Positions 1 through 64,000 of a DNA stretch of 64,000 bases are shown here, piece by piece. The stretch spans positions 1-64,000 of the forward strand of contig JAFVTU010000021.1 of NCBI GenBank assembly GCA_017503075.1. The letters run 5' to 3'. Position numbers and translations under genes: made by a program. The notes under the pieces were generated by a model that saw nothing but the letters and a program-made list of their open reading frames with translations, was not told where the DNA came from and made no database searches. The stretch is from Paludibacteraceae bacterium (GTDB lineage: Bacteria > Bacteroidota > Bacteroidia > Bacteroidales > Paludibacteraceae). Numbering within the stretch: the stretch's first letter is position 1; every line of letters starts with the position of its first letter.

Positions 1-1
1 T

Positions 2-355
2 TTAGGCAACATGTATGCTAATGGCCGTGGCGTTGCTAAAGACTACTACGAAGCTCTTAAATGGTATCGTTTATCAGCCGAGCAAGGGAATGCCGGTGGA
101 CAATGCGGTTTAGGCTATATGTATGACGGAGGCCGTGGCGTTGCTCAAGACTATTACGAAGCTGTCAAATGGTATCGTTTAGCAGCCGAGCAAGGGAATG
201 CAACTGCACAATTCAATTTAGGCTTAATGTATGAATATGGCCGTGGTGTTCCTCAAGACTATACCCAAGCTATGAGATGGTATAGACAAGCAGCTGATCA
301 AGGGGATAAACGTGCGATAGAAAATTATAATAACCTTAAGTCAAAGGGGTATTAA
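2..355 (+). CDS. Sel1-repeat (SLR/TPR-like) protein, 3' part
   Basis: The reading frame is open to the window edge and the first complete codon is in mid-repeat (L-G-N before the first Met), so the 5' part lies outside the window. Three Sel1-like repeats of 36 residues (108 bp) follow each other, each with an LGxMYxxGRGVxxDYxxAxxWYRxAAEQG pattern. The repeats starting at 2 and 110 are nearly identical in DNA, which suggests recent duplication. Sel1 repeats form alpha-solenoid scaffolds for protein-protein interaction; the specific role cannot be told from this fragment. The protein ends in a short Lys-rich tail and is followed by a hairpin terminator. Confidence 0.85.
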   Translation, partial: LGNMYANGRGVAKDYYEALKWYRLSAEQGNAGGQCGLGYMYDGGRGVAQDYYEAVKWYRLAAEQGNATAQFNLGLMYEYGRGVPQDYTQAMRWYRQAADQGDKRAIENYNNLKSKGY

Positions 356-391
356 TAGCGCACTATACATATCCGCAATGGTAAACCAAAC

Positions 392-427
392 AGCCACTCC
401 GTCATAAGACGAGGTGGCTTTTTTTTT
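392..427 (+). terminator. Rho-independent terminator after the Sel1 gene
   Basis: AGCCAC..CGTC pairs with GACG..GTGGCT around an ATAA loop and is followed by a run of nine T. It lies 37 bp after the stop codon. Confidence 0.85.
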
Positions 428-469
428 ATTCCACCTCATCACACTACCACATGCAATTATGTGTTGATT

Positions 470-500
470 GGACGCTTCGCTATTGGACGGCGTCACTAAT
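470..500 (+). repeat. Mini-hairpin spacer repeat (GGACGC type)
   Basis: Two short units, GGACGCTTCGCTATT and GGACGGCGTCACTAAT, lie side by side. Each holds a tiny inverted repeat (GCTTCGC; GACGGCGTC). The same GGACGC core with other stem sequences recurs at 13.8, 19.1, 19.5, 25.6, 26.3, 42.9 and 51.9 kb. Confidence 0.6.
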
Positions 501-586
501 ATGTCAATTTGGCAGAAGGAACTGACATGGGACTCATTGGCACGCGTTTTGATTATCCATTAGCAAAACACATCTACTATAACACT

Positions 587-2095
587 ATGGAAATTATTGC
601 CAATGGAATCAAATTTTATCTGATGGGCGGAAAGGCCTATGTGATGAACAACCACTATCACGGCGACGTGATTATCCCCAGTCATATTCCCGACAACAAT
701 GGAGGTGTCATACCTGTGGCAGGTATAGATATTCGTGCGTTCTGCAACTGCGCGGATCTCACTTCCGTGGTTCTGCCCGAAGGGTTGCAGTCCATAGCAG
801 CATTTGCCTTTATGGGATGTACTAGTCTGCGTAGCATCGTGATCCCCGACAGCGTGACGCATATCGATGCCTGTGCGTTTGAATACTGCAACCAACTGGA
901 GCGAGTAGTATTACCCAAAGGGCTGACCTACCTGCCCGAACGATGCTTCTGCTGCTGCGAAGCACTGAGTGATATAGTTCTGCCAGACACGTTGGAGCTT
1001 GTGGGCGAATATGCCCTACACCTCACGGCATGGATGAAGCAGCAACCAGAGGGGATTGTATATGCGGGTGATATACTATATGGTCATAGGTGGGACACCT
1101 ATAGTGAGCGTACATTGCAGGTCAAAGACGACACACGCGTGATTGGCGAAGGCGCCATGGAAGGCAACCAGACGCTCACGCATCTGATCCTGCCAAGCAG
1201 CGTGAGACAGATTGGGGCTAACGCCTTTAGAGAATGTAAGCACCTGAAGACAGTGGAACTGGCAGAAGGATTAGAAGTCATCGGGGAGAATGCCTTTGAG
1301 CATTGCGAAGATCTGGAGGCAGTGTATATACCTGCAAGCGTGAGGTATATCGGTGCGGAAGCGTTTGCGCACTGCAAGCGGTTACGCGAGATAGTAGTGG
1401 CCGCAGATAATCCATACTTGGACAGCCGAGGCGACTGCAATGCTGTAATTGATAGCAGGAAAAACAAGTTGATAGTAGGTTGCAGCACGACGGTGATACC
1501 CGATGATGTGGAGGTGATAGGCGATTATGCGATGGTAGGCGTATATGCCGCAGAGGAATGGGTGATACCGAGGAACATCAAATGTGTGGGCTACTACGCA
1601 TTTGCCGAGAACATGTCACTAAGGCGATTGGTAGTGCATGATAGGATGGAGCTGATTAGTGGCTGGGCATTTTTTAGTTGCGAGAATCTCCAAGAGATTG
1701 TGCTACCCGATAACTATATCGAATTTGGAGAGCAGGCCTTTGGCGACACCAACCTATCTGATAGTACAACCAGTGGCGCCGTCTGTGTGGGCAATCACTT
1801 GCATGCCTATTACGCGCAGGATGAAGGCGAAAAGGTGCAAGAATGCATCATTCCTGAAGGGATAGAGGCGATTGATGACAAGGCATTTGACTTCGAACCC
1901 AATGGATTGCGCATCTTCCTACCAAAGAGTCTGAGATATGTATCGAATGCCGCCTTCATACCCAGTGAAGCGGAATACGAGTTGATTGTGCCAGAGGGCG
2001 TAGGCGAAGATTATCCTTATTACGATATAGACAACCCTCAGTATGCACCTGACATCTACAGCAAATGGATGGACATATTGGATGATGAAGGTTGA
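587..2095 (+). CDS. BspA-like leucine-rich repeat (LRR_5) protein
   Basis: About 500 residues made almost wholly of LRR_5/BspA-type repeats of about 23 residues, with the pattern IxxxAFxxCxxLxxVxLPxxLxxI. This family is usually a surface or secreted adhesin, but no signal peptide or sorting domain is visible, so the location is uncertain. I chose the ATG at 587 because the protein then starts MEIIANGIKFYLMGG, parallel to the start of the following paralogue. An ATG at 527 with AGAAGGA 7 bp upstream and a TTG at 509 are in frame and would add 20 or 26 residues. The stop codon lies inside a 7-bp-period repeat that leads into the next gene. Confidence 0.85.
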   Translation: MEIIANGIKFYLMGGKAYVMNNHYHGDVIIPSHIPDNNGGVIPVAGIDIRAFCNCADLTSVVLPEGLQSIAAFAFMGCTSLRSIVIPDSVTHIDACAFEYCNQLERVVLPKGLTYLPERCFCCCEALSDIVLPDTLELVGEYALHLTAWMKQQPEGIVYAGDILYGHRWDTYSERTLQVKDDTRVIGEGAMEGNQTLTHLILPSSVRQIGANAFRECKHLKTVELAEGLEVIGENAFEHCEDLEAVYIPASVRYIGAEAFAHCKRLREIVVAADNPYLDSRGDCNAVIDSRKNKLIVGCSTTVIPDDVEVIGDYAMVGVYAAEEWVIPRNIKCVGYYAFAENMSLRRLVVHDRMELISGWAFFSCENLQEIVLPDNYIEFGEQAFGDTNLSDSTTSGAVCVGNHLHAYYAQDEGEKVQECIIPEGIEAIDDKAFDFEPNGLRIFLPKSLRYVSNAAFIPSEAEYELIVPEGVGEDYPYYDIDNPQYAPDIYSKWMDILDDEG

Positions 2096-2123
2096 AGGTG
2101 GAAAGTGTAAAGGCGAGAGTGGT
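2088..2123 (+). repeat. Heptad repeat array between the two BspA genes
   Basis: Five consecutive 7-bp units at 2088, 2095, 2102, 2109 and 2116 (AAGGTTG to AGAGTGG), then one T and the ATG of the next gene. The stop codon of the first BspA gene (2093-2095) is inside the first two units. The segment AAAGTGTAAAGGCGAGAGT is repeated exactly at 25605-25623 in front of rsmG. Confidence 0.8.
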
Positions 2124-3371
2124 ATGAACAGAATAGAAGTAGAAATAGAGAATATTCGCTACGCATTGGATAGCGAAACGAGCACGGCGACCGTGATTCG
2201 CTCGTATGAACACATCTACAAAGGCATCATTATATTGCCTGCCAGCGTTGCCCACGAAGGCAAGGATTATGCTGTAACCTGCATTGGCAAAGATGCGATG
2301 AGCTTTGATGATGAATATATGGACTATATCATAGAGCACGATCTGATGGGTCAGGAGATTGAGAGTCCAGAGATGGTGATTATCCCCGCATCCGTGAGAA
2401 GGATCGAGGAGAAAGCGTTCTTGCGCTGTATTAACCTGCAAGGTGTCACACTGCTTGGGATGCCTGAGTATGTGGCAGAAGATAGTTTTGATACCTGTAT
2501 TGATATGCAGACTATCCTAGTGCCACGCGGCATGAAGCAGCAAGCGCAGCAAATGATGCCACATCAGAGCGAGCTGATTACCGAATGCGTGGCAGAGATT
2601 AATGGGCTATATTACCACTTACACAGTGACACCATGACCGCCAAAGTGGTGGACAAGTATCCTGTAGCCGCAGCGGGAGATTGGTATAAGTTGCAGAATT
2701 ACACAGGTCGCATACAGTTGCCTTCGGAGGTGGAGTACGCGGGTAATAGCTATCGCGTGAGGGAGATAGGGCGATGTGCGTTTGCCTACTCTAGTATAGA
2801 GCACATTGATATGCCTGATAGCATAGAGGTGGTTGGCGATAGGGCATTTGACTCGTGTGAGAAACTAACGGAGATAATCTTCCCCGACTCAATACAAACC
2901 ATAGGGGAAGCGGTACTCAATGAGTGTGATAATCTGGTATCGGTAAGGTTGAGCAATAACCTAAAGCGACTGGAGAAATATTCCCTATATGGGTGTATCA
3001 ATTTGCGGAAGGTGGAGTTGGGTAACGGATTGCAATATATTGGCGAAGAGGTATTCCATAGCTGTGATGAACTGACGGAGATAGAGTTGCCAGCTAGCAT
3101 TGAGATGATGGCAGAAGAGGCATTTTCGTTTAGTGGACTAGAAGTGATTACCCTACCCGATGGCATACGCGAGGTGGATATGCGGGCATTTGCTGACTGC
3201 TTCTGCCTAGAGTGTATCACGCTAGGTAAGGGTGTGGAGCGCATTATCCCTTCGGAGCTGGAGTATAGCGACCATATGGTGCGTCTGCTGATACCACAGG
3301 AATGCGTGGAGGACTATTGTCAAAAGGGTTTGGATTCGATGCGTGAGTATGTGGAGATAGAGGCGATATAA
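2124..3371 (+). CDS. BspA-like leucine-rich repeat (LRR_5) protein
   Basis: A 415-residue paralogue of the gene upstream, with the same LRR_5 repeats (for example IGRCAFAYSSIEHIDMPDSI and VGDRAFDSCEKLTEIIFPD). The first ~50 residues form a short beta-rich lead-in (MNRIEVEIENIRYALDSE). No signal peptide is seen. The ATG at 2124 is preferred because an earlier in-frame Met at 2043 would overlap the upstream gene by 53 bp. The two genes are 28 bp apart, almost all of it a heptad repeat array, and are probably co-transcribed. They may be a recent tandem duplication that has since diverged. Confidence 0.85.
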   Translation: MNRIEVEIENIRYALDSETSTATVIRSYEHIYKGIIILPASVAHEGKDYAVTCIGKDAMSFDDEYMDYIIEHDLMGQEIESPEMVIIPASVRRIEEKAFLRCINLQGVTLLGMPEYVAEDSFDTCIDMQTILVPRGMKQQAQQMMPHQSELITECVAEINGLYYHLHSDTMTAKVVDKYPVAAAGDWYKLQNYTGRIQLPSEVEYAGNSYRVREIGRCAFAYSSIEHIDMPDSIEVVGDRAFDSCEKLTEIIFPDSIQTIGEAVLNECDNLVSVRLSNNLKRLEKYSLYGCINLRKVELGNGLQYIGEEVFHSCDELTEIELPASIEMMAEEAFSFSGLEVITLPDGIREVDMRAFADCFCLECITLGKGVERIIPSELEYSDHMVRLLIPQECVEDYCQKGLDSMREYVEIEAI

Positions 3372-3377
3372 AAATAC

Positions 3378-3412
3378 AATCACCGCTATAGAGCAAACTT
3401 ATAGCGGTGATT
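3378..3412. terminator. Bidirectional terminator between convergent genes
   Basis: A perfect 13-bp inverted repeat, AATCACCGCTATA / TATAGCGGTGATT, with a 9-nt loop. It lies between a plus gene ending at 3371 and a minus gene ending at 3444. The T-rich tail (GTATTTTTA) is on the minus-strand side, so it should stop the amidase transcript best. Confidence 0.8.
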
Positions 3413-3443
3413 GAAGACAATTAGTAGTAGAACTCTCAGCAGA

Positions 3444-6107
3444 TTATTTCAAGAGGTACTTATGACCATCTTGGATCACGATACCGCGGTATGTAATATC
3501 CACACGGCGACCTAGTATATCGTACATAGGAGCATAGATATCCAAGGTTGGACGCTCAATAGTGTCAACACTAGTAGGAGTGGATTGCCAAATAGCGTAC
3601 ACCGTACCATCGTATCCTACAGGCAATACGGTGAGAGGAGAACCTAAAGCGTTGGCATTGTCGTACCAACCGAGGAAAGTATCACCGTCCTTCACTGGAG
3701 TTGGGATAGTATATGGAGAACCCACAATCTTGCTTGGTAATTGTACCTCCACGAGTTCTATGCTAGAGCTACCACCACCATGAGCCTCTTGGTACTTAGG
3801 TCCCCATTTCTCAGGTTTACCAGCTTCGGAGAAGTCAGCAGTAACAGGGTATTCGGTGTGTTGTGTACAGTTGAAGAATGCCCACAAGTTCCAACGCCAC
3901 AATGCCTCAGAGCCCATCTCTTTGCCTTGTCCGATGACTACAGCATAGATATAGTGGCCTAACCATGCATACTCTGATTCTTGGTCGAGCAAGATTTTTA
4001 CCTCTGGGTCAAACCCAGTTGGCCAGAAAGAGGTGAGAGACTCCATGCTTTGAGGATAGCGACCTGCCTCTGGGTAATATTCGTTGAAGTAGTTCATGAA
4101 GTCTTCCCAAAGTTCTTCGTTGGTAGGCACATCGATGATGGTGACCTCTTGCATGACTTTGCCACCATTGAGCTCCCATGTCACTTTGGCTTCGCGCCAT
4201 ACTGCATATACAACACCTTTGTATCCGACAGGCAATACGGTGAGGGCAGTGCCAGTACCATTAGGGTTCTCATACCAACCTAGGAAGATAAATCCCTCTT
4301 TGACAGGAGTTGGGAGGGTGTATGGTGAGCCAGTAATCTCCTTAGGCAAGGTGCCAGCTACAGTACCACCACCGAGTACCCACTTGACATCCACATTGGC
4401 TTCTGTCCAGATAGCATAGAGCGTACCCTTCCAGCCAGCAGGGATGGTGGTGTATTTGCTGCCAGTACCATTAGGATTATCATACCAACCTACGAAGTCG
4501 TATCCCTCCTTGATAGGTGTAGGCAACGTGTAGGTAGATGTTACAATAGTTGGCAACTCCGCACTAGAGCCAGTAGCGATCTGGTAAGCAGGTCCCCATG
4601 CCTCTGGTTTGCCTGCGGTGGTAAAGTCTGTACCCGCTGCACCGTGTTGCCCCTCCGCTGCATTGAAGAAGGCATGTACAGCCCAACGCCATGCACCTTC
4701 GTTGGAATTCGCCATATCGGTAGATAGTGCTACACCTTGAGATGAAGCCACAGACAAGATATAATCGCCCAACCACTTGTAGGTAGATGAAGCATCGGTC
4801 ATAATCTTTTGCATGTACGCATTTGCAAAAGTGGAAACTTTGTCAATCGCTTGCTCTGCGCGGTTGAGACCATAGAAACTATTGTAGTAAGGCATGAATT
4901 CTGCCCAGAGTTGCTCATTGGTAGGCACATAACCACCAGGAACGATACCGCCATTGAGTTCCCATCTGATATCAGGTTCTACGCCGCCAATAGGAGGCTC
5001 GGTACCTTGACCAGGTTTGAGGAAGATCTCTGGATAGACGGTTCGGTCGGCATAGACAGTGACGGTGCCTTTGTAGTCTTGGTAACCCTTGGCATGTACA
5101 GATATGGTGTAGGTACCTGGTTGGAGGTTCTCGAACATAAAGACGCCGTTGTAGTTGTTGTCGGTGGTATAGTAGTCTTGGTTCTTAAGCATGCGATCTA
5201 CGTAAGGATAGCAGTTGCACTTGATGAGCTGACCTTGTGCATTGCGCAAGAGTACCTTGGCGCCGTTGATAGGTTTAAACTCATCATATCGACCTGGCAT
5301 AGGAACATAGTATGCGTGTGAGAACATCTCCTCCAAGCTACGCACATAACCTAAGATATAACCAACGCTTTCGCCTGCATAACCATAATAATCCTTAATA
5401 CCGCGGAAATAGCGTATACCCTCTTGGCGGCACCAGTCAGGGTTGAGCGCACGGTGGCGCGCTGGGCTATAGGTATGGAAGTAACCTTCGGTGAGGTAGC
5501 CATGGACACTATGGTTCAAGGCGCCTAGGGTGTAGCCATAGAAATCGGATGAGCCACGGATGTTAGGATTAGAAGGAGAGTAGTAGGTAGTTGGCTCTGG
5601 ACCATCCTCGTCGTCGAAGATCTCGTAAAGACGCATGATAGAACTGTATGCCATATCCTCGCTCGCCCAGTTGCTAGGTTCGCCGTCGTAGCCCTTGTAG
5701 ATATAGAGTGGATAGTTGGCAAAACTACCATCCTCGCCAGTAGGACCAGCATTGGAGTGGATAGAGATGAAGTGGCTTGCACCCCAATATTCCGCTTCCC
5801 ATCCGAGGTCAAGCAATGGTTTGTCGATAGACTCGTCGCCCCATACATATGGATATGGACCATTCTCGGTACGAGACATGAGGGTGGAGAATCCCGCAGC
5901 GAGGAGTTTTTCGTTGAGTGCGAAGCCCTTCCAGAGGTTGGTATTGGATTCCCAGAAACCGAGGGTATCCCCCACGGCATACATTATGGTAGCCATATTG
6001 CGGCTCTCGGATCCCCAGTCGCCGTGACCAGGGTTGATATATACGCGTTGCGCTTGAGCAAAGAATATCATACCCAAAGCACAGATTGCTAGTAAAATGC
6101 GTTTCAT
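3444..6107 (-). CDS. Secreted N-acetylmuramoyl-L-alanine amidase with InlB-type repeats
   Basis: 887 residues. A Sec signal peptide (about residues 1-20, ending AQAQ) is followed by an Amidase_3-like zinc amidase domain with candidate metal and catalytic residues H28 (NPGHGD), E53, H117 (SIHSNAG) and E207 (TEGYF). A carboxypeptidase-regulatory beta-sandwich follows (about 275-365; GVFMFENLQPGTYTISVHAKGY). The rest holds Listeria-Bacteroides (Flg_new/InlB B) repeats of the type WELNGG...PTPxKEGxxFxGWYxNPNG...GTVYAIW. The C-terminus (MYDILGRRVD...GIVIQDGHKYLLK) looks like a Bacteroidota C-terminal secretion signature. The protein probably cleaves cell-wall peptide stems outside the cell. It is the last gene of a three-gene minus cluster and paralogous to the gene at 7061. 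Confidence 0.85.
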   Translation of the reverse strand: MKRILLAICALGMIFFAQAQRVYINPGHGDWGSESRNMATIMYAVGDTLGFWESNTNLWKGFALNEKLLAAGFSTLMSRTENGPYPYVWGDESIDKPLLDLGWEAEYWGASHFISIHSNAGPTGEDGSFANYPLYIYKGYDGEPSNWASEDMAYSSIMRLYEIFDDEDGPEPTTYYSPSNPNIRGSSDFYGYTLGALNHSVHGYLTEGYFHTYSPARHRALNPDWCRQEGIRYFRGIKDYYGYAGESVGYILGYVRSLEEMFSHAYYVPMPGRYDEFKPINGAKVLLRNAQGQLIKCNCYPYVDRMLKNQDYYTTDNNYNGVFMFENLQPGTYTISVHAKGYQDYKGTVTVYADRTVYPEIFLKPGQGTEPPIGGVEPDIRWELNGGIVPGGYVPTNEQLWAEFMPYYNSFYGLNRAEQAIDKVSTFANAYMQKIMTDASSTYKWLGDYILSVASSQGVALSTDMANSNEGAWRWAVHAFFNAAEGQHGAAGTDFTTAGKPEAWGPAYQIATGSSAELPTIVTSTYTLPTPIKEGYDFVGWYDNPNGTGSKYTTIPAGWKGTLYAIWTEANVDVKWVLGGGTVAGTLPKEITGSPYTLPTPVKEGFIFLGWYENPNGTGTALTVLPVGYKGVVYAVWREAKVTWELNGGKVMQEVTIIDVPTNEELWEDFMNYFNEYYPEAGRYPQSMESLTSFWPTGFDPEVKILLDQESEYAWLGHYIYAVVIGQGKEMGSEALWRWNLWAFFNCTQHTEYPVTADFSEAGKPEKWGPKYQEAHGGGSSSIELVEVQLPSKIVGSPYTIPTPVKDGDTFLGWYDNANALGSPLTVLPVGYDGTVYAIWQSTPTSVDTIERPTLDIYAPMYDILGRRVDITYRGIVIQDGHKYLLK

Positions 6108-6116
6108 AGTAGTGTA

Positions 6117-6956
6117 TTATTTTACGGTCATCAAGAATAGTTCACCCTTGGTATTGGTGTATGCAATTTTTCCTTTTGCTACGTGTGGGAAGATAGCCAT
6201 TTGGTCTTTAGTAACAAGCACTTGGTTCTTGCCATCCAAGGTGTAGGCCACGATACCCGAAGCGGTCACTTGCTCGCCATTGTCGTCGTAGTCCATCGCA
6301 ACAATGGTGTTGTTGTCGTACCATTGTGGTGCATGGCAGCGAGATGCCACAAAGCGAACATTATTGCCATCGATATCGCAGATATAGCATCCCCTGCCTG
6401 ATACGCGGTAGATGATGTGCTGGTTATCTGGCGAAATTTTTGCATCGATATAACGCTCGTTGGCGCCGTTAGGAGTGAGCACGATATGTTTGCCATTGCG
6501 CACCAATACAATATGGAGATCGGTATTGATGGTTACATCGAGTTGAGCCGACTTATTAATCAATTCGGTCATGCCCGTTTGTGCTTTGGCTTGCATGGTG
6601 CGTTGGTTAGAGGTCATGCTGTGCTGGTAGATGTTGCTACGGGTGATTTTGTCCTTACCCATAGTTTTCTCGCGATAGACAATATCCTTGCCGTCTCGGC
6701 TGATTTTCACAGCCCAACCAGCACCTACGCCTTCGCTGATTACTTTGCGAGCTTGTGTCGCTAAATCATAGCGAATCAGCCCCTTGTCATAACTGTCAGT
6801 CAGCAGGATATAATCGCCTACAGGGCTGAATCCTGCCACTTTCCACATCTTACCTGCCTCGGTAGGTAGTTGTTGCGTAGATACTACTTCGAGTATCTGT
6901 GCACTAGCTAGCATAGATAATGCACATGCTGCTAAGAATAAGAATGTTTTTTTCAT
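6117..6956 (-). CDS. Exported WD40-like (PD40/TolB-type) beta-propeller protein
   Basis: 279 residues with a signal peptide (MKKTFLFLAACALSMLASAQ). Repeats such as GFSPVGDYILLTDS, ISRDGKDIVYREK and ISPDNQHIIYRVSG are typical PD40 blades, found in TolB-like propellers and the N-terminal halves of S9 peptidases. No catalytic domain is attached, so it is probably a binding or scaffold protein in the periplasm or outer membrane. It lies 9 bp upstream of the first amidase gene on the same strand and just downstream of the second, so the three are likely co-expressed. Confidence 0.75.
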   Translation of the reverse strand: MKKTFLFLAACALSMLASAQILEVVSTQQLPTEAGKMWKVAGFSPVGDYILLTDSYDKGLIRYDLATQARKVISEGVGAGWAVKISRDGKDIVYREKTMGKDKITRSNIYQHSMTSNQRTMQAKAQTGMTELINKSAQLDVTINTDLHIVLVRNGKHIVLTPNGANERYIDAKISPDNQHIIYRVSGRGCYICDIDGNNVRFVASRCHAPQWYDNNTIVAMDYDDNGEQVTASGIVAYTLDGKNQVLVTKDQMAIFPHVAKGKIAYTNTKGELFLMTVK

Positions 6957-6992
6957 TGTGTTATTGATTTTTGATTTGTTTGTTCTGTATTC

Positions 6993-7034
6993 AGTGTAGA
7001 GTGTAGGGTGTAAAGTGTAAAGTGTAAAGGCTGG
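6993..7034. repeat. Heptad repeat array (AGTGTAA type)
   Basis: Six units in exact 7-bp phase at 6993, 7000, 7007, 7014, 7021 and 7028 (AGTGTAG, GGTGTAA, AGTGTAA, AGGCTGG). It fills most of the 104-bp spacer between two minus-strand genes. Confidence 0.85.
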
Positions 7035-7060
7035 GATAACTATAACCTATACCCTATATA

Positions 7061-10000
7061 TTATCGCACGCGTGCGCCCATAAGGTTGTATTTCACGCCA
7101 TCGCGGATGATGAGGATAACACCGTTCTCAAGCACTTTGGTTACGGTAGGTTGATAGTCGTCAATATGGATATAGTCGTCGCTGGATGGTGCACCCTTCA
7201 CGATGGCTATCTCTGCACGCTTAGGCATGTTTTGTGGGTTGTCTATCACGAAGTATCCACGGTTGCCCTGCATAGTTCCGCCCGTGCTGCTAGCCAGTCG
7301 GTTGTTCGCCACGAGCATGAGCATGTTTGGGTCCGGCAATTCGGTAGGATTCATTACACCTTGGAAGGTGATGTCGCCCTTCGTTACTGCTTGAGCCTCT
7401 ACACTATTGCCCATCACAACATTGTAGAATAGCATAGGGTCTTTGATGGTCTGCTGAGGTTTGATCAGGTATGGTACACCTGCTTGCATGGATGTTACTT
7501 GTGAGAACTTAAGTTTGAGGATATCCTCGCCACCTACAGTCTGGATCTCTGTTCCCACAAATTCTACCACTGTAGCATTTTTATATGGGTGATCCTCAGA
7601 TAAATTGTTGAGATCTATACCAAATGGCAGGCAGATGGTGTTGTACATACCTGATTGCAACTTGCGGTAGAGTTTTACGGTTTGGTATGTCATGTCAGCT
7701 TTTGCCACGGATGCACATTGCTCATCCTCTACAAGACTAGGCACAAATTGACTCTCGCGTGCTGGTACATCTACCTTGTTCACTGCCTTTGGCAAGGTGA
7801 AGATAGCTACCTGGTGTTTGTCAGAAGCATCGTTGTAGGTCTCTCCAAGAGTAGCCACTAGGTTGCCTGCATAGTCGAAGTTGAGGGTGGTGATGGTAGG
7901 ACGATCATAACTATCATTCGAAGTGAAATCAAATATCTGATGAATTTGTTTGTTTGTTAGGTTAGGCACATCACCTGTCCACTCTATATCAAACTGCAGG
8001 AGATCTCCATATCTATCCACCATTACTAGGATAGTCTCATCTTGGTTAACAGCCAAAGCTGCGCCCCATGAACCAGAAATAAAGTCAGGATCTTCAAAAT
8101 AGGTTACAGTACCATCTTTAGAATAGAAACTGAGTGATGGGTCTAATGAGACATTCTCAATACGCAAGTTGCACACCCATGTGCCATGGCTAGTTCCTAC
8201 AATAGCATAGTCTGTCAGGCTTCCTTGATAATTATTAGCAAATGCTTTGTACGCTAACGCTGTATTATTATATGTATGGTTCAATTCGCCATTCTTCATA
8301 AGATTGTACTCAAAGAAACCAAGTGCTTTTCCCGCATCATTCGCAGCATCAGGGTGCGTGTTGTGGATTAGATATAGTTTAGCCTCTCCGGTTTCAGTCC
8401 AGTAGATATGTGCACCTGTTGAACCGCTACCTACAACTTGACCATTATTCCACCACTCGCCATATGCGTAGGTGCAACCGTCGAAGAAGTTGTTGATTTG
8501 TTTGGTATGTGGATCCATAACGAACACACCGCCGTAGGATGGTCCGTTGTCGGTGAGATATACTTTGCCGTCTGGTGCTACCGTAGGACGGAAGATGACC
8601 TCAAAGCCGCCATCGCCTTGTGCAGGAGCATGATGTGGTTGTCCATCTCCACGAGGAGGTTCTTGCTTACCGCCTTGAGGTTGTCCGCCATTAGGTTGTC
8701 CACCTTGAGGTTGACCACCGCCACCTTGAGGAGGTTGCTGACCGTCATTGGGTTTAGGCCCTACTGGACGAGGACGATGAGGGCGATGGCCCTGTTGCGC
8801 ATCTTTTTCGCCATCGCGTGCATAGGCTAGTTCGGGCACTAGTCGCCAAATCTCACCATCAGTAGTGGTGTTATAGCCGTGTGTTTTCTGATTTGCCACC
8901 CAGATGCTGCCAAAGAAATCCGATTCTGGATTATTGTCGATGGTAGCGTATGCGGTGTTGAAAGTACTAGAGCGGAAAATCTCGGCAAACAAAGTGCTTG
9001 GGCGTGTCTCCAATTCTACATCCCAGTAGATGTCTTTTCCTAACTCGAGTCCCAGTGCATGGAGACTCTCTGCTTGTATAAAAATAGTGTTTTTGCCTTG
9101 ACGCAAGTTGCTGAGCAAATATTCAGCAGTGGCTTGTCCCTCTGCGTTGTAGAAGATCAGTTTGCCAGAAGCAGGTTGGGTGTTGGCATAGAAAGAGAAG
9201 TCAAATGCCATTGCTCCGGGTTTGTACTTGCAATTGAGGTCGTATGCCACGATACAAGGCACTGGACCTACCCAGATAGCATATACCGTACCCTCATAGC
9301 TTTCAGGCAACTCGGTGATAGGATCACCCATACCATGAGGATTGTCGTACCAACCTTGGAAAGTAGCACCCTCTTTTTCTGGAGTTGGGATGGTGTAGTC
9401 GCTGGTTATTTGGTTAGGTAGGGTCACCTTTTGACGAATCTCTTCGGTTGCACTATTTTTCCAATTATCGTACTTACCTGATTCAGTGAAATCAACAGTG
9501 ACATTCGCAGAGCAATGATGACAATAAAAATTGTAAGTTGTGCTATTAAGGAAAGCATTTAGCATATTTCCCCACCATATATATTCGTTTCCAGATCCTG
9601 GGTTTACATGAGGATTAGCCTTATTCCAAAGATAATCTCCGAGCCATTTGTATTCGTCAGTCGTCAACAAAGTGTGGAAGTTAACTTTTTGGATGTCATC
9701 ATAAATATAATCATCAATAACATTCCATGCGTCTGCTACTGATACTAGTTCGGCTCTGCCTAATTTAGTCCTTTGGAAATCTTCCCAGAGCAATTTATTT
9801 TCGGAGACATGTCCGCCATTGAGTTCCCATTTGACAGAAGTAGTTCGCCAAATTGCATAGACAGTGCCTTTGTAGCCAACAGGCAAAGTGGTGAGGGCTG
9901 TGCCTTGTCCCTCTGCGTTGTTATACCAACCTTGGAAGGCATAGCCTGCTTTGTAAGGAATAGGTAATCTATATTCTTCTGTGATGGTTGATGGCAAAGT

Positions 10001-11215
10001 ACCATCTACTGTTCCACCATTGAGCACCCATTTGACATCCATATTGATTTGAGGTTCGGTGCCTTGACCTTTCTCTAGGAATATCTCTGGATAAACGGTT
10101 TTGTTAGCTGTGACTGTAACCGCAATCTCCTTATCTTGATATCCAGCAGCGTGTACTGTGAGCGTATATTCACCTGATTGGAGATTTTCAAAGACAAAGA
10201 TACCGTTGTAGTTGTGGTCAGTGGTATAGTAGTATTGGTCAGTAATGTGGCGAGCCACATGGCGGTAACATTCGGTACGGATGATATTGCCTAATGCATC
10301 GCGGAGCACCACCTTCGCACCATTGATAGGTAGGAATTCATCGTATGAGGTGGTCATGCTATTGAAAAGATGATGAGACATCTCCGTCAAACTACGCACG
10401 CAGCCCATGATGTATCCGACATTTTCGCCTGCTTTGCGGTAGTAGTCCTGTATGCCTCGGAAATAGCGGATACCCTCTTGGCGGCACCATTCGGGGTTCA
10501 ATGCACGGTGGCGCGCTGGTTGGTAGGTATGGAAATAACCCTCTACCAAATATCCAGGGCAACTATGTTCTAGCACCTGTAATCCGTTACCACCATAGAA
10601 GCTTTCATCTCCTCGCAGATTGGGTTCTTCTAGCGAATAGTAACTATTAGGTTCAAATCCGTGAGTTATAGTCTGCCAGTTCTTATCGTTACCAAACGCC
10701 TCAAAATGTCTTGGCCACGCAGTCTGTGCCATACTGTATGAATTAGAAATATTATTTGCTCCACCATCTGTGCCTGCGTAAAGGAACAGTGGGTAGTTGA
10801 CATTGTCGCCATCCACGTTTGCATTGGAGTGGATAGAGATAAAGTAGTCGGCTTCAAAGATGTTAACCTCTGCACAAATATCCAACAGTGGTTTATCAAT
10901 TGACTCATCGCCATAAACATATGGATATGGACCGTTCTCGGCACGGGACATCATCACATCATAGCCGGCTGCTATTAGCTTCTCTTGGAGAGCAAAAGCT
11001 TTCCAGAGGTTGGTGTTAGACTCAAAGAAACCGAGGGTGTCATATGCAGCATAGTTAACAGTCGCCATCGGACGGCTATTAGGTCCCCAGTCGCCGTGAC
11101 CAGGGTTGATGTACACTCGCTGGGCATTGCTCAACAAACTGATACTGCACACAAAAACAAACAAAACAAACCGTCGTATGTCTTGTTTAAATCTCAATCT
11201 ATTTTTAATATTCAT
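7061..11215 (-). CDS. Large secreted N-acetylmuramoyl-L-alanine amidase with InlB-type repeats and propeller-like region
   Basis: 1384 residues. A signal peptide ends near SNAQ (residue 32), followed by an Amidase_3-like domain with candidate H40, E65, H129 and E225, highly similar to the paralogue at 3444 (both contain CRQEGIRYFRGI). Next come a carboxypeptidase-regulatory domain, three Flg_new/InlB-type repeats, and a low-complexity Pro/Gly/Gln linker (GQPQGG units, DNA about 8625-8790). A long region with VAPDGKVYLTDNG and LNFDYAGNLVATLG motifs reads as a beta-propeller. The C-terminus KVLENGVILIIRDGVKYN is a common Bacteroidales secreted-protein ending. A promoter lies at 11335-11365, giving a leader of about 110 nt. 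The role is probably wall remodelling or attack at the cell surface. Confidence 0.85.
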   Translation of the reverse strand: MNIKNRLRFKQDIRRFVLFVFVCSISLLSNAQRVYINPGHGDWGPNSRPMATVNYAAYDTLGFFESNTNLWKAFALQEKLIAAGYDVMMSRAENGPYPYVYGDESIDKPLLDICAEVNIFEADYFISIHSNANVDGDNVNYPLFLYAGTDGGANNISNSYSMAQTAWPRHFEAFGNDKNWQTITHGFEPNSYYSLEEPNLRGDESFYGGNGLQVLEHSCPGYLVEGYFHTYQPARHRALNPEWCRQEGIRYFRGIQDYYRKAGENVGYIMGCVRSLTEMSHHLFNSMTTSYDEFLPINGAKVVLRDALGNIIRTECYRHVARHITDQYYYTTDHNYNGIFVFENLQSGEYTLTVHAAGYQDKEIAVTVTANKTVYPEIFLEKGQGTEPQINMDVKWVLNGGTVDGTLPSTITEEYRLPIPYKAGYAFQGWYNNAEGQGTALTTLPVGYKGTVYAIWRTTSVKWELNGGHVSENKLLWEDFQRTKLGRAELVSVADAWNVIDDYIYDDIQKVNFHTLLTTDEYKWLGDYLWNKANPHVNPGSGNEYIWWGNMLNAFLNSTTYNFYCHHCSANVTVDFTESGKYDNWKNSATEEIRQKVTLPNQITSDYTIPTPEKEGATFQGWYDNPHGMGDPITELPESYEGTVYAIWVGPVPCIVAYDLNCKYKPGAMAFDFSFYANTQPASGKLIFYNAEGQATAEYLLSNLRQGKNTIFIQAESLHALGLELGKDIYWDVELETRPSTLFAEIFRSSTFNTAYATIDNNPESDFFGSIWVANQKTHGYNTTTDGEIWRLVPELAYARDGEKDAQQGHRPHRPRPVGPKPNDGQQPPQGGGGQPQGGQPNGGQPQGGKQEPPRGDGQPHHAPAQGDGGFEVIFRPTVAPDGKVYLTDNGPSYGGVFVMDPHTKQINNFFDGCTYAYGEWWNNGQVVGSGSTGAHIYWTETGEAKLYLIHNTHPDAANDAGKALGFFEYNLMKNGELNHTYNNTALAYKAFANNYQGSLTDYAIVGTSHGTWVCNLRIENVSLDPSLSFYSKDGTVTYFEDPDFISGSWGAALAVNQDETILVMVDRYGDLLQFDIEWTGDVPNLTNKQIHQIFDFTSNDSYDRPTITTLNFDYAGNLVATLGETYNDASDKHQVAIFTLPKAVNKVDVPARESQFVPSLVEDEQCASVAKADMTYQTVKLYRKLQSGMYNTICLPFGIDLNNLSEDHPYKNATVVEFVGTEIQTVGGEDILKLKFSQVTSMQAGVPYLIKPQQTIKDPMLFYNVVMGNSVEAQAVTKGDITFQGVMNPTELPDPNMLMLVANNRLASSTGGTMQGNRGYFVIDNPQNMPKRAEIAIVKGAPSSDDYIHIDDYQPTVTKVLENGVILIIRDGVKYNLMGARVR

Positions 11216-11334
11216 ATCTCTGACATGTATTATAAAATCGTCCTATTTTTTGATACATAGCCAATTTATTAAGATTATCACTCGATACAATCTTAATTGT
11301 ATTCCTAGATTAAACTTATTTTAGAAATAGATTG

Positions 11335-11365
11335 CAAAAATAGGACTTTTTTTTGAATTATACAA
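11335..11365 (-). promoter_or_regulatory. Bacteroidota promoter for the amidase cluster
   Basis: On the minus strand TTG (11363-11365), 20 bp, TATTTTTG (11335-11342). The start codon is about 120 bp further on. Confidence 0.65.
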
Positions 11366-11557
11366 ATTTTATTCAGAAAATATACTTTTTTTCGTGAATA
11401 ATTAGCAATTTTACAAAGAATGCGGATTTTTTATCAAAAAAAAGTGATTTTTACCTTGCGCTAATATTTAGAGGTAAAAGGCAGGGGATGTATCCAATGT
11501 CAGCAGGTGGCAATAGCAATAAAATCGCACTTAATCGTGAACTTTTGCACGCTTTAC
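11366..11557. other. AT-rich spacer without a visible gene
   Basis: Lies between the divergent promoters of the amidase cluster and thrS. There are long A and T runs and no coding pattern or clear hairpin on either strand. Confidence 0.6.
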
Positions 11558-11588
11558 TTGCGTATGTGCAATATTTGTTGTACCTTTG
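11558..11588 (+). promoter_or_regulatory. thrS: Bacteroidota promoter for thrS
   Basis: TTG (11558-11560) in the extended form TTGCGTATGT, 20 bp, TACCTTTG (11581-11588) followed by CAG. Transcription should start near 11595, leaving a leader of about 185 nt. Confidence 0.8.
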
Positions 11589-11655
11589 CAGCGAAATTGG
11601 CTTTTAGGGCATTTGTGCGCCCTGAGCCGTAAACATTTGTAGGTTTATTAAAGAA

Positions 11656-11762
11656 TGGTGTAGCAGTAGAGTAGTCGTGGAGTAACGGTAGAGTAGTGGT
11701 TGTGTTTTAGAAGCAAAACAATCCTACTCAAATCTACTCAATTCTACTCAAATCTACACCAT
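11656..11762 (+). repeat. Long imperfect hairpin in the thrS leader made of two periodic arms
   Basis: The left arm (11660-11703) is four 11-bp units starting GTAG or GTAA. The right arm (11721-11760) is four 10-bp units of the CTACTCAAAT type. The ends pair exactly (TGGTGTAG with CTACACCA), and three GAGTA(G)/CTACTC blocks pair between them around GTTTTAGAAGCAAAAC. It ends 18 bp before the thrS ATG, so it could control translation, or it may just be spacer repeat DNA. Confidence 0.7.
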
Positions 11763-11780
11763 ATTGAACAAAAATTTATC

Positions 11781-13742
11781 ATGATTAAAATCACTTTTCC
11801 GGACGGAGGCGTCCGCGAGTACGAGAGCGGAATCACCGCTTACGAAGTAGCTGCAAGCATCAGCAGCCGTTTGGCACAAGACATCCTTGTGGCTAGTGTA
11901 AAGGCTCCTAATCAAGAGGAGTGGCAAATAGTAGAACTCAATGCACCAATCACCGAAGATTGCGAAATCAAACTCCACAAGTGGGAGGACAAAGAGGCGA
12001 AGCATGCCTTTTGGCACACCTCAAGTCACTTGATGGCAGAGGCATTGCAGGAGTTGTATCCTGGCATCCAATTCGGTATTGGTCCTGCTATCGAGAATGG
12101 TTTCTACTACGATGTGTACCCAGCTGAAGGACAAACCATCAAGGATAGCGACTTTGCTATGATCGAGCAAAAAATGGCAGAGCTTCGCGCTAAGAAAGAG
12201 CCACTAGTAAAGAAGTCAATTGCTAAGGCAGATGCGTTGGCAGAGTTTGGTGCAAAAGGACAAACATATAAATGCGAGCTTATCAGCGAACTCGAAGACG
12301 GACATATATCTACCTATACACAAGGTGCGTTTACCGACCTTTGTAAAGGTCCTCACCTCGTTTCTACCGAGGCCATCAAAGCTATCAAAGTGCTCAGTTG
12401 TGCAGCGGCATACTGGCGTGGCGACGATTCTCGCCCAATGATGACCCGTATCTACGGTATCACTTTCCCAAAGAAAGCGATGTTGGACGAGTACTTGACC
12501 CTACTCGAAGAGGCTAAGAAACGCGACCACCGCAAGATTGGTAAAGAGTTGGAGCTCTTTATGTTCTCCGACATGGTGGGTAAAGGTCTGCCTATCTGGC
12601 TACCAAAGGGTACTGCGCTGCGTCTGCGCCTCGAGGACTTCCTCAAGAAGATTCAAAAACGCTATGGCTATCAACAAGTAATCACCCCACATATCGGTAA
12701 CAAGAACTTGTACATCACTTCTGGTCACTGGGATCACTATGGTAAGGACTCCTTCCAACCAATCACCACTCCAGAAGAAGGCGAGGTATATTTGCTCAAA
12801 CCAATGAACTGCCCTCACCACTGTACAATCTTTAAGAACACCCCTCACTCATACAAAGACCTGCCACTGCGTATTGCTGAGTTCGGTACGGTGTATCGCT
12901 ACGAGCAATCGGGTGAGTTGCACGGTCTCACGCGTGTGCGCTCCTTTACTCAAGACGATGCGCATATCTTCTGCCGTCCTGACCAAGTGAAGAGTGAGTT
13001 TATCCGCGTGATGGAGATCATCGAGATTATCTTCAAGTCACTCGCATTCGAGAACTTCGAGGCACAAATTTCTCTACGTGACCCTAATAACACTACCAAG
13101 TACGTGGGTTCAGACGAGGTTTGGGAGAAAGCAGAGCAAGCTATCATCGAAGCATGCCAAGAGAAGGGATTACCTGCTCGCGTAGAGACTGGCGAGGCAG
13201 CGTTCTATGGTCCAAAACTCGACTTCATGGTAAAAGATGCGTTGGGTCGTCGTTGGCAATTGGGTACTATCCAAGTGGATTACAACTTGCCAGAGCGTTT
13301 TGAGTTGGAGTATGTAGGCGAGGATAACCAAAAGCACCGCCCTGTGATGATTCACCGTGCGCCATTCGGCAGTATGGAGCGTTTCGTGGCTGTGCTCATC
13401 GAGCATACCGCAGGTAAGTTCCCATTGTGGTTGACTCCTGACCAAGCAGTGGTATTGCCAATCTCAGAGAAGAGCAACGAGTATGCCCACAAGGTAAAAG
13501 AGATGCTCGAGGCACAAGACGTGCGCGCTATCGTGGACGACCGCAACGAGAAACTCGGCCGTAAGATTCGCGACAACGAACTCAAGCGTATCCCATACAT
13601 GCTCATCGTAGGTGAGAAAGAGGCGGAGCAAGGCCTTGTATCTGTTCGCCAACAAGGCGCAGAGGAGAAAGGTCAGATGACTATCCAAGAGTTTGCTGAC
13701 ATGATCACTGCTACCGTGAAAGAGCAGATGAATGCTTATTAA
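11781..13742 (+). CDS. thrS: Threonine--tRNA ligase
   Basis: 653 residues, full length for class II ThrRS. Visible parts are the N-terminal TGS domain (1-65), the editing domain with the HTSSH motif (79-83), the catalytic core with MNCPHH (342-347) and [18 protein letters not shown], motif 3 [11 protein letters not shown], and the anticodon-binding domain at the end. It charges tRNA-Thr in the cytoplasm. The ATG at 11781 is used because the upstream in-frame codons lie in the leader hairpin. The usual infC-rpmI-rplT genes do not follow; a row of mini-hairpins and a CotH gene do. Regulation through the structured leader is possible. Confidence 0.97.
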
Positions 13743-13815
13743 ACGCCAAGGCGTTTCGGACGGCACAGAGTGCCTATGGGACGCCTCTTTGAGGCTAATG
13801 GACGGCTTCGCCTAT
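13742..13815 (+). repeat. Cluster of four GC mini-hairpins after thrS
   Basis: Successive small inverted repeats: AAACGCC/GGCGTTT (13740-13755), GGCAC-AGA-GTGCC, GCCTC-TTT-GAGGC and GGC-TTC-GCC. They are joined by TATGGGACG and TAATGGACG linkers. The GGACG linker is the one seen in other spacers of the window, while the stems differ. Confidence 0.7.
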
Positions 13816-13850
13816 AGGTTATTGGCGAGAGGTTAGAAATTATAGGCGGG
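13816..13850 (+). repeat. Heptad repeat array before the CotH gene
   Basis: Five 7-bp units at 13816, 13823, 13830, 13837 and 13844 (AGGTTAT, TGGCGAG, AGGTTAG, AAATTAT, AGGCGGG), continuing directly from the mini-hairpin cluster. Confidence 0.7.
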
Positions 13851-13867
13851 AACACACCCGCCTATAA
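13840..13867 (+). terminator. Strong hairpin upstream of the CotH gene
   Basis: A perfect 11-bp stem, TTATAGGCGGG / CCCGCCTATAA, with loop AACACA. No T-run follows (CTAAAAATTTATATAG), so it may act as an mRNA stabiliser or a weak thrS terminator. Confidence 0.5.
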
Positions 13868-13887
13868 CTAAAAATTTATATAGCACT

Positions 13888-15540
13888 ATGAAACGACTAT
13901 TCTTTACTTTGATACTAGCAAGTATGCTATGTTCATTGTATGCAGTATCCCCTTCGGGTACGCTGCCAGTCTTGTACATCCAAACGGAGAACAATGCCCC
14001 TATTACAAGCAAAGAAGACTACATCAATGCCACATACTACCTCGATAACAAGGGACTAAGTGACTATCAGAGTATTGGCTCAAAAGCGCAACCTCTGAAC
14101 ATGGAAATCAGAGGGCGTGGCAACTACACTTGGAGGGATTTTGATAAAAAGCCCTATCGTATCAAACTTGCTGACAAACAGCCACTTCTAGGTATGACAA
14201 AAAGTAAGCATTTCGCTTTGCTAGCACATGCCGATGACAGCAAAGGGTTTATGCGCAATACCATTGGTTTTCAACTAAGTAAGTTGATTGGTATGACTTG
14301 GACACCTACTGCTAAACCTCTCGAAGTAGTACTCAATGGTGATTATATAGGTCTGTATTTCTTGACCGAAACCATTCGTGTAGATAAAGATCGCGTGAAT
14401 ATCGTGGAGCAAGAGGACGAGGCTACTGACCCCATGGCTATCACGGGTGGATGGCTCGTGGAGATTGACAACTATCGCGAGGATCCACAGGTTATCATCA
14501 CCGAAGGTGATCGTTATAATACCGAAACTGCGTTTACCTATAAGACGCCAGAGGTACTTTCTTCGGCGCAAGAGCAATTCCTCAAGGAGGAAATGGAGCG
14601 TATCAATACACTGGTCTATGGCGATAAGAACTCCGAGGAATTGTGGAAACACCTCGATATGGACGCATTGGCTCGATTCTATATTGTACAAGAGATGACC
14701 GACAACTACGAGTCTTTCCACGGCAGTTGCTACCTCTATCGCGAGATGGGAGAAGGCGAGAAATGGCATTTTGGGCCAGTATGGGATTTTGGTAGTGCAT
14801 TCAACCGTAGCAAATCGCAATACATATTCGAAGGTGATGTATGGCATAACCACTGGATACCTGAGATTTGCAAATTCCCCGCGTTTATAAAACATGTGAA
14901 ACAGGTATGGAATACCTTTGTGGCAGCAAATTACAACGACATCTATACCTATATCTATCAGCAGCGAGATTTGATTGCATCCGCAGCAGCCTCAGACGCC
15001 AAACGCTGGCCACAATATGGCAACGCCGATTTAAGCAGCCGGGTACAGAAAGTGAGCAATCGACTACACGCGAATGCAGAATGGCTAAATGAGCAATGGG
15101 GCAATACGGATCTGCCTGATATACCCGGCGATAATCCTATCTATAATCCTAGTGAAGATATAGTCACATCCATGTATGTATGGCAAAATGGCCAAAAAGT
15201 GGAATACAATATTGCCGAAGTAGATAGTATTACCTTTGCAGAAAAAGAAAATGGCATTATCGTCAAAGCCAAAGTACCTGAGACATGGAAGGGTACTATC
15301 TATGTATGGATTTGGGGCGATGGTATCAGCGATGATGAGCATGTTGCCATGAAGCAAGACGACTGGTATGTCTTTGTACACGATGGCGAGGAACTGAACA
15401 TCATCTTCAAAAATGGTGAGGGCTGGACAGGTCACCCTAATCAATCTGAAGACATCTATACGACTCACAGTACTTGCTACATTCTCACGCAAGAGGGCGA
15501 AGAAAAAGCCGCAGCCACCGAAGTGGATTGCGGCCATTGA
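13888..15540 (+). CDS. Secreted CotH kinase family protein with C-terminal carbohydrate-binding-like module
   Basis: 550 residues with a signal peptide (about 1-19). The CotH domain spans about 25-380, with IRGRGNYTW, KPYRIKLADKQPLLGM, YFLTETIRVDKDRVNI and FGPVWDFGSAFN. CotH proteins are atypical secreted kinases, best known from Bacillus spore coat, and are widespread in Bacteroidota where the substrate is unknown. The last ~100 residues (VPETWKGTIYVWIWGDG...DDWYVFVHDGEELNIIFKNGEGW) resemble a starch-binding CBM26-type module, which suggests contact with polysaccharide. It converges with the phosphodiesterase gene (24 bp between stops). Confidence 0.85.
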   Translation: MKRLFFTLILASMLCSLYAVSPSGTLPVLYIQTENNAPITSKEDYINATYYLDNKGLSDYQSIGSKAQPLNMEIRGRGNYTWRDFDKKPYRIKLADKQPLLGMTKSKHFALLAHADDSKGFMRNTIGFQLSKLIGMTWTPTAKPLEVVLNGDYIGLYFLTETIRVDKDRVNIVEQEDEATDPMAITGGWLVEIDNYREDPQVIITEGDRYNTETAFTYKTPEVLSSAQEQFLKEEMERINTLVYGDKNSEELWKHLDMDALARFYIVQEMTDNYESFHGSCYLYREMGEGEKWHFGPVWDFGSAFNRSKSQYIFEGDVWHNHWIPEICKFPAFIKHVKQVWNTFVAANYNDIYTYIYQQRDLIASAAASDAKRWPQYGNADLSSRVQKVSNRLHANAEWLNEQWGNTDLPDIPGDNPIYNPSEDIVTSMYVWQNGQKVEYNIAEVDSITFAEKENGIIVKAKVPETWKGTIYVWIWGDGISDDEHVAMKQDDWYVFVHDGEELNIIFKNGEGWTGHPNQSEDIYTTHSTCYILTQEGEEKAAATEVDCGH

Positions 15541-15564
15541 TTGCGATATATAATCACAGGAAAA

Positions 15565-17706
15565 TTACTGTTGCTGTCCTAGTACATTGTACACTTGTCC
15601 GTTGTGGCGGATATGGAGTTGTCCGTTGTGAATAGACTTGATTGCGCCTTGCGAAGGAGAAGTGATATCCGATACGCCAGTGGATGGTTCGATAACGGTC
15701 ACTGCGCATGTAGCAGAAAAATCACCCAAAGTAGCAGTAATCGTATAGGAGCCAACCTTCGTGGTAGTAAATGATGCATTTAGTCCGTCATGATTGAGTC
15801 TAGAAACGCGACTAGTAGGCGTGTAGCGCCATGTGACATCCTGATCTGTAGCATTGGTTGGCGTGATGATAGCCTGTAGCTTGACCGTATCACCAGCTGG
15901 CATCTCAATTTCTGAGATATTGAGCGAGAAGTCCTTCACACGAATCTTGTGTGGCGCGGCACTGATTTCCCACCCTGCTATACCGTGACCTAAGCAATAC
16001 TCGTATAGGTTGACCGTAACGGAATCCACTTGTTCCCAATGAAAGAATGCACCTACTGAAGCATTGGCATAGTAGCCACCATTGCCTAATTGAGGTTGGG
16101 TGTACATAGGAGTGAGTTCGGCAGAAGTCATATCACGCAGTGTCCAACCGCCCTTGTAGTGACTGCCAGACATGTAAACAAACATCTCATGTCCACCTAG
16201 GTGGAAGAGTGCGCCACCTACCGTATTATTACGTGCGGGCGCGGTAGTACCATTAGGCGATGTCAGATAGGAGCCCTTATCACCATCCTTATAGAGGTGA
16301 TAACCATTGGCACGCACTTGGTAAATGAAATGATTAGGGGTGTTGTCAATTGGAATCACGTATCCTGCTGTAGAACCTTCGATACTTACAGGGTAAGAAG
16401 TGGTGGATACATATTGACCATTAGCAATCTTCACGACCTCAACAAACTTCTGCTTATTTGGGAAGAAATATACATACCCTCCAGCCGCAGAGAAGATATC
16501 ACCACTAGCGGTAGGGAAGTTGGTTTGACCATTGTTGTTTAGTTTGATTTCAATTGAATATTCCGTTGTGTCATTGGGTTTATAGACGATTAATTTTGTC
16601 GGAACATCAGCATCAGGGGATGCATGCAAGATCAAGTTGGCAGCATCGTCTCGGCAAATACCATGACGAAGATCAGGATGCTCTATGCCAGGTTCAAAGA
16701 CATTACCCGCTGTATCTACTGCCACCACTTTTCTTTTGCTATAATCAGAGACATAGAATACACCATCTACAAAGGCAGCCTCTTGCGCATTCACATAGTC
16801 GCCCTCTAGTGTGGTAGGGAAACCCTCAGGTAGTGTTTCTGCAGCTTCGGAAAAATTGAATAGTTCGGTGATATATAGCGTATCAATAGGTTGAGTAGGT
16901 GCTAGTGCCTCCCAATCAATTTCCTCTAGTTCGGGCATTTCAGATGGCAGAAGATAGTCACAAGTCATGGTGGTACAACCAAGTTCGCCATGTTGTTGGT
17001 ACGAAGCTAGACTATTAACTGTCCAACATGCTACTTCCATTCCTGCGTCATGGCATTTGCGCGCCATGTATTTGCTGAGTCCGCCTGTTTGTACACTAGG
17101 ATTGATACCCCATTTCTTGCACCATTCGTAGCGTACTTCAGTAACTTCGTAGCAAAGGAATTGGCATTTGAGTGCAGGATAGTTGGTGCGTACATACTCC
17201 AACGATTTTTGCATAGAAGTCAAGATGTATGCTTCTTCTACAAGTCCGTGTTTCTCAATGAGTTTGTAGAGTCCAGGGAAGCGGCTCATATCGTTGCTAT
17301 TGATACCTACTGCCCATTTGAGCTCGATGATAGGGAAAACATTATTCTCCTTGCAGATCTCGAGATAGCGATCTACGGAACACAATTTACCTGTATAGGT
17401 ATTCCCACTGCGTGTTTGTGTAAGAGTTAAGTCTTTAATATCTTCCCATTTGCTATTAGGAATAGAAACGTCATGCCCCACACGGTTCAAATCATCATCA
17501 TGCCAACAGATATATTCTCCATCTTTGGTTGTTTTGACATCAATCTCTAGTCCAGTATAACCATAATGGTTAATTCCATTCATAAATGCATCTTCGGTGT
17601 TCTCCACTCCACGATAACTGCCGCGGTGACCAGCGAAAAGAGGTTTCCAAGCGTAGGCTTGGGTCAGTGTGCATACGAGGCACAAAAGAAGTAGTGTTTT
17701 TTTCAT
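15565..17706 (-). CDS. Secreted glycerophosphodiester phosphodiesterase family protein with Ig-like domain
   Basis: 713 residues with a signal peptide. The GDPD TIM-barrel (about 22-260) shows AGHRGS, ENTEDAF, EIDVKTTKDG and WHDDDLNRV, matching the His/Glu/Asp metal and catalytic residues of the family. The middle third (about 290-590) has propeller-like repeats (GVFYVSDYSKRKVVAVDTAGNVFEP). A Big_2-type Ig domain follows (LNISEIEMPAGDTVKLQAIITPTNATDQDVTW), and the C-terminus LHIRHNGQVYNVLGQ is a secreted-protein tail. It would hydrolyse glycerophosphodiesters outside the cytoplasm. It starts 22 bp after spoU and probably shares its promoter. Confidence 0.85.
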   Translation of the reverse strand: MKKTLLLLCLVCTLTQAYAWKPLFAGHRGSYRGVENTEDAFMNGINHYGYTGLEIDVKTTKDGEYICWHDDDLNRVGHDVSIPNSKWEDIKDLTLTQTRSGNTYTGKLCSVDRYLEICKENNVFPIIELKWAVGINSNDMSRFPGLYKLIEKHGLVEEAYILTSMQKSLEYVRTNYPALKCQFLCYEVTEVRYEWCKKWGINPSVQTGGLSKYMARKCHDAGMEVACWTVNSLASYQQHGELGCTTMTCDYLLPSEMPELEEIDWEALAPTQPIDTLYITELFNFSEAAETLPEGFPTTLEGDYVNAQEAAFVDGVFYVSDYSKRKVVAVDTAGNVFEPGIEHPDLRHGICRDDAANLILHASPDADVPTKLIVYKPNDTTEYSIEIKLNNNGQTNFPTASGDIFSAAGGYVYFFPNKQKFVEVVKIANGQYVSTTSYPVSIEGSTAGYVIPIDNTPNHFIYQVRANGYHLYKDGDKGSYLTSPNGTTAPARNNTVGGALFHLGGHEMFVYMSGSHYKGGWTLRDMTSAELTPMYTQPQLGNGGYYANASVGAFFHWEQVDSVTVNLYEYCLGHGIAGWEISAAPHKIRVKDFSLNISEIEMPAGDTVKLQAIITPTNATDQDVTWRYTPTSRVSRLNHDGLNASFTTTKVGSYTITATLGDFSATCAVTVIEPSTGVSDITSPSQGAIKSIHNGQLHIRHNGQVYNVLGQQQ

Positions 17707-17728
17707 GGTTGTAAATATTTAGTATTGA

Positions 17729-18451
17729 TTATCGTCTAAACTCCGCCAATACAATGGCTGTGGCAATGCTGACATTGAGGCTCTCGGAGGTAGGTTCGTT
17801 GGGTGGGTAAGATGGAATAAATAGCGGATGGGTGATCAGTTGCCGCACCTGAGGCGAGATGCCATTGCCTTCGTTACCCATGATAATTACCCCCTGCTGC
17901 CGATTAGGGATAGCATTATTATCGTACATATTCTTACCTTCGAGCAATGTGCCATAGAGCGGCATGCCCTGTTGGTGGAGCTGTGCAAGCGTTTGAGGCA
18001 AATCCACATAATGCAGTCGTACGCGCGCCAGCGCGCCCATGGTGGCTTGAACTACCTTGGGGTTGAAACAATCCGCCGTATCACGGGAACAGAGTATGTC
18101 GTGAATACCGAACCAGTCACATGTGCGGATGATGGTACCTAAGTTACCTGGATCCTGGACGCCATCTAGAGCAAGGATGAGGCTGGATAGTGGATATTGG
18201 TTATTGGGTATTGGTTTGCGGAAGACAGCGATGACGCCTTGGGGATTGCGCAGCGATGACATCTGCTCAATCTCCACAGCAGAAGCATTATCGGGAGTGG
18301 CGAGTAGCAGCAACTCGAATGCTCCGCGAAGGTCGTTGACACATTTTTCGCCCTCAGCCACAAATACTCCCTCCGCATCGCGGAACTTCTTTTGTTGCAG
18401 ACTGCGCACCCATTTTACTTGTGCTTTGCTAAGATGCTCACTCATAACCAT
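17729..18451 (-). CDS. SpoU/TrmH family RNA 2'-O-ribose methyltransferase
   Basis: 240 residues: an N-terminal RNA-binding region (FVAEGEKCVNDL) and the SPOUT knot domain with DPGNLGTIIRTCDWFG, IMGNEGNGIS and NVSIATAIVLAEF. It transfers methyl from S-adenosylmethionine to a ribose in rRNA or tRNA; the target cannot be told. Two starts are possible (18451, 18445), only 7-13 nt from the predicted transcript start. Residues near 75-88 (PIPNNQYPLSS) are coded by a 7-bp-period repeat at 18185-18212, placed in the linker between the two domains. Confidence 0.9.
   Translation of the reverse strand: MVMSEHLSKAQVKWVRSLQQKKFRDAEGVFVAEGEKCVNDLRGAFELLLLATPDNASAVEIEQMSSLRNPQGVIAVFRKPIPNNQYPLSSLILALDGVQDPGNLGTIIRTCDWFGIHDILCSRDTADCFNPKVVQATMGALARVRLHYVDLPQTLAQLHQQGMPLYGTLLEGKNMYDNNAIPNRQQGVIIMGNEGNGISPQVRQLITHPLFIPSYPPNEPTSESLNVSIATAIVLAEFRR
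18185..18212. repeat. Heptad repeat array inside the SpoU gene
   Basis: Four units in exact phase (GGATAGT, GGATATT, GGTTATT, GGGTATT at 18185, 18192, 18199 and 18206), read in frame on the minus strand as part of PIPNNQYPLSS in a domain linker. Confidence 0.75.
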
Positions 18452-18464
18452 AGATTTTGCTGCG

Positions 18465-18495
18465 CAAAGGTATAAAAAAAAAACTATAACTGCAA
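18465..18495 (-). promoter_or_regulatory. Bacteroidota promoter for spoU and the GDPD gene
   Basis: On the minus strand TTG (18493-18495), 20 bp, TACCTTTG (18465-18472). It is divergent from the SRP RNA promoter. Confidence 0.75.
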
Positions 18496-18533
18496 GAAAA
18501 ATGCACTAAAAAACACATTTTTTTGCATTTTTC

Positions 18534-18564
18534 TTGTGTATGTGCATTTTTTGTTGTACCTTTG
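18534..18564 (+). promoter_or_regulatory. Bacteroidota promoter for the SRP RNA
   Basis: TTG (18534-18536, TTGTGTATGTG), 20 bp, TACCTTTG (18557-18564) then CAG. The RNA would start near 18571-18575. Confidence 0.8.
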
Positions 18565-18574
18565 CAGGCGATTT

Positions 18575-18679
18575 AGGGTAAGTCCTACACGACCAGCTCC
18601 CTCTGAACTCCCCCAGGTCTTGATCGAAGCAAGGGTAAGAGGTTGTAGCGGTGCGATGTAGTCAGCTTACCCTTTTTTT
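18575..18679 (+). ncRNA. ffs: Signal recognition particle 4.5S RNA (small SRP RNA)
   Basis: About 100 nt. It is closed by GGGTAAG (18576-18582) with CTTACCC (18666-18672) and ends in seven T. The centre, with CCCCAGGTCTTGATCGAAGC and the following AAGGG, fits the conserved Ffh-binding loop of bacterial SRP RNA. The flanks CTACACGACCAGC and GGTTGTAGCGGTGCGATG fit the Bacteroidota form. It assembles with Ffh (encoded at 48348-49655) to target signal-bearing ribosomes to the membrane. A promoter directly in front and no open frame support an RNA gene. The identification rests on recalled family sequence, not on a covariance search. Confidence 0.88.
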
Positions 18680-18704
18680 GTCGCATGGTGACAAAGGAGG
18701 ATAG

Positions 18705-18749
18705 AGTTTTAAAAGTTTTAAGGGTTTTAAGAGTTTTAAAGGATATTAA
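18705..18749 (+). repeat. 9-bp-period repeat before the helicase gene
   Basis: Units AGTTTTAAA, AGTTTTAAG, GGTTTTAAG and AGTTTTAAA at 18705, 18714, 18723 and 18732, then GGATATTAAG, ending 3 bp before the ATG at 18753. Confidence 0.8.
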
Positions 18750-18752
18750 GAA

Positions 18753-20264
18753 ATGCTGGAGCAGTTTATTAAAAATAGAATCATTGCGCAATTGCCATTT
18801 GAAGCAAACAAAGGGCAACTGGAGTTATTGGATAAACTGAGCCAGTTTATTGTATCCCCCACCCCACGCAAAGCATTTATTTTGCGCGGCTATGCGGGAA
18901 CTGGTAAGACTAGCATCATGGCTGCATTGGTACATGCAATGCGAGAGCTTAAACAGCAAATCGTGTTGCTGGCTCCCACTGGTAGGGCTGCAAAGGTGCT
19001 ATCTAAATACGCACAGACGCCCGCCTACACAATACACAAATATATTTACAGGGTGCGTTCGAAGAGCGCGCCTAGTTTAGAGGACGCTACGCTACAGTCT
19101 AAAGGCGAAAGACAGGCGTTTAGTCTGAGAGATAATCTGCACAAGAACACGCTATTTATTGTGGACGAGGCGTCCATGATCAGCGGGCTGAGAGACAATC
19201 CTATATTTGGTTCTGGCATGCTGCTAGAGGACCTAGTGCGCTATGTGTACGGTGGTGAAGGTTGCAGCATGCTAGTATTGGGTGATGACGCGCAGTTGCC
19301 ACCAGTGGGTTCGAATCAATCCCCTGCATTGAATAGCGAATATATGACTGGATATCAATTACATGTACAATCACATGTATTGACCGAAGTAGCCCGTCAA
19401 GCGAGCGATAGTGGCATCTTAGAGAACGCCACACGGCTACGCCCATTGGCATTGGGGTGCGCGAGCGCACCCAGTTTAGAGGACGGCATCAAGCGCCTAC
19501 AGAACGCTACGCTACAGTTTAGAGGCAAGGAGGATTTCTGGGACATGCTGGAGTTCGGAGAGGATGTGCAAACGGTATCGGGCGCGGACCTACTAGAAGT
19601 TTTGGAACAGTCGTACAACGAAGTGGGAGAAGAAGAGACAATACTGCTAACCCGCACCAACAAACGAACGAATATCTACAACCAAGGCATACGCGCTCGC
19701 ATCTTATGGAGAGAAGATGAAATAAGTAGCGGCGACAGGTTGATGGTGTGTAAGAACAATTATTTCTGGACCGAGAAATACGAGGATTTGCCTTTTTTGG
19801 CCAATGGAGACATGCTGGAGGTAGTTAGATTGCGCAATGAGCGGGAGATGTACGGCTATCACTTTGTAGATGCCCAATTGAGATCGTTGGACTATGATTG
19901 GGAAATTGATGTTGTGCTATGGATAGATACCATGCACAGCGACAATCCAGAAGCCAATCAAAAGATGCAAAAAGACTTATTTTACAAGATTGCAGAAGAC
20001 TACCTAGAACTGCAAAACAGCCGAAAGAAATTAATCGAAACTATCTATCAATCACCCTATTACAATGCCTTGCAGGTACGTATGGCGTATGCCATTACAG
20101 GGCATAAGTCACAAGGTGGACAATGGCAGCGCGTGTTCATTGATCCAAATATAGGAGGCGAGAGGCGAGAGGTTAAAGGCAACGAGGCGAGAGACTTCTA
20201 CAGATGGTTATACACCGCCATTACTCGTGCTACAAAGAAAGTTTATTTCATAAAAAACAAATAA
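18753..20264 (+). CDS. ATP-dependent RecD-like DNA helicase (UvrD/PcrA C-terminal type)
   Basis: 503 residues. Walker A GYAGTGKTS (46-54), Walker B FIVDEASM (near 135), a VLGDDAQLPPVG motif, an arginine motif (LLTRTNKRTN) and the C-terminal helicase motif YAITGHKSQGGQW are all present, as in the RecD/TraA-like helicases common in Bacteroidota. It probably unwinds DNA in repair or recombination. Three stretches look inserted by spacer repeats: about residues 101-118 (SAPSLEDATLQSKGER), about 235-258 (SAPSLED..ATLQFRGK) and about 468-480 (GERREVKGNEA). The first and third lie in poorly conserved loops. The gene follows the SRP RNA terminator. Confidence 0.88.
   Translation: MLEQFIKNRIIAQLPFEANKGQLELLDKLSQFIVSPTPRKAFILRGYAGTGKTSIMAALVHAMRELKQQIVLLAPTGRAAKVLSKYAQTPAYTIHKYIYRVRSKSAPSLEDATLQSKGERQAFSLRDNLHKNTLFIVDEASMISGLRDNPIFGSGMLLEDLVRYVYGGEGCSMLVLGDDAQLPPVGSNQSPALNSEYMTGYQLHVQSHVLTEVARQASDSGILENATRLRPLALGCASAPSLEDGIKRLQNATLQFRGKEDFWDMLEFGEDVQTVSGADLLEVLEQSYNEVGEEETILLTRTNKRTNIYNQGIRARILWREDEISSGDRLMVCKNNYFWTEKYEDLPFLANGDMLEVVRLRNEREMYGYHFVDAQLRSLDYDWEIDVVLWIDTMHSDNPEANQKMQKDLFYKIAEDYLELQNSRKKLIETIYQSPYYNALQVRMAYAITGHKSQGGQWQRVFIDPNIGGERREVKGNEARDFYRWLYTAITRATKKVYFIKNK
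19053..19105 (+). repeat. GTTTAGAGGACGC-type hairpin element inside the helicase gene, copy 1
   Basis: Contains GCGCGCCTAGTTTAGAGGAC and CTACGCTACAGTCTAAAGGC, and codes SAPSLEDATLQSKG. It matches copy 2 in the same gene and the rsmG spacer (GTTTAGAGGACGC..GCGCTAC at 26281). Confidence 0.75.
19455..19527 (+). repeat. GTTTAGAGGACGC-type hairpin element inside the helicase gene, copy 2
   Basis: Starts with the inverted repeat GGGTGCGC-GA-GCGCACCC (19455-19472), then AGTTTAGAGGACG and ACGCTACGCTACAGTTTAGA. It codes SAPSLEDGIKRLQNATLQFR, nearly the peptide of copy 1 with about seven residues added. Confidence 0.75.
20156..20191 (+). repeat. Heptad repeat array inside the helicase gene, copy 3 region
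   Basis: AGGCGAG, AGGCGAG, AGGTTAA, an 8-bp AGGCAACG and AGGCGAG at 20156-20191, in frame as GERREVKGNEAR between the strand-annealing motif and the last helicase motif. Confidence 0.75.
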
Positions 20265-20268
20265 ACAC

Positions 20269-20299
20269 TTGCATATGTCAAAAAAATGTTGTACCTTTG
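20269..20299 (+). promoter_or_regulatory. Bacteroidota promoter for the DUF5723/OmpA gene pair
   Basis: TTG (20269-20271, TTGCATATGT), 20 bp, TACCTTTG (20292-20299) then CAG. It starts 5 bp after the helicase stop codon. Confidence 0.8.
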
Positions 20300-20380
20300 C
20301 AGGCAAATGTATATCACTCTATCACGGCTGATATATGTTCGCTTTGAAAAACTTACAAATATTAATAAAATAATAAAAAC

Positions 20381-22264
20381 ATGAAACACTTTTTTTCCTC
20401 TTTCCTATTCGTAGTGCTCATATGTACAGCACTGATATGGCATGGATGCGAAGCAGATGTGGATGTGAACAATATTGACACCTCTGTGAAAGTAGATGCC
20501 ACCGTAGCGTTACCAATTGGTTCGGTAAATGCCACTATTGGAGATTTTGTGGGCAATGGTACGTGGGGGATATTTGTAGATTCGCTTGACAACAAAGGTG
20601 TATTGACCTTTAAAGACACGTTCAGTATTGAGCGTAAGTTCCACAAGTTGGATTTGAGTAAATATCTCAGCAAAACACAACTTACGATGGATGTGTACAA
20701 CAACCTGAAAGACAACCATGTCTTAGTGGACGGAAAAATTACAGGTACAGGTATCACCGTGCCATTGGAATTTCCTTTGACATTGAAGTTGGATGGAATA
20801 AACAATGACGAGAGTTATCAGCGTCTAGACAGTGCATTGATTAAGCAAGCTAGTTTTGTGAGCAACATTAAGCAATTGGGCGGCTTGCCATTGAAGTGGG
20901 AATGGATTGAGAAAGTGACTATTACCTTGGGCGAAGCCTTCCATAAGGAGGGTGGCAATGTGATAACCGTATATACGAAGGGTGACCCAGGTGGATATGG
21001 TCAAGACATTGAGATTAATGTAGAAGATTTCTCTATGAACTTGATGAAAAATTCGAACTTAGATCCTACTAAAGATGCAGACAAATATGTCCAAAACAAT
21101 GTGAATGATTCTTGTGATTTTAATGTCACGATATATGTCAACATCCCTACTTCAGCGGGTGTGATTGAGGTGCCTTCATCCTCGGCTTTCCAATATTATC
21201 TCGGCGTAAAATTCATTGATTATCATGCCATTTGGGGAATGTTTAAGCCTAGCAGCGACATGTCCGACGAGGCAGAGATCTCGCTAGCGAAGGAATGGGA
21301 TTCTTGGAAATTGTTTAAGGCCGCAAAATTGCCATTTGCCGACCCTAAAGTGGATATGAAAGTGACCACCCACATTGCAGGCGCATTGGTGATGAACGGT
21401 GACTATCTCTATGTAAAGGATAGCAACGGAGAGCAAGTGAATGCCACTTTTGAAGGAAGAACATATCTAGAAAAACACTTCGTAGAGGGTGAGTATTTGA
21501 GTTTGGACAGCGAGATTGGAGATTCGGCTACAATGCATGTATTGTTTGACAAAGACCCTGCTCGCGGTCGCATTGACCGATTATTCACACTTCAACCAGA
21601 TTACTTGGGATATAAGTTCTCGATAGAGTTTGACCGTCATAAAAGTCCTCAAATTCGTATTACGAGCAACACCAACATTCGTATAGATGCAGAATGCGAA
21701 TTGCCATTTATGTTCAATGAAGGCGTAAGATTGGGCTATTCAGACACCATTACCAACATTGACCTGAGTATGGTGACATTGGATTCCTTGTTAGCATCTG
21801 TGCCAGATGTGATAGATACCATCCAAGAGGCGAAACTGACAGTGGCCTTGCAGATTGAGAATACAATACCACTGCAGATCAAGGGTTCGTTTGTGTGCCT
21901 AGATGAGAACAACAACGTGCTACTTGACCCAGATACTCAGGAGCCATTCTTGATTGCGGGTATTGACACATTACTCATTCCTACGCCAGATTACACCTTC
22001 AATCCATCAACAGCTAGTTGGGATATCAAGGGTGGTAAGATGATTAAGACACTTGAAGTAGATAAAGATGACCTCAATACATTGGCCAAGATTAAGAACA
22101 TAGTATTCGATGCATCGTTGGATGATGAGTCATTGGATTATGTATATGATAAGGGATACTTCAATGTCAAGTTGACTGAATACGAAGGTTTGACCATCAA
22201 GCTTGGCGTAGGCGCTGATGTAGAAGCAATATTGGGACTTGATTCATTATTTAATCAGCAATAA
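20381..22264 (+). CDS. Conserved Bacteroidales envelope protein, possibly a lipoprotein, function unknown
   Basis: 627 residues. An N-terminal hydrophobic signal ends with HGC-EAD (Cys at about 23), a loose lipobox, so the protein may be lipid-anchored in the outer membrane. The rest is beta-rich without a motif I can name; DVDVNNIDTSVKVDATVALP and the later repeated SIEF/DRHKSPQIRI segments suggest beta-sandwich domains. It is 16 bp upstream of the DUF5723/OmpA gene and shares its promoter, so the two probably act together at the cell surface. Related two-gene units occur in other Bacteroidales as far as I recall. No function is proposed. Confidence 0.7.
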   Translation: MKHFFSSFLFVVLICTALIWHGCEADVDVNNIDTSVKVDATVALPIGSVNATIGDFVGNGTWGIFVDSLDNKGVLTFKDTFSIERKFHKLDLSKYLSKTQLTMDVYNNLKDNHVLVDGKITGTGITVPLEFPLTLKLDGINNDESYQRLDSALIKQASFVSNIKQLGGLPLKWEWIEKVTITLGEAFHKEGGNVITVYTKGDPGGYGQDIEINVEDFSMNLMKNSNLDPTKDADKYVQNNVNDSCDFNVTIYVNIPTSAGVIEVPSSSAFQYYLGVKFIDYHAIWGMFKPSSDMSDEAEISLAKEWDSWKLFKAAKLPFADPKVDMKVTTHIAGALVMNGDYLYVKDSNGEQVNATFEGRTYLEKHFVEGEYLSLDSEIGDSATMHVLFDKDPARGRIDRLFTLQPDYLGYKFSIEFDRHKSPQIRITSNTNIRIDAECELPFMFNEGVRLGYSDTITNIDLSMVTLDSLLASVPDVIDTIQEAKLTVALQIENTIPLQIKGSFVCLDENNNVLLDPDTQEPFLIAGIDTLLIPTPDYTFNPSTASWDIKGGKMIKTLEVDKDDLNTLAKIKNIVFDASLDDESLDYVYDKGYFNVKLTEYEGLTIKLGVGADVEAILGLDSLFNQQ

Positions 22265-22280
22265 TTAGGAGGACACAGAT

Positions 22281-24815
22281 ATGAAAAAAACATTACGCAC
22301 ATTATTAACAGGTATTCTCCTTGCGGCAACATCGATGGCTAGTGCTCAGCAAGTGAACACATTGTATTTCTTAGAAAATGCGCCCATGCGACATACCATC
22401 AACCCTGCATTTCAGCCGACCAGTAACTTCTATCTCACTCTCCCTGTGATAGGTTATACTAGTTTCTGGGCAGGCACCAATACATGGACAATGTCCGACT
22501 TCATCTTTAAGGGAGTGAATGGCAACACGATTACTCCGTTTCACCCAGATGCTCCCACTGATTGGTTAGAGAATAAGCCAGAGATGTTCTCTGTGGATGC
22601 TGATTTCGACCTGAACATATTGAGTTTTGGTTTCCGCATCAAAGAAAATGGGTACTTCCATGTAAATATCTCAGAGCATCTATATATGGATGCGGGCATG
22701 TCGAGTGCAATATTTGGGATTAATCGTATCAACACCACGCAACCAACTAACTTGTCGCTGGGTGTCAATGCATCCGTTTATACCAACATTGCTCTAGGAT
22801 ACTCGCATAAGATCAACGAGCATTGGACAGTCGGAGGAAAGCTCAAGATACTAGTCGGGCAAGCCACATTGCAAGCACAGGTCGATAATTTGAAATTTGT
22901 TTCTACCACCGACTCTACTCATGTTATCGGAAATGGTCATATATATGCAGCAGCTCCATTGCAATGGCAAAAAATGCCAACCAATGTGAATGATTTGGGA
23001 GATGTTGATATACAGAATATGCTATTTGATTCCAGTCTTCCACTAAAGGATCAGATCATGGAGTTGATTCGACCAGCAGGTATGGGTGCGGCATTTGATT
23101 TGGGTGCCACCTACAAGCCCATCAAAAATCTGCAGATCACGGCATCGGTTACTGACTTAGGATTCATGCGATGGAGTCGTCATGCAAAGGCAGATGTATC
23201 AATGAATCACACTTTTAAGGGCATTGACCTGCACTATACTGATTTAACAGGTGATACCTTGAACGGAGTGATAGATGAAGTGCTGGCTGGTTTTGCGGAT
23301 GGTCTGGAAATCTCTGACATCAACAACACACTTCTACCAGAGACGAGGATGCTAACTGCCAACTTGAATGTAGGTATTGATGCTAATTTCTGGAAGAATC
23401 GCATTGGTATTGGTATTTATTCTCGCACACGCTTTTACAACAATCGTATTACGGAAGAAGTAACAGTGGGTGCAGCACTTCGTCCTGCCAACTGGTTCCA
23501 ATTGGCAGCAAGCTATTCCATTATCAACGGTCGTTCGAGCAATATGGGTGCAGCATTATTGTTTGCTCCATATGACGGATTGATGCTCACTTTGGCAACT
23601 GATTATGTGCCACTGACTTATGCAAAAGCAGCGTCAAGCATAGGGGATATTCCATTACCATACAAGACCCCAGGTCTAAACTTGTCATTTGGTATAGCTA
23701 TTGTTGCGGGTACTAATCACAAGGAGAAGAATAAAGACAAAGATAAAGATGGTATCTTTGACAAGCTGGATATGTGTCCTAACACCCCACTCAATGTGAG
23801 TGTGGATGAGATGGGTTGTCCGTTGGATAGCGATGGGGACGGTATCGCCGATTATATGGATGAATGTCCATACACCCCATCGGCAGCATATGGTCTGATA
23901 GATACAGTAGGTTGTCCACTGGATAGCGATGGAGACAGCATATACGACTATCTAGACCAATGTCCAAATACACCTGCAGAAGGTGCTGCTCATGTAGATG
24001 CCAACGGTTGTCTATTAGATAGCGACGGCGACGGTGTATATGACTACCTTGACCAATGTCCTGGTACACCAGAGGCAGCACACGGTATGGTTGACACTCT
24101 AGGATGTCCGCTGGATAGCGACGGCGACGGTGTATATGACTATCTAGACCAATGTCCTAATACACCAGCAGAAGCACGCGGATTAGTAGATGAGAAGGGT
24201 TGCCCAATAGATAGCGACCAAGATGGCGTATTTGACTACTGCGACAAGTGTCCTAACACTATAGCAGCGGCTCGTAATCATGTAGATAGTTTGGGTTGTC
24301 CATTGGATAGCGATGGCGATGGTGTATATGACTATGAAGATGAGTGTCCAACTGTTGTAGGTGTAAAGGAGAATAAAGGTTGCCCTGAGGTAAAACGCGA
24401 AATACGCAACTTGCTCAACAAGGCAATGTCTGGTATTCAATTTGAGAATGGTAAATCAACCATCAAGACCACTTCTCACAAGCTTCTGAATGACATTGCC
24501 AAAGTATTTATTGAGAACCCTACCTATATGATAGAGATACAAGGTCACACAGATAATGTAGGTAAATACACTTCGAATGTCACATTATCGGAGCGTCGTG
24601 CCAATGCTGTACGTGCATACTTGGTTAAGCAAGGTGTGCCTGCATCACGCTTGACTGCTCACGGCTATGGTCCAGATCTACCAATTGCAGATAATAAGAC
24701 AGCCGAAGGACGCGCAAAGAACCGTCGTGTAGAGTTTAATATCACTTTCGAGGAAATCACCTATGAAACGGTTTATGATCGTGTACAAGGAAATGATTCA
24801 ACAATTACAAAATAA
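22281..24815 (+). CDS. DUF5723 outer-membrane protein with TSP type-3 repeats and OmpA C-terminal domain
   Basis: 844 residues with a signal peptide (ending SASAQ-like ASAQQ). The first ~470 residues resemble DUF5723 (NTLYFLENAPMRHTINPAFQP), a beta-barrel-like domain. Then come seven calcium-binding thrombospondin type-3 repeats (DSDGDGVYDYLDQCPNTP pattern, 32 residues each), and an OmpA peptidoglycan-binding domain (IQFENGKSTIK, IQGHTDNVG, LSERRANAVRAYL, NRRVEFN). It probably links the outer membrane to peptidoglycan across a rigid Ca-binding stalk. It is co-transcribed with the gene upstream. Confidence 0.88.
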   Translation: MKKTLRTLLTGILLAATSMASAQQVNTLYFLENAPMRHTINPAFQPTSNFYLTLPVIGYTSFWAGTNTWTMSDFIFKGVNGNTITPFHPDAPTDWLENKPEMFSVDADFDLNILSFGFRIKENGYFHVNISEHLYMDAGMSSAIFGINRINTTQPTNLSLGVNASVYTNIALGYSHKINEHWTVGGKLKILVGQATLQAQVDNLKFVSTTDSTHVIGNGHIYAAAPLQWQKMPTNVNDLGDVDIQNMLFDSSLPLKDQIMELIRPAGMGAAFDLGATYKPIKNLQITASVTDLGFMRWSRHAKADVSMNHTFKGIDLHYTDLTGDTLNGVIDEVLAGFADGLEISDINNTLLPETRMLTANLNVGIDANFWKNRIGIGIYSRTRFYNNRITEEVTVGAALRPANWFQLAASYSIINGRSSNMGAALLFAPYDGLMLTLATDYVPLTYAKAASSIGDIPLPYKTPGLNLSFGIAIVAGTNHKEKNKDKDKDGIFDKLDMCPNTPLNVSVDEMGCPLDSDGDGIADYMDECPYTPSAAYGLIDTVGCPLDSDGDSIYDYLDQCPNTPAEGAAHVDANGCLLDSDGDGVYDYLDQCPGTPEAAHGMVDTLGCPLDSDGDGVYDYLDQCPNTPAEARGLVDEKGCPIDSDQDGVFDYCDKCPNTIAAARNHVDSLGCPLDSDGDGVYDYEDECPTVVGVKENKGCPEVKREIRNLLNKAMSGIQFENGKSTIKTTSHKLLNDIAKVFIENPTYMIEIQGHTDNVGKYTSNVTLSERRANAVRAYLVKQGVPASRLTAHGYGPDLPIADNKTAEGRAKNRRVEFNITFEEITYETVYDRVQGNDSTITK
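23741..24358 (+). repeat. Tandem 96-bp repeats coding TSP type-3 units
   Basis: Seven units with the core DSDGDGxxDYxDxCPxTP. The middle ones are nearly identical in DNA (GATAGCGACGGCGACGGTGT occurs at two places), which points to recent expansion or gene conversion. Confidence 0.8.
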
Positions 24816-24838
24816 AAACAGACATAACCAATTACAAT

Positions 24839-25555
24839 ATGGGAAGAGCTTTTGAATATCGCAAAGCGACAAAATTGAAACGTTGGGGGCATATGGCCCG
24901 AGTATTCACTAAATTGGGTAAGGAAATCACTATGGCAGCACGCGATGGTGGTCCAGACCCAGATAGTAACCCTCGTCTTCGTACATTGATGCAACAATGT
25001 AAGAAGGAGAATATGCCTAAAGAGAATATCGAGCGTGCCATCAAGAAAGCTACCGACAAGTCTTCTGAGGGTTACAAAGAGATTTGCTACGAGGGATATG
25101 GCCCTCACGGCGTAGCCATCTTCGTTGAGACTGCTACTGACAACAATATGCGAACTGTAGCTAATATCCGCAGTTACTTCACTAAACATGGTGGTAGCCT
25201 CGGAACACAAGGTTGCTTGCAATTCCTCTTTGAACGCAAAGCTTGCTTCACCGTAGCAGCAAAAGAAGGAGTAGATCTAGACGAACTGGAGTTGGAGTTG
25301 ATTGACTTCGGTGTAGAAGAACTAGGTCATGATGAGGAAGAAGGCACTATCGTTATCTATGGCGATTTCAACCAATACTCTCAAATGCAAAAGTATTTGG
25401 AGGACAATGGTTTCGAGATCCAGTCATGCGAGTTCGTTCGTATCCCTAACGATACCAAGACCCTCAGCGATGAGGAGATGGAGAGCGTACAAAAACTCAT
25501 TGACCGCATTGAGGAAGATGAGGATGTACAGAATGTGTTTACCAATATAGGTTAA
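24839..25555 (+). CDS. YebC/PmpR family (TACO1-like) protein
   Basis: 238 residues, full length, colinear with YebC: MGRAFEYRKATKLKRWGHMAR, DNPRLR-like SNPRLRTLMQQCKKENMPKENIERAIKKA, GYGPHGVAIFVETATDN and HGGSLGTQGCLQFLFERK. Members were annotated as DNA-binding regulators. More recent work on the family points to a ribosome-associated role that relieves translation stalling. The acidic C-terminus (RIEEDEDVQNV) is normal. It lies 23 bp after the OmpA gene and could be read from the same promoter. Confidence 0.93.
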   Translation: MGRAFEYRKATKLKRWGHMARVFTKLGKEITMAARDGGPDPDSNPRLRTLMQQCKKENMPKENIERAIKKATDKSSEGYKEICYEGYGPHGVAIFVETATDNNMRTVANIRSYFTKHGGSLGTQGCLQFLFERKACFTVAAKEGVDLDELELELIDFGVEELGHDEEEGTIVIYGDFNQYSQMQKYLEDNGFEIQSCEFVRIPNDTKTLSDEEMESVQKLIDRIEEDEDVQNVFTNIG

Positions 25556-25625
25556 AGGACGCTTCGCTATAGGATGGCGCTTTGCGCTTAAAGGTGTAGG
25601 GTGTAAAGTGTAAAGGCGAGAGTAT
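25556..25625 (+). repeat. Mini-hairpins plus heptad array in front of rsmG
   Basis: GGACGCTTCGCTATAGGATG and GGCGCTTTGCGCTTAAAGG mini-hairpins (25558-25592) run into five 7-bp units at 25591, 25598, 25605, 25612 and 25619. The ATG of rsmG begins exactly at the next base. Confidence 0.85.
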
Positions 25626-26279
25626 ATGACAGAGATGATTAACTCATTAGATTATGCAGGTGTAGAGTGCATCAAGGAGCATTTCTCCTTGACGCCTCTG
25701 CAAGTGCAACAATTCACGGCATTGGGAGAGTTGTACCGCGATTGGAATGCCAAAATCAATGTCATCTCTCGCAAAGATATTGATAACCTGTATCCACATC
25801 ATATCATCCACTCATTGGCTATTGCCAAAGTGCTTCATTTTCAGCCAGGTACTACCCTACTGGATGTAGGCACAGGCGGAGGTTTCCCCGGTATTCCATT
25901 AGCGATTTTGTTTCCCGAGTGCCAATTTACCCTGATTGATAGCATCGGCAAGAAGATTAAAGTAGCATCTGAAATCGCCAAAGCGATTGGACTACAGAAT
26001 GTAACTTGTATTCAAGAGCGCGCAGAGCAAGAACAGGGCAAGTATGATTTTGTGATCAGCCGTGCCGTAATGCCACTGCCTGATCTTGTAAAACTCATCC
26101 GCAAGAATGTAAGTCATAGCCATAAGAATGCTATGCCAAACGGATTGATGGTGCTCAAGGGCGGTAACCTAGAAGGCGAGACACATCTCTATCGCAAGTA
26201 TGTAGAAATCACGGACATATCAACGATATTCAAGGATGATTGGTACAAAGAGAAAGCCGTGGTATATCTACCGCTTTAG
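25626..26279 (+). CDS. rsmG: 16S rRNA (guanine-527-N7)-methyltransferase RsmG
   Basis: 217 residues, usual length. The Rossmann SAM site LLDVGTGGGFPGIPLAILFP is followed by TLIDSIGKKIKVASEIAKAIGLQNV and VISRAVMPLPDLVKL, all typical of RsmG/GidB. It modifies G527 of 16S rRNA in the decoding region; loss in other bacteria gives low-level streptomycin resistance. The start codon sits at the edge of the heptad array and the stop codon lies in the next repeat element. Confidence 0.95.
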   Translation: MTEMINSLDYAGVECIKEHFSLTPLQVQQFTALGELYRDWNAKINVISRKDIDNLYPHHIIHSLAIAKVLHFQPGTTLLDVGTGGGFPGIPLAILFPECQFTLIDSIGKKIKVASEIAKAIGLQNVTCIQERAEQEQGKYDFVISRAVMPLPDLVKLIRKNVSHSHKNAMPNGLMVLKGGNLEGETHLYRKYVEITDISTIFKDDWYKEKAVVYLPL

Positions 26280-26320
26280 TGTTTAGAGGACGCTGCGCTA
26301 CTGGTTAGTGTTTAGAGGGT
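26275..26320 (+). repeat. GTTTAGAGGACGC-type element in the rsmG-MBL spacer
   Basis: TAGTGTTTAGAGGACGC and GCGCTACTGG, then a second TTAGTGTTTAGAGGG. The rsmG stop (26277-26279) is inside it. This is the free-standing version of the element found inside the helicase and DUF4831 genes. Confidence 0.75.
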
Positions 26321-26327
26321 AAAAGTG

Positions 26328-26864
26328 ATGAATTTAAAGACTTTTTATTTCAACCCATACCGCGAGTGTACATATGTACTAACCGACGATGCTAATCACG
26401 CTATAGTGATTGACGCTGGCATGTACGAAGAGCGCGAACAACAGCGTTTTGCGCAATATATTCAATCAGAGCAACTGACTATCGTTGCTCTTTTGATTAC
26501 CCATGCCCATCCAGATCACGTGTGTGGTGTGGAATTTATGGAACAGACATACGGTCTGAAAGCCATCGTAGAACCAGCTAAAGGAAAATTGGATATTCCA
26601 TATTTTGATATTCAGGTGATAGCTACTCCTGGTCACAAAGAAGACTGTGTTTGCTATTATCTGCCCAAAGAGAATATTATCTTCACCGGAGACACATTGT
26701 TTCAAGAATCAATCGGTCGTACAGATTTACCTGGCGGGGATATGACAACATTGATTCGTTCGCTAAAGAAATTGATAATCTTGCCCGATAACACACATGT
26801 CTATCCCGGGCACGGCTATCCAACGACTATCGAACACGAAAAAATGTACAACCCGTATTTATAG
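26328..26864 (+). CDS. MBL-fold metallo-hydrolase (glyoxalase II-like)
   Basis: 178 residues. It has the metallo-beta-lactamase motif THAHPDHVCG (HxHxDH), then IATPGHKEDCVCYY, GDTLFQESIGRTDLPGGD and YPGHGYPTTIEHEK, so all zinc ligands are present. The short form lacks the C-terminal domain of true glyoxalase II, so the substrate (thioester or other) is open. A GTG at 26325 precedes the ATG at 26328; the ATG is preferred. Confidence 0.9.
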   Translation: MNLKTFYFNPYRECTYVLTDDANHAIVIDAGMYEEREQQRFAQYIQSEQLTIVALLITHAHPDHVCGVEFMEQTYGLKAIVEPAKGKLDIPYFDIQVIATPGHKEDCVCYYLPKENIIFTGDTLFQESIGRTDLPGGDMTTLIRSLKKLIILPDNTHVYPGHGYPTTIEHEKMYNPYL

Positions 26865-26914
26865 ACCGCTACGCTGTTAGAAGTTAGACCGCCTGCGGCT
26901 GTTAGAAGTTAGAT
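26865..26914 (+). repeat. Mini-hairpins joined by double heptad linkers before prmA
   Basis: Pattern: ACCGCTACGCT, GTTAGAAGTTAGAC, CGCCTGCGGCT, GTTAGAAGTTAGAT. The 14-bp linker (two 7-bp units) is repeated at 26876 and 26901, while the hairpins differ. The same linker occurs at 37582. Confidence 0.8.
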
Positions 26915-26922
26915 TAAGAGAT

Positions 26923-27699
26923 ATGCAGTATTCTGTGGTACATCTGAAATATAGTTTTGCTGAAGAGTGGGAGCAGGACTTGTTCGAACAAGCCATGTGC
27001 GATTTGGGGTTTGAGGTGTTTGATGGGGAAAATGCCTATATTCAGAGCGACATTTGGGAAAACATACAAACTGCTACTGCAGAATTAATCGCTACTACTG
27101 AAGGGGTGGAATGGATTGGTTGGGATGATTGTCCTGACGAGAATTGGAATGCTCAATGGGAAGCAGAACATGAGGAGATAGAGCTGCCTTTAAGCGTGCA
27201 TATCACACCGCATTGCGCCTTTGGCGCGGGTCATCATGAGACAACCAGTATGATGATAGAAGCACTGATTGAGGCGCAAGAGCAGGGATATTTCGTGCAG
27301 GAACGCCATGTCTTGGATATGGGTTGTGGCACGGGTGTGTTGGGCATTATGGCAAAGAAATGTGGCGCAGCACATGTGGTTGCTGTGGATATAGATGATA
27401 AGAGTGTCACCAACACGTTGGAGAATGCCGCAGCTAATCATGTAAGACTGGATGTACGATTAGGCGACACACCTCCCGCAGGAGAATATCATTTCATCCT
27501 TGCCAATATCCATCGAAATATTCTAGTCGCACAAATACCTTTGTATGCCCAATATCTAAAACATGGTGGAGAAGTTTGGTTAAGCGGTTTCTACGCAGAC
27601 GATATCCCATACCTAATGGAAGCGGCAGAAGCTATGGGACTACAGCATGTTGAGACACGAAGCAAGAACGAATGGCAATGGATTAGACTAAAGAAATGA
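26923..27699 (+). CDS. prmA: Ribosomal protein L11 methyltransferase
   Basis: 258 residues, the short Bacteroidota form. It has an N-terminal substrate-recognition domain (about 1-85), then PHCAFGAGHHETTSMM and the SAM site LDMGCGTGVLGIMAKKCGA, with NIHRNI in place of the usual NILAN. It trimethylates L11 on the large ribosomal subunit. Its stop overlaps the start of mnmE (ATGA), so translation is coupled. Confidence 0.93.
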   Translation: MQYSVVHLKYSFAEEWEQDLFEQAMCDLGFEVFDGENAYIQSDIWENIQTATAELIATTEGVEWIGWDDCPDENWNAQWEAEHEEIELPLSVHITPHCAFGAGHHETTSMMIEALIEAQEQGYFVQERHVLDMGCGTGVLGIMAKKCGAAHVVAVDIDDKSVTNTLENAAANHVRLDVRLGDTPPAGEYHFILANIHRNILVAQIPLYAQYLKHGGEVWLSGFYADDIPYLMEAAEAMGLQHVETRSKNEWQWIRLKK

Positions 27700-29060
27700 A
27701 CACAATTTGCGCCATATCAACCCCTTACGGTAGCGGAGGAATAGCCGTCGTGCGTGTGAGCGGTGAGTCTGCAATACAGATTGTGGACACGCTATTTCGT
27801 GGGCGGAAGTCGCTGACGGAAGCCCCTGCATACACCGTGCATTATGGGGAGATAAGGCGAAAGGTTAAAGGTGAGAGGTTAGAGGTTAAAGGCGAGGATG
27901 ATATACTCGACCAAGTATTGGTCAGTGTCTTCCGTGCGCCTCATTCGTTTACGGGCGAAGATGTAGTAGAGATTGCCTGCCACGGCAGTATGTATATCCA
28001 GCAAACGCTTCTGCAATGGCTTGTAGACGCAGGTTGCCAATTGGCTAAAGCGGGCGAGTTTACCCAACGCGCCTTCCTCAATGGCAAGATGGATCTCACC
28101 GAAGCCGAAGCCGTAGCCGACCTGATTGCCGCACAAACCAAAGCCGAAAAAGACTTGGCGCTCAGCCAGTTGCGTGGTGGGATATCCAACGAGTTGGCAG
28201 CATTGCGCGAACGGTTGCTGACCTTCACTTCGCTCATCGAGTTGGAATTGGACTTTGCCGATCACGAGGAATTGGAGTTTGCCGACCGCACACAACTCAA
28301 TGCTCTTGCCAACGAAATTGACAGCACTATCGGTGCATTGGTTGCATCTTTCAAGACGGGCAACGCCATCAAACAGGGTATTCCTGTGGCAATTATCGGT
28401 GCGCCAAATGTGGGCAAGTCCACGTTGCTCAATGCCCTGCTTGGCGAAGAACGCGCCATCGTGAGCGACATACAAGGAACTACACGCGACACCATAGAAG
28501 ACACCCTTGTTCTGGGCGGTATGCTATTCCGTTTTATAGACACCGCAGGCATGCGCGTGACGAATGACACAATAGAAAATATGGGTATTGAGCGCAGTCG
28601 CCAAGCTGCACAACGAGCTGCAATAATCATCCATCTGCAAGATGCAACCATGCCCCGGAACACCTTATCACTATTAGAAAATATCAACGATAAAATGGTG
28701 ATACAGGTGTACAACAAAGTGGATTTGGTGCCATCGTTTACGCCATGCGACGGTACAATAGGTGTATCTGCCAAAAATGGCAATATCAATGCGCTCAAAC
28801 AGCAACTTGTGGCTTATGCTGAAGAACAATGCGACATGCGTAATGCCGTGACTATTAGCAACACACGCCACTATGAAGCTCTCCAACGAGCACAATCAGC
28901 TATCCACCGCGTACAAGAAGGATTGAGCATGCAAATCAGCGGCGAGTTCCTAAGTATGGACTTGCAAGATTGTTTGACTGCACTTGGCGAAATAACAGGA
29001 CAAATTACCTCGCAAGAGGTACTAAATAATATCTTTAGTAAATTCTGTATCGGAAAATAA
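27696..29060 (+). CDS. mnmE: tRNA modification GTPase MnmE
   Basis: 454 residues. It has an N-terminal tetrahydrofolate-binding domain (AISTPYGSGGIAVVRVSG), a helical domain, a GTPase domain (G1 GAPNVGKST, G3 DTAGMR, G4 NKVD) and the C-terminal FCIGK, whose Cys is required for activity. With MnmG it makes the 5-carboxymethylaminomethyl group on wobble uridine. Residues 54-67 (RRKVKGERLEVKGE) are coded by six exact 7-bp units (27855-27896; 42 bp, hence in frame) in the loop between the N-terminal strands HYGEI and DDILDQVLV, where homologues have only a short turn. Confidence 0.95.
   Translation: MNTICAISTPYGSGGIAVVRVSGESAIQIVDTLFRGRKSLTEAPAYTVHYGEIRRKVKGERLEVKGEDDILDQVLVSVFRAPHSFTGEDVVEIACHGSMYIQQTLLQWLVDAGCQLAKAGEFTQRAFLNGKMDLTEAEAVADLIAAQTKAEKDLALSQLRGGISNELAALRERLLTFTSLIELELDFADHEELEFADRTQLNALANEIDSTIGALVASFKTGNAIKQGIPVAIIGAPNVGKSTLLNALLGEERAIVSDIQGTTRDTIEDTLVLGGMLFRFIDTAGMRVTNDTIENMGIERSRQAAQRAAIIIHLQDATMPRNTLSLLENINDKMVIQVYNKVDLVPSFTPCDGTIGVSAKNGNINALKQQLVAYAEEQCDMRNAVTISNTRHYEALQRAQSAIHRVQEGLSMQISGEFLSMDLQDCLTALGEITGQITSQEVLNNIFSKFCIGK
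27855..27896 (+). repeat. Six-unit heptad array inside mnmE
   Basis: Six AGGYKAR units in exact phase at 27855, 27862, 27869, 27876, 27883 and 27890. Forty-two bases equal 14 codons, so the reading frame is kept. Confidence 0.9.
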
Positions 29061-29063
29061 ATT

Positions 29064-29495
29064 ATGAGAAGAAAAATCAACGTACTATTAAGCAGTTTGA
29101 TTGCTTTGTTAAGTGGATGCAAGACTCTGCCAGAACCCACACAAAGTACGGTAGTTGTAATATACGGTGTACCATATGCACGATACGAAGTAAGCGGAAC
29201 TGTAAAAGACAACCAAGGCAAACCTATAGAGAACGCAGATGTAATACTCAAAGTGCACCGCCATCGTATCCTTGGTGATACACTACAAACAGATAAGAAG
29301 GGCTCGTTTACAACCACAACCACAGTCTCTGGCTTCCCCCCAGCAGATACATTGTACATCATTACCAATGACCCCAGCGGAGAACACATCAGCGACTCCA
29401 CCAAAGTGCCTATCTATGAATCAGGAAAGAATGCTAAAGGATTTTTCCGAGGCGAATATACAATTGATACAGATATCACATTACAGAAAAAATAA
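29064..29495 (+). CDS. Small putative lipoprotein with carboxypeptidase-regulatory-like domain
   Basis: 143 residues. A signal with lipobox LSGC (Cys19) predicts a lipoprotein. The motif YGVPYARYEVSGTVKDNQGKPIENADV is the start of a CarboxypepD_reg/SpaA-like beta-sandwich and resembles a family annotated in Bacteroidota as radical-SAM-associated putative lipoprotein. No radical SAM gene lies nearby. It starts 3 bp after mnmE and is followed 4 bp later by yicC, so it belongs to that operon. Confidence 0.75.
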   Translation: MRRKINVLLSSLIALLSGCKTLPEPTQSTVVVIYGVPYARYEVSGTVKDNQGKPIENADVILKVHRHRILGDTLQTDKKGSFTTTTTVSGFPPADTLYIITNDPSGEHISDSTKVPIYESGKNAKGFFRGEYTIDTDITLQKK

Positions 29496-29499
29496 GATT

Positions 29500-30429
29500 A
29501 TGATATATTCCATGACGGGCTACGGCAAAGCCGAGAACCAAGTAGCCAATAACAAAAAGATAGTAGTAGAAATACGCAGTTTGAATTCCAAATCAATGGA
29601 TTTGAGTGTGCGTATAGCCCCACAACTGCGCAGCAAAGAGTTGGACATCCGCACGCTGATTGCGCAACGCCTGGAACGCGGCAAAATTGATTTGAGTATT
29701 TATTACCAAGATGCAACACTAGGCGAGAATACTGCCACATTTGCGCCTATCAACCGCGAGGCATTTGCTTATTATTATAAGGAGCTCACTGCCCTACAAA
29801 ACGAATTAGGTTGGGCAAACAACCAAGATATTGTTTCGGCTATCTTGCGCATGCCCGATGTGACGAAAGTGCAAGACTGCGGCGATGTGAGCGATGAGGA
29901 ATGGGCAGTGGTGCTGCAAACCATAGAGGCGGCTATCGTGCAGTTTAATGCTTTTCGCGAACAAGAGGGTGTATCGCTCTATCAGATGTTCTGCGAGAAA
30001 CTAGATGCTATAGCAGGGCTTTTGGCAGAGGTAGAACCCTACGAGCAAAGCCGTGTAGAGAAGATCAAAGCACGCATTGAGGCGAACTTGGAGCAGTTGT
30101 CTGCTACTACGCAGCAAGCCATCGACCGCAACCGTCTGGAGCAAGAGATGATATTCTACCTCGAGAAGTTGGACATCACTGAGGAGAAAGTGCGTTTGAC
30201 AAACCATCTGAAGTACTTCCGCGAAACCATGGGCGAACCTCTCCAAACAACTATAAACAATTCTACACCAACTGGAGTGGGCAAAAAACTCGGTTTTATT
30301 GCACAGGAGATGGGACGTGAGATCAATACACTTGGCAGCAAGAGTAACCAAAGCGAGATGCAGATCATCGTGGTGAAGATGAAAGACATCCTTGAGCAAA
30401 TCAAAGAGCAAGTGTTAAATGTGCTTTAA
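29500..30429 (+). CDS. YicC/YloC family endoribonuclease
   Basis: 309 residues. MIYSMTGYGKAE at the start, RSLNSKSMDLSVRI and the C-terminal NTLGSKSNQSEMQIIVVKMKDILEQIKEQVLNVL are hallmarks of YicC, a stress-linked family shown in E. coli to have endoribonuclease activity. The ATG at 29500 matches the family start; in-frame codons upstream lie inside the lipoprotein gene. It is adjacent to gmk, as is common in many bacteria. Confidence 0.93.
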   Translation: MIYSMTGYGKAENQVANNKKIVVEIRSLNSKSMDLSVRIAPQLRSKELDIRTLIAQRLERGKIDLSIYYQDATLGENTATFAPINREAFAYYYKELTALQNELGWANNQDIVSAILRMPDVTKVQDCGDVSDEEWAVVLQTIEAAIVQFNAFREQEGVSLYQMFCEKLDAIAGLLAEVEPYEQSRVEKIKARIEANLEQLSATTQQAIDRNRLEQEMIFYLEKLDITEEKVRLTNHLKYFRETMGEPLQTTINNSTPTGVGKKLGFIAQEMGREINTLGSKSNQSEMQIIVVKMKDILEQIKEQVLNVL

Positions 30430-30462
30430 TGATTAAGAATTTTGAATTAATAATTTTGAAAT
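30428..30462 (+). repeat. Heptad repeat array in the yicC-gmk spacer
   Basis: Five 7-bp units (AATGATT, AAGAATT, TTGAATT, AATAATT, TTGAAAT) from 30428. The yicC stop (30427-30429) overlaps the first. Confidence 0.75.
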
Positions 30463-30472
30463 CGTAAACAAC

Positions 30473-31024
30473 ATGATTATTATTCTCTGTGCGCCCAGCG
30501 GTTCGGGCAAATCTACAATGGTAAGACACTTGCTCGAAACCTACCCTGGGCAATACGAGCTCTCGATCTCTGCCACCACACGCGCTCCACGTGGGCAAGA
30601 ACAACATGGCAAAGAATACTACTTCATCAGCCGCGAGGAGTTTGAACAACATATCCAAAATAACGATTTTGTGGAATATGAGCAAGTGTATGAGGGGTTA
30701 TACTATGGTACGCTCAAATCAGAGATTGAACGTATTCAGTCAGCAGGGCGTACTATTGTTTTTGACATTGATGTCAAAGGCGGCTTGAACCTCAAGCGTA
30801 TCTTCGGCGATGAGGCATTGGCCATCTTCATTGCGCCACCATCCGTAGAGGAACTATCACGTCGCTTGCACGGACGCGGCGACACCAGCGAAGAAATGAT
30901 ACAAAAACGCCTCGCCAAAGCCGAAATAGAAATGGCAGATGCCCCCCACTTTGACCATATCGTGGTAAATGACAATTTGGCAAAAGCTAAAGCAGAACTG
31001 GATAAGTTGGTTAATGTCGGTTAA
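30473..31024 (+). CDS. gmk: Guanylate kinase
   Basis: 183 residues, usual length. P-loop APSGSGKST at 7-15, the GMP-binding stretch SISATTRAPRGQEQHGKEYYF, VYEGLYYGT, and the lid GRGDTSEEMIQKRL are present. It phosphorylates GMP to GDP in purine metabolism. It lies between yicC and nadD (13 bp spacing). Confidence 0.97.
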   Translation: MIIILCAPSGSGKSTMVRHLLETYPGQYELSISATTRAPRGQEQHGKEYYFISREEFEQHIQNNDFVEYEQVYEGLYYGTLKSEIERIQSAGRTIVFDIDVKGGLNLKRIFGDEALAIFIAPPSVEELSRRLHGRGDTSEEMIQKRLAKAEIEMADAPHFDHIVVNDNLAKAKAELDKLVNVG

Positions 31025-31036
31025 GCGGTTAAACGG

Positions 31037-31546
31037 ATGAAGATTGGTATATACGGTGGGTCATTCAATCCGATACATTTTGGACATATCGGATTGGCTA
31101 AATGGGTGATAGAAAACACCGATTTGGATGAGGTATGGCTCATGGTGTCGCCCAACAACCCGCTGAAAGACAAAAGCATACTCGCCGATGAGCAAGAGCG
31201 TTTGGAGAAGGCGAGAGAGGCGATGAGACGAGAAGGCAAGAGGATTGTAGTATCGGATTTTGAATTTCATTTGCCACGCCCCACATATACAGCAAACACA
31301 CTGCGCGCGCTCGCAAGAGAATACCCCGAACACGAATTTACACTTATCATCGGGGAAGACAACCTACAGATATTCAATAAGTGGCGAGAAAGCGAGTATA
31401 TACTCCAAAATTATCGCATTTTTGTCTATCCACGAAAAGGATGCACTCCTTACCTAGTACCACAAGGAAAAGACATACGATTACTAGATGAAGCGCCCTA
31501 TTTTGATATTTCTTCAACAGAATTGCGAAAAAATTTGCATGTTTAA
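31037..31546 (+). CDS. nadD: Nicotinate-nucleotide adenylyltransferase
   Basis: 169 residues, somewhat shorter than the usual ~190. GGSFNPIHFGHIGLA at 7-21 is the nucleotidyltransferase motif (HxGH), followed by SPNNPLKDKS, GEDNLQIFNKW and the C-terminal ISSTELRKN. It adenylates nicotinate mononucleotide in NAD synthesis. The next promoter lies within its last 12 bp and the bases after it. Confidence 0.93.
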   Translation: MKIGIYGGSFNPIHFGHIGLAKWVIENTDLDEVWLMVSPNNPLKDKSILADEQERLEKAREAMRREGKRIVVSDFEFHLPRPTYTANTLRALAREYPEHEFTLIIGEDNLQIFNKWRESEYILQNYRIFVYPRKGCTPYLVPQGKDIRLLDEAPYFDISSTELRKNLHV

Positions 31547-31565
31547 AAATTATTTCGTATCTTTG
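31535..31565 (+). promoter_or_regulatory. Bacteroidota promoter overlapping the nadD 3' end
   Basis: TTG (31535-31537), 20 bp, TATCTTTG (31558-31565) then CAG. The leader to the small gene at 31641 is about 70 nt. Confidence 0.75.
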
Positions 31566-31640
31566 CAGTCGAAAGTGATACTTTATCAAGAAAATTCTAT
31601 AACAAAATATTAATTATTAACTATAAATTAATTAGTTACT

Positions 31641-31883
31641 ATGATTCGCACAACATTTAACAAAGTAAGAGAAGTGAAGGACAGTCTTCCAAAAGGTAGT
31701 TCAGCTGTAATTGCTGAAGAGTTAGGAATTGCAGCTGATGATGTTCGCGCTTATTTCAATGGCACAGCTACTACCGGTTATCATATTGAGCCAGGCCCTG
31801 ATGGTGGTATTGTCGTGTTGGAAGACACTAAGATTCTTGAGGTAGCTCTCCGTGTCGCATGGGCTAGCAAGAACGCACTTTAA
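31641..31883 (+). CDS. Small conserved protein, HTH-like, function unknown
   Basis: 80 residues. The segment KVREVKDSLPKGSSAVIAEELGIAADDVRAYFNG has the spacing of a helix-turn-helix (IAEELGIAADDVRAYF), followed by an acidic beta part (YHIEPGPDGGIVVLEDTKIL). Small proteins with this opening occur in other Bacteroidales by recall. It has its own promoter and an AT-rich leader, so it is probably well expressed, perhaps as a DNA-binding protein. That is inference; no target is known. Confidence 0.65.
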   Translation: MIRTTFNKVREVKDSLPKGSSAVIAEELGIAADDVRAYFNGTATTGYHIEPGPDGGIVVLEDTKILEVALRVAWASKNAL

Positions 31884-31903
31884 TACACGTGTTGTAAAGA
31901 AAA

Positions 31904-32764
31904 ATGAAGAAACAATTAATAACATTGGCACTGGCGCTGTTGTGCGTCAGTGCTTTTCCGTACCAAGCGTATGGCAATAACGACGACAATTTTGAGAGTC
32001 GTCTAGGTATAAGTTTAGAAGTAGGCGCGGATGTTGTCAGTTCGTACCTATGGCGTGGTCAGAACTTAGGAGGTATCTCCATTCAACCATCCGTCACATT
32101 TGATTGGAGGGGATTGTATGTATCGGGTTGGGCAAATATTGGTGCAGACAACTGGACTTTTGAAAATCTTTATCCAGAATTGGACATCACCATCGGTTAT
32201 GACAACTACGGTATTCAAGTGGATTTGACCCACTTGTATTACTTTGCAGGTGATGCTTACTTCCCTAAAGGTGGTTTTAAGGCACAAGAGTTTGAGTCTA
32301 GCAGTACGATGGAGGCACATGTAGGTTTTCACTTGGGTGATTTGGTCGAGAAAGTGCCGCTATCCATTGACTGGTACACCACGATCTATGGTGCCGATTG
32401 CTATCTCAACGATGCAGGCGAGTGGCAACGTGCATGGTCAACCTATATTGAAGTGGGATACGCATTCAACTTGCCACTAGGTATCGTTTTGGACACTCGC
32501 GTGGGTATCACTCCATGGCGAGGAATGTACACAAATTACGAAGAGGTTTGGAAAAATGCCAAAACAGTTGCTATCAACAATATCCACCTGCGTGTTCAGC
32601 GCGACTTCGAGATCAAGGGGCTTTCTATAGGAGCTTGGGCAGAGTGTATGCTCAATTGCTATGGTGTGGACAAGACCAATCTTACAACTAACTTAGAAAA
32701 CAAATTCGATCAACGCCTCAACTGGAGTATAGGCGGTTGCTTGTACTTCTCTAGTGAGTGGTAG
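31904..32764 (+). CDS. Outer-membrane beta-barrel protein, TorF/TIGR02001-like porin
   Basis: 286 residues with a signal peptide (about 1-24). Features of the family are VGADVVSSYLWRGQNLGG near the start, alternating amphipathic strands, and the aromatic C-terminal residue (YFSSEW) usual for outer-membrane barrels. The substrate is unknown. It lies 20 bp after the small HTH-like gene and 45 bp before apbE. Confidence 0.7.
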   Translation: MKKQLITLALALLCVSAFPYQAYGNNDDNFESRLGISLEVGADVVSSYLWRGQNLGGISIQPSVTFDWRGLYVSGWANIGADNWTFENLYPELDITIGYDNYGIQVDLTHLYYFAGDAYFPKGGFKAQEFESSSTMEAHVGFHLGDLVEKVPLSIDWYTTIYGADCYLNDAGEWQRAWSTYIEVGYAFNLPLGIVLDTRVGITPWRGMYTNYEEVWKNAKTVAINNIHLRVQRDFEIKGLSIGAWAECMLNCYGVDKTNLTTNLENKFDQRLNWSIGGCLYFSSEW

Positions 32765-32767
32765 AAA

Positions 32768-32809
32768 CAATTTGCTATTTGACTATTTACAATGTACAAT
32801 TTATAAGAA
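32768..32809 (+). repeat. Heptad repeat array leading to the apbE start
   Basis: Six 7-bp units (CAATTTG, CTATTTG, ACTATTT, ACAATGT, ACAATTT, ATAAGAA) from 32768; the ATG at 32810 follows in exact phase. Confidence 0.7.
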
Positions 32810-33811
32810 ATGAAGAAATGGATTGCATTGGGATTCGCAATAATAGCAGCAGTTTTGCTGCTATTATTGCCTAATGAGCCCCAAAAACAATATTTTCGCA
32901 ACCAAGGCAATGTCTTTGGTACCTATTATAATATACGCTACGAAGGAGAAGAAGATTTGCACGAAGCCATCAAACAACGATTAGATGAATTTGACCATTC
33001 GCTGAGTATGTTTAATCCGAACTCCGTGATTAGCAAGATTAACCGTAACGATAGTGTAGTTACGGACTCGCTGTTTGAACGAATGTATCAAGAAGCATAT
33101 GTCATAAGTGAGTTATCCAATGGTGCTTTTGATATTACCGTTGCACCACTGGTCAATGCATGGGGATTTGGAACGAGTAGGCGAGAAGGCGAACAGGCGA
33201 AAGGCGATGAGGCGATGGTAGATAGTATCAAAGCATATGTGGGATATGAGAAGATTCGTTTGAATAGTCATCATTTAGAGAAAGACGATGAGCGTATCAC
33301 GTTGGATGCCAGCGCTATAGCCAAAGGGTATGCATGTGATATAATTGCTGATTTATTGCGGGAAAGAGGTTGCGAGAATTTGCTTGTGGATATAGGTGGA
33401 GAAGTAGTACTGCAAGGTGTCAATGATAAGGGTAAGGCATGGAGCGTGGGTATTACTCGCCCCACGATTGATGGTACAGGTACAGAGGAAGAATTGCAAG
33501 AAATCATTACTAGCAATGGCTTATGTATGGCAACATCGGGCAACTATTTACAATACTACTTTGTAGATGGTCAACGCCGTAGTCATACGATTGATCCACG
33601 TACAGGGTATCCCGTTGAACACTCCTTGCTTAGTGCTACAATCACTGCTAGCAGTTGTATGCGCGCAGACGCGTTGGCTACAGCTTGTATGGTTGTGGGT
33701 GAGACGGAGGCACTAGAGATGATAGAACAGAGCGCAGACGCTGCATGTTATCTGATTGTGGCTAAAGGCGATAGTTTGCATGTCGTGACATCGTCAAGAT
33801 GGGCGCAATAA
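32810..33811 (+). CDS. apbE: FAD:protein FMN transferase
   Basis: 333 residues. An N-terminal membrane anchor (about 5-21) is followed by the ApbE domain: GTYYNIRY, DHSLSMFNPNSVISKIN, LDASAIAKGYACDIIADLL, LLVDIGGEV, ATSGNYLQYY and HTIDPRTGYPV, with the magnesium-binding region near RADALATACMVVG. It attaches FMN to Thr in flavoproteins such as NqrB/NqrC or RnfG/D. Residues about 124-136 (RREGEQAKGDEAM) are coded by a repeat of AGGCGA type. It converges with the glycerate kinase gene. Confidence 0.95.
   Translation: MKKWIALGFAIIAAVLLLLLPNEPQKQYFRNQGNVFGTYYNIRYEGEEDLHEAIKQRLDEFDHSLSMFNPNSVISKINRNDSVVTDSLFERMYQEAYVISELSNGAFDITVAPLVNAWGFGTSRREGEQAKGDEAMVDSIKAYVGYEKIRLNSHHLEKDDERITLDASAIAKGYACDIIADLLRERGCENLLVDIGGEVVLQGVNDKGKAWSVGITRPTIDGTGTEEELQEIITSNGLCMATSGNYLQYYFVDGQRRSHTIDPRTGYPVEHSLLSATITASSCMRADALATACMVVGETEALEMIEQSADAACYLIVAKGDSLHVVTSSRWAQ
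33179..33218 (+). repeat. AGGCGA-type repeat inside apbE
   Basis: Five AGGCGA cores at 7-9-bp spacing, coding RREGEQAKGDEAM in the loop before VDSIKAYVG. Less regular than the mnmE array. Confidence 0.6.
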
Positions 33812-33822
33812 GATGGAATTGA

Positions 33823-34941
33823 TTAGTTTTTGAGTACCCGCGCGATAGTCTTAGTGACATTACTCATCGCAAACTCGCGTTGCATAGCCACTTCCAAAGG
33901 GACTTTCTCTGTTAAAATAGGATAGATACCTGCAAATCCCATTTGCAATACGCTATCGCATAATTCTACACATCCTCCGATTGCAATGACGGGGATGTGT
34001 TGTTGTTTGGCGCGTGCTAACACCCCCGCAGCAGTCTTGCCCTTGGCAGTTTGGAAATCTACTTTCCCTTCTCCCGTAATCACGAGGTCAGCGCCTTGGA
34101 TGATTGCATCAAAGTGGATAGCATCTAGCACCATATCAATACCCTTCTTGAGTGTAGCATGTAAGCAGGCATAGAAAGCCCCTCCCATACCACCGGCAGC
34201 ACCTGCACCTGCGACAGGAATGACATTCACGCCGTAGTGCCGCTCTATTACTTGAGCGAGAGAAGCCATTGCGCTATCTAAGCGCGCGACCATCTCGGGG
34301 TTAGCACCCTTCTGCGGAGCGAAAACGTGAGCGGCACCTTCTGGTCCACAAAAAGGCGTATCCACATCACAAGCCACAGTGAAAGTGGCTGTGCGTACAG
34401 CGGTTGGCACGGCAGAATCATCTATTCGTGCAATATCTGCCATTCGCCCTCCAGAGCAATCTTCTATTAGCTGATTATCAGCATCATAGAAACGAAATCC
34501 CATTGCCTGCAACATGCCAGTACCAGCATCATTAGTGGCACTTCCACCTATGCCAACAAGAAAATTTTGGCATCCACGGTGTATAGCATCCATAATCATT
34601 TCGCCTGTACCATAGGTAGAAGTGAGCCAAGGATTGCGTTGCTCAGGAGTTAGGAGTGGTAGTCCGCTTGCGGCTGCCATCTCGATGATGGCAGTATCGC
34701 CCGCAATGCCATAATGCGCCGTGATAGGACGCATCAGAGGGTCAGACACTAGTACCTCAACGATTTCTCCCGCTAAGGCCTGCACAATGGCCTCTACAGT
34801 TCCTTCGCCACCGTCAGCTACATTGACGCCCACTACCTCCGCATCGGGATATACCTGATGAATACCAGTTTGCGCACTCTGTGCGACTTCTACAGAGGTC
34901 ATAGACCCCTTAAACGAATCTGATGCTACAACTATCTTCAT
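33823..34941 (-). CDS. Glycerate kinase (GlxK/GarK family)
   Basis: 372 residues. MKIVVASDSFKGSMTSVEVAQ, NVADGGEGTVEAI, GIGGSATNDAGTGMLQAMGF and GAGAAGGMGGAF are the class I glycerate kinase signature. It phosphorylates D-glycerate, giving 2- or 3-phosphoglycerate for glycolysis. An earlier in-frame ATG (34956) directly abuts the permease stop codon; the start at 34941 fits the family better. It is the second gene of a transporter-kinase operon. Confidence 0.93.
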   Translation of the reverse strand: MKIVVASDSFKGSMTSVEVAQSAQTGIHQVYPDAEVVGVNVADGGEGTVEAIVQALAGEIVEVLVSDPLMRPITAHYGIAGDTAIIEMAAASGLPLLTPEQRNPWLTSTYGTGEMIMDAIHRGCQNFLVGIGGSATNDAGTGMLQAMGFRFYDADNQLIEDCSGGRMADIARIDDSAVPTAVRTATFTVACDVDTPFCGPEGAAHVFAPQKGANPEMVARLDSAMASLAQVIERHYGVNVIPVAGAGAAGGMGGAFYACLHATLKKGIDMVLDAIHFDAIIQGADLVITGEGKVDFQTAKGKTAAGVLARAKQQHIPVIAIGGCVELCDSVLQMGFAGIYPILTEKVPLEVAMQREFAMSNVTKTIARVLKN

Positions 34942-34956
34942 TCTCTTATCTATCAT

Positions 34957-36237
34957 CTAAAATAATCTACTCATCACTACGCTACCTATTGTCAGTATCA
35001 ATCCTACTATAGTCTCATAGGGGATTAATTTCAACCGCTCTTTGACAGTCATGCCCATTGATCCGCCCGTGGCATGGAAGAATGAGCCGTGAGGCAGGTG
35101 ATCCAAGACCGTAGCACCAGCATTCACCATTGCCGCGCCCCACACAGAAGCCACACCTGCGGCCATGATAGCATCAGCAAATGAGGCAGATGCGATGGTA
35201 GCTCCCGCAGTAGTGGAAGCACTAGCTGCTGACATCAGTGCGCCTGCTATAGGTGCCATCAGCGTGCCACCGTTGCTCCACCCATCCAGCAAACCAACCA
35301 ACACATCTTTGATTTCAGATGCTTGTATCACGCCTGCCAAAGCACCAGTACCGACCAATAAGATGGCGATACCCGACATTTTGTCAAGTCCGTAAGCAAG
35401 ACAAGTGCCCATATCACGCCAATGTCCTGTAGCTAATATTCCGACAAAACCTCCTACGGGTAGCGCAATCATGGGGTCAACTTCTATTGGATGCCCCCAT
35501 GCACCAGAAATGGGTCGTAGAGCAAGCAAGATAATAGTGACAATTGGGCCTAATAGGCTGCGCCACAAAGCGGGCAAATTCTCATCTTCTTTTATATTAT
35601 TAGTATCCTTTACAGTTTCTGTATCAGTTACTTTCTTACCTTTATTCCCAATCAATGGAATAATCACGAAGACAGTCACGACTAATCCCACCAAAGCTGG
35701 TGCTATACCCGCAGCCATAACAGAAGAGAGGGGGGCATCAAAATTTTCTGCTGCAACAATGGTGTTGGGATTGGGCGATAGAATATTTCCACATTTGCCA
35801 CCACCAATCATTGCCAATAACAGTTTGAATTGAGATAGCTGCAACTTAGTACCCATGATTATTGCGATAGGTGCTATAGTGATAACAGCAACATCAACAA
35901 ACACGCCCATGGCAGTCAGCAACATCGCAGATAGTGCTAAAGCTAGATAAATATACCTCTCTCCCAAAGCTCTGATGATACTCTGCGCAATGGTAGCAGC
36001 AGCGCCAGTTTTGACAAGCATCCCCGTTAAGACACCCGCAGCGATGATACGCACGATGGCCTTGGAAATATCTTGTACACCCGTTATCATATGCATGACA
36101 GTTGTTTGCATTCCCCAGCCAGCTAGCAAGCCACCTACTAAAGCACCTATAATTAAGCTATAAACGGGAGATAATTTCCGAAGAATTAAAATGATTGATA
36201 GCACAAGTCCTATCAATGCTGCAAGTGCACTATTCAT
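34957..36237 (-). CDS. GntP family permease, probable glycerate transporter
   Basis: 426 residues with about 12 membrane segments. It has GntP-family motifs: SLIIGALVGGLLAGWG, LTGMLVKTGAAATIAQ, FVDVAVITIAPIAIIMG, GGGKCGNILSPNPNT, and near the end DHLPHGSFFHATGGSMGM. GntP members import gluconate and similar sugar acids; the kinase directly downstream points to glycerate here (inference from context). It has its own promoter, divergent from that of bamD. Confidence 0.9.
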   Translation of the reverse strand: MNSALAALIGLVLSIILILRKLSPVYSLIIGALVGGLLAGWGMQTTVMHMITGVQDISKAIVRIIAAGVLTGMLVKTGAAATIAQSIIRALGERYIYLALALSAMLLTAMGVFVDVAVITIAPIAIIMGTKLQLSQFKLLLAMIGGGKCGNILSPNPNTIVAAENFDAPLSSVMAAGIAPALVGLVVTVFVIIPLIGNKGKKVTDTETVKDTNNIKEDENLPALWRSLLGPIVTIILLALRPISGAWGHPIEVDPMIALPVGGFVGILATGHWRDMGTCLAYGLDKMSGIAILLVGTGALAGVIQASEIKDVLVGLLDGWSNGGTLMAPIAGALMSAASASTTAGATIASASFADAIMAAGVASVWGAAMVNAGATVLDHLPHGSFFHATGGSMGMTVKERLKLIPYETIVGLILTIGSVVMSRLF

Positions 36238-36264
36238 ACTTTAGATATTCTAGATTAAACTTTG

Positions 36265-36295
36265 CAAAGGTACAAAAAAAAAAAGACACAGACAA
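36265..36295 (-). promoter_or_regulatory. Bacteroidota promoter for the glycerate operon
   Basis: On the minus strand TTG (36293-36295), 20 bp, TACCTTTG (36265-36272). The leader is about 20 nt. Confidence 0.75.
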
Positions 36296-36321
36296 ATTTT
36301 TGTTAAAATAAACAGATATTT

Positions 36322-36352
36322 TTGCGTATTTCAAAAAAAAGTTGTACCTTTG
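36322..36352 (+). promoter_or_regulatory. Bacteroidota promoter for bamD
   Basis: TTG (36322-36324, TTGCGTATTT), 20 bp, TACCTTTG (36345-36352). Confidence 0.8.
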
Positions 36353-36393
36353 TCGGCTAATTTGTACTTATGATTAGAAGTAGATAAAAGAAT

Positions 36394-37215
36394 ATGTGTA
36401 ATTTGCTATTGAAATTGGGTCGAATGATATGTATGCTAATGTGTACATTTTTTATTGTTTCCTGTGGCGAATATCAGCAGATTCTTAAGTCTAAAGCCCC
36501 CGATTTGAAGTATCAAAAAGCATTGATGTACTTTGAAGATGAGCAGTATGTGAAAGCACAAACATTGCTAGATGAGGTGACGAATTATTATCGCGGTACA
36601 GATCGTTCTCAAGATGTATTAGCTTATCTCTCCCGCAGTTATATGGGACAAAAAAACTACAACAGCGCAGCGGAATACTATCAAGCGTACATACGCAACT
36701 ACCCCAAAGGTCGGTACATTATAGAGGCACGCTTTCAAGTAGGTCACTGCTATTATTTAGATTCTCCTGATGCACGGTTGGATCAAGCAGAAACGAGAAA
36801 AGCAATAGATTTTTTTACACAGTTCGTAGAATTATACCCAGAGAGTCCTTATGCTGAGCAAGCATACAAAGAGATGGGGGAATTGTATGACAAACTAGCT
36901 GAGAAAGAGTATTTAAGTGCAAAAATGTACTACAATTTAGGCACCTATCTTGGCAATAATTATTTAAGCGCAGAGATTGTTGCAAAGAATGCATTGAAAG
37001 ATTATCCAACCAATAAGTATCAAGAAGAGTTGAATTGGTTGATCTTGCAAGCGAAGTACCAACAAGTAGTAAACTCTTTGACAGACAAAAAAGAAGAACG
37101 TGCCCGCGAAACTGAGGATGAGTACTACAATTTTGTAACCGAATATCCAAACTCTAAGCATATTGATGCCGCTAAGCGGATACATAAAGAGGTACAAAAA
37201 ATACTGAACAAATAA
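36394..37215 (+). CDS. bamD: Outer membrane protein assembly factor BamD
   Basis: 273 residues. A lipoprotein signal with IVSC (Cys24), then TPR helices: DLKYQKALMYFEDEQYVKAQTLLDEV, AAEYYQAYIRNYPKGRYIIEARFQVGHCYY and EEYYNFVTEYPNSKHIDAAKRI-like DEYYNFVTEYPNSK. It is a lipoprotein of the BAM complex that inserts beta-barrels. The operon bamD-rpoZ-coaBC is the usual Bacteroidales order. A second Met at 36424 is possible as start and leaves the lipobox intact. Confidence 0.93.
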   Translation: MCNLLLKLGRMICMLMCTFFIVSCGEYQQILKSKAPDLKYQKALMYFEDEQYVKAQTLLDEVTNYYRGTDRSQDVLAYLSRSYMGQKNYNSAAEYYQAYIRNYPKGRYIIEARFQVGHCYYLDSPDARLDQAETRKAIDFFTQFVELYPESPYAEQAYKEMGELYDKLAEKEYLSAKMYYNLGTYLGNNYLSAEIVAKNALKDYPTNKYQEELNWLILQAKYQQVVNSLTDKKEERARETEDEYYNFVTEYPNSKHIDAAKRIHKEVQKILNK

Positions 37216-37227
37216 ACGACAAAAAAT

Positions 37228-37563
37228 ATGACTGATTTCAAACAAACAACCGCTCCCAAAACAACTATCACAAGGGACATGAATGAACTTACCGAGAAAG
37301 TAGGTAATGTGTATGAAACTGTAGCCATTTTGGGCAAACGCAGCAATCAGATTAGCACAGCAATGAAGAAGGAATTAGATGCCAAATTGCAAGATTTCTC
37401 TATCCCTCAAGACTCCGCAGATGATACCTTCGAGAATCAAGAGCAAATTGAGATTTCAAAGAGTTATGAGCAACTGCCTAAAGCCACATTGATTGCTACC
37501 CAAGAATTTATTGACAATCAGTTGATTTATCGTGGTAGTAACCGCGATGAAGTGCTGAAATAA
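37228..37563 (+). CDS. rpoZ: DNA-directed RNA polymerase omega subunit (Rpb6-like)
   Basis: 111 residues. NVYETVAILGKRSNQIS is the omega/Rpb6 signature, and EQIEISKSYEQLPKATLIATQEFIDNQL is typical of the Bacteroidota form. It helps assembly of RNA polymerase by binding beta-prime. It lies 12 bp after bamD. Confidence 0.88.
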   Translation: MTDFKQTTAPKTTITRDMNELTEKVGNVYETVAILGKRSNQISTAMKKELDAKLQDFSIPQDSADDTFENQEQIEISKSYEQLPKATLIATQEFIDNQLIYRGSNRDEVLK

Positions 37564-37682
37564 GACCGCCACTCTGTGGCTGTTGGAAGTTAGACCGTTA
37601 CATTGTTAGATTGCGCTATGCGCTGAGAGAATATCTGATAATAACCCTAACAACGCAGTGGTCTAACGGCAAAGCAATCTGA
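37564..37682 (+). repeat. Mini-hairpin/heptad-linker element before coaBC
   Basis: CGCCACTCTGTGGCT hairpin, linker GTTGGAAGTTAGAC (37582-37595; compare 26876), GCGCTATGCGC hairpin (37613-37623). GTTAGACCGTTACATTGTT (37588-37606) also pairs imperfectly with AACAACGCAGTGGTCTAAC about 40 bp on, so the whole leader of coaBC could fold. No gene is seen here. Confidence 0.65.
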
Positions 37683-38900
37683 ATGAATTTAGCGGGTAAA
37701 CATATCTTAGTCGGGATTAGCGGTGGCATTGCAGCCTACAAGATTCCCGAACTGATCCGCCTACTGAAGAAAGCAGGTGCCGATGTGCAGGTGACAACTA
37801 CCAAGAACGCCTTGGAGTTTGTCACCTCTCTTACACTACAAACGGTCAGTGGGCACAAGGTGTATTCGGATGTGTTTGCCGCTATCAATGAGCATAGTAC
37901 AGAGCATATCTCCCTACCCGATTGGGCGGACATGATGCTGATTGCTCCCGCTACGGCTAATGTGCTATGCAAGATGGCTCATGGCATTGCCGATGATGCC
38001 CTGACCACCACATTTGCAGCAATGCGCAAGCCAGTGGTGATTGCGCCAGCAATGAATACGAACATGTACGAATCGCCTGCTACGCAAGAGGCAATCCGCA
38101 CGCTTTCGCAATGGGACAATATCACCATGCTGGATGCGGCAAGTGGTGAACTGGCTTGTGGAACAACAGGCAAGGGGCGCATGCAAGAAGTAGATGTGCT
38201 GGTGGCTGCTGCTGAATATGCCCTCACTCCTAAAACGATGACTGGCAAGCAGGTGGTTATCACAGCAGGTCCCACTCAAGAGGCCATTGACCCTGTGCGC
38301 TATATCAGCAATGCCTCGACTGGTAAGATGGGCTACTCGCTCGTGCGCGCGTGTCTTAATAGAGGTGCAAAAGTGACATTGGTCAGCGGTCCAACCCATC
38401 TGTCGCTCAAAGCATGGCAGCAGTTCTGTCCGCTGAGAGTGGAGAATGTGGTGTCAAGTGCAGCGATGTGCGAAGCCACAGTAACCGCTTTTGAGCAAGC
38501 CGACATAGCTATTCTGTGCGCTGCTGTAGCCGACTTCACACCCTGCACCACAGCAGACAAGAAAATCAAGAAGCAACCTGGGCAAGATAGTATGGTTGTC
38601 GAACTAAAAACCACCACCGACATTGCAGCCACATTAGGAGCATCTAAACAAGCGCACCAACGTCTGGTTGGTTTTGCATTGGAGACACACGATGAGCAAG
38701 CCAATGCGCTGCGTAAGTTGCAGAGCAAGAATCTGGATATGATTGTGCTCAACTCATTGCAAGACCAAGGTGCTGGGTTTGGCACAGATACCAACAAAGT
38801 GACCCTACTCTTTGCTGATGGTACCAAAAAAGACCTCCCACTTCTTCTGAAGCAGGAGGTTGCAGATGTTATTGTAGAATCAATTCTTCAACTTATCTAA
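37683..38900 (+). CDS. coaBC: Bifunctional phosphopantothenoylcysteine decarboxylase / phosphopantothenate--cysteine ligase
   Basis: 405 residues. The flavoprotein half has LVGISGGIAAYKIPELIRLLKKAG, HISLPDWADMMLIAPATANV and the PAMNTNMY clamp. The ligase half starts near ITAGPTQEAIDPVRYISNASTGKMG. It catalyses two steps of coenzyme A synthesis. Its last 21 bp overlap the end of the DUF3276 gene on the other strand. Confidence 0.96.
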   Translation: MNLAGKHILVGISGGIAAYKIPELIRLLKKAGADVQVTTTKNALEFVTSLTLQTVSGHKVYSDVFAAINEHSTEHISLPDWADMMLIAPATANVLCKMAHGIADDALTTTFAAMRKPVVIAPAMNTNMYESPATQEAIRTLSQWDNITMLDAASGELACGTTGKGRMQEVDVLVAAAEYALTPKTMTGKQVVITAGPTQEAIDPVRYISNASTGKMGYSLVRACLNRGAKVTLVSGPTHLSLKAWQQFCPLRVENVVSSAAMCEATVTAFEQADIAILCAAVADFTPCTTADKKIKKQPGQDSMVVELKTTTDIAATLGASKQAHQRLVGFALETHDEQANALRKLQSKNLDMIVLNSLQDQGAGFGTDTNKVTLLFADGTKKDLPLLLKQEVADVIVESILQLI

Positions 38901-39254
38901 GATACTTCCGAGAAGTCCTTTCTCTTCGGTTTTCTCTTGTTCGTTTTCGGTTTCAGGAGTCCATTCTTTGCGCTCCTCGATTTCGCCTAATTGACTTTGT
39001 ACAAAGGCAATTACATCATTGAGTCCTTCTGTGAAGTGTGCAAAATCTTCTTTGTAGAGGAACACTTTGTGTTTTTCAAATTGTGGAGGCTCTGCCTCTC
39101 CTGTTTGTTTGCGTTTGCTCTCTGTGATGCAGAGGTACAAATCCTCATTGCGAGCCTTTTTCACATCCAGATAATAGATACGTTTTCCTGCTTTCACACT
39201 ACGTGAATACACGATTTCTGGCTCATTTTTTCCTTCAAATCTACGATTTTCCAT
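38880..39254 (-). CDS. PUR-alpha-like protein (DUF3276)
   Basis: 124 residues from the ATG at 39254. A longer frame reaches 39311, but its first codons lie within the promoter, so it cannot be the start. VYSRSVKAGKRIYYLDVKKARNEDLYLCITESKRK and FEKHKVFLYKEDFAHFTEGLNDVI form the PUR domain, found in Bacteroidota and related to eukaryotic Pur-alpha; these bind single-stranded nucleic acid. An acidic/Glu-rich linker follows. The cellular role is not established. Confidence 0.88.
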   Translation of the reverse strand: MENRRFEGKNEPEIVYSRSVKAGKRIYYLDVKKARNEDLYLCITESKRKQTGEAEPPQFEKHKVFLYKEDFAHFTEGLNDVIAFVQSQLGEIEERKEWTPETENEQEKTEEKGLLGSILDKLKN

Positions 39255-39288
39255 CTCTATATTTTCACTAGAATTTGTTAATTTTCTG

Positions 39289-39319
39289 CAAAAGTAATAT
39301 TTTTTTTTCAATTAGACAA
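39289..39319 (-). promoter_or_regulatory. Bacteroidota promoter for the DUF3276 gene
   Basis: On the minus strand TTG (39317-39319), 20 bp, TACTTTTG (39289-39296) then CAG. It places the transcript start near 39282 and fixes the ATG at 39254. Confidence 0.75.
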
Positions 39320-39356
39320 ATAAAATTGTAAAAATGGTAAAAAAAAGTCAGTATAT

Positions 39357-39387
39357 TTGCGTATGTTAAAAAAAAAGTGTAATTTTG
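39357..39387 (+). promoter_or_regulatory. Bacteroidota promoter for nusB
   Basis: TTG (39357-39359, TTGCGTATGT), 20 bp, TAATTTTG (39380-39387) then CAG. Confidence 0.8.
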
Positions 39388-39411
39388 CAGTCTGTAAAGT
39401 GAACATTGTAT

Positions 39412-40359
39412 ATGATTAATCGAACATTAGTTAGAACGAAAGTCGTTCAGACTCTTTTTGCAAGTTTTGGCGGTAGTGATCACACTACTTTATCTGCACG
39501 CAAGACTTTGTTAAATAAATTTTCCAGTACTTACAATTTGTATATTATGCTACTTCGTTTTGCTGACGAGCTGACGACTTTTGCGGAGGCGCAAATCAGC
39601 GAGAACAAGAAGCGTGCTCAAGTATTGCACCAGCCATACACTGCCAATCGTAATTTTGTGAATAACCGCATAGCCCAACAAGTATTTAATCATCGTCGTG
39701 TGCGTAATCACATGGACGATGCTCATTTGAGTTGGGACACGGGTATGTTGGCCGTTGAGAGCGCCTACAAACAGTTGCAAGAGATGGGTTTCTACAAGGA
39801 GTTCATGATTTTGGAGGTACCTAGTTACGAAGATGAAAAAGCATTGTGGCGAAAGATTTACGGTATGTTGTTAGATAGCGATTACCTGTCGTCTGCTTTG
39901 GACGAGATGGAAGTGGCATTGGATCAAGAGGGCTGGACAACAGATATCGACATGGTGTTGACCTATGTAGTAAAGACAATTAGACACATGCGTGAGGAGG
40001 ATGGTGATGAGTGGGAGTTGCTGGACATGTTTGCTAGCGAGAAGGAGTTGGAGTTTGCAAAGAACCTGCTTCAATGGAGTATTGAACAAGCGGATGAGAA
40101 CAAGGAGTTGATAGCAAGTGCGTTAGAGAATTGGGAAGCGGATCGTGTAGCGTATATGGATCAGATAATCTTGTTGGTAGCATTGGCAGAGATACGCAAC
40201 TGCAACGAGATTGCGTTGGAGATATCTATGAACGAGTATATAGAGATAGCGAAAGAGTATTCGAGCGACAAGAGTTATGTGTTTATCAATGGTGTGCTGA
40301 ACCGCATTGTAAAGGATTTGAAAGCAGCCAATAAGTTGTTTAAGTTCGCTTCGCGATAG
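39412..40359 (+). CDS. nusB: Transcription antitermination protein NusB family (long Bacteroidota form)
   Basis: 315 residues, about twice the length of E. coli NusB. The N-terminal half (MINRTLVRTKVVQTLFASF...) and the C-terminal NusB fold (VALAEIRNCNEIALEISMNEYIEIAKEYSSDKSYVFINGVL) match the Bacteroidota form. It acts with NusE in rRNA antitermination. The last codons and spacer hold a TCGC-TTC-GCGA mini-hairpin (40348-40358). It is followed by yajC and a YbbR-like gene, the usual order. Confidence 0.92.
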   Translation: MINRTLVRTKVVQTLFASFGGSDHTTLSARKTLLNKFSSTYNLYIMLLRFADELTTFAEAQISENKKRAQVLHQPYTANRNFVNNRIAQQVFNHRRVRNHMDDAHLSWDTGMLAVESAYKQLQEMGFYKEFMILEVPSYEDEKALWRKIYGMLLDSDYLSSALDEMEVALDQEGWTTDIDMVLTYVVKTIRHMREEDGDEWELLDMFASEKELEFAKNLLQWSIEQADENKELIASALENWEADRVAYMDQIILLVALAEIRNCNEIALEISMNEYIEIAKEYSSDKSYVFINGVLNRIVKDLKAANKLFKFASR

Positions 40360-40420
40360 GTTCAGGGTATAAGGTGTAAAGGCAAGATATTTTAAAAAAA
40401 AATAATAGTTAATTACAATT

Positions 40421-40768
40421 ATGTTAGATTACATTATGTTATTAGCTCCTGCGGCGACAGAAGGAGCTGCAGGAGGTGCCGCTCAACAAAGTAGCGGTTG
40501 GTCATTCTGGGTAATGATGATTTTGATTTTTGTTGTGATGTATTTCTTTATGATTCGTCCACAACAAAAAAGGCAAAAAGAGTTGCAGAAGCAACGTGAC
40601 GCATTGACTAAAGGTAGCAAAGTTGTTACTGCAGGTGGTATCTACGGCAATGTAAAAGAAGTACAAGAAACGACATTCTTGATTGAGATTGCGAAGGATG
40701 TAGTAATCAAAGTGGACAAAGGCAGCGTATATGTGGCTGCAGAAGATGCGCAGCAGGCACCTAAGTAA
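40421..40768 (+). CDS. yajC: Preprotein translocase subunit YajC
   Basis: 115 residues. One membrane helix (about 25-45; WVMMILIFVVMYFFMIRPQQKRQKE) with the family motif MIRPQQKRQKE, then a soluble domain KGSKVVTAGGIYGNVKEV. It is an accessory of the SecDF-YajC translocase. The stop codon overlaps the first base of the heptad array in front of the next gene. Confidence 0.95.
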   Translation: MLDYIMLLAPAATEGAAGGAAQQSSGWSFWVMMILIFVVMYFFMIRPQQKRQKELQKQRDALTKGSKVVTAGGIYGNVKEVQETTFLIEIAKDVVIKVDKGSVYVAAEDAQQAPK

Positions 40769-40809
40769 GTGATGAGAGATGAGGGATAAGTGATGAGGGA
40801 GGAGCGATG
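40768..40809 (+). repeat. Heptad array joining yajC stop and ybbR-like start
   Basis: Six exact 7-bp units (AGTGATG, AGAGATG, AGGGATA, AGTGATG, AGGGAGG, AGCGATG). The first base is the last of the yajC stop codon, and the last three bases are the ATG of the following gene. Confidence 0.9.
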
Positions 40810-41766
40810 AATTGGCAAAAAATACATAAACAAGTCAAATGGTTTTGGTTTTGGCTTTGGCGGAAGGATGCCTTTATTTTTCTGCTATTTGTAGGATTGG
40901 CCTTTATCTTTTGGTGGGGACAAGCGATGTCTTCACCAAGGGATATGCGCATGCGCGTTTCTGTTTCATACACGGATATCCCTAGCTCCATTGCATTAGA
41001 CGGAGAATTACCCAAAACGATAGAGGTCACGCTACGTGACGAAGGTAAGCAATTGCGTCAAGTTCGTCGTCAGGGATTACAGTTGCACATCAACATGCAG
41101 CCATATTTACAAGGAGAAAAAGGTCAACTAGACATTACCTCAGAGGTCCTGCGTCCTCGTTTAATGGACGCTTTGCCTGGTTCGACGCGTCTTCAGCACA
41201 TAGATCCAGAGGGTATGATAGTGGGTTATACACGGCAATCGAGTAAGCGTGTAGCAGTAAGGTTGCAATCTCATGTAAGATTGGCAGAGCAATACCAGTT
41301 AGTAGGTGCAGTAACGATACGCCCCGACTCTGTGGAAGTGTATGGTAATCATCTAGACAACATCGAATATGTATTGAGTGACAGCATATGTATAGATGCG
41401 CTGCGCGATACTGTACGCAAAGAAGTGCCGCTAATCCCCCCCATTGGTGTTCGGTTGTCTGCCACTAGTATAACTGCAGAATGGGTGGCGGAGCAGTTTA
41501 CTGAAAAAGGGTTTACGTTGCCAATATTGGTTAGAGGTTTGCCTCGTGGCGTAAAGATGCGTTTGTTTCCTCAGGTGGCCGATGTAACTATTCGTGTGGG
41601 GGTAAAGCATTTTGCTAATGTTGACGACGACGATTTACAGTTGTATTGTGATTATCCTGACGGAGAGGAGACGGATTGGTTACAATTACAGGTAGCGAGT
41701 AGTAATCCGCATGTGCGTAACATTCGTATCAAACCGCATTCTGTGGAATATATAATAGAGAGGTGA
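40807..41766 (+). CDS. YbbR-like domain membrane protein
   Basis: 319 residues. An N-terminal membrane helix (about 23-42; FIFLLFVGLAFIFWWG) precedes periplasmic YbbR-like beta domains (YTDIPSSIALDGELPKTIEVTLRDEG; VRPDSVEVYG-like TIRPDSVEVYGNHLDNI). In Gram-positives YbbR (CdaR) regulates a diadenylate cyclase; the role in Bacteroidota is unclear. The gene is usually found between yajC and coaE, but here a DegT aminotransferase gene follows and coaE is absent. Confidence 0.85.
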   Translation: MNWQKIHKQVKWFWFWLWRKDAFIFLLFVGLAFIFWWGQAMSSPRDMRMRVSVSYTDIPSSIALDGELPKTIEVTLRDEGKQLRQVRRQGLQLHINMQPYLQGEKGQLDITSEVLRPRLMDALPGSTRLQHIDPEGMIVGYTRQSSKRVAVRLQSHVRLAEQYQLVGAVTIRPDSVEVYGNHLDNIEYVLSDSICIDALRDTVRKEVPLIPPIGVRLSATSITAEWVAEQFTEKGFTLPILVRGLPRGVKMRLFPQVADVTIRVGVKHFANVDDDDLQLYCDYPDGEETDWLQLQVASSNPHVRNIRIKPHSVEYIIER

Positions 41767-41788
41767 ATGTGTAAAGCGCACAATTTAG

Positions 41789-41816
41789 AGTAGAAGGTTT
41801 AAAGGCGAGATATATG
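41789..41816 (+). repeat. Heptad repeat before the DegT gene
   Basis: AGTAGAA, GGTTTAA, AGGCGAG and ATATATG, four 7-bp units; the last contains the ATG at 41814. Confidence 0.7.
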
Positions 41817-42938
41817 AAAAGGATTCAGATGGTTGATCTACAAAGTCAGTATCAGAAGATTAAAGATGAGGTAGATCGTGGGATACAAGAAGTGATTGAT
41901 TCAGCAGCATTTATCAAGGGTGCGTCTGTGAGTCGATTTGAGCAGCATCTAGCAACTTATACAGGCGCAAAGCATGTGATACCCGTGGGCAATGGTACAG
42001 ATGCGTTGCAAATCGCATTGATGGCATTGGGCTTGCAACTTGGTGATGAAGTAATTACTCCGACTTTTACTTTTATCGCGACAGCCGAAGTTGTGGCGTT
42101 GTTGGGTTTGAAGCCCGTGGTAGTGGATGTAGATTGGGATACGATGAACATATCTCTGGACGCAGTAAGGAGGGCTATTACCGATAAGACTAAGGCGATA
42201 GTGCCAGTGCACTTATTTGGTCAATGTGCAGAAATGGAGGGTTTATTGGCATTAGCCAAAGAGAAGGGGTTATATGTAGTGGAAGATGCATGTCAAGCTA
42301 TAGGTTCGGAATATAGATTTTCGGATGGTACTATTAATCAAGCTGGTACGATGGGCGATATAGGTTGTACGAGTTTCTTTCCGTCAAAGAACTTGGGTTG
42401 TTATGGTGATGGTGGTGCAATCTTCACGAATGATGATACATTAGCAGCAAAGATGCGTGCGATAGCCAATCATGGCATGGTGGTGAGATATTACCATGAA
42501 ATGGTGGGTGTAAATAGTCGTTTGGATAGTATTCAGGCGGCAGTATTGGATGTGAAATTACAGTATTTAGATGAATATATAGCATCTCGTCAAAAGGCAG
42601 CCGCATATTATGACAAGGCGTTTGCAGGTAATGAAAAGATTTTGATTCCTGCTCGGAATGCTCAATCCACGCATGTATATCATCAGTACACTTTGCGTTT
42701 GCAGGGTGTGGATAGAGATGCATTGCGTGCAGAGTTGGGTGATAAGGGCATTCCTGCGATGGTGTATTATCCTGTGCCATTGCATCTGCAGAAGGCATAT
42801 AGAGATGACCGTTATGCAGAAGGAGATTTTCCTGTGGCAGAGCGTTTGTCTGGGTGCGTCTTATCGCTGCCTATGCACACGGAGTTGGATGAGGAGCAGT
42901 TGGAGTATATCACACGTAGTGTGTTGGATGGAGTGTAA
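41814..42938 (+). CDS. DegT/DnrJ/EryC1/StrS family PLP-dependent aminotransferase
   Basis: 374 residues, full length. VPVGNGTDALQIALMALG, PTFTFIATAEVVALLG, VEDACQAIGSEY and FFPSKNLGCYGDGGA (PLP-binding Lys) are the family motifs; the C-terminal VYYPVPLHLQKAY is also typical. It likely aminates a nucleotide-linked keto-sugar (WbpE/WlbC-like) for surface polysaccharide. No other sugar gene is next to it. Confidence 0.9.
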   Translation: MKRIQMVDLQSQYQKIKDEVDRGIQEVIDSAAFIKGASVSRFEQHLATYTGAKHVIPVGNGTDALQIALMALGLQLGDEVITPTFTFIATAEVVALLGLKPVVVDVDWDTMNISLDAVRRAITDKTKAIVPVHLFGQCAEMEGLLALAKEKGLYVVEDACQAIGSEYRFSDGTINQAGTMGDIGCTSFFPSKNLGCYGDGGAIFTNDDTLAAKMRAIANHGMVVRYYHEMVGVNSRLDSIQAAVLDVKLQYLDEYIASRQKAAAYYDKAFAGNEKILIPARNAQSTHVYHQYTLRLQGVDRDALRAELGDKGIPAMVYYPVPLHLQKAYRDDRYAEGDFPVAERLSGCVLSLPMHTELDEEQLEYITRSVLDGV

Positions 42939-42944
42939 GATGAT

Positions 42945-43012
42945 TGGACGCCGCAAGCGGTTATGGAGGGACGCGTTTAAGGTTTAGGGTTGAAGTGTAA
43001 AAGGTGAGAAAT
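42945..43012 (+). repeat. Mini-hairpins plus heptad array before rpoN
   Basis: GGACGCCGCAAGCGGTTATGG (hairpin CCGC-AA-GCGG) and GGGACGCGTTTAAGG, then 7-bp units from 42979 (AAGGTTT, AGGGTTG, AAGTGTA, AAAGGTG), ending next to the ATG at 43013. Confidence 0.75.
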
Positions 43013-44476
43013 ATGGGAAATAAGTTATCATTGATTCAGCAGCAGCGCCAGCAGTTACGATTGTCGCCTGCACAGATACAAGTGATGCGCATGTTGGAGT
43101 TGCCAGCATGTGAGTTGCAAGCGCGTATCAATGAGGAATTGCAAGTCAATCCTGCACTAGAAGAAGGTAAGGAAGTCAATTCGGAACAGGATTACACTGA
43201 AATGGAGATGCAAGATGGGGATTATGAGAATCCGTTGAAGAATGAAGATTTTGATTACGACGACTATGTGCAAGATGACGATGTGCGTGAAGTGCAAGGA
43301 GGTCATAGTCGTCCGCACGAAGATATCCCATTCTCAATGGGAATGAGTTTTGCAGAGTATTTAAAGGGGCAGATTTATTTGACCAAAATGAATAAGGAAG
43401 ATCGTCATATTGCCAAGTTTGTTGTGGGTAATATTGACGATGATGGTTATTTGCGCAGAACGGTAGAGGAATTGGTTGATGACTTAAGTTTCCGCGAAGG
43501 ATTGCTAGTCAGCGAAGAAAAGATGCGTGAGATAGTGGATGCGGTGAAGGAATTTGATCCTATAGGAGTAGGTGCATATGATTTGCAAGAATGCTTGTTG
43601 ATACAATTGAATAGAAAAGAAGACAGGACGAGCAGTGTGGAATTGGCAGAGAAGATATTGACTCACTATTTTGATGCCTTTCATCGTCATCAGTTTGATA
43701 AGATTAGCCAGCGTTTGCAAGTGAGTGAAGACGAGTTGAAGGATGCTGTGAATGAGATAGTCCGTTTAAATCCTCGCCCAGGTAATGCATGGGCAGGTAC
43801 GGTGGTGGATAGAACGCAATCTATAGTTATTCCAGATTTTGTAGTGGAGCAAGTGGATGATGATTTGGTGATAAGTCTGAACAATGGCAACATATCAGAA
43901 TTGCACGTGTCGGCTGATTACCAGCGTATGTTGGAGGAGTATTCGGGCGTTGTGAGTCAGAATAGTGCTCAGATTCGCGAGGCAGCGAAGTTTGTTAAGA
44001 CGAATGTAGAGAATGCAAAATACTTTATCAATGCTATTCGTCAGCGTAATGAGACAATGATGCGAAGTATAGAGGTATTGGTAGGTTTGCAGCGCGATTT
44101 TTTCTTGCATGGCGATAGTATGTATTTGCGTCCTCTAACCTTGAAGGACGTGGCTGATCGTACGGGGTATGATGTATCAACAATTTCTCGTACTTTTGCC
44201 AACAAGTACGTTCAAACCGAGTGGGGCATCTTTCCGTTGAAGTTCTTTTTCTCGGATAAGATTTCCAATAGCGAGGGGGCAGAGATATCTACTCGCGAAA
44301 TCAAGCAGAAATTGCGTGAAGTAATTGAGCAAGAAGATAAGAAGAATCCTGTGACGGATGATCAATTGGTGGAAATAATGCATGCCACAGGTTATCCAAT
44401 AGCTCGCAGGACCGTGGCAAAGTACAGGGAGCAGATGGGCATTGCAGTAGCAAGATTGCGCAAGCAGATGTTTTAA
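43013..44476 (+). CDS. rpoN: RNA polymerase sigma-54 factor
   Basis: 487 residues. The Gln/Leu-rich activator-interacting region (LSLIQQQRQQLRLSPAQIQVMRMLELP), an acidic stretch (about 55-100), the core-binding region, the HTH and the RpoN box ARRTVAKYREQMGI are all present. It directs RNA polymerase to -24/-12 promoters and needs an enhancer-binding ATPase, which is not in this window. A GTG at 43004 is in frame but the ATG at 43013 fits the family. Confidence 0.96.
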   Translation: MGNKLSLIQQQRQQLRLSPAQIQVMRMLELPACELQARINEELQVNPALEEGKEVNSEQDYTEMEMQDGDYENPLKNEDFDYDDYVQDDDVREVQGGHSRPHEDIPFSMGMSFAEYLKGQIYLTKMNKEDRHIAKFVVGNIDDDGYLRRTVEELVDDLSFREGLLVSEEKMREIVDAVKEFDPIGVGAYDLQECLLIQLNRKEDRTSSVELAEKILTHYFDAFHRHQFDKISQRLQVSEDELKDAVNEIVRLNPRPGNAWAGTVVDRTQSIVIPDFVVEQVDDDLVISLNNGNISELHVSADYQRMLEEYSGVVSQNSAQIREAAKFVKTNVENAKYFINAIRQRNETMMRSIEVLVGLQRDFFLHGDSMYLRPLTLKDVADRTGYDVSTISRTFANKYVQTEWGIFPLKFFFSDKISNSEGAEISTREIKQKLREVIEQEDKKNPVTDDQLVEIMHATGYPIARRTVAKYREQMGIAVARLRKQMF

Positions 44477-44479
44477 TCG

Positions 44480-45112
44480 ATGAAGAAGTGGCTGCGGATA
44501 ATGTCGGAGGTGTATAGTGTGGTGCTTTACCCTATGCTGATGCCCTTGTACGGGATTCTGCTATTTTGCGCTGGTATCGTGCAGATTACCCCTGAATTAC
44601 CAAAAGTATATTTGTGGTTATGCATCGGCGGTACAGGCGTATTAACGGTATTAATCCCCATATTATTGCTTATATATTTGAAGTATAAGGGGAATATTGA
44701 TTCATTGCACATTGATGATGCCAAGCAGCGAACGACACCCTACATATACACACTCGTGTGCTATGGATTTTGGGCATATTTCTTACGTGGCACTATGGGT
44801 CTGCCAGTAATAATGCTTTGTGTAGCATTGGGGGCAATAGTGGCGTTGGCGACAGTGACGGTGGTGAATCGCTGGTGGAAGATCTCCGCTCATCTGACAG
44901 GTATAGGTGGGCTGTTGGGAGGGGTATGTAGTTTTGCATTGTATTATTCGGTACTGCCTACCTACCTCGTGATGGGGCTGCTATTGGCAGCATTGCTATT
45001 GATGTACGCACGAATATATTTGGGTGCACATACACCGATGCAAGTGGTATGTGGATTATTACTAGGGCTAGTTTGTACTTTTTTACCAACAATGATAATA
45101 AGTTATGCGTAG
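44480..45112 (+). CDS. PAP2-superfamily-like membrane phosphatase, active site altered
   Basis: 210 residues with about six membrane helices. The PAP2 motifs can be traced: KQRTTP (for K-x6-RP), ISAHLTG (for PSGH) and ARIYLGAHTPMQV (for SR-x5-H-x3-D). In the last, the final Asp of the catalytic triad is Gln. It may act on an undecaprenyl-phosphate-like or lipid-A substrate or have lost activity. The start is 3 bp after rpoN and it overlaps the DUF4105 gene by 8 bp. Confidence 0.8.
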   Translation: MKKWLRIMSEVYSVVLYPMLMPLYGILLFCAGIVQITPELPKVYLWLCIGGTGVLTVLIPILLLIYLKYKGNIDSLHIDDAKQRTTPYIYTLVCYGFWAYFLRGTMGLPVIMLCVALGAIVALATVTVVNRWWKISAHLTGIGGLLGGVCSFALYYSVLPTYLVMGLLLAALLLMYARIYLGAHTPMQVVCGLLLGLVCTFLPTMIISYA

Positions 45113-46091
45113 GATAGCGTTACTGATATTGCTCGTATGGAGTTGCATGATGTATGCAACGCCCCAACTCAGCGAGGGTGCGCGTGTGAGTTTGTTGACC
45201 TGTACCCCAGGCACAGAAGTATGGTCAAAGTACGGTCATACGGCGATTCGAGTAGAGGACGAGACAAACGGGATGGATATTGTCTTTAATTATGGAATTT
45301 TCAATATGATGTCGGATCACTTCTATTGGAAGTTCGTTCGCGGAGAGACATATTATCAATTAGGCATAGATTCATATACAGCATTCAAGAGGTTCTATGG
45401 TAGCATCGGTCGGCAAACCTATTATCAAGAATTGAATCTGACGCTGGAGCAAAAGCAGAAGATCTTGGATGCGTTGGTGGTGAATTATCGTCCTGAGAAT
45501 AGGTATTATCTGTATAACTTCGTGTTTGATAACTGTGCTACTCGTCCCTATCACTTGCTAAAAGCAGCATTGGGCGATAGTATTATGTCCAACTACAAGG
45601 GGTATGCTGGAGTATGTTTTCGTGAAGCGATTTCGCATTATACAGGCAAGGGGGCGTGGGTAGACTTTGGTATCAACATGGTCTTCGGTAGCAAAGCCGA
45701 TAAGGAGATGACGAATGAAGAGCGATTATTCTTGCCAGAGGAATTGATGAATTATATATCTGCGGCTCATTTGGCAGATGGTCAACCGCTGGTTAAGGAG
45801 GAAAAGATTGGTAAGTTTGATATAGCGCCAGTGCCTTGGTATGCAAATTGCTGGTTGGGTATTGGCTTGCTTGGTGTGTTGATGATAGCGTTATCGTGGT
45901 ATGATAGGAAGCGTGGTAAATGGAGTTGGGGAGTGGATTTGGCGTTGGTTTGCGTGTATATAGTATTGATGTGTTTGGTGGTCTTCTTGACTTTCTTCTC
46001 ATGTCATCCATTGGTGGGCTTTAATTGGCGATTGCTGTTATTGCCACTGATACATATATGTGCTAGGGCAGTGTATTTTGTAAAGAAATAA
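45105..46091 (+). CDS. DUF4105 (Lnb-like N-terminal) exported membrane protein
   Basis: 328 residues. A signal peptide precedes the DUF4105 motif LLTCTPGTEVWSKYGHTAIRVED...FNYGIFNM...FVRGETYYQLG, and FDNCATRPYHLL carries a conserved NC pair. Three membrane helices follow at the C-terminus. Lnb-type domains have a NlpC/P60-like Cys/His arrangement, so a hydrolase is possible. It overlaps the PAP2-like gene, which suggests a shared envelope task. Confidence 0.85.
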   Translation: MRRIALLILLVWSCMMYATPQLSEGARVSLLTCTPGTEVWSKYGHTAIRVEDETNGMDIVFNYGIFNMMSDHFYWKFVRGETYYQLGIDSYTAFKRFYGSIGRQTYYQELNLTLEQKQKILDALVVNYRPENRYYLYNFVFDNCATRPYHLLKAALGDSIMSNYKGYAGVCFREAISHYTGKGAWVDFGINMVFGSKADKEMTNEERLFLPEELMNYISAAHLADGQPLVKEEKIGKFDIAPVPWYANCWLGIGLLGVLMIALSWYDRKRGKWSWGVDLALVCVYIVLMCLVVFLTFFSCHPLVGFNWRLLLLPLIHICARAVYFVKK

Positions 46092-46107
46092 ATTATAACT
46101 ATAAGAT

Positions 46108-46521
46108 ATGATATTTTACGAATTGAAGATTAGTTATACTCGTCAGACGGGCGAGGATAACCCTAAAGCGGTAAAAGAGACCTACTTAGTAGAGGGATTG
46201 ACCGCAGCCGATGTAGAAGAGCGTTTGTTGGGCGAGATACAGAAATACATCTCTGGCGAATGGGAAACAAAAAGCTGCAAGCAAGTGCAGTTTTATGACC
46301 TCATCCCTAATCCAGAGGGCGACCAATGGTATAAGGCACGCGTAGAGATGATTACCATTGAAGATAACGGCAAAGAGAAACGCAAAGCCGTAACTATCTA
46401 TGTACAAGCTGGTAATATCACTGAGGCAAATAAATCGTTGCATCAATCGGTAAGTAATCTCGACTGCGAAGTAATCAGTATCACTCGTTCACCTATTCTG
46501 GAAGTGTTCCGCGCAGTGTAA
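46108..46521 (+). CDS. DUF4494 family protein
   Basis: 137 residues, soluble. FYELKISYTRQTGEDNPKAVKETYLVEGLTAADVEERL and the C-terminal DCEVISITRSPILEVF match this Bacteroidota-specific family. Function unknown. It lies between the DUF4105 gene and yggS, 16 bp after the former. Confidence 0.85.
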   Translation: MIFYELKISYTRQTGEDNPKAVKETYLVEGLTAADVEERLLGEIQKYISGEWETKSCKQVQFYDLIPNPEGDQWYKARVEMITIEDNGKEKRKAVTIYVQAGNITEANKSLHQSVSNLDCEVISITRSPILEVFRAV

Positions 46522-46545
46522 CCCGATTGATTGCCTAGTAGCCCT

Positions 46546-47283
46546 ATGCCTATTGCCTCACATATTGCCTCACATATTGCCTCAATTCGCGCAAATATTC
46601 CTGCGGGAGTGACGCTTGTTTGTGTGAGCAAGTTTCACTCTGAGAAAGCGATCATGGAGGCATATCAATGTGGCGAAAGGGATTTTGGTGAAAGTCGCGT
46701 ACAGGAGTTGATGACGAAATACGAAGCCCTGCCAAAAGATATCCGTTGGCATTTTATTGGTCATCTGCAAACGAATAAGGTCAAGCAGATTGTGCCTTTT
46801 GTGCACATGATTCACTCGGTGGATAGTGTGCGATTAATGGACGTTATCAACCGCGAGGCAGAGAAGATTGGGCGTCGAGTGAAAGTGTTGCTAGAGGTGC
46901 ATGTAGCCAAAGAAGAAACCAAATCGGGCTTCACACCAGAAGAGTTCTTGTCACTAAATACTAAACTCTCAACACTAAACCACATAGAAGTATGCGGAGT
47001 GATGGGTATGGCGACGAATACGGATGATAAGGATGAATGGCGGCGCTGCTTCCGCGAGATAAAATCCCTCGGAAAACAACTTCTAAACAACACTACACAA
47101 TCCTACACTACACTACACCATCCTACACTACAGATTTCCATGGGCATGTCCGACGACTACCTCGTGGCCATTGAAGAAGGAAGCACCATGGTGCGCATCG
47201 GTTCGACCATCTTCGGGTCGAGAGGCTCGACACCCGAAAATAATCGGATTCCCGAATCCCAAATCCCGACTCAAAAAAAGTAA
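46546..47283 (+). CDS. YggS/PLPBP family pyridoxal-5'-phosphate-binding protein
   Basis: 245 residues against about 222-234 in typical members. VCVSKFHSEKAI holds the PLP Lys, then RDFGESRVQELMTKYEAL, RWHFIGHLQTNKVK, GVMGMATNTDD and SMGMSDDYLVAIEEGSTMVRIGSTIFG. It buffers PLP in the cell. Repeats have shaped four places: residues 3-14 (12-bp repeat, ASHIASHIAS), 136-145 (7-bp repeat, LNTKLSTLNH), 182-196 (20-bp direct repeat, TTQSYTTLHHP) and a ~20-residue tail after IFG that is coded by a hairpin plus 7-bp units. The preferred ATG is 46546. Confidence 0.92.
   Translation: MPIASHIASHIASIRANIPAGVTLVCVSKFHSEKAIMEAYQCGERDFGESRVQELMTKYEALPKDIRWHFIGHLQTNKVKQIVPFVHMIHSVDSVRLMDVINREAEKIGRRVKVLLEVHVAKEETKSGFTPEEFLSLNTKLSTLNHIEVCGVMGMATNTDDKDEWRRCFREIKSLGKQLLNNTTQSYTTLHHPTLQISMGMSDDYLVAIEEGSTMVRIGSTIFGSRGSTPENNRIPESQIPTQKK
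46552..46587 (+). repeat. 12-bp tandem repeat at the start of yggS
   Basis: ATTGCCTCACAT at 46552 and 46564, then ATTGCCTCAATT at 46576; in frame, it codes IASH IASH IASI. Confidence 0.85.
46952..46979 (+). repeat. Heptad array inside yggS
   Basis: CACTAAA, TACTAAA, CTCTCAA and CACTAAA in exact 7-bp phase. Confidence 0.75.
47091..47130 (+). repeat. 20-bp direct repeat inside yggS
   Basis: CACTACACAATCCTACACTA at 47091 is followed directly by the same 20-mer with one change (C for A at the tenth base), in the loop before SMGM. Confidence 0.85.
47216..47275 (+). repeat. Hairpin plus heptads forming the yggS C-terminal extension
   Basis: TTCGGGT-CGAG-AGG-CTCG-ACACCCGAA is a near-perfect inverted repeat (47213-47239). 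After a short gap come ATTCCCG, AATCCCA, AATCCCG and ACTCAAA in 7-bp phase from 47248. Confidence 0.75.
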
Positions 47284-47287
47284 AACA

Positions 47288-47878
47288 ATGACTATCATCC
47301 TCGACATGGGCGGAGTGCTAATGCTGCACAACATGCCAGAATGTATTGCTCGCTTTACCGATATACTGGGTGAAGAGAAAATGAAAACTATTCTTGGTTT
47401 GGCTAGTAATGGCGAAGGTATTGGAGATAGTTTGATGGAGCAATATGAGCGCGGAGAGATATCCACAGATGCCTTCATTGATGGTATTATGCTACATGCT
47501 CAACGCCCTACTACCCGCGAGGAAGTGATTGCTGCATGGAACGCCATGCACGGCGGTATTCCTGAGGAGCGATTACAATTGATCCAATCATGGAAAGATG
47601 CGGGACATCAATTGTTTCTCTTGAGTAATAATAACGATTTGCATTGGCATCATATCCTCTCATTGTACGATATGTCAATATTTGAGCATTGTTTTGCATC
47701 ACACTTGATGCATATGAGTAAACCCGACCCACGCATATACCAAGAAGTTGATAATCAACTGCGTGCATGGCACTGCGATCATCCATTCCACTTCGTAGAC
47801 GACATAGCCATCAACCGAGAAGAAGGTAAGAAAATTGGATGGCAAACTTACGAAACTATTTACGAATTGAATATATAA
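47288..47878 (+). CDS. HAD superfamily hydrolase
   Basis: 196 residues. Motif I is ILDMGGVLM (nucleophile Asp), motif II LLSNNNDLH, and motifs III/IV KPDPRIYQEV and HFVDDIAINREE, as in YihX-type HAD-IA proteins that act on sugar phosphates. In motif I the second Asp is Gly, as in that subgroup. The frame upstream lies inside yggS; the ATG at 47288 is 4 bp after the yggS stop. Confidence 0.88.
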   Translation: MTIILDMGGVLMLHNMPECIARFTDILGEEKMKTILGLASNGEGIGDSLMEQYERGEISTDAFIDGIMLHAQRPTTREEVIAAWNAMHGGIPEERLQLIQSWKDAGHQLFLLSNNNDLHWHHILSLYDMSIFEHCFASHLMHMSKPDPRIYQEVDNQLRAWHCDHPFHFVDDIAINREEGKKIGWQTYETIYELNI

Positions 47879-47886
47879 TAAAAATG

Positions 47887-47912
47887 AAAGGAGGTGAAAA
47901 ACCTCCTTTTTT
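47887..47912. terminator. Bidirectional terminator after the HAD gene
   Basis: AAAGGAGGT-GAAAA-ACCTCCTTT with T-runs on both strands, between convergent genes ending at 47878 and 47919. Confidence 0.9.
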
Positions 47913-47918
47913 GTTATA

Positions 47919-48245
47919 TTACTGATTACATCTCTGTCGTGTAGATTGAAGTGCCTGCGCTAGGTTTATGACTGTTTGCTGGCAGACCCCCGATTCGTCG
48001 TAGAGTTTGGGAGCAAGGCGCTGCAGGCTAAGGTATATTTTCTCGGCTTCTTGCAAGGCATTGAGCGATTCTTCACTCCCATCAACCGCCTTTCCTAACA
48101 AGAGATTTATCATATCCACCCCACACCAAAACATCGCTAAACTGGTATATTTGCCATGGTGCACACGGTACATCGGTAGGATGGCATTGTAAGCCTCTTC
48201 TACCCGCCCCTCGCGACGAAGTTCGAAGATCTGCTTGACGGTCAT
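47919..48245 (-). CDS. Small TPR-like helical protein, function unknown
   Basis: 108 residues, soluble and helical. The N-terminus MTVKQIFELRREGRVEEAYNAILPMYRVHHGKYT looks like one tetratricopeptide-like helix pair. It is probably a small adaptor; I cannot assign a role. It lies downstream of ffh (same strand), with a 10-bp-period array ending exactly at its ATG. Confidence 0.65.
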   Translation of the reverse strand: MTVKQIFELRREGRVEEAYNAILPMYRVHHGKYTSLAMFWCGVDMINLLLGKAVDGSEESLNALQEAEKIYLSLQRLAPKLYDESGVCQQTVINLAQALQSTRQRCNQ

Positions 48246-48345
48246 GGTTCAAAGTTGTTCAATGTTATTCAATGTTGTTCAACATGGTTCAAAGTTGAAC
48301 GCAAAGCGCTGAACTATTCTGAACAGCGCAAAGCGCTTTTGAACT
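48246..48345 (-). repeat. 10-bp-period array and twin GCGCTTTGCGC hairpins between ffh and the TPR-like gene
   Basis: Five 10-bp units of the AATGTTGTTC type fill 48251-48300 (plus-strand sense). Then GCAAAGCGC (48301) and GCGCAAAGCGC (48326) mini-hairpins are joined by CTGAACTATTCTGAACA linkers that share GAAC with the units. This is the same layout as the heptad/mini-hairpin elements, with a different period. Confidence 0.8.
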
Positions 48346-48347
48346 AT

Positions 48348-49655
48348 TTATCTGCGGCGTAAGCCTTGCATTTGCTGCATTTTCTTCATCATCTTGCTAG
48401 TTTGCTCAAACTGCTTGAGGAAGCGATTGACCTCCACAATGCTTGTTCCTGAACCTTTGGCAATACGATTTTTACGACTACCATTGAGCAACGCTGGATT
48501 AGCACGTTCAGCTGGAGTCATAGATGAGATGATCGCCTCTATCGGTTTGAAAGCATCATCGTTAATTTCCACATCCTTGAGGGCTTTGCCCATACCAGGA
48601 ATCATACCCATCAAATCCTTCATCGAACCCATCTTCTTGATTTGGGCGAGTTGAGAGAGGAAGTCGTTGAAGTCAAATTGGTTTTTCGCAATCTTCTTGC
48701 TGATGCGGCGTGCCTCAGCCTCATCGTATTGCTCTTGTGCACGCTCTACGAGTGACACCACATCACCCATGCCCAAGATTCGGTCTGCCATACGCGATGG
48801 GTGGAAGACATCCAGTGCATCCATCTTCTCGCCTGTACCGATGAACTTGATTGGTTTTTGTACCACCGAACGGATACTCAATGCAGCACCACCGCGGGCA
48901 TCACCATCGAGTTTTGTGAGAATAACTCCATCGAAATCAAGGCGGTCGTTGAACTCTTTGGCAGTGTTCACGGCATCTTGACCGGTCATAGCATCTACGA
49001 CGAAGAGGGTCTCTTGTGGGTTGATGGCTTGCTTGATAGCAGCAATCTCTTGCATCATCTGCTCATCCACAGCCAAACGACCAGCGGTATCGACGATAAC
49101 CACATCATAGCCATATACTTTGGCTTCTTGGACGGCTTTCTGAGCTTTAATAACAGGGTTGGTTTCGCCTTCACCTGTATATACTTTGGCATTGATCTGC
49201 TCGCCTAGTACGCGCAACTGCTCGATAGCCGCAGGACGATAGACGTCGCATGCTACCATCATTACGCGTTTGCTTTTCTTGGTTTGGAGATAGTTCGCCA
49301 ATTTCGCTGAGAAAGTGGTCTTACCCGAACCTTGGAGACCACTCATCAGGATGACAGCGGGGGTACCTTTGAGGTTGATTTCGGCAGTTTCGCCACCCAT
49401 GAGGTCGGCTAGTTCGTCGTGAGTAATCTTGACCATGAGTTGCCCAGGTCGAACGGCGGTCATCACGTTTTGACCGAGTGCTTTGGCTTTAACCTGATCG
49501 GTAAACTGCTTTGCAGTCTTGTAGTTGACATCGGCCTCTAGGAGGGCTTTTCGGATGTCTTTGACTGTTTCTGCGATATTGATTTCGGTGATACGACCTT
49601 CACCTTTGAGAATCTTAAATGATCTTTCTAGTCTTTCAGATAAATTGTCAAACAT
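48348..49655 (-). CDS. ffh: Signal recognition particle protein Ffh
   Basis: 435 residues. The start at 49655 (MFDNLSERLERSFKILKG) follows its promoter. The N domain, GTPase G domain (GLQGSGKTTFSAKLA, DTAGRLAVDEQMM, TKLDGDARGGAAL) and Met-rich M domain ending MMKKMQQMQGLRRR are complete. It binds 4.5S RNA and signal peptides and docks on FtsY. The SRP RNA gene is at 18.6 kb of this window. Confidence 0.97.
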   Translation of the reverse strand: MFDNLSERLERSFKILKGEGRITEINIAETVKDIRKALLEADVNYKTAKQFTDQVKAKALGQNVMTAVRPGQLMVKITHDELADLMGGETAEINLKGTPAVILMSGLQGSGKTTFSAKLANYLQTKKSKRVMMVACDVYRPAAIEQLRVLGEQINAKVYTGEGETNPVIKAQKAVQEAKVYGYDVVIVDTAGRLAVDEQMMQEIAAIKQAINPQETLFVVDAMTGQDAVNTAKEFNDRLDFDGVILTKLDGDARGGAALSIRSVVQKPIKFIGTGEKMDALDVFHPSRMADRILGMGDVVSLVERAQEQYDEAEARRISKKIAKNQFDFNDFLSQLAQIKKMGSMKDLMGMIPGMGKALKDVEINDDAFKPIEAIISSMTPAERANPALLNGSRKNRIAKGSGTSIVEVNRFLKQFEQTSKMMKKMQQMQGLRRR

Positions 49656-49678
49656 AGTACTCCATATTAAAATGCGTA

Positions 49679-49709
49679 CAAAATTACTGCTTTTTTTGGA
49701 CATATGCAA
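49679..49709 (-). promoter_or_regulatory. Bacteroidota promoter for ffh
   Basis: On the minus strand TTG (49707-49709, TTGCATATGT), 20 bp, TAATTTTG (49679-49686). The leader is about 17 nt. Confidence 0.8.
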
Positions 49710-49787
49710 ATTTTCTAGAGAATGTTTGTAATATTCACACATAGAACAAAAAAAATCATATGATAAAATGAAATTTTATCTAAAAAC

Positions 49788-49818
49788 TTGCGTATATGCT
49801 TTTTTTTTTGTAATTTTG
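49788..49818 (+). promoter_or_regulatory. Bacteroidota promoter for tilS
   Basis: TTG (49788-49790, TTGCGTATAT), 20 bp, TAATTTTG (49811-49818) then CAG. Codons upstream of 49825 are not transcribed from it, which places the start at 49858. Confidence 0.8.
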
Positions 49819-49857
49819 CAGGTTGTATTAATTGGGCAAACAGTGCTGCGCAGGGTT

Positions 49858-50760
49858 ATGAAATATATACGCGACAACAAGTTACTGGAAAAAGGTAACA
49901 AGGTGTTGGTATGCGTGAGCGGTGGGGCAGACAGCGTAGCATTACTAGATGTTCTGCAACGAGGAGGATTTGATTGCGTAATAGCACACTGCAATTTTCA
50001 CCTCAGAGGCGAAGAAAGCGATCGAGATGAGGCGTTTGTGAGGAGGTTGGGCGATGAGGAGAGAGGCGGAGGAGTTATCGTGAAGCATTTTGACACAGTG
50101 GAGTATGCCAAAGAGAAAGGGATAAGCATCGAGATGGCGGCACGGGAGTTACGCTACAGGTGGTTTGCCGAAGTGGCTGAAGCAGAAGAATGTAAGGCAA
50201 TAGCCGTGGCACACCATCAGAACGATCAAGCGGAAACCGTACTGCTGAACCTGAAACGCGGTGCAGGCATTAGGGGACTATGCGGGATGCGGGCAAAAGC
50301 GGAGAATGCGTATGGATTAGACGGTGAAGCTGTGAAGCAGTCAAGCGAGAGGATACCGATTATTCGTCCGTTATTGTGTACGACGAGGGATTACATAGAG
50401 CACTACCTGCGCGACATACGGCATATAGAATGGATCGAAGATTCAACAAACAGCGATACGAAGATCAAACGCAATGCCGTGCGAGACCAACTGAAAAGTT
50501 ACAGCAAGGCCGAGATAGAACACATCGCAGCAACGGCAGAAAGGATGCAAGGGTATGTGGATTGGTTAGAAGGACAAGATACAAAAGAAGCAGGCAGAGC
50601 CAAGCTTTACGAAGAGTTGAAAGACTATGGTTTTGCGGAGATAGACAAAATATACGATGCATTGCATAGTAGCGTTGGCGGAAAAGTGTTTGAGTCGGCA
50701 ACACATAAGGTAATCATCAGACGAAAGGCGATGAGGTTAGAGGCGAAAGGCGAGAGGTGA
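49858..50760 (+). CDS. tilS: tRNA(Ile)-lysidine synthase, short form
   Basis: 300 residues against roughly 430 in most Bacteroidales. The N-terminal PP-loop domain is complete (CVSGGADSVALLDVL, HCNFHLRGEESDRDE, VAHHQNDQAETVLLNLKRGAGIRGLCGM, WIEDSTNSD). The C-terminal tRNA-binding domain is missing after residue about 290. The gene ends in a 7-bp repeat that codes RLEAKGER and runs into aroE. It may be a natural short form, as in Aquifex, or the tail was replaced by the repeat. It makes lysidine at C34 of tRNA-Ile(CAU), so function should be kept. Residues near 60-67 (DEERGGGV) may also be repeat-derived. Confidence 0.9.
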   Translation: MKYIRDNKLLEKGNKVLVCVSGGADSVALLDVLQRGGFDCVIAHCNFHLRGEESDRDEAFVRRLGDEERGGGVIVKHFDTVEYAKEKGISIEMAARELRYRWFAEVAEAEECKAIAVAHHQNDQAETVLLNLKRGAGIRGLCGMRAKAENAYGLDGEAVKQSSERIPIIRPLLCTTRDYIEHYLRDIRHIEWIEDSTNSDTKIKRNAVRDQLKSYSKAEIEHIAATAERMQGYVDWLEGQDTKEAGRAKLYEELKDYGFAEIDKIYDALHSSVGGKVFESATHKVIIRRKAMRLEAKGER

Positions 50761-50768
50761 GAGGTATG
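50726..50768 (+). repeat. Heptad array at the tilS 3' end running into aroE
   Basis: After an 8-bp AGGCGATG come five exact 7-bp units (AGGTTAG, AGGCGAA, AGGCGAG, AGGTGAG, AGGTATG) from 50734. They hold the tilS stop (50758-50760) and the aroE ATG (50766-50768). Confidence 0.9.
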
Positions 50769-51494
50769 AAGAGATATGGTATAATAGGCAATCCATTGGG
50801 ACATTCGTATTCGGAGCGATACTTTACTGACTTGTTTGTACGAGAAGGGTTAGATGCAGTGTATCACCCCTATGCAATAGAAAGTATTGAGGAAGCGAAA
50901 GGTTTGTTGATGGAGTTGGACGGTGCAAATGTAACCTACCCCTACAAGGAAGCCATCATACCCTACCTACGCGAAGTGGACGAAGTAGCAAGACAAATCG
51001 GTGCGGTAAATGTGATACACAAAGGAAAAGGACACAACACCGATTGGATAGGTTTTAGGGATAGTCTGGGAAGTATACTGACAACAGACGACAAGCGTGC
51101 GTTACTACTAGGCACCGGAGGCGTGAGCAAAGCCATACAATATGCATTGCAAGAGATGGGGATAGCATGTACGGTGGTGAGCAGGAAGGTAAAAGGCGAG
51201 AGGCGAGAGGTAATCAGTTATGATGAAGTGTATGAGGAGGTGATGGCAGCACATCAGATAGTGGTGAATTGTACGCCTCTGGGTATGCATCCACTAGAAG
51301 GGGAGATGCCAAAGATACCCTATGAATGGCTGACGGAGAAACATTTGCTATACGACTGCATTTATAATCCCGAAAAGACCCTGTTCTTGCAGATGGGAGA
51401 AAGACAAGGATGCAGGACAAAGAACGGTCTGGAGATGCTACAAAAGCAAGCAGATGAGGCGTGGAAGATTTGGACGCTCGCAGAGCGAAAGTGA
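50766..51494 (+). CDS. aroE: Shikimate dehydrogenase
   Basis: 242 residues. IIGNPLGHSYSERYF (shikimate site), NVTYPYKEAIIPYL (catalytic Lys), GAVNVIHK, LLLGTGGVSKAIQYAL (NADP site) and NCTPLGMHP are present. It reduces 3-dehydroshikimate in the aromatic pathway. Residues 141-150 (RKVKGERREV) are coded by four 7-bp units in the loop after the NADP-binding strand CTVVSRK. The ATG at 50766 is preferred over a GTG at 50757. Confidence 0.94.
   Translation: MKRYGIIGNPLGHSYSERYFTDLFVREGLDAVYHPYAIESIEEAKGLLMELDGANVTYPYKEAIIPYLREVDEVARQIGAVNVIHKGKGHNTDWIGFRDSLGSILTTDDKRALLLGTGGVSKAIQYALQEMGIACTVVSRKVKGERREVISYDEVYEEVMAAHQIVVNCTPLGMHPLEGEMPKIPYEWLTEKHLLYDCIYNPEKTLFLQMGERQGCRTKNGLEMLQKQADEAWKIWTLAERK
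51187..51214 (+). repeat. Heptad array inside aroE
   Basis: AGGTAAA, AGGCGAG, AGGCGAG and AGGTAAT in exact phase; it codes KVKGERREV, the same peptide type as the mnmE insert. Confidence 0.85.
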
Positions 51495-51517
51495 GAGTTG
51501 AGAGATAAGTGATAAGT
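51490..51517 (+). repeat. Heptad array between aroE and the DUF4831 gene
   Basis: AGTGAGA, GTTGAGA, GATAAGT and GATAAGT; it overlaps the aroE stop and ends 2 bp before the ATG at 51520. Confidence 0.8.
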
Positions 51518-51519
51518 AT

Positions 51520-52584
51520 ATGAAAAAGTGTATTTTGAGTATTTTGGTTATGTGGGTGGCAATGATGTGCCACGCACAATTGGTCTTAGAGAATGAGGCT
51601 GCAGTGGTGTACTATATGCCTAAGAACGAAGTGGCTATCACATTGCATTACACGGTAGTGGATGAGGAGCCTGGCATCTTCTATCAGTATGCTAAACGCT
51701 ATTTAGGCGCACAGGAAGTAGTAACCGAAGCAAAGAGAAGTTACCTATTGACACATATAAGTACCGAGTTACTAACAGAAGCGGACATCACTCGCGCATA
51801 TAAGGTAACTGCTGGTCAAGGTGTCAAAGAGCAGTTAATTACCCTAAGCGAGGATGGTAGGTTGTTGGGGTATGGTTTGGAGGGCGCAGCAGAGCCGTTA
51901 TTGTTTAGCGGACTGACAGAGCCCTGTTGTTTAGAGGACGCGGCAAAGCCAAACTGTTTAGAGGAGGGAGAGTTGATGCCATTATTGGAGGAGCAATTTA
52001 TGGCTAGTTCGACGATGAAGATGGCGGAAGGTGCTGCGAAATTGATTTATCGTATTCGTGAAACACGATTGAACTTATTGGCTTGTGAAGTGGAGCATAT
52101 GCCTGCCGACGGTAAAGCGATGGAGTTAGTTTTGGCGGAATTGGATAAGCAAGAGCAAGCATTGGTGGAATTGTTTGTAGGAAAGAAGAAAACGCATATT
52201 CAATCCAAGACTGTTAAGTATTCGCCTGAGGAGTGCGTACAGAAAGCGGTATTGTGTAGGTTCTCAATGCACAATGGTGTGGTAGATGCAGATGACTTGA
52301 GTGGTGAGCCAGTGTACATAAGTGTAGATGCTACCCAAGAGATGGTACAAACGCTGATAGATGAGCAGAGCAAGATGCCAGCATTGTCGCAGTTGTATTA
52401 CAACTTGCCAGGAGAGGCACAGTTGGTAATGGAGTACAAGGGTGAAGAAATGGTCAATGAAAAGTACCAGATAGCGCAGTTGGGTGTGGCAATACCATTT
52501 GCAAAGCAATTATTTACCAGTAAGCAGAGTCCAGTGATTAGAATTAATCCATTTACTGGAAACATCTTGTCTATTAAGCAATGA
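51520..52584 (+). CDS. DUF4831 family exported protein
   Basis: 354 residues with a signal peptide (ending CHAQ). VVYYMPKNEVAITLHYTVVDEEPGIFYQYAKRYLGAQEVV and the ending FAKQLFTSKQSPVIRINPFTGNILSI match DUF4831, a Bacteroidota periplasmic or surface family of unknown role. Residues about 119-149 (GLEGAAEP..CLEDAAKPNCLEEGE) come from three to four tandem 26-28-bp repeat units and are unlikely to be ancestral. It overlaps the DUF4835 gene by 4 bp (ATGA). Confidence 0.85.
   Translation: MKKCILSILVMWVAMMCHAQLVLENEAAVVYYMPKNEVAITLHYTVVDEEPGIFYQYAKRYLGAQEVVTEAKRSYLLTHISTELLTEADITRAYKVTAGQGVKEQLITLSEDGRLLGYGLEGAAEPLLFSGLTEPCCLEDAAKPNCLEEGELMPLLEEQFMASSTMKMAEGAAKLIYRIRETRLNLLACEVEHMPADGKAMELVLAELDKQEQALVELFVGKKKTHIQSKTVKYSPEECVQKAVLCRFSMHNGVVDADDLSGEPVYISVDATQEMVQTLIDEQSKMPALSQLYYNLPGEAQLVMEYKGEEMVNEKYQIAQLGVAIPFAKQLFTSKQSPVIRINPFTGNILSIKQ
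51875..51964 (+). repeat. Tandem GTTTAGAGGACGC-type units inside the DUF4831 gene
   Basis: Units begin at 51875 (GTTTGGAGGGCGC), 51903 (GTTTAGCGGACTG), 51929 (GTTTAGAGGACGC) and 51956 (GTTTAGAGG). Each starts the same way and then differs in a short GC-rich stem such as GGC-AAA-GCC. Confidence 0.8.
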
Positions 52585-53489
52585 AACGAATAGTATGGGT
52601 AATAGCCCTTTTGGGTAGTGTATGGAGTGTGTATGGTCAGGAGTTGCGCTGTACGGTGACAATCAACTCGGATCAGGTGCAAGGTAGCAACAAGGAGATG
52701 TTTAACACTTTGAAGCAAAGCATCGAGGAGTTTGTGAACACATCTCGTTGGACTAATATGACCTTTCAAGAGAAAGAGAAGATCGAGTGCAACATGTTGC
52801 TAGTGGTGAAGAGTGTGGAGAATGATATGTTGAATTGTGAGTTTACTTGTCAGAGTCGTCGTCCAGTGTATGGTACGAGTTATACCACCCCTACCTTGAA
52901 TTTTAAGGACAACAATTTTGTATTCACCTATCAAGAGTACGACCGACTGGATTATCAGCAAAGTGTGTTTACAACCAATCTGACAGCTTTATTGGCTTAT
53001 TACTGTTATCTGATTATTGGTCATGACATGGATTCGTTTTCCAAGTTGGGTGGTACGCCATATTTTCAAGCATGCGAGAACATTGTGACTGCGGCGCAAT
53101 CGGCATCATTAGACAACGCTGAAGCTGCAGGATGGAAAGCATTTGAAAGCAATCGCAATCGCTATGCACTTATCAACAATTTGATGGATGAAGCGTTTAA
53201 GAAATATCGGATATATTACTATGATTACCACCGTCATGGTTTGGATGAGATGGTGAACAATGTAGCTAATGGTCGTGCGCGTATCGCAAAAGATATTAAA
53301 GTACTGAAAGAGGCATACAACGCAAGACCTGCCACTTATGTAATCAACGCTTTCTTAGACGCAAAGTCCGATGAATTGGTGAATATATTTAAGAAAGGTA
53401 CTAGCGAAGAAAAGAAAATGGTATATGAATTGCTGATGGACATTGATCCTACCCGACAAAGCACATATGACGAGATTAACCGTGACTAA
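52581..53489 (+). CDS. DUF4835 family exported protein
   Basis: 302 residues with a signal peptide (ending VYGQ). QELRCTVTINSDQVQGSNKEMFNTLKQSIEEFVN, GTSYTTPTLNFKDNNFVFTY and the conserved YYCYLIIGHDMDSFSKLGG identify this Bacteroidota family, often located near coaBC. Role unknown; perhaps outer-membrane or surface. It is translationally coupled to the DUF4831 gene. Confidence 0.88.
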   Translation: MKRIVWVIALLGSVWSVYGQELRCTVTINSDQVQGSNKEMFNTLKQSIEEFVNTSRWTNMTFQEKEKIECNMLLVVKSVENDMLNCEFTCQSRRPVYGTSYTTPTLNFKDNNFVFTYQEYDRLDYQQSVFTTNLTALLAYYCYLIIGHDMDSFSKLGGTPYFQACENIVTAAQSASLDNAEAAGWKAFESNRNRYALINNLMDEAFKKYRIYYYDYHRHGLDEMVNNVANGRARIAKDIKVLKEAYNARPATYVINAFLDAKSDELVNIFKKGTSEEKKMVYELLMDIDPTRQSTYDEINRD

Positions 53490-53514
53490 TAAATAGCAAA
53501 TAAATAACAAAACA
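53487..53514 (+). repeat. Heptad array between the DUF4835 gene and pheT
   Basis: TAATAAA, TAGCAAA, TAAATAA and CAAAACA in 7-bp phase from the stop codon, 2 bp before the pheT ATG. Confidence 0.65.
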
Positions 53515-53516
53515 AT

Positions 53517-56042
53517 ATGAATATTTCGTATAATTGGCTCAAACGCTACATTGCGTTGAATGATTCTGCAGAAGAAGTAGCACAGGTTTTGACTTCCATC
53601 GGTTTGGAAGTAGGCAAAGTAGAGAATGTACAAACCATCAAAGGCGGGCTAGAAGGTCTCGTAGTAGGTGAAGTAATCACCTGCGTAGATCACCCTAACT
53701 CCGACCACCTACATATCACAACTACGCGCGTGGCTCCCGATGCAGAGCCATTGCAAATTGTTTGCGGTGCACCTAACGTAGCAGCAGGTCAAAAGGTGAT
53801 TGTAGCTACCGTAGGCACTGTACTCTACGATGGCGATGAGAAATTTACCATCAAGAAAGGCAAGATCCGTGGCGAGGAGTCGTTGGGTATGATCTGTGCC
53901 GAAGATGAGATTGGTGTAGGTACCAGTCACGAAGGCATCATGGTACTCCCTGCCGACACTCCAGTAGGTATGCCTGCTAAGGAGTATTTCGGCGTAGAAG
54001 ACGATACTCTCATCGAGGTGGACATCACACCTAACCGTGCAGACGGTGCTAGTCACTATGGCGTAGCACGCGACCTATATGCATACTATCAAGCCAAAGG
54101 TGTGAATGTTGCATTGGTTAAGCCAAGCGTTGAGGATTTCAAAGTAAATAGCAATGCATTGCCTATCGAAGTAGTGGTAGAAAATGCTGAAGCATGCCCT
54201 CGCTACACGGGCGTGAGTATCAAAGGCGTAACGATCAAGGAGTCGCCCGATTGGCTCAAGAAAGCCCTCAACACCATCGGTATTCGCCCTATCAACAACG
54301 TGGTGGACGTGACCAATTTCGTACTTCACGAGATGGGACAAGCACTCCACTCTTTTGATGCAGATAAGATCAAAGGCAATAAAGTGATTGTGAAGAACGC
54401 TACCGAAGGTCAGAAGTTCGTGACCTTGGACGGTGTAGAGCGTACCCTCTCAGCAGCAGACTTGATGATTTGCAATGCAGAAGAGCCAATGTGTATAGCA
54501 GGTGTATTCGGTGGACAAGACTCTGGTATCAGCGAAACAACTACTAACGTCTTCCTTGAGAGCGCATACTTCGACCCTGTGAGCATTCGCAAGACCGCTC
54601 GCCGTCATCAACTATCTACCGATGCAAGTTTCCGCTATGAGCGTGGTTGCGACCCAAATAATACACTCTATGTACTCAAGCGTTGCGCATTGCTCATCCA
54701 AGAGGTAGCGGGTGGAGAAATTGCAATGGAGATTGTAGATCGCTGCGCTGTAGATGGTAGATCGGCTACGCCTGTAGATGGTAGTAAAGTGTTTGCGCCA
54801 TTCCCTGTTGAGTTAAACATCGACCGCGTAAATGCATTGATTGGCAAAGAGTTGGGTGAAGAGTTGATAGAGAAGATTCTTCGTGCGATGGAAGTTGATA
54901 TATATAGCAAAGAAGGTAAAGTATGGCAGTTAGGCGTGCCTCGCTACCGTGTAGACGTACAACGCGAATGTGATGTAGTGGAGGATATTCTCCGCATCTA
55001 CGGCTACAACAATGTAGAGTTCCCTGAGAAGTTAAATACTTCTCTCAGTTATAATCCAAAGCCCAACCCAGTGGCATTGCAGATTCGTATATCCGAGCAA
55101 CTTACTGCTCAAGGGTTCAATGAGATATTGAACAACTCACTCACCAAAGTATCATACTATGAGCCATTGGAAGGATTGTCGTTGGCTACCTGCGTGAAGA
55201 TCATGAACCCACTGAGCCAAGACTTGGGCGTGATGCGTCAGACCTTGCTCTTTGGTGGACTGGAGAGTATTCAACGCAATGCAAATCGCAAGAACGCCGA
55301 CCTGAAGTTATATGAGTTTGGCAACTGCTACCATTACAACGCACAGAAAATTGCAGATAGACAAGCCAAAGATCCTCATTGGACATATGATCCTCTTTAT
55401 GCATACTACGAAGAGCCACACTTGGCATTGTGGTTGACAGGTAACAAATCTGCACAATCATGGGTGCAAAAAGAGGAGAAGACTAGCTTCTACACCCTGC
55501 ATGCATATGTGAACAATGTGCTCCGTCGTTTGGGCGTGAATATAGCAAACTGCACACTCGAGCCACAGGAGAATGAGTTATGCGCCGACGGTATGGCTAT
55601 CAAAGCACCTAACGGCAAGCAGATAGGATATATGGGTATCGTAAATGGCAAATTGCTCAAGGCATTCGACATTGACAATCCTGTTTATTATGCCGACTTG
55701 GATTGGAACATGCTGCTCAAACTCAACAAGCAATACAAACCAGTAATCAACGACCTGCCTAAGTTCCCAGAGGTGAAACGCGATTTCGCACTCCTCGTGG
55801 ACAAGTCGGTGAAGTTCGCTGATTTGGCTAAAGCCGCCTTGGCAGCAGAAAAGAAACTGCTGAAGGCAGTCAACCTCTTCGATGTGTACGAAGGCAAGAA
55901 TCTCGAAGCAGGCAAGAAGAGTTATGCACTATCATTCATCCTGCAAGACACAGAGAACACCCTCAAAGATAAGCAAATCGAAGCCATCATGGCGAAACTG
56001 CTCAAGACCTTCGAGGAGAAATTCGGAGCAAAACTGCGTTGA
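53517..56042 (+). CDS. pheT: Phenylalanine--tRNA ligase beta subunit
   Basis: 841 residues. N-terminal tRNA-binding/EMAP-like domain (about 40-150; GEVITCVDHPNSDHLHITTTR), B3/B4 editing domain, B5 domains, core-like domain and C-terminal ferredoxin-fold anticodon-binding domain (PKFPEVKRDFALLVDKSV) are all present. It forms a tetramer with PheS, which is not in the window. Residues about 407-423 (VDRCAVDGRSATPVDG) are coded by mini-hairpin units between domains. It overlaps purN by one base. Confidence 0.97.
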   Translation: MNISYNWLKRYIALNDSAEEVAQVLTSIGLEVGKVENVQTIKGGLEGLVVGEVITCVDHPNSDHLHITTTRVAPDAEPLQIVCGAPNVAAGQKVIVATVGTVLYDGDEKFTIKKGKIRGEESLGMICAEDEIGVGTSHEGIMVLPADTPVGMPAKEYFGVEDDTLIEVDITPNRADGASHYGVARDLYAYYQAKGVNVALVKPSVEDFKVNSNALPIEVVVENAEACPRYTGVSIKGVTIKESPDWLKKALNTIGIRPINNVVDVTNFVLHEMGQALHSFDADKIKGNKVIVKNATEGQKFVTLDGVERTLSAADLMICNAEEPMCIAGVFGGQDSGISETTTNVFLESAYFDPVSIRKTARRHQLSTDASFRYERGCDPNNTLYVLKRCALLIQEVAGGEIAMEIVDRCAVDGRSATPVDGSKVFAPFPVELNIDRVNALIGKELGEELIEKILRAMEVDIYSKEGKVWQLGVPRYRVDVQRECDVVEDILRIYGYNNVEFPEKLNTSLSYNPKPNPVALQIRISEQLTAQGFNEILNNSLTKVSYYEPLEGLSLATCVKIMNPLSQDLGVMRQTLLFGGLESIQRNANRKNADLKLYEFGNCYHYNAQKIADRQAKDPHWTYDPLYAYYEEPHLALWLTGNKSAQSWVQKEEKTSFYTLHAYVNNVLRRLGVNIANCTLEPQENELCADGMAIKAPNGKQIGYMGIVNGKLLKAFDIDNPVYYADLDWNMLLKLNKQYKPVINDLPKFPEVKRDFALLVDKSVKFADLAKAALAAEKKLLKAVNLFDVYEGKNLEAGKKSYALSFILQDTENTLKDKQIEAIMAKLLKTFEEKFGAKLR
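54735..54784 (+). repeat. GTAGAT/mini-hairpin element inside pheT
   Basis: GTAGAT, CGCTGCGCT, GTAGATGGTAGAT, CGGCTACGCCT, GTAGATGGTAG: constant linkers alternate with different GC hairpins, as in the spacers at 26.87 and 37.57 kb. In frame. Confidence 0.75.
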
Positions 56043-56593
56043 TGACCAATCTCCTCTCACATATCGCCGTGTTTGCTTCTGGCACTGGTACCACGCTGCA
56101 AACGTTGATTGATCAGCAAACGCAGCGCGGCTACTACATTGCATTGGTAGTTACCAATCGCGAATGTCCAGCCATAGAGCGAGCCAAACAGGCAAATATC
56201 CCTACTCTACAATCAAAAGACTGGACTGAGATTGACAATGCACTAACTGGTCATCATATCCAATTGATTGTATTGGCTGGTTACCTTGCCATCATCCCAG
56301 AGTGGATATGCACAAAGTGGGAAAAACGCATTATCAATATCCATCCATCGCTCTTGCCCAAACATGGTGGCAAAGGTATGTATGGAATGCATGTGCACGA
56401 GGCAGTATGGAAAGCAGGGGAGAAGGAAACAGGGTGTACAGTACACTACGTCAGCGCAGAGATAGATAGCGGCAGTATTATCGCTCAGTCGGTAGTGGAG
56501 GTTAAAGAAAGTGACACTCCCAATACTATTGCACAACGTGTACAAGCAGCCGAAAAAGTGTTACTCCCTCGCGTGATTGGGGAGTTAATCTGA
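56042..56593 (+). CDS. purN: Phosphoribosylglycinamide formyltransferase
   Basis: 183 residues. FASGTGTTLQTLID (for GSGTNL), VVTNRECPAIERA, and the catalytic Asn-His-Asp set in INIHPSLLPKHGG, GCTVHYVSAEIDSGSII are present. It transfers formyl from 10-formyl-THF to GAR in purine synthesis. The ATG at 56042 overlaps the pheT stop (TGATG). The end overlaps pnuC on the other strand by 9 bp. Confidence 0.95.
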   Translation: MTNLLSHIAVFASGTGTTLQTLIDQQTQRGYYIALVVTNRECPAIERAKQANIPTLQSKDWTEIDNALTGHHIQLIVLAGYLAIIPEWICTKWEKRIINIHPSLLPKHGGKGMYGMHVHEAVWKAGEKETGCTVHYVSAEIDSGSIIAQSVVEVKESDTPNTIAQRVQAAEKVLLPRVIGELI

Positions 56594-57265
56594 TTTATTC
56601 TTGATGTTTTCCAGCGATTTAGTCCATTGGATGTAACCATACACACAGTTAGCACACCAAAATGCATACTGCGCTGCCATGCAATAGTTTGCGGCGCGCA
56701 ACCACATCACCAAAGCTAGTATATCTACGATCAACCATAAGTACCATTGCTCGCGGTACGCCATTACCATCAATATTTGTGCAGCAATAGCAGGCACCGT
56801 CGTGAACGCATCCAAATACGGTTGCGGGTCGTCTGTATATTGCTGTAAGAGCCACCCTGTGAACACCGATAGCAATACGACAGCCACAATCAAGAACGGG
56901 AATACATTTTTGGACAAACGGCGTGTATGTACCTGCAATGTATTACTATTCATGCGCCTACGCCAACAATAAACGCCATAAATCATGGTAATAAAATAGT
57001 AGATATTGATAGCTATCTCAGCATAGAAATGCTCAACGCAGCATAAGTAGGTATAAGTGATTACTTGTGCAAAGCCAAACACAAAAGTAAGTATGTTTCC
57101 TTGCGCCCCAAGTACGACGGAGCATATGCCCAACATGCCACTGACCAAAGCCAGCGGGCTATGGGGAGCTATGAAATAAACAACAAGTTGCACGATCAAG
57201 CCCAAAGCAAGAAACCACCAAGTAGCTTGTGAGATAAACAGTATGGAACTACTTCTTCTTGGCAT
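56585..57265 (-). CDS. pnuC: PnuC family transporter
   Basis: 226 residues with about seven membrane helices. The ending WYLWLIVDILALVMWL and YAFWCANCVYGYIQW is the PnuC signature. It imports nicotinamide riboside or, in related members, other vitamins such as thiamine. It starts within the last 17 bp of the lipoprotein gene upstream, so it is coupled to that operon. No riboswitch is visible in front. Confidence 0.92.
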   Translation of the reverse strand: MPRRSSSILFISQATWWFLALGLIVQLVVYFIAPHSPLALVSGMLGICSVVLGAQGNILTFVFGFAQVITYTYLCCVEHFYAEIAINIYYFITMIYGVYCWRRRMNSNTLQVHTRRLSKNVFPFLIVAVVLLSVFTGWLLQQYTDDPQPYLDAFTTVPAIAAQILMVMAYREQWYLWLIVDILALVMWLRAANYCMAAQYAFWCANCVYGYIQWTKSLENIKNKSD

Positions 57266-59135
57266 TCTTACTAGTCAAAGCTTTGGGTTTGGACAAAATT
57301 TGTGGTTTGGCTAGATGATCAAACACTTCTTCAAAATCCCAGTTGGCACGTAGCTTGAGTTTTTTAGGATAGTAGTAAATTGGCTCAGGTTGTTGCAATA
57401 GCAGCCAGTCGCCAGTAGTCCATTTCCCATCTCCATTCTGGTCGATATACAAGCGCAGATAAAAAGTAGCCGGCTTAAGATATTGGAACAATGCTCCATC
57501 TGCACTAGCAGGCAATTCCTTAAGCACCTTCTCTTTTTCATCTAGTAATTGGATGCGTGCAAGAGGATCAAAAGCTGCCATCTTAACGCGCAAAGAAGAA
57601 TAATCGTTCTTAGATTTTAGTTTTATATTTTTCTGAATACTATCGTTGCTAGCCCCATAAATATCAATACAAGCTGCAGAGTCAATCTTGAGCAGGTATG
57701 TCTCCTCTGGCTGTAGGTTAGCAATAATATACAACATCATCGCGAGGGAGTCGCTGCGCAGAATTTCGAATGACATAGGATGCATGAGAGTATCCACCTT
57801 GTGCGACAGGTGAAAGAGCGAATCATGGATATCTGCTATAGGAAAAGCAGAAGTAATACGAATCGTATCAAATATATCAAATGATGCAGAAGCATTGGTT
57901 CGGAGTTCTAATTTACGTTCGCGTTTCTTCCGCTCGATGGCTTCGCGAGCTTTGTCAGACATACGAGGACGACGGTAGACAGCCAAGACGGTATCCGTCT
58001 GTGGAATTAGATTATAAAGCGAATCTGTGACTAAGTATTGCATTTGCATATAAATGCTATCCATACTAATGGCAATGGAGTCTGTAAGCCAATAGGTGAT
58101 TGTATCAAAGTTTTGTGACGCTTGAAAAAGGCAATAGTTGGTGAAATTTACCCATGCCGAATCATTGTGCAATGAGTCCACTTCGCTAGGGCGCAAAGCT
58201 TGAATCATAGGCATTGAGTCTTGAGGCGCTGAGAAGATTAAGGTAAATGCATGTTGCTCATCACGACGTATCCCTTGAAAGTAGCGACGCTGTTTACTTT
58301 CCTCAAAATACCATAGCACCAACGAATCAGGGTAGAAATGTGTAATAGAATGGTGTAAGATAGAGTCCGGTAATCGAGTGAAGAGCGTATCTCCAGTAAT
58401 GGAATCAAGAGCAAGCGTATCGCGCCATAGAGTATCATAGTGTAGTTTTATATCAAATGACGGCGTGATGACAGAGTCATAGAAAGCTAAGCCCTCACCA
58501 GGTTGGTATATGAAATCACGGCTGATATCATTGAGAGCATAGAGGCGATAGCTACCAGGTTGGATGTTGTGAATAACGAAGTTCCCCTCGGAGTCAGTAC
58601 GCGTGACACGTGCAAAAGGAAGGGCACTCAAAGCTGAATCTGCCATATTACGATGGATACCGACCAAGACAGCCGGTTTAGGGCTTAGTGTAGCCGCATC
58701 ATAAACCGTTCCAGAGATGGCGAGAGAGTCAATATAGTCACCTGTAGAGAAAGCAAAAACATATCCTTCTAATGGTACTTTCTCATTATAATCGCAGATA
58801 GCCGCTCCAAAATTGATTGTATAGGTAGTAGAATCTTGTAAATCCTCTTGAAATATCACAGATAACGTCTTGCCAATGGCTTTCACCTCAGGTGCATTTT
58901 GCTGAGGTGGCGAGATGAGGACATTATTTTGAATATCATCCAATTGAATGTATTCGTCAAAGGTTACCTCTATTGTTTTACCTTTAAATGCGAGCATTCC
59001 GTTGATAGGCAACTCCTTGAGTACCTTTGGAGGAATCGTGTCACGAGGCCCTCCCTGAGGTCCTTGTCCGCGATTAGCACATGACGCTATTAAAAGCATC
59101 ATCATAACGACTATGTATAGGTATCTTTTATTCAT
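57249..59135 (-). CDS. Lipoprotein with N-terminal Ig-like (Big_5/SbsA) domain
   Basis: 628 residues. MNKRYLYIVVMMMLLIASC carries a lipobox (IASC). GGPRDTIPPKVLKELPINGMLAFKGKTIEVTFDEYIQL...TYTINFGAAICDYNEKVPLEGYVFAFSTG is the Big_5 domain; a carboxypeptidase-regulatory domain (GNFVIHNIQPGSYRLYALND) follows. This architecture is a conserved Bacteroidota surface lipoprotein of unknown role. The ATG at 59135 is 2 bp after the deacetylase stop. Confidence 0.85.
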   Translation of the reverse strand: MNKRYLYIVVMMMLLIASCANRGQGPQGGPRDTIPPKVLKELPINGMLAFKGKTIEVTFDEYIQLDDIQNNVLISPPQQNAPEVKAIGKTLSVIFQEDLQDSTTYTINFGAAICDYNEKVPLEGYVFAFSTGDYIDSLAISGTVYDAATLSPKPAVLVGIHRNMADSALSALPFARVTRTDSEGNFVIHNIQPGSYRLYALNDISRDFIYQPGEGLAFYDSVITPSFDIKLHYDTLWRDTLALDSITGDTLFTRLPDSILHHSITHFYPDSLVLWYFEESKQRRYFQGIRRDEQHAFTLIFSAPQDSMPMIQALRPSEVDSLHNDSAWVNFTNYCLFQASQNFDTITYWLTDSIAISMDSIYMQMQYLVTDSLYNLIPQTDTVLAVYRRPRMSDKAREAIERKKRERKLELRTNASASFDIFDTIRITSAFPIADIHDSLFHLSHKVDTLMHPMSFEILRSDSLAMMLYIIANLQPEETYLLKIDSAACIDIYGASNDSIQKNIKLKSKNDYSSLRVKMAAFDPLARIQLLDEKEKVLKELPASADGALFQYLKPATFYLRLYIDQNGDGKWTTGDWLLLQQPEPIYYYPKKLKLRANWDFEEVFDHLAKPQILSKPKALTSKNAKKK

Positions 59136-59137
59136 AA

Positions 59138-59770
59138 TCAACAACTTGTGATCAACGGTTTTATTTCATATCCATTAGCTTGTAACCACTTGATTATTAA
59201 AGGAAGCAAGTGCAACATTCTATCTCGTGATTTGAGCGAATCGTGCAAAACAATGATACTACCATTGCGGGTGTATCGTTTGACAACTGATAGCATTTTT
59301 TCCACCGAATATGATGGATTGTAATCGTGTGTAAGCACGTCCCACAAATAGATACTATAGCCCGCTTGTAGCAAAGCCCGTTTTTGTGCTAAACGCATTC
59401 TGCCATGCGGCGGTCGAAAAAGTTTAGTTTGTAGTACTTCAGCAGCATGCTTGACATCAGCTATATAGTTATCGGTGCAAGATTGGCAACCGCGCATATG
59501 GTGGTAGGTATGATTTCCTATGGTATGTCCTTCAGCACGCACACGAGCCAACAACTCAGGATAACGTTCTGCATTTTCTGCTACCATAAAAAAGGTGGCT
59601 TTGACATCATATTGAAGAAGGATGTCTAACACTTGTGGTGTACACTGGGGAATTGGACCATCATCAAAGGTTAGATATACGACCCTCGACGATGGTTTCA
59701 TTCGCCATACAACTCCTCTATAGAGGCGTTGCATCCATGTTGGGAATTGATATAATAGTCTAATAAGCAC
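59138..59770 (-). CDS. Polysaccharide deacetylase family protein (NodB-type)
   Basis: 210 residues. NodB motifs: YLTFDDGP (catalytic and metal Asp), HTYHH, RPPHGRMRLAQ, LWDVLTHDY and IVLHDS. A short basic, hydrophobic N-terminus may attach it to the membrane. It probably removes acetyl groups from peptidoglycan or another GlcNAc polymer. It lies in the minus-strand operon between the glucokinase and the lipoprotein. Confidence 0.92.
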   Translation of the reverse strand: MLIRLLYQFPTWMQRLYRGVVWRMKPSSRVVYLTFDDGPIPQCTPQVLDILLQYDVKATFFMVAENAERYPELLARVRAEGHTIGNHTYHHMRGCQSCTDNYIADVKHAAEVLQTKLFRPPHGRMRLAQKRALLQAGYSIYLWDVLTHDYNPSYSVEKMLSVVKRYTRNGSIIVLHDSLKSRDRMLHLLPLIIKWLQANGYEIKPLITSC

Positions 59771-59798
59771 CTAACAGTAGCATCGCTAAACACCATTC

Positions 59799-60758
59799 TC
59801 AATCCCCCCAAGCCAATGCTGAGGCACCTAATACCGCGGCATCTGCCTCTTTCAAATCTGAGAAGAGCACTTGCACCTTGTTGCGCCACAAAGGAAGCAC
59901 GTTGTCATTCATAGCCTTCTCTACAGGGTCTTTGATCCAATGACCAGACTTAGTCAAGCCACCAAACATCACAATTGCCTCTGGTGCACTGAAAGCAATG
60001 AAATCTGCCAATTGCTGACCCAGAATAGTGCCTGTGTAGTCAAAAATCTCTTTGGCTACTTCGTCACCTTGTTCAGCAGCATCATATACGTCTTTTGAGG
60101 TAATAGCATCGATGTCAAGATTGCGAAGCACGGTTTCCTTAGTAGTAGAAGAGATAATCTCTTTGGCTGTACGCGCTACACCAGTAGCCGAAGCATACGC
60201 TTCAAGGCAACCTTTCTTGCCACAATTACATGGGCGACCAGCTTCGCCACGCACAGCGCAGGTGTGACCCAATTCGCCAGCAAAGCCATCATGACCATAT
60301 ACCACTTTGCCATCTACTACGATACCCGAACCTACACCTGTACCCAAAGTAATCATGATGAAGTTCTTCATACCACGAGCAGCACCATAGGTCATCTCAC
60401 CCATAGCAGCTGCATTGGCATCATTGGTAATCTTACATGGCAAACCAAAACGATCTGACATAATTTGTGCAAATGGAATAGATTGCCACGGCAAGTTCAT
60501 AGCACCTTCTATCATACCTGTATAATAGTTACCATTAGGTACGCCAGCACCTATGCCACGCACTTGTTCAAAGCCACCTAATGGCTCAATTATCTTTTCT
60601 GCTTCTACATACAATGCATTCACATAATCATTAATATCAGTAAATGATTGAGTTTTCACTGATGTTCGTGCCAATACATGACCGCGTGCATCTACGACGC
60701 CCAATACGGAGTTGGTTCCTCCCATATCAAGGCCTATTACATAGGGTTTCTTTTGCAT
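59799..60758 (-). CDS. ROK family glucokinase
   Basis: 319 residues. GLDMGGTNSVLGVVD (phosphate loop), TNDANAAAMGEMTYGA, TLGTGVGSGIVVDG, GHTCAVRGEAGRPCNCGKKGCLEAYAS (zinc site CxCGxxGCxE) mark a ROK kinase. With a sugar MFS transporter directly upstream, it probably phosphorylates imported glucose or a related hexose. Confidence 0.93.
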   Translation of the reverse strand: MQKKPYVIGLDMGGTNSVLGVVDARGHVLARTSVKTQSFTDINDYVNALYVEAEKIIEPLGGFEQVRGIGAGVPNGNYYTGMIEGAMNLPWQSIPFAQIMSDRFGLPCKITNDANAAAMGEMTYGAARGMKNFIMITLGTGVGSGIVVDGKVVYGHDGFAGELGHTCAVRGEAGRPCNCGKKGCLEAYASATGVARTAKEIISSTTKETVLRNLDIDAITSKDVYDAAEQGDEVAKEIFDYTGTILGQQLADFIAFSAPEAIVMFGGLTKSGHWIKDPVEKAMNDNVLPLWRNKVQVLFSDLKEADAAVLGASALAWGD

Positions 60759-60767
60759 AACTTAGTT

Positions 60768-60802
60768 AATTATGAATTATGAATTTTGAATGATGAATTA
60801 TT
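60768..60802. repeat. Heptad array (AATTATG type) between the MFS and glucokinase genes
   Basis: AATTATG, AATTATG, AATTTTG, AATGATG and AATTATT in exact 7-bp phase; the last unit holds the stop codon of the transporter gene. Confidence 0.9.
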
Positions 60803-62087
60803 CTGTAGGAATATCTTTGTTTACATTTTTACTACCAATGAGGGCATAAAAGAGGATGTATACAGCACATGCTACCACTACGATATAGCTCATTTGGAAG
60901 TTGCCAAACACATCTGCTAATTTACCTTGAAGTGGTATCAAGATACCACCACCGCAAACCATAGTCATAAATGCACCAGATGCGATGGAAGTATATTTTC
61001 CTAATCCTTCAACTGCCATATTAAAGATTCCACCCCACATCACAGATGTACACAATCCTACTAATATCAAAGCTAACACACCCACAGGTACTTCCGCTGT
61101 AATTATATTCAAACTCGCCCAATCAATGCCCGGCATTTTCACAATCATCTCTGATGGCAAAAACATCCCCAACAACACCAATACAAGGCATGCACTTGAC
61201 ACACTAACAATTTGTACACGACTACTTACCTTACCACTAATCATACCACCCAAAAAACGTCCCACAAGCATCAGTAACCAATACACAGCCACAATCATCC
61301 CTACGATATTAGCATTAATACCCAAACCAGGAGTGGCTGCATCGGTAGCTGTTGTCAAATATTGCATTACATATGTAGGAACTCCTACTTCTATTCCCAA
61401 ATACATAAAGATAGCCACCATGCCTAATCTGAAATGACGAAATGAAAATGCAGAATGTTTATTACCTTTTCCCGTCTCTGTTACTGATTGTATCTCTGGC
61501 TCTGGTATTTGCACAAGCACCAAAACTAGGAATGCAACAGCAAACACGCTCAAGGCAATCAACAAAGCAGGAGTAGCATCAGCAATCTTTGCTCTACTTG
61601 CATCGGCAATCAGACTTCCCATAATGATAGTTACCAATACGGCAGCAGTTGAGCCACAGACACCTCCAAACTGCACCAATTGATTTCCTCTATTGCCTCC
61701 ACCACCCAAGATATTTAACATTGGGTTCACTACTGTATTCAACATACACATACAACAACCTGCGGTGAAAGCACCAACTATATACACCCAAAAACTTTCA
61801 ATAGTAGCCCATCCGGACGTATATTGCAAAAACACACCCGTAAAACCAACTAAGATAGCCACCAATGCTGTCTTACGATAGCCGATTTTCTTCAGCAACA
61901 TACCGGCAGGAATACCCATCACAGCATAAGCAATAAAGTTAGCTGCATTGCCCAATTGTGATGCAAAATTGGACATAGCAAAAGTACTCTTCACAATCAC
62001 AGCCATCGGATTGCACAAGTTGGTCACAAATGCAATCATAAAAAATAGCATGTACATTACCACAATGGGGAGGATATTCTTTTTCAT
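60798..62087 (-). CDS. Sugar MFS transporter (FucP/GluP family)
   Basis: 429 residues with 12 membrane segments. MLFFMIAFVTNLCNPMAVIVKSTFAMS, GIPAGMLLKKIGYRKTAL, NPMLNILGGG and GRFLGGMISGKVSSRV match the fucose/glucose/galactose:H+ symporters of Bacteroidota. The glucokinase gene downstream suggests glucose as a substrate. It lies 4 bp after the peptidase gene. Confidence 0.9.
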   Translation of the reverse strand: MKKNILPIVVMYMLFFMIAFVTNLCNPMAVIVKSTFAMSNFASQLGNAANFIAYAVMGIPAGMLLKKIGYRKTALVAILVGFTGVFLQYTSGWATIESFWVYIVGAFTAGCCMCMLNTVVNPMLNILGGGGNRGNQLVQFGGVCGSTAAVLVTIIMGSLIADASRAKIADATPALLIALSVFAVAFLVLVLVQIPEPEIQSVTETGKGNKHSAFSFRHFRLGMVAIFMYLGIEVGVPTYVMQYLTTATDAATPGLGINANIVGMIVAVYWLLMLVGRFLGGMISGKVSSRVQIVSVSSACLVLVLLGMFLPSEMIVKMPGIDWASLNIITAEVPVGVLALILVGLCTSVMWGGIFNMAVEGLGKYTSIASGAFMTMVCGGGILIPLQGKLADVFGNFQMSYIVVVACAVYILFYALIGSKNVNKDIPTE

Positions 62088-62091
62088 AATG

Positions 62092-64000
62092 TTATAAATT
62101 TCTCTTCAAGAATAGCATGATGCGATTATGCAAGTGCTCGTAATTATTGCCATTACGCAAGAAATGGTTGTCATCGGGATACATCTGCATCTCAAATTGT
62201 TTGCCCGCTTGCACTAGAGCATCCACATATAGCCACGACTGCTGTGCATGTACATTATCGTCTGCTAAACCATGAACCAACAACAAGTTTCCCTTCAAAT
62301 CTGCTGCTAAATTAATCACATCTGCCTTTTCATATCCATACTCATTCACCTGCGGACGGCGCATATAGCGTTCGGTATATGCCGAATCATACAAACGCCA
62401 ACTAGTTACTGGAGCTATTGCAATACCACATTTCCACACCTGTTCATTCTGCTTGCTGAGGCACATCAGCGTCTCATAACCACCATAGCTCCAACCACAT
62501 ATAGCCATTCGCTCACCATCAACATAAGGTAATGTCTTTAAGTACGCAGCCGCACTTATTTGATCCTCTGCCTCTTTCACGCCCAATTCCAAATATGTTG
62601 CATTGCGCCAATCACGACCTCTAGCATTCGTTCCACGACCATCCACACACACCACCAGATATCCCTCCGAGGCCAAATAATGACCGAAGCGCTTGCGCCA
62701 AGTATCTGTCACTCGCTGGCTGGCTGGACCACTATATTGCATCATCACTACGGGGTAACGCTTAGTTGCATCAAAACCCATCGGCTTAATCATCCACCCA
62801 TTTAACTTATCATTACGCTCTGTTACGAACGTAAAAAACTCCTTGTGGGGAAGTCCACTTACCTCCCATGCATTATTAATCGAATCATTAGCCAATATCA
62901 CACTCCCTTTGCCTCCCCTAACATCATGCAGCATATATCTCTGTGGAATAGTATTACTTTGATAACAATCTATATAACGCTTCCAATCTTTGGAGAACCT
63001 CAGATTATGTGTACCCTCGCCATGAGTAAGCTGAGTAGTCATATTTTTCTTTACATTTAACGCATATGCTTGACGCGTCATTGGCGTATTAGCAGCTTGA
63101 TAGTAAAGTGTTTGCGTTTTCTCATCATACCCATATACCGCAGTCACGTCGCGCTGCTCTGGCGTAAGCAATCTCTGCTCTATGCCTTGCGATGAATACA
63201 TATATACCTGCGTATACCCACCTTTTTCGCTCACAACTGCTACACGACCGTCCGACAACCACTGCCAATCATCAAACAACTGGTAATCAATATAATACTC
63301 ATCACTCTCCTCTACATAAAAAGGATGAGACACAGTGGATTTGGGATTAGCTGTATAGACGGACATCTTCGTTTGATCTCGATTTAAGACCAAAGCAACC
63401 ACACTTGCCAAGGTCGGTTCCTTACCTTTCTCAGATTTAGGTTGTGATGTCCAACACAAACGAGGAATATAATCATCCTCCTTAGTAGGTAAATCCAAAG
63501 TCACAATAGTCTTCTTCTGCACATCATATACACATACACTTGCCACTGCATTCTCCTCACCCGCCTTTGGGTAGCGCAAACTGTGCAACGTTGGGTACAA
63601 TCCTTTTTCTGAATTCACTCTTCTATTTTCACTCTCCAAATACGTCTGCCACTCAAATGTAGGTACCTCTCGCTCGTTCAATCGAACAAATGCCAGATAC
63701 TTGCTATCAGGAGAGAAGGCAAACAGCCCTGTTATACCAAACTCTTCCTCATACAACCAATCAGCTACTCCATTGTATATCTGCGTATTTGTTTTTACCT
63801 CCACATCCATCAGCGCAACTTCATCACGAGAAAGGGTCAAAGGCACTTCCGTCTTAAAGTCCACCTTATAAATATACAGGTTGTTATCCGCCTTAGCATA
63901 TACCACATATTTGCCATTTGGCGACATCACCGCGTCACGCACTGGGCTATCACTCATCAGTATTGTATCATTCTTCTTGGTATCTATCAAGTAGTAATCA
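62092..64000 (-). CDS. Dipeptidyl peptidase IV-type S9 prolyl peptidase, 3' part
   Basis: The frame runs through the window edge (…DYYLIDTKK), so the N-terminus and signal peptide lie outside. 636 residues are visible. The beta-propeller domain (FSPDSKYLAFVRLNEREVP) is followed by the alpha/beta-hydrolase domain with catalytic Ser in GWSYGGY, Asp in HGLADDNVH and His in DDNHFLRNG. This fits DPP-IV or prolyl tripeptidyl peptidase, which release N-terminal dipeptides or tripeptides ending in Pro outside the cytoplasm. Confidence 0.92.
   Translation of the reverse strand, partial: DYYLIDTKKNDTILMSDSPVRDAVMSPNGKYVVYAKADNNLYIYKVDFKTEVPLTLSRDEVALMDVEVKTNTQIYNGVADWLYEEEFGITGLFAFSPDSKYLAFVRLNEREVPTFEWQTYLESENRRVNSEKGLYPTLHSLRYPKAGEENAVASVCVYDVQKKTIVTLDLPTKEDDYIPRLCWTSQPKSEKGKEPTLASVVALVLNRDQTKMSVYTANPKSTVSHPFYVEESDEYYIDYQLFDDWQWLSDGRVAVVSEKGGYTQVYMYSSQGIEQRLLTPEQRDVTAVYGYDEKTQTLYYQAANTPMTRQAYALNVKKNMTTQLTHGEGTHNLRFSKDWKRYIDCYQSNTIPQRYMLHDVRGGKGSVILANDSINNAWEVSGLPHKEFFTFVTERNDKLNGWMIKPMGFDATKRYPVVMMQYSGPASQRVTDTWRKRFGHYLASEGYLVVCVDGRGTNARGRDWRNATYLELGVKEAEDQISAAAYLKTLPYVDGERMAICGWSYGGYETLMCLSKQNEQVWKCGIAIAPVTSWRLYDSAYTERYMRRPQVNEYGYEKADVINLAADLKGNLLLVHGLADDNVHAQQSWLYVDALVQAGKQFEMQMYPDDNHFLRNGNNYEHLHNRIMLFLKRNL

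Follow-up and report, generated by a model that had tools for sequence, protein, structure and literature searches.

Degenerate heptamer arrays of high turnover in the intergenic spacers of a Paludibacteraceae bacterium

The gap between yajC and a YbbR-like gene in a Paludibacteraceae bacterium is made up of 7-bp units running from the stop codon of one gene to the start codon of the next. The window, by which we mean the whole analysed stretch of 64,000 nucleotides, carried this spacer at 40768-40809. The six units were AGTGATG, AGAGATG, AGGGATA, AGTGATG, AGGGAGG and AGCGATG, the first beginning at the final base of the yajC stop codon TAA, the last ending on the ATG of the YbbR-like gene. 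This was the arrangement given in the preliminary description, which had also called the repeats exact; the units were degenerate rather than exact, because their lag-7 identity was 0.74. Tandem Repeats Finder gave a period of 7 at the same place, and the identities of both genes were confirmed by Pfam (YajC, YbbR). The array, with a unit of about GATGAGR, filled the spacer on the plus strand (40768..40810, P 0.0005). It was absent in all seven relatives with a readable junction, where other spacers were found in G014, G025, G005, G011 and G028, and the two genes overlapped in G035 and G002 as judged from starts extrapolated from the alignments.

Including this spacer, 13 sites of the window had been cited as period-7 structures. 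Each site, together with 15-bp flanks, was compared for its lag-7 tract with 2000 dinucleotide shuffles; the sites had been chosen by eye, so these P values are uncorrected for selection and the unselected tests are the wider ones given below. Eight of the 13 sites stood out clearly with P<=0.0015 (2088, 6993, 25591, 32768, 40768, 50734, 51490 and 60768) and lag-7 identities of 0.63-0.82, two were weak (P 0.010-0.018), and three failed to reach significance. On the minus strand, the array at 6993..7034 (unit AGTGTAA, or TTACACT on the gene strand; P 0.0005) preceded the ORF start at 6956 by 36 bp, and the one at 60768..60802 had the unit AATTATG (P 0.0005). At the orthologous junction of the latter, the congener G014 carried a different heptamer tract of the CTAAACA type with a hairpin, along with a short AATTAT piece resembling the array in the window (P 0.005). 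The other clear arrays were on the plus strand. The one at 50734..50768 (AGGYGAR, P 0.0005) had its first 27 bases within the 3' end of ORF 49768-50760 and supplied the stop codon of this ORF. The array at 2088..2123 (AAGGTGG/AAAGTGT, P 0.0005) overlapped the stop of ORF 509-2095, and a short one at 51490..51517 (AGTTGAG/ATAAGTG, P 0.0015) included the upstream stop. The spacer at 25556..25625 (P 0.0005) combined a GC hairpin (GCGC TTT GCGC), a shorter GGACG piece and an AAAGTGT heptamer array ending with AAAGGCGAGAGTAT ahead of the ATG, and its flanking genes had no spacer in G014. The array at 32765..32809 (ACAATTT/CTATTTG type, P 0.0005) appeared by eye to belong to the same family as that of G025 at this junction, where G014 had a TTTAGAG array with an embedded hairpin.

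The weak sites, also on the plus strand, were a tract at 42979..43012 before rpoN (identified by Pfam; P 0.010, with lag 9 scoring higher) and another at 30428..30462 (P 0.018 at lag 7), in which a 14-bp repeat (AATTTTG/AATTAAG) was clearer and lag 14 scored higher; the latter junction had no spacer in G014. The lag-7 tract was not significant at 13816 (P 0.062), 53487 (P 0.11, lag 11 scoring higher) and 41789 (P 0.98). The first of these is a poor heptamer tract that follows tandem hairpin modules with the frame GGAC-stem-loop-stem-TAT (13743..13850, plus strand), and the last lies in the 47-bp spacer between the YbbR-like gene and a DegT gene (41767..41813, plus strand; genes by Pfam). At 53487-53514, a period of 11 fitted better than 7 (score 13 vs 6).

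The scan proposed in the preliminary description, period 7 in all spacers against shuffled spacers, was carried out on about half of the genome to which the window belongs (G000), namely 1.06 Mb of 2.06 Mb with the window included. Genes were taken from our own simple ORF and codon-score caller and not from a standard annotation (844 genes, 577 spacers), and the genomes compared were one per species. One contig, C18 (17,753 bases), was a 99.99% copy of C7 85027-102779, and the assembly is thus redundant there. A period-7 tract with a score of at least 13 was found in 55 of 569 spacers after removal of C18, when the mean over 20 shuffles was 0.35 and the maximum 2. The lag-7 autocorrelation of the spacers gave z=6.6 in the window (lag 14, z=2.9; lag 21, z=3.8) and z=14.4 over the 1.06 Mb. 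Length-matched coding pieces carried such a tract in only 3 of 577 cases vs 55 of 577 spacers, and the coding lag-7 identity of 0.254 was inside the range seen at the remaining lags not divisible by three; the arrays are thus mostly non-coding in location, some extending into gene ends. At a lower threshold (score at least 11), 81 arrays were detected in 75 of 601 spacers of G000 and 64 arrays in 60 of 492 spacers of G014. The duplicate contig was dropped from the 55/569 count and, below, from the 3240 array pairs, the 34 shared blocks and the frame-hairpin counts of G000; it remained in the z of 14.4, in the coding-piece, 81-array, one-mismatch, spacer-length, orientation, conservation and perfect-hairpin counts, and in the run that supplied the block count of G014. 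The period-7 observation is largely real.

Seven was the strongest period and was accompanied by others. Among the 569 spacers, where the shuffles gave 0.1-0.4, clear excesses were found for periods 9 (16 spacers), 10 (23), 11 (40), 18 (18), 20 (21) and 22 (33), and multiples of 7 were far above the shuffles as well (period 14, 35; period 21, 14). Periods 4, 5, 8 and 15 were moderately above the shuffles (5, 6, 5 and 11 spacers), and periods 6, 12, 13, 16, 17 and 19 were found in 0-2 spacers. The periods other than 7 had families of their own, such as AACTTTTAA for period 9, TGTTCAATGT and CTACTCTATA for period 10, and TAACTAATAAC and CATAGGAACTT for period 11. Families of periods 9, 10/20 and 11/22 were seen at C13 3545-3893, C4 55132-55239, C6 14847-14920 and C5 28147-28266 of G000, with more in the window at 18705-18750 and 48247-48297; their units were common to many sites, and some of them faced period-7 arrays at orthologous junctions.

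In the congener G014, gene order matches that of the window almost throughout, and the spacers of the two genomes were compared junction by junction. Over 301 orthologous junctions, the units were mostly not conserved between the two species at each site, as the preliminary description had anticipated. An array was present only in G000 at 17 junctions, only in G014 at 17, in both at 4 and in neither at 263, the 4 comparing with about 1.5 under independence. In the four two-sided cases, the families were the same at C1 48353 and C9 99398 and different at C4 14605 and C4 42587. Among the 34 one-sided arrays, 3 faced a spacer shorter than 10 bp, 23 faced a spacer with no detectable similarity, and 8 showed some similarity (P<=0.01). 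These eight include C4 15399, C7 119542, C9 44888 and C9 108503, where the opposite spacer had a related tract that was shorter or less regular. At several one-sided junctions, inspection by eye found a 10-bp family opposite a 7-bp one at C4 12928, C1 49645 and C1 158119 and a 9-bp family opposite a 7-bp one at C1 112648. Two of the one-sided junctions, C7 80081 and C11 31025, are probably AT-rich conserved sequence and not arrays, the latter including an ORF omitted by the gene caller. When only pairs with both lengths of 25-400 were compared, the median excess identity between G000 and G014 was 0.054 for array spacers (24 pairs), 0.125 for repeat-free spacers (71) and 0.053 for spacers with other repeats (22), the repeat-free ones thus being the best conserved of the three. 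The possibility that array spacers are longer than their orthologues was unconvincing, with the array side longer at 21 of the 34 one-sided junctions.

Two neighbouring junctions of the window illustrate this change. Between the YbbR-like and DegT genes, five of ten relatives (G025, G005, G035, G002 and G028), including the nearest outgroup, had a 4-base gene overlap, four (G033, G016, G012 and G011) had other short non-overlapping spacers, and G014 had a 40-bp array of GAGGCGA heptamers in the place of the 47 bp of G000. The arrays can thus be net insertions, a polarity taken from this single junction. Between DegT and rpoN, three different heptamer families were present in G000 (weakly), G014 and G025, and the genes overlapped in G017 and G012 and abutted in G005, with extrapolated starts. 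Between G000 and G014, then, the turnover of array sites was high even though gene order was retained.

Arrays were also found beyond this pair of species. In samples from 11 relatives in the genus, period-7 arrays with a score of at least 11 were carried by 4 of the 49 spacers sampled in G014, 2 of 13 in G025, 5 of 28 in G017, 4 of 16 in G035 and 1 of 7 in G002; the samples of G005, G033, G016, G012, G011 and G028 (8-20 spacers each) had none. These small empty samples do not indicate absence, as G005 and G016 have a CTAAACW array elsewhere. Among ten other families of the order (29-40 kb each), spacers with arrays numbered 4 of 19 in G055 (z=4.9) and 1 of 14 in G060, and the remaining eight had no period-7 array in the 29-40 kb sampled from each. 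A survey of named loci, covering 15 of 18 with L019, L025 and L033 left out, detected arrays in 1 of 16 spacers of Flavihumibacter, 2 of 21 of a Bacteroidetes MAG (CHIT2) and 1 of 13 of a Bacteroidaceae MAG from horse feces, and gave 0 of 19 in UBA2364 and 0 of 89 over 11 mostly spirochaete loci. Within the genus, 16 of 37 genomes contained triples of the CTAAACW unit; elsewhere in the order 3 of 24 did, and in a phylum sample that included G000 itself 5 of 198. Triples of RAGGTTA were present in 12 of 61 genomes. The mirrored control patterns matched 18 of 61 genomes in the CTAAACW search and 12 of 61 in the RAGGTTA search, the latter equal to the pattern itself; since any sequence fitting the mirrored pattern is again a triple of heptamers, this control is not a clean negative and shows rather how wide the vocabulary of units is.

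Short GC hairpins were embedded in some of the arrays. In the frame GGAC-N9..17-TAYNG, an outer stem of at least 4 bp was formed by 38 of the 69 middles of G000 and by 48 of the 74 of G014, when the shuffled value was 0.9%, and most middles were distinct (62 of 69 and 61 of 74, respectively). A set of perfect hairpins gave 44 of 55 distinct in G000 (C18 included) and 40 of 54 in G014. Of the G000 hairpins, 53 of 55 were 11-15 nt long; the stems were mostly of 4-6 bp, GC-rich and variable, the paired stems began with G, and the last base of the tag was paired. Tandem GC hairpins, variable in the stem and constant in the linker, were seen in the window at 13743-13850, 26865-26922 and 37564-37682, the linker varying by family and species (at 37564, TTAGA in G000 and TCAGA in G014). 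The phasing of hairpins to the 7-bp step was considered and rejected, the linkers being 7, 8 or 9 long by eye and the hairpins mostly 11-15 nt. Stems that change and yet stay paired could reflect selection for structure or template switching within inverted repeats, a process described as equalising the arms (PMC8604942).

These hairpins suggest that the mobile entity might be the hairpin itself, an SDR- or REP-like element inserting with a short target duplication, possibly through a Y1-type single-strand transposase, so that the heptamers would be accumulated copies of target or linker. In keeping with this, the pairing and variety of the frame middles exceed the shuffled level, the hairpins were flanked by the heptamer of their own array as seen by eye (TATAGGA, GTTTAGTG, TGTTAGA and CATTTTC types), and G000 encodes a protein of 369 aa matching Y1_Tnp. 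This protein, at G000:C5:66627-67733 (L042 6624-7733), was the sole Y1-transposase-like match in the genome, and its relatives were found in 24 of 61 genomes (E<=1e-10), all within this genus. However, its Pfam match was weak (24.5 bits, cut-off 23), its C-terminal region had no Pfam match, and it adjoins type I restriction-modification genes. Furthermore, a search of G017 (98% complete) at E<=1e-10 did not recover the protein, and PF01797 likewise had no match there at E<=0.001, even though arrays are present in 5 of 28 spacers of this genome. A RAYT-type transposase was thus rejected as the required driver, and the predicted Y1-type protein may be regarded as a lead and not as the cause. Many arrays had no hairpin at all, and the linkers between hairpins were not of one length. 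A search for the reverse transcriptase family PF00078 gave no match in G000, and an RNA route through this family is therefore not indicated. Overall, we consider hairpin mobility a rather unlikely source of the arrays.

The units and their similarity to one another were then compared within and between arrays. The claim that the period is kept rather than the sequence was borne out, as period 7 held where the unit sequence differed. On the other hand, the idea that each site makes its own unit did not stand, since consensus units and longer blocks recurred among sites above chance. Identical consensus units were shared by 55 of 3240 array pairs in G000, compared with a mean of 10.2 and a maximum of 18 when letters were shuffled within units, and by 41 of 2016 pairs in G014, compared with 7.3. 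Matches within one mismatch amounted to 9.6% between G000 and G014, and to 8.8% and 10.7% within each genome, against a null of 3-5%. Exact blocks of at least 20 bp were shared by 34 pairs of G000 arrays vs 10.1 (maximum 16 in 12 permutations of the unit order) and by 17 pairs of G014 arrays vs 6.3 (maximum 9, unit order permuted); this test preserves the units and not the 14-bp superunit, so local amplification of 14-mers could explain part of the excess. Such a superunit was indicated by the alternation of variants. In G000, A and T alternated in 14 of 15 matches to the CTAAACW family when overlapping ones were counted (10 of 11 places), and A and G in 11 of 15 matches to the RAGGTTA family. 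The repeating unit of G000 is thus frequently 14 bp long, and its order is shared by sites far apart, although the A/T alternation was not general (3 of 15 matches in G016). The sequence is thus not site-specific, and the period is real and widespread in G000.

Within the arrays, similarity fell with distance. In 21 G000 arrays of at least 42 bp, the identity of copies 1-5 units apart was 0.71, 0.57, 0.48, 0.41 and 0.37, and in 17 G014 arrays of the same minimum length it levelled off (0.71, 0.64, 0.57, 0.55 and 0.57). A copying process such as slippage, as had been proposed, agrees with this drop, which local duplication predicts; stepwise local duplication fitted the decay more clearly in G000 than in G014. 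With 71% identity between adjacent copies, the long arrays were less uniform than the near-identical copies that characterise STRR-like repeats, STRR being the name for the tandem heptamer repeats of cyanobacteria. Slippage confined to each site, in which local sequence is multiplied at a 7-bp step with no copying between sites, would account for this decay and for the difference of units among sites. It is nevertheless improbable as the whole explanation, given that units and blocks are common to sites and species above chance and that most one-sided arrays oppose an orthologous spacer without detectable similarity. Because of the shared consensus units and recurring blocks, copying between sites was added to the explanation.

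We therefore favour, with moderate confidence, an explanation in which the arrays are STRR-like, degenerate and dispersed heptamers that occupy parts of many spacers in this genus, turn over fast, grow locally, are seeded from other sites and are probably near-neutral. An array would begin when a short piece of another one is copied into a gene boundary by ectopic recombination, gene conversion or template switching. It would then grow or shrink as one or two 7-bp units are duplicated or deleted at replication, decay by point mutation, and finally be lost or overwritten. The short GC hairpins with variable stems inside some arrays may spread along with them. Stops and starts would be merely places that tolerate insertions, and the arrays would therefore probably be near-neutral or selfish and not regulatory.

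The position of the arrays relative to genes bears on the contrary suggestion that they are functional leader elements, serving as binding sites or standby tracts for the translation or transcription of the downstream gene, a role suggested for the TAACTGA repeats of Beggiatoaceae (PMC4679880). Among the co-directional arrays of G000, 35 of 60 ended within 25 bp of a called start. Arrays were commoner in divergent than in convergent spacers in both genomes (G000, 15 of 60 and 4 of 55, with 56 of 486 co-directional; G014, 10 of 50 and 4 of 50, with 46 of 392 co-directional; score at least 11), as a regulatory reading would likewise predict. The near-start arrays of G014 leaned mildly to purine-rich (16 vs 9 of 30), and an AAAGGCRAGA piece recurred before the ATG at several sites by eye. 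In contrast, the near-start arrays of G000 were mixed in orientation (14 purine-rich and 11 pyrimidine-rich of 35), a lack of bias that speaks against Shine-Dalgarno-like selection there. The stop-to-ATG link did not survive as a rule: among co-directional spacers with at least 70% of their length taken up by an array, only 1 of 32 had a length that was a multiple of 7, and the lengths modulo 7 were spread over the residues, so that no register existed. The arrays at 6993-7029, with a gap of 36 bp to the ORF start (6956), and at 50734-50768, partly inside the upstream ORF, were likewise off register, and the upstream stop codon can itself be part of an array, as at 50734-50768 and 2088-2123. 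With little conservation at orthologous sites and units that vary freely in sequence, a leader function is distinctly improbable. Chance or an assembly artefact, to which the three non-significant cited sites and the duplication of part of C7 by C18 might point, is scarcely credible in view of an approximately 150-fold excess over shuffles with the duplicate removed and of the arrays in other genomes.

Dispersed, near-neutral heptamers as favoured here can be compared with several known systems. The SDR elements of Nostoc are reportedly very short structured elements lying within heptamer arrays, with stem changes that keep the pairing, and are said to form mobile consensus families of 21-27 nt. 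By this definition, the hairpins inside the present arrays resemble them in their pairing-preserving variation, whereas 44 of the 55 hairpins of one frame were distinct here in place of a consensus sequence. The SDR work of Elhai 2008 is cited in PMC3116915. The GTAG and CGTC REPs are, like the hairpins here, short spacer palindromes with no evident dedicated transposase, and the CGTC type, reported in Bacteroidetes among others, has stems of 8-9 bp that almost always begin with AT pairs, and unpaired tags (PMC3733652). The present hairpins shared a CGTC-like tag on one side (GACG in the orientation of the analysis); identity with CGTC REPs was rejected, as they were shorter (53 of 55 at 11-15 nt), their stems began with G and the last tag base was paired.

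The preliminary description knew of no account of such repeats in Bacteroidota. In fact, heptamers before start codons had already been published with Bacteroidetes included, as MacGregor 2015 gives TAACTGA and other heptamers in five Bacteroidetes, mostly intergenic (PMC4679880). The TAACTGA heptamers lie ahead of start codons in Beggiatoaceae and cyanobacteria, with shorter spacers in some relatives (PMC4679880). They are like the present arrays in lying in spacers of some Bacteroidetes with other heptamers alongside, in a position just before starts that apparently is also frequent here, and in spacers longer than in repeat-free relatives, as may hold here too; they differ in having one fixed unit (PMC4679880). 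Membership in this family was rejected, as an exact TAACTGA triple was absent from all 37 genomes of the genus and present in 1 of 24 genomes from elsewhere in the order. The heptanucleotides of the cyanobacterium Calothrix (cited in PMC4692102) are likewise tandem heptamers with several families per genome; compared by description only, the arrays here differ in their strongly degenerate copies and many unit families. The intergenic heptamers GGGAATC of Xanthomonas and GGGGAYT of Nostoc also vary between close species, in length as well as sequence for two close Xanthomonas (PMC4692102). Those, however, are G-rich with quadruplex potential and lie mostly between the same genes in two species (PMC4692102), whereas G-rich units were rare here (e.g. 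C7 120960) and the sites turned over. Mrazek 2007, as cited in PMC4679880, found heptamers to be the most abundant class in most surveyed genomes, and a polymerase-contact length has been proposed for the 7-bp step (Mrazek 2007 as cited in PMC4679880 and PMC4692102). None of the open-licence papers among the matches listed dealt with arrays of mixed period and hairpins of variable stem in Bacteroidota.

A broader reading would place the spacers of this genus under one template-copying process, in which forward steps of 7, 9, 10 or 11 bp give tandem repeats, fold-back gives hairpins of variable stem, and pieces are moved between sites. We hold this only tentatively and as unlikely. If it were true, period and stem would be kept while the sequence drifts with no selection on it, and much of the intergenic DNA of a bacterium would have a mutational origin. 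The genus bears on the question of why bacterial tandem repeats so often step by 7 bp. Each genome has dozens of arrays from many families of units, some with hairpins inside, and a relative with the same gene order has gained and lost arrays, so that comparison can show how arrays arise, grow and are replaced. A further caution is that what looks in these genomes like a stop-to-start spacer, a leader motif or a C-terminal tail may be an inserted repeat and not a regulatory or coding sequence. Right before the ATG of several genes, for example at 25612-25625 of the window and at C1 48353-48390 of G000, a recurring end piece of the form AAAGGCRAGA..TAT was further observed, and it was common to arrays of different families and to G014.
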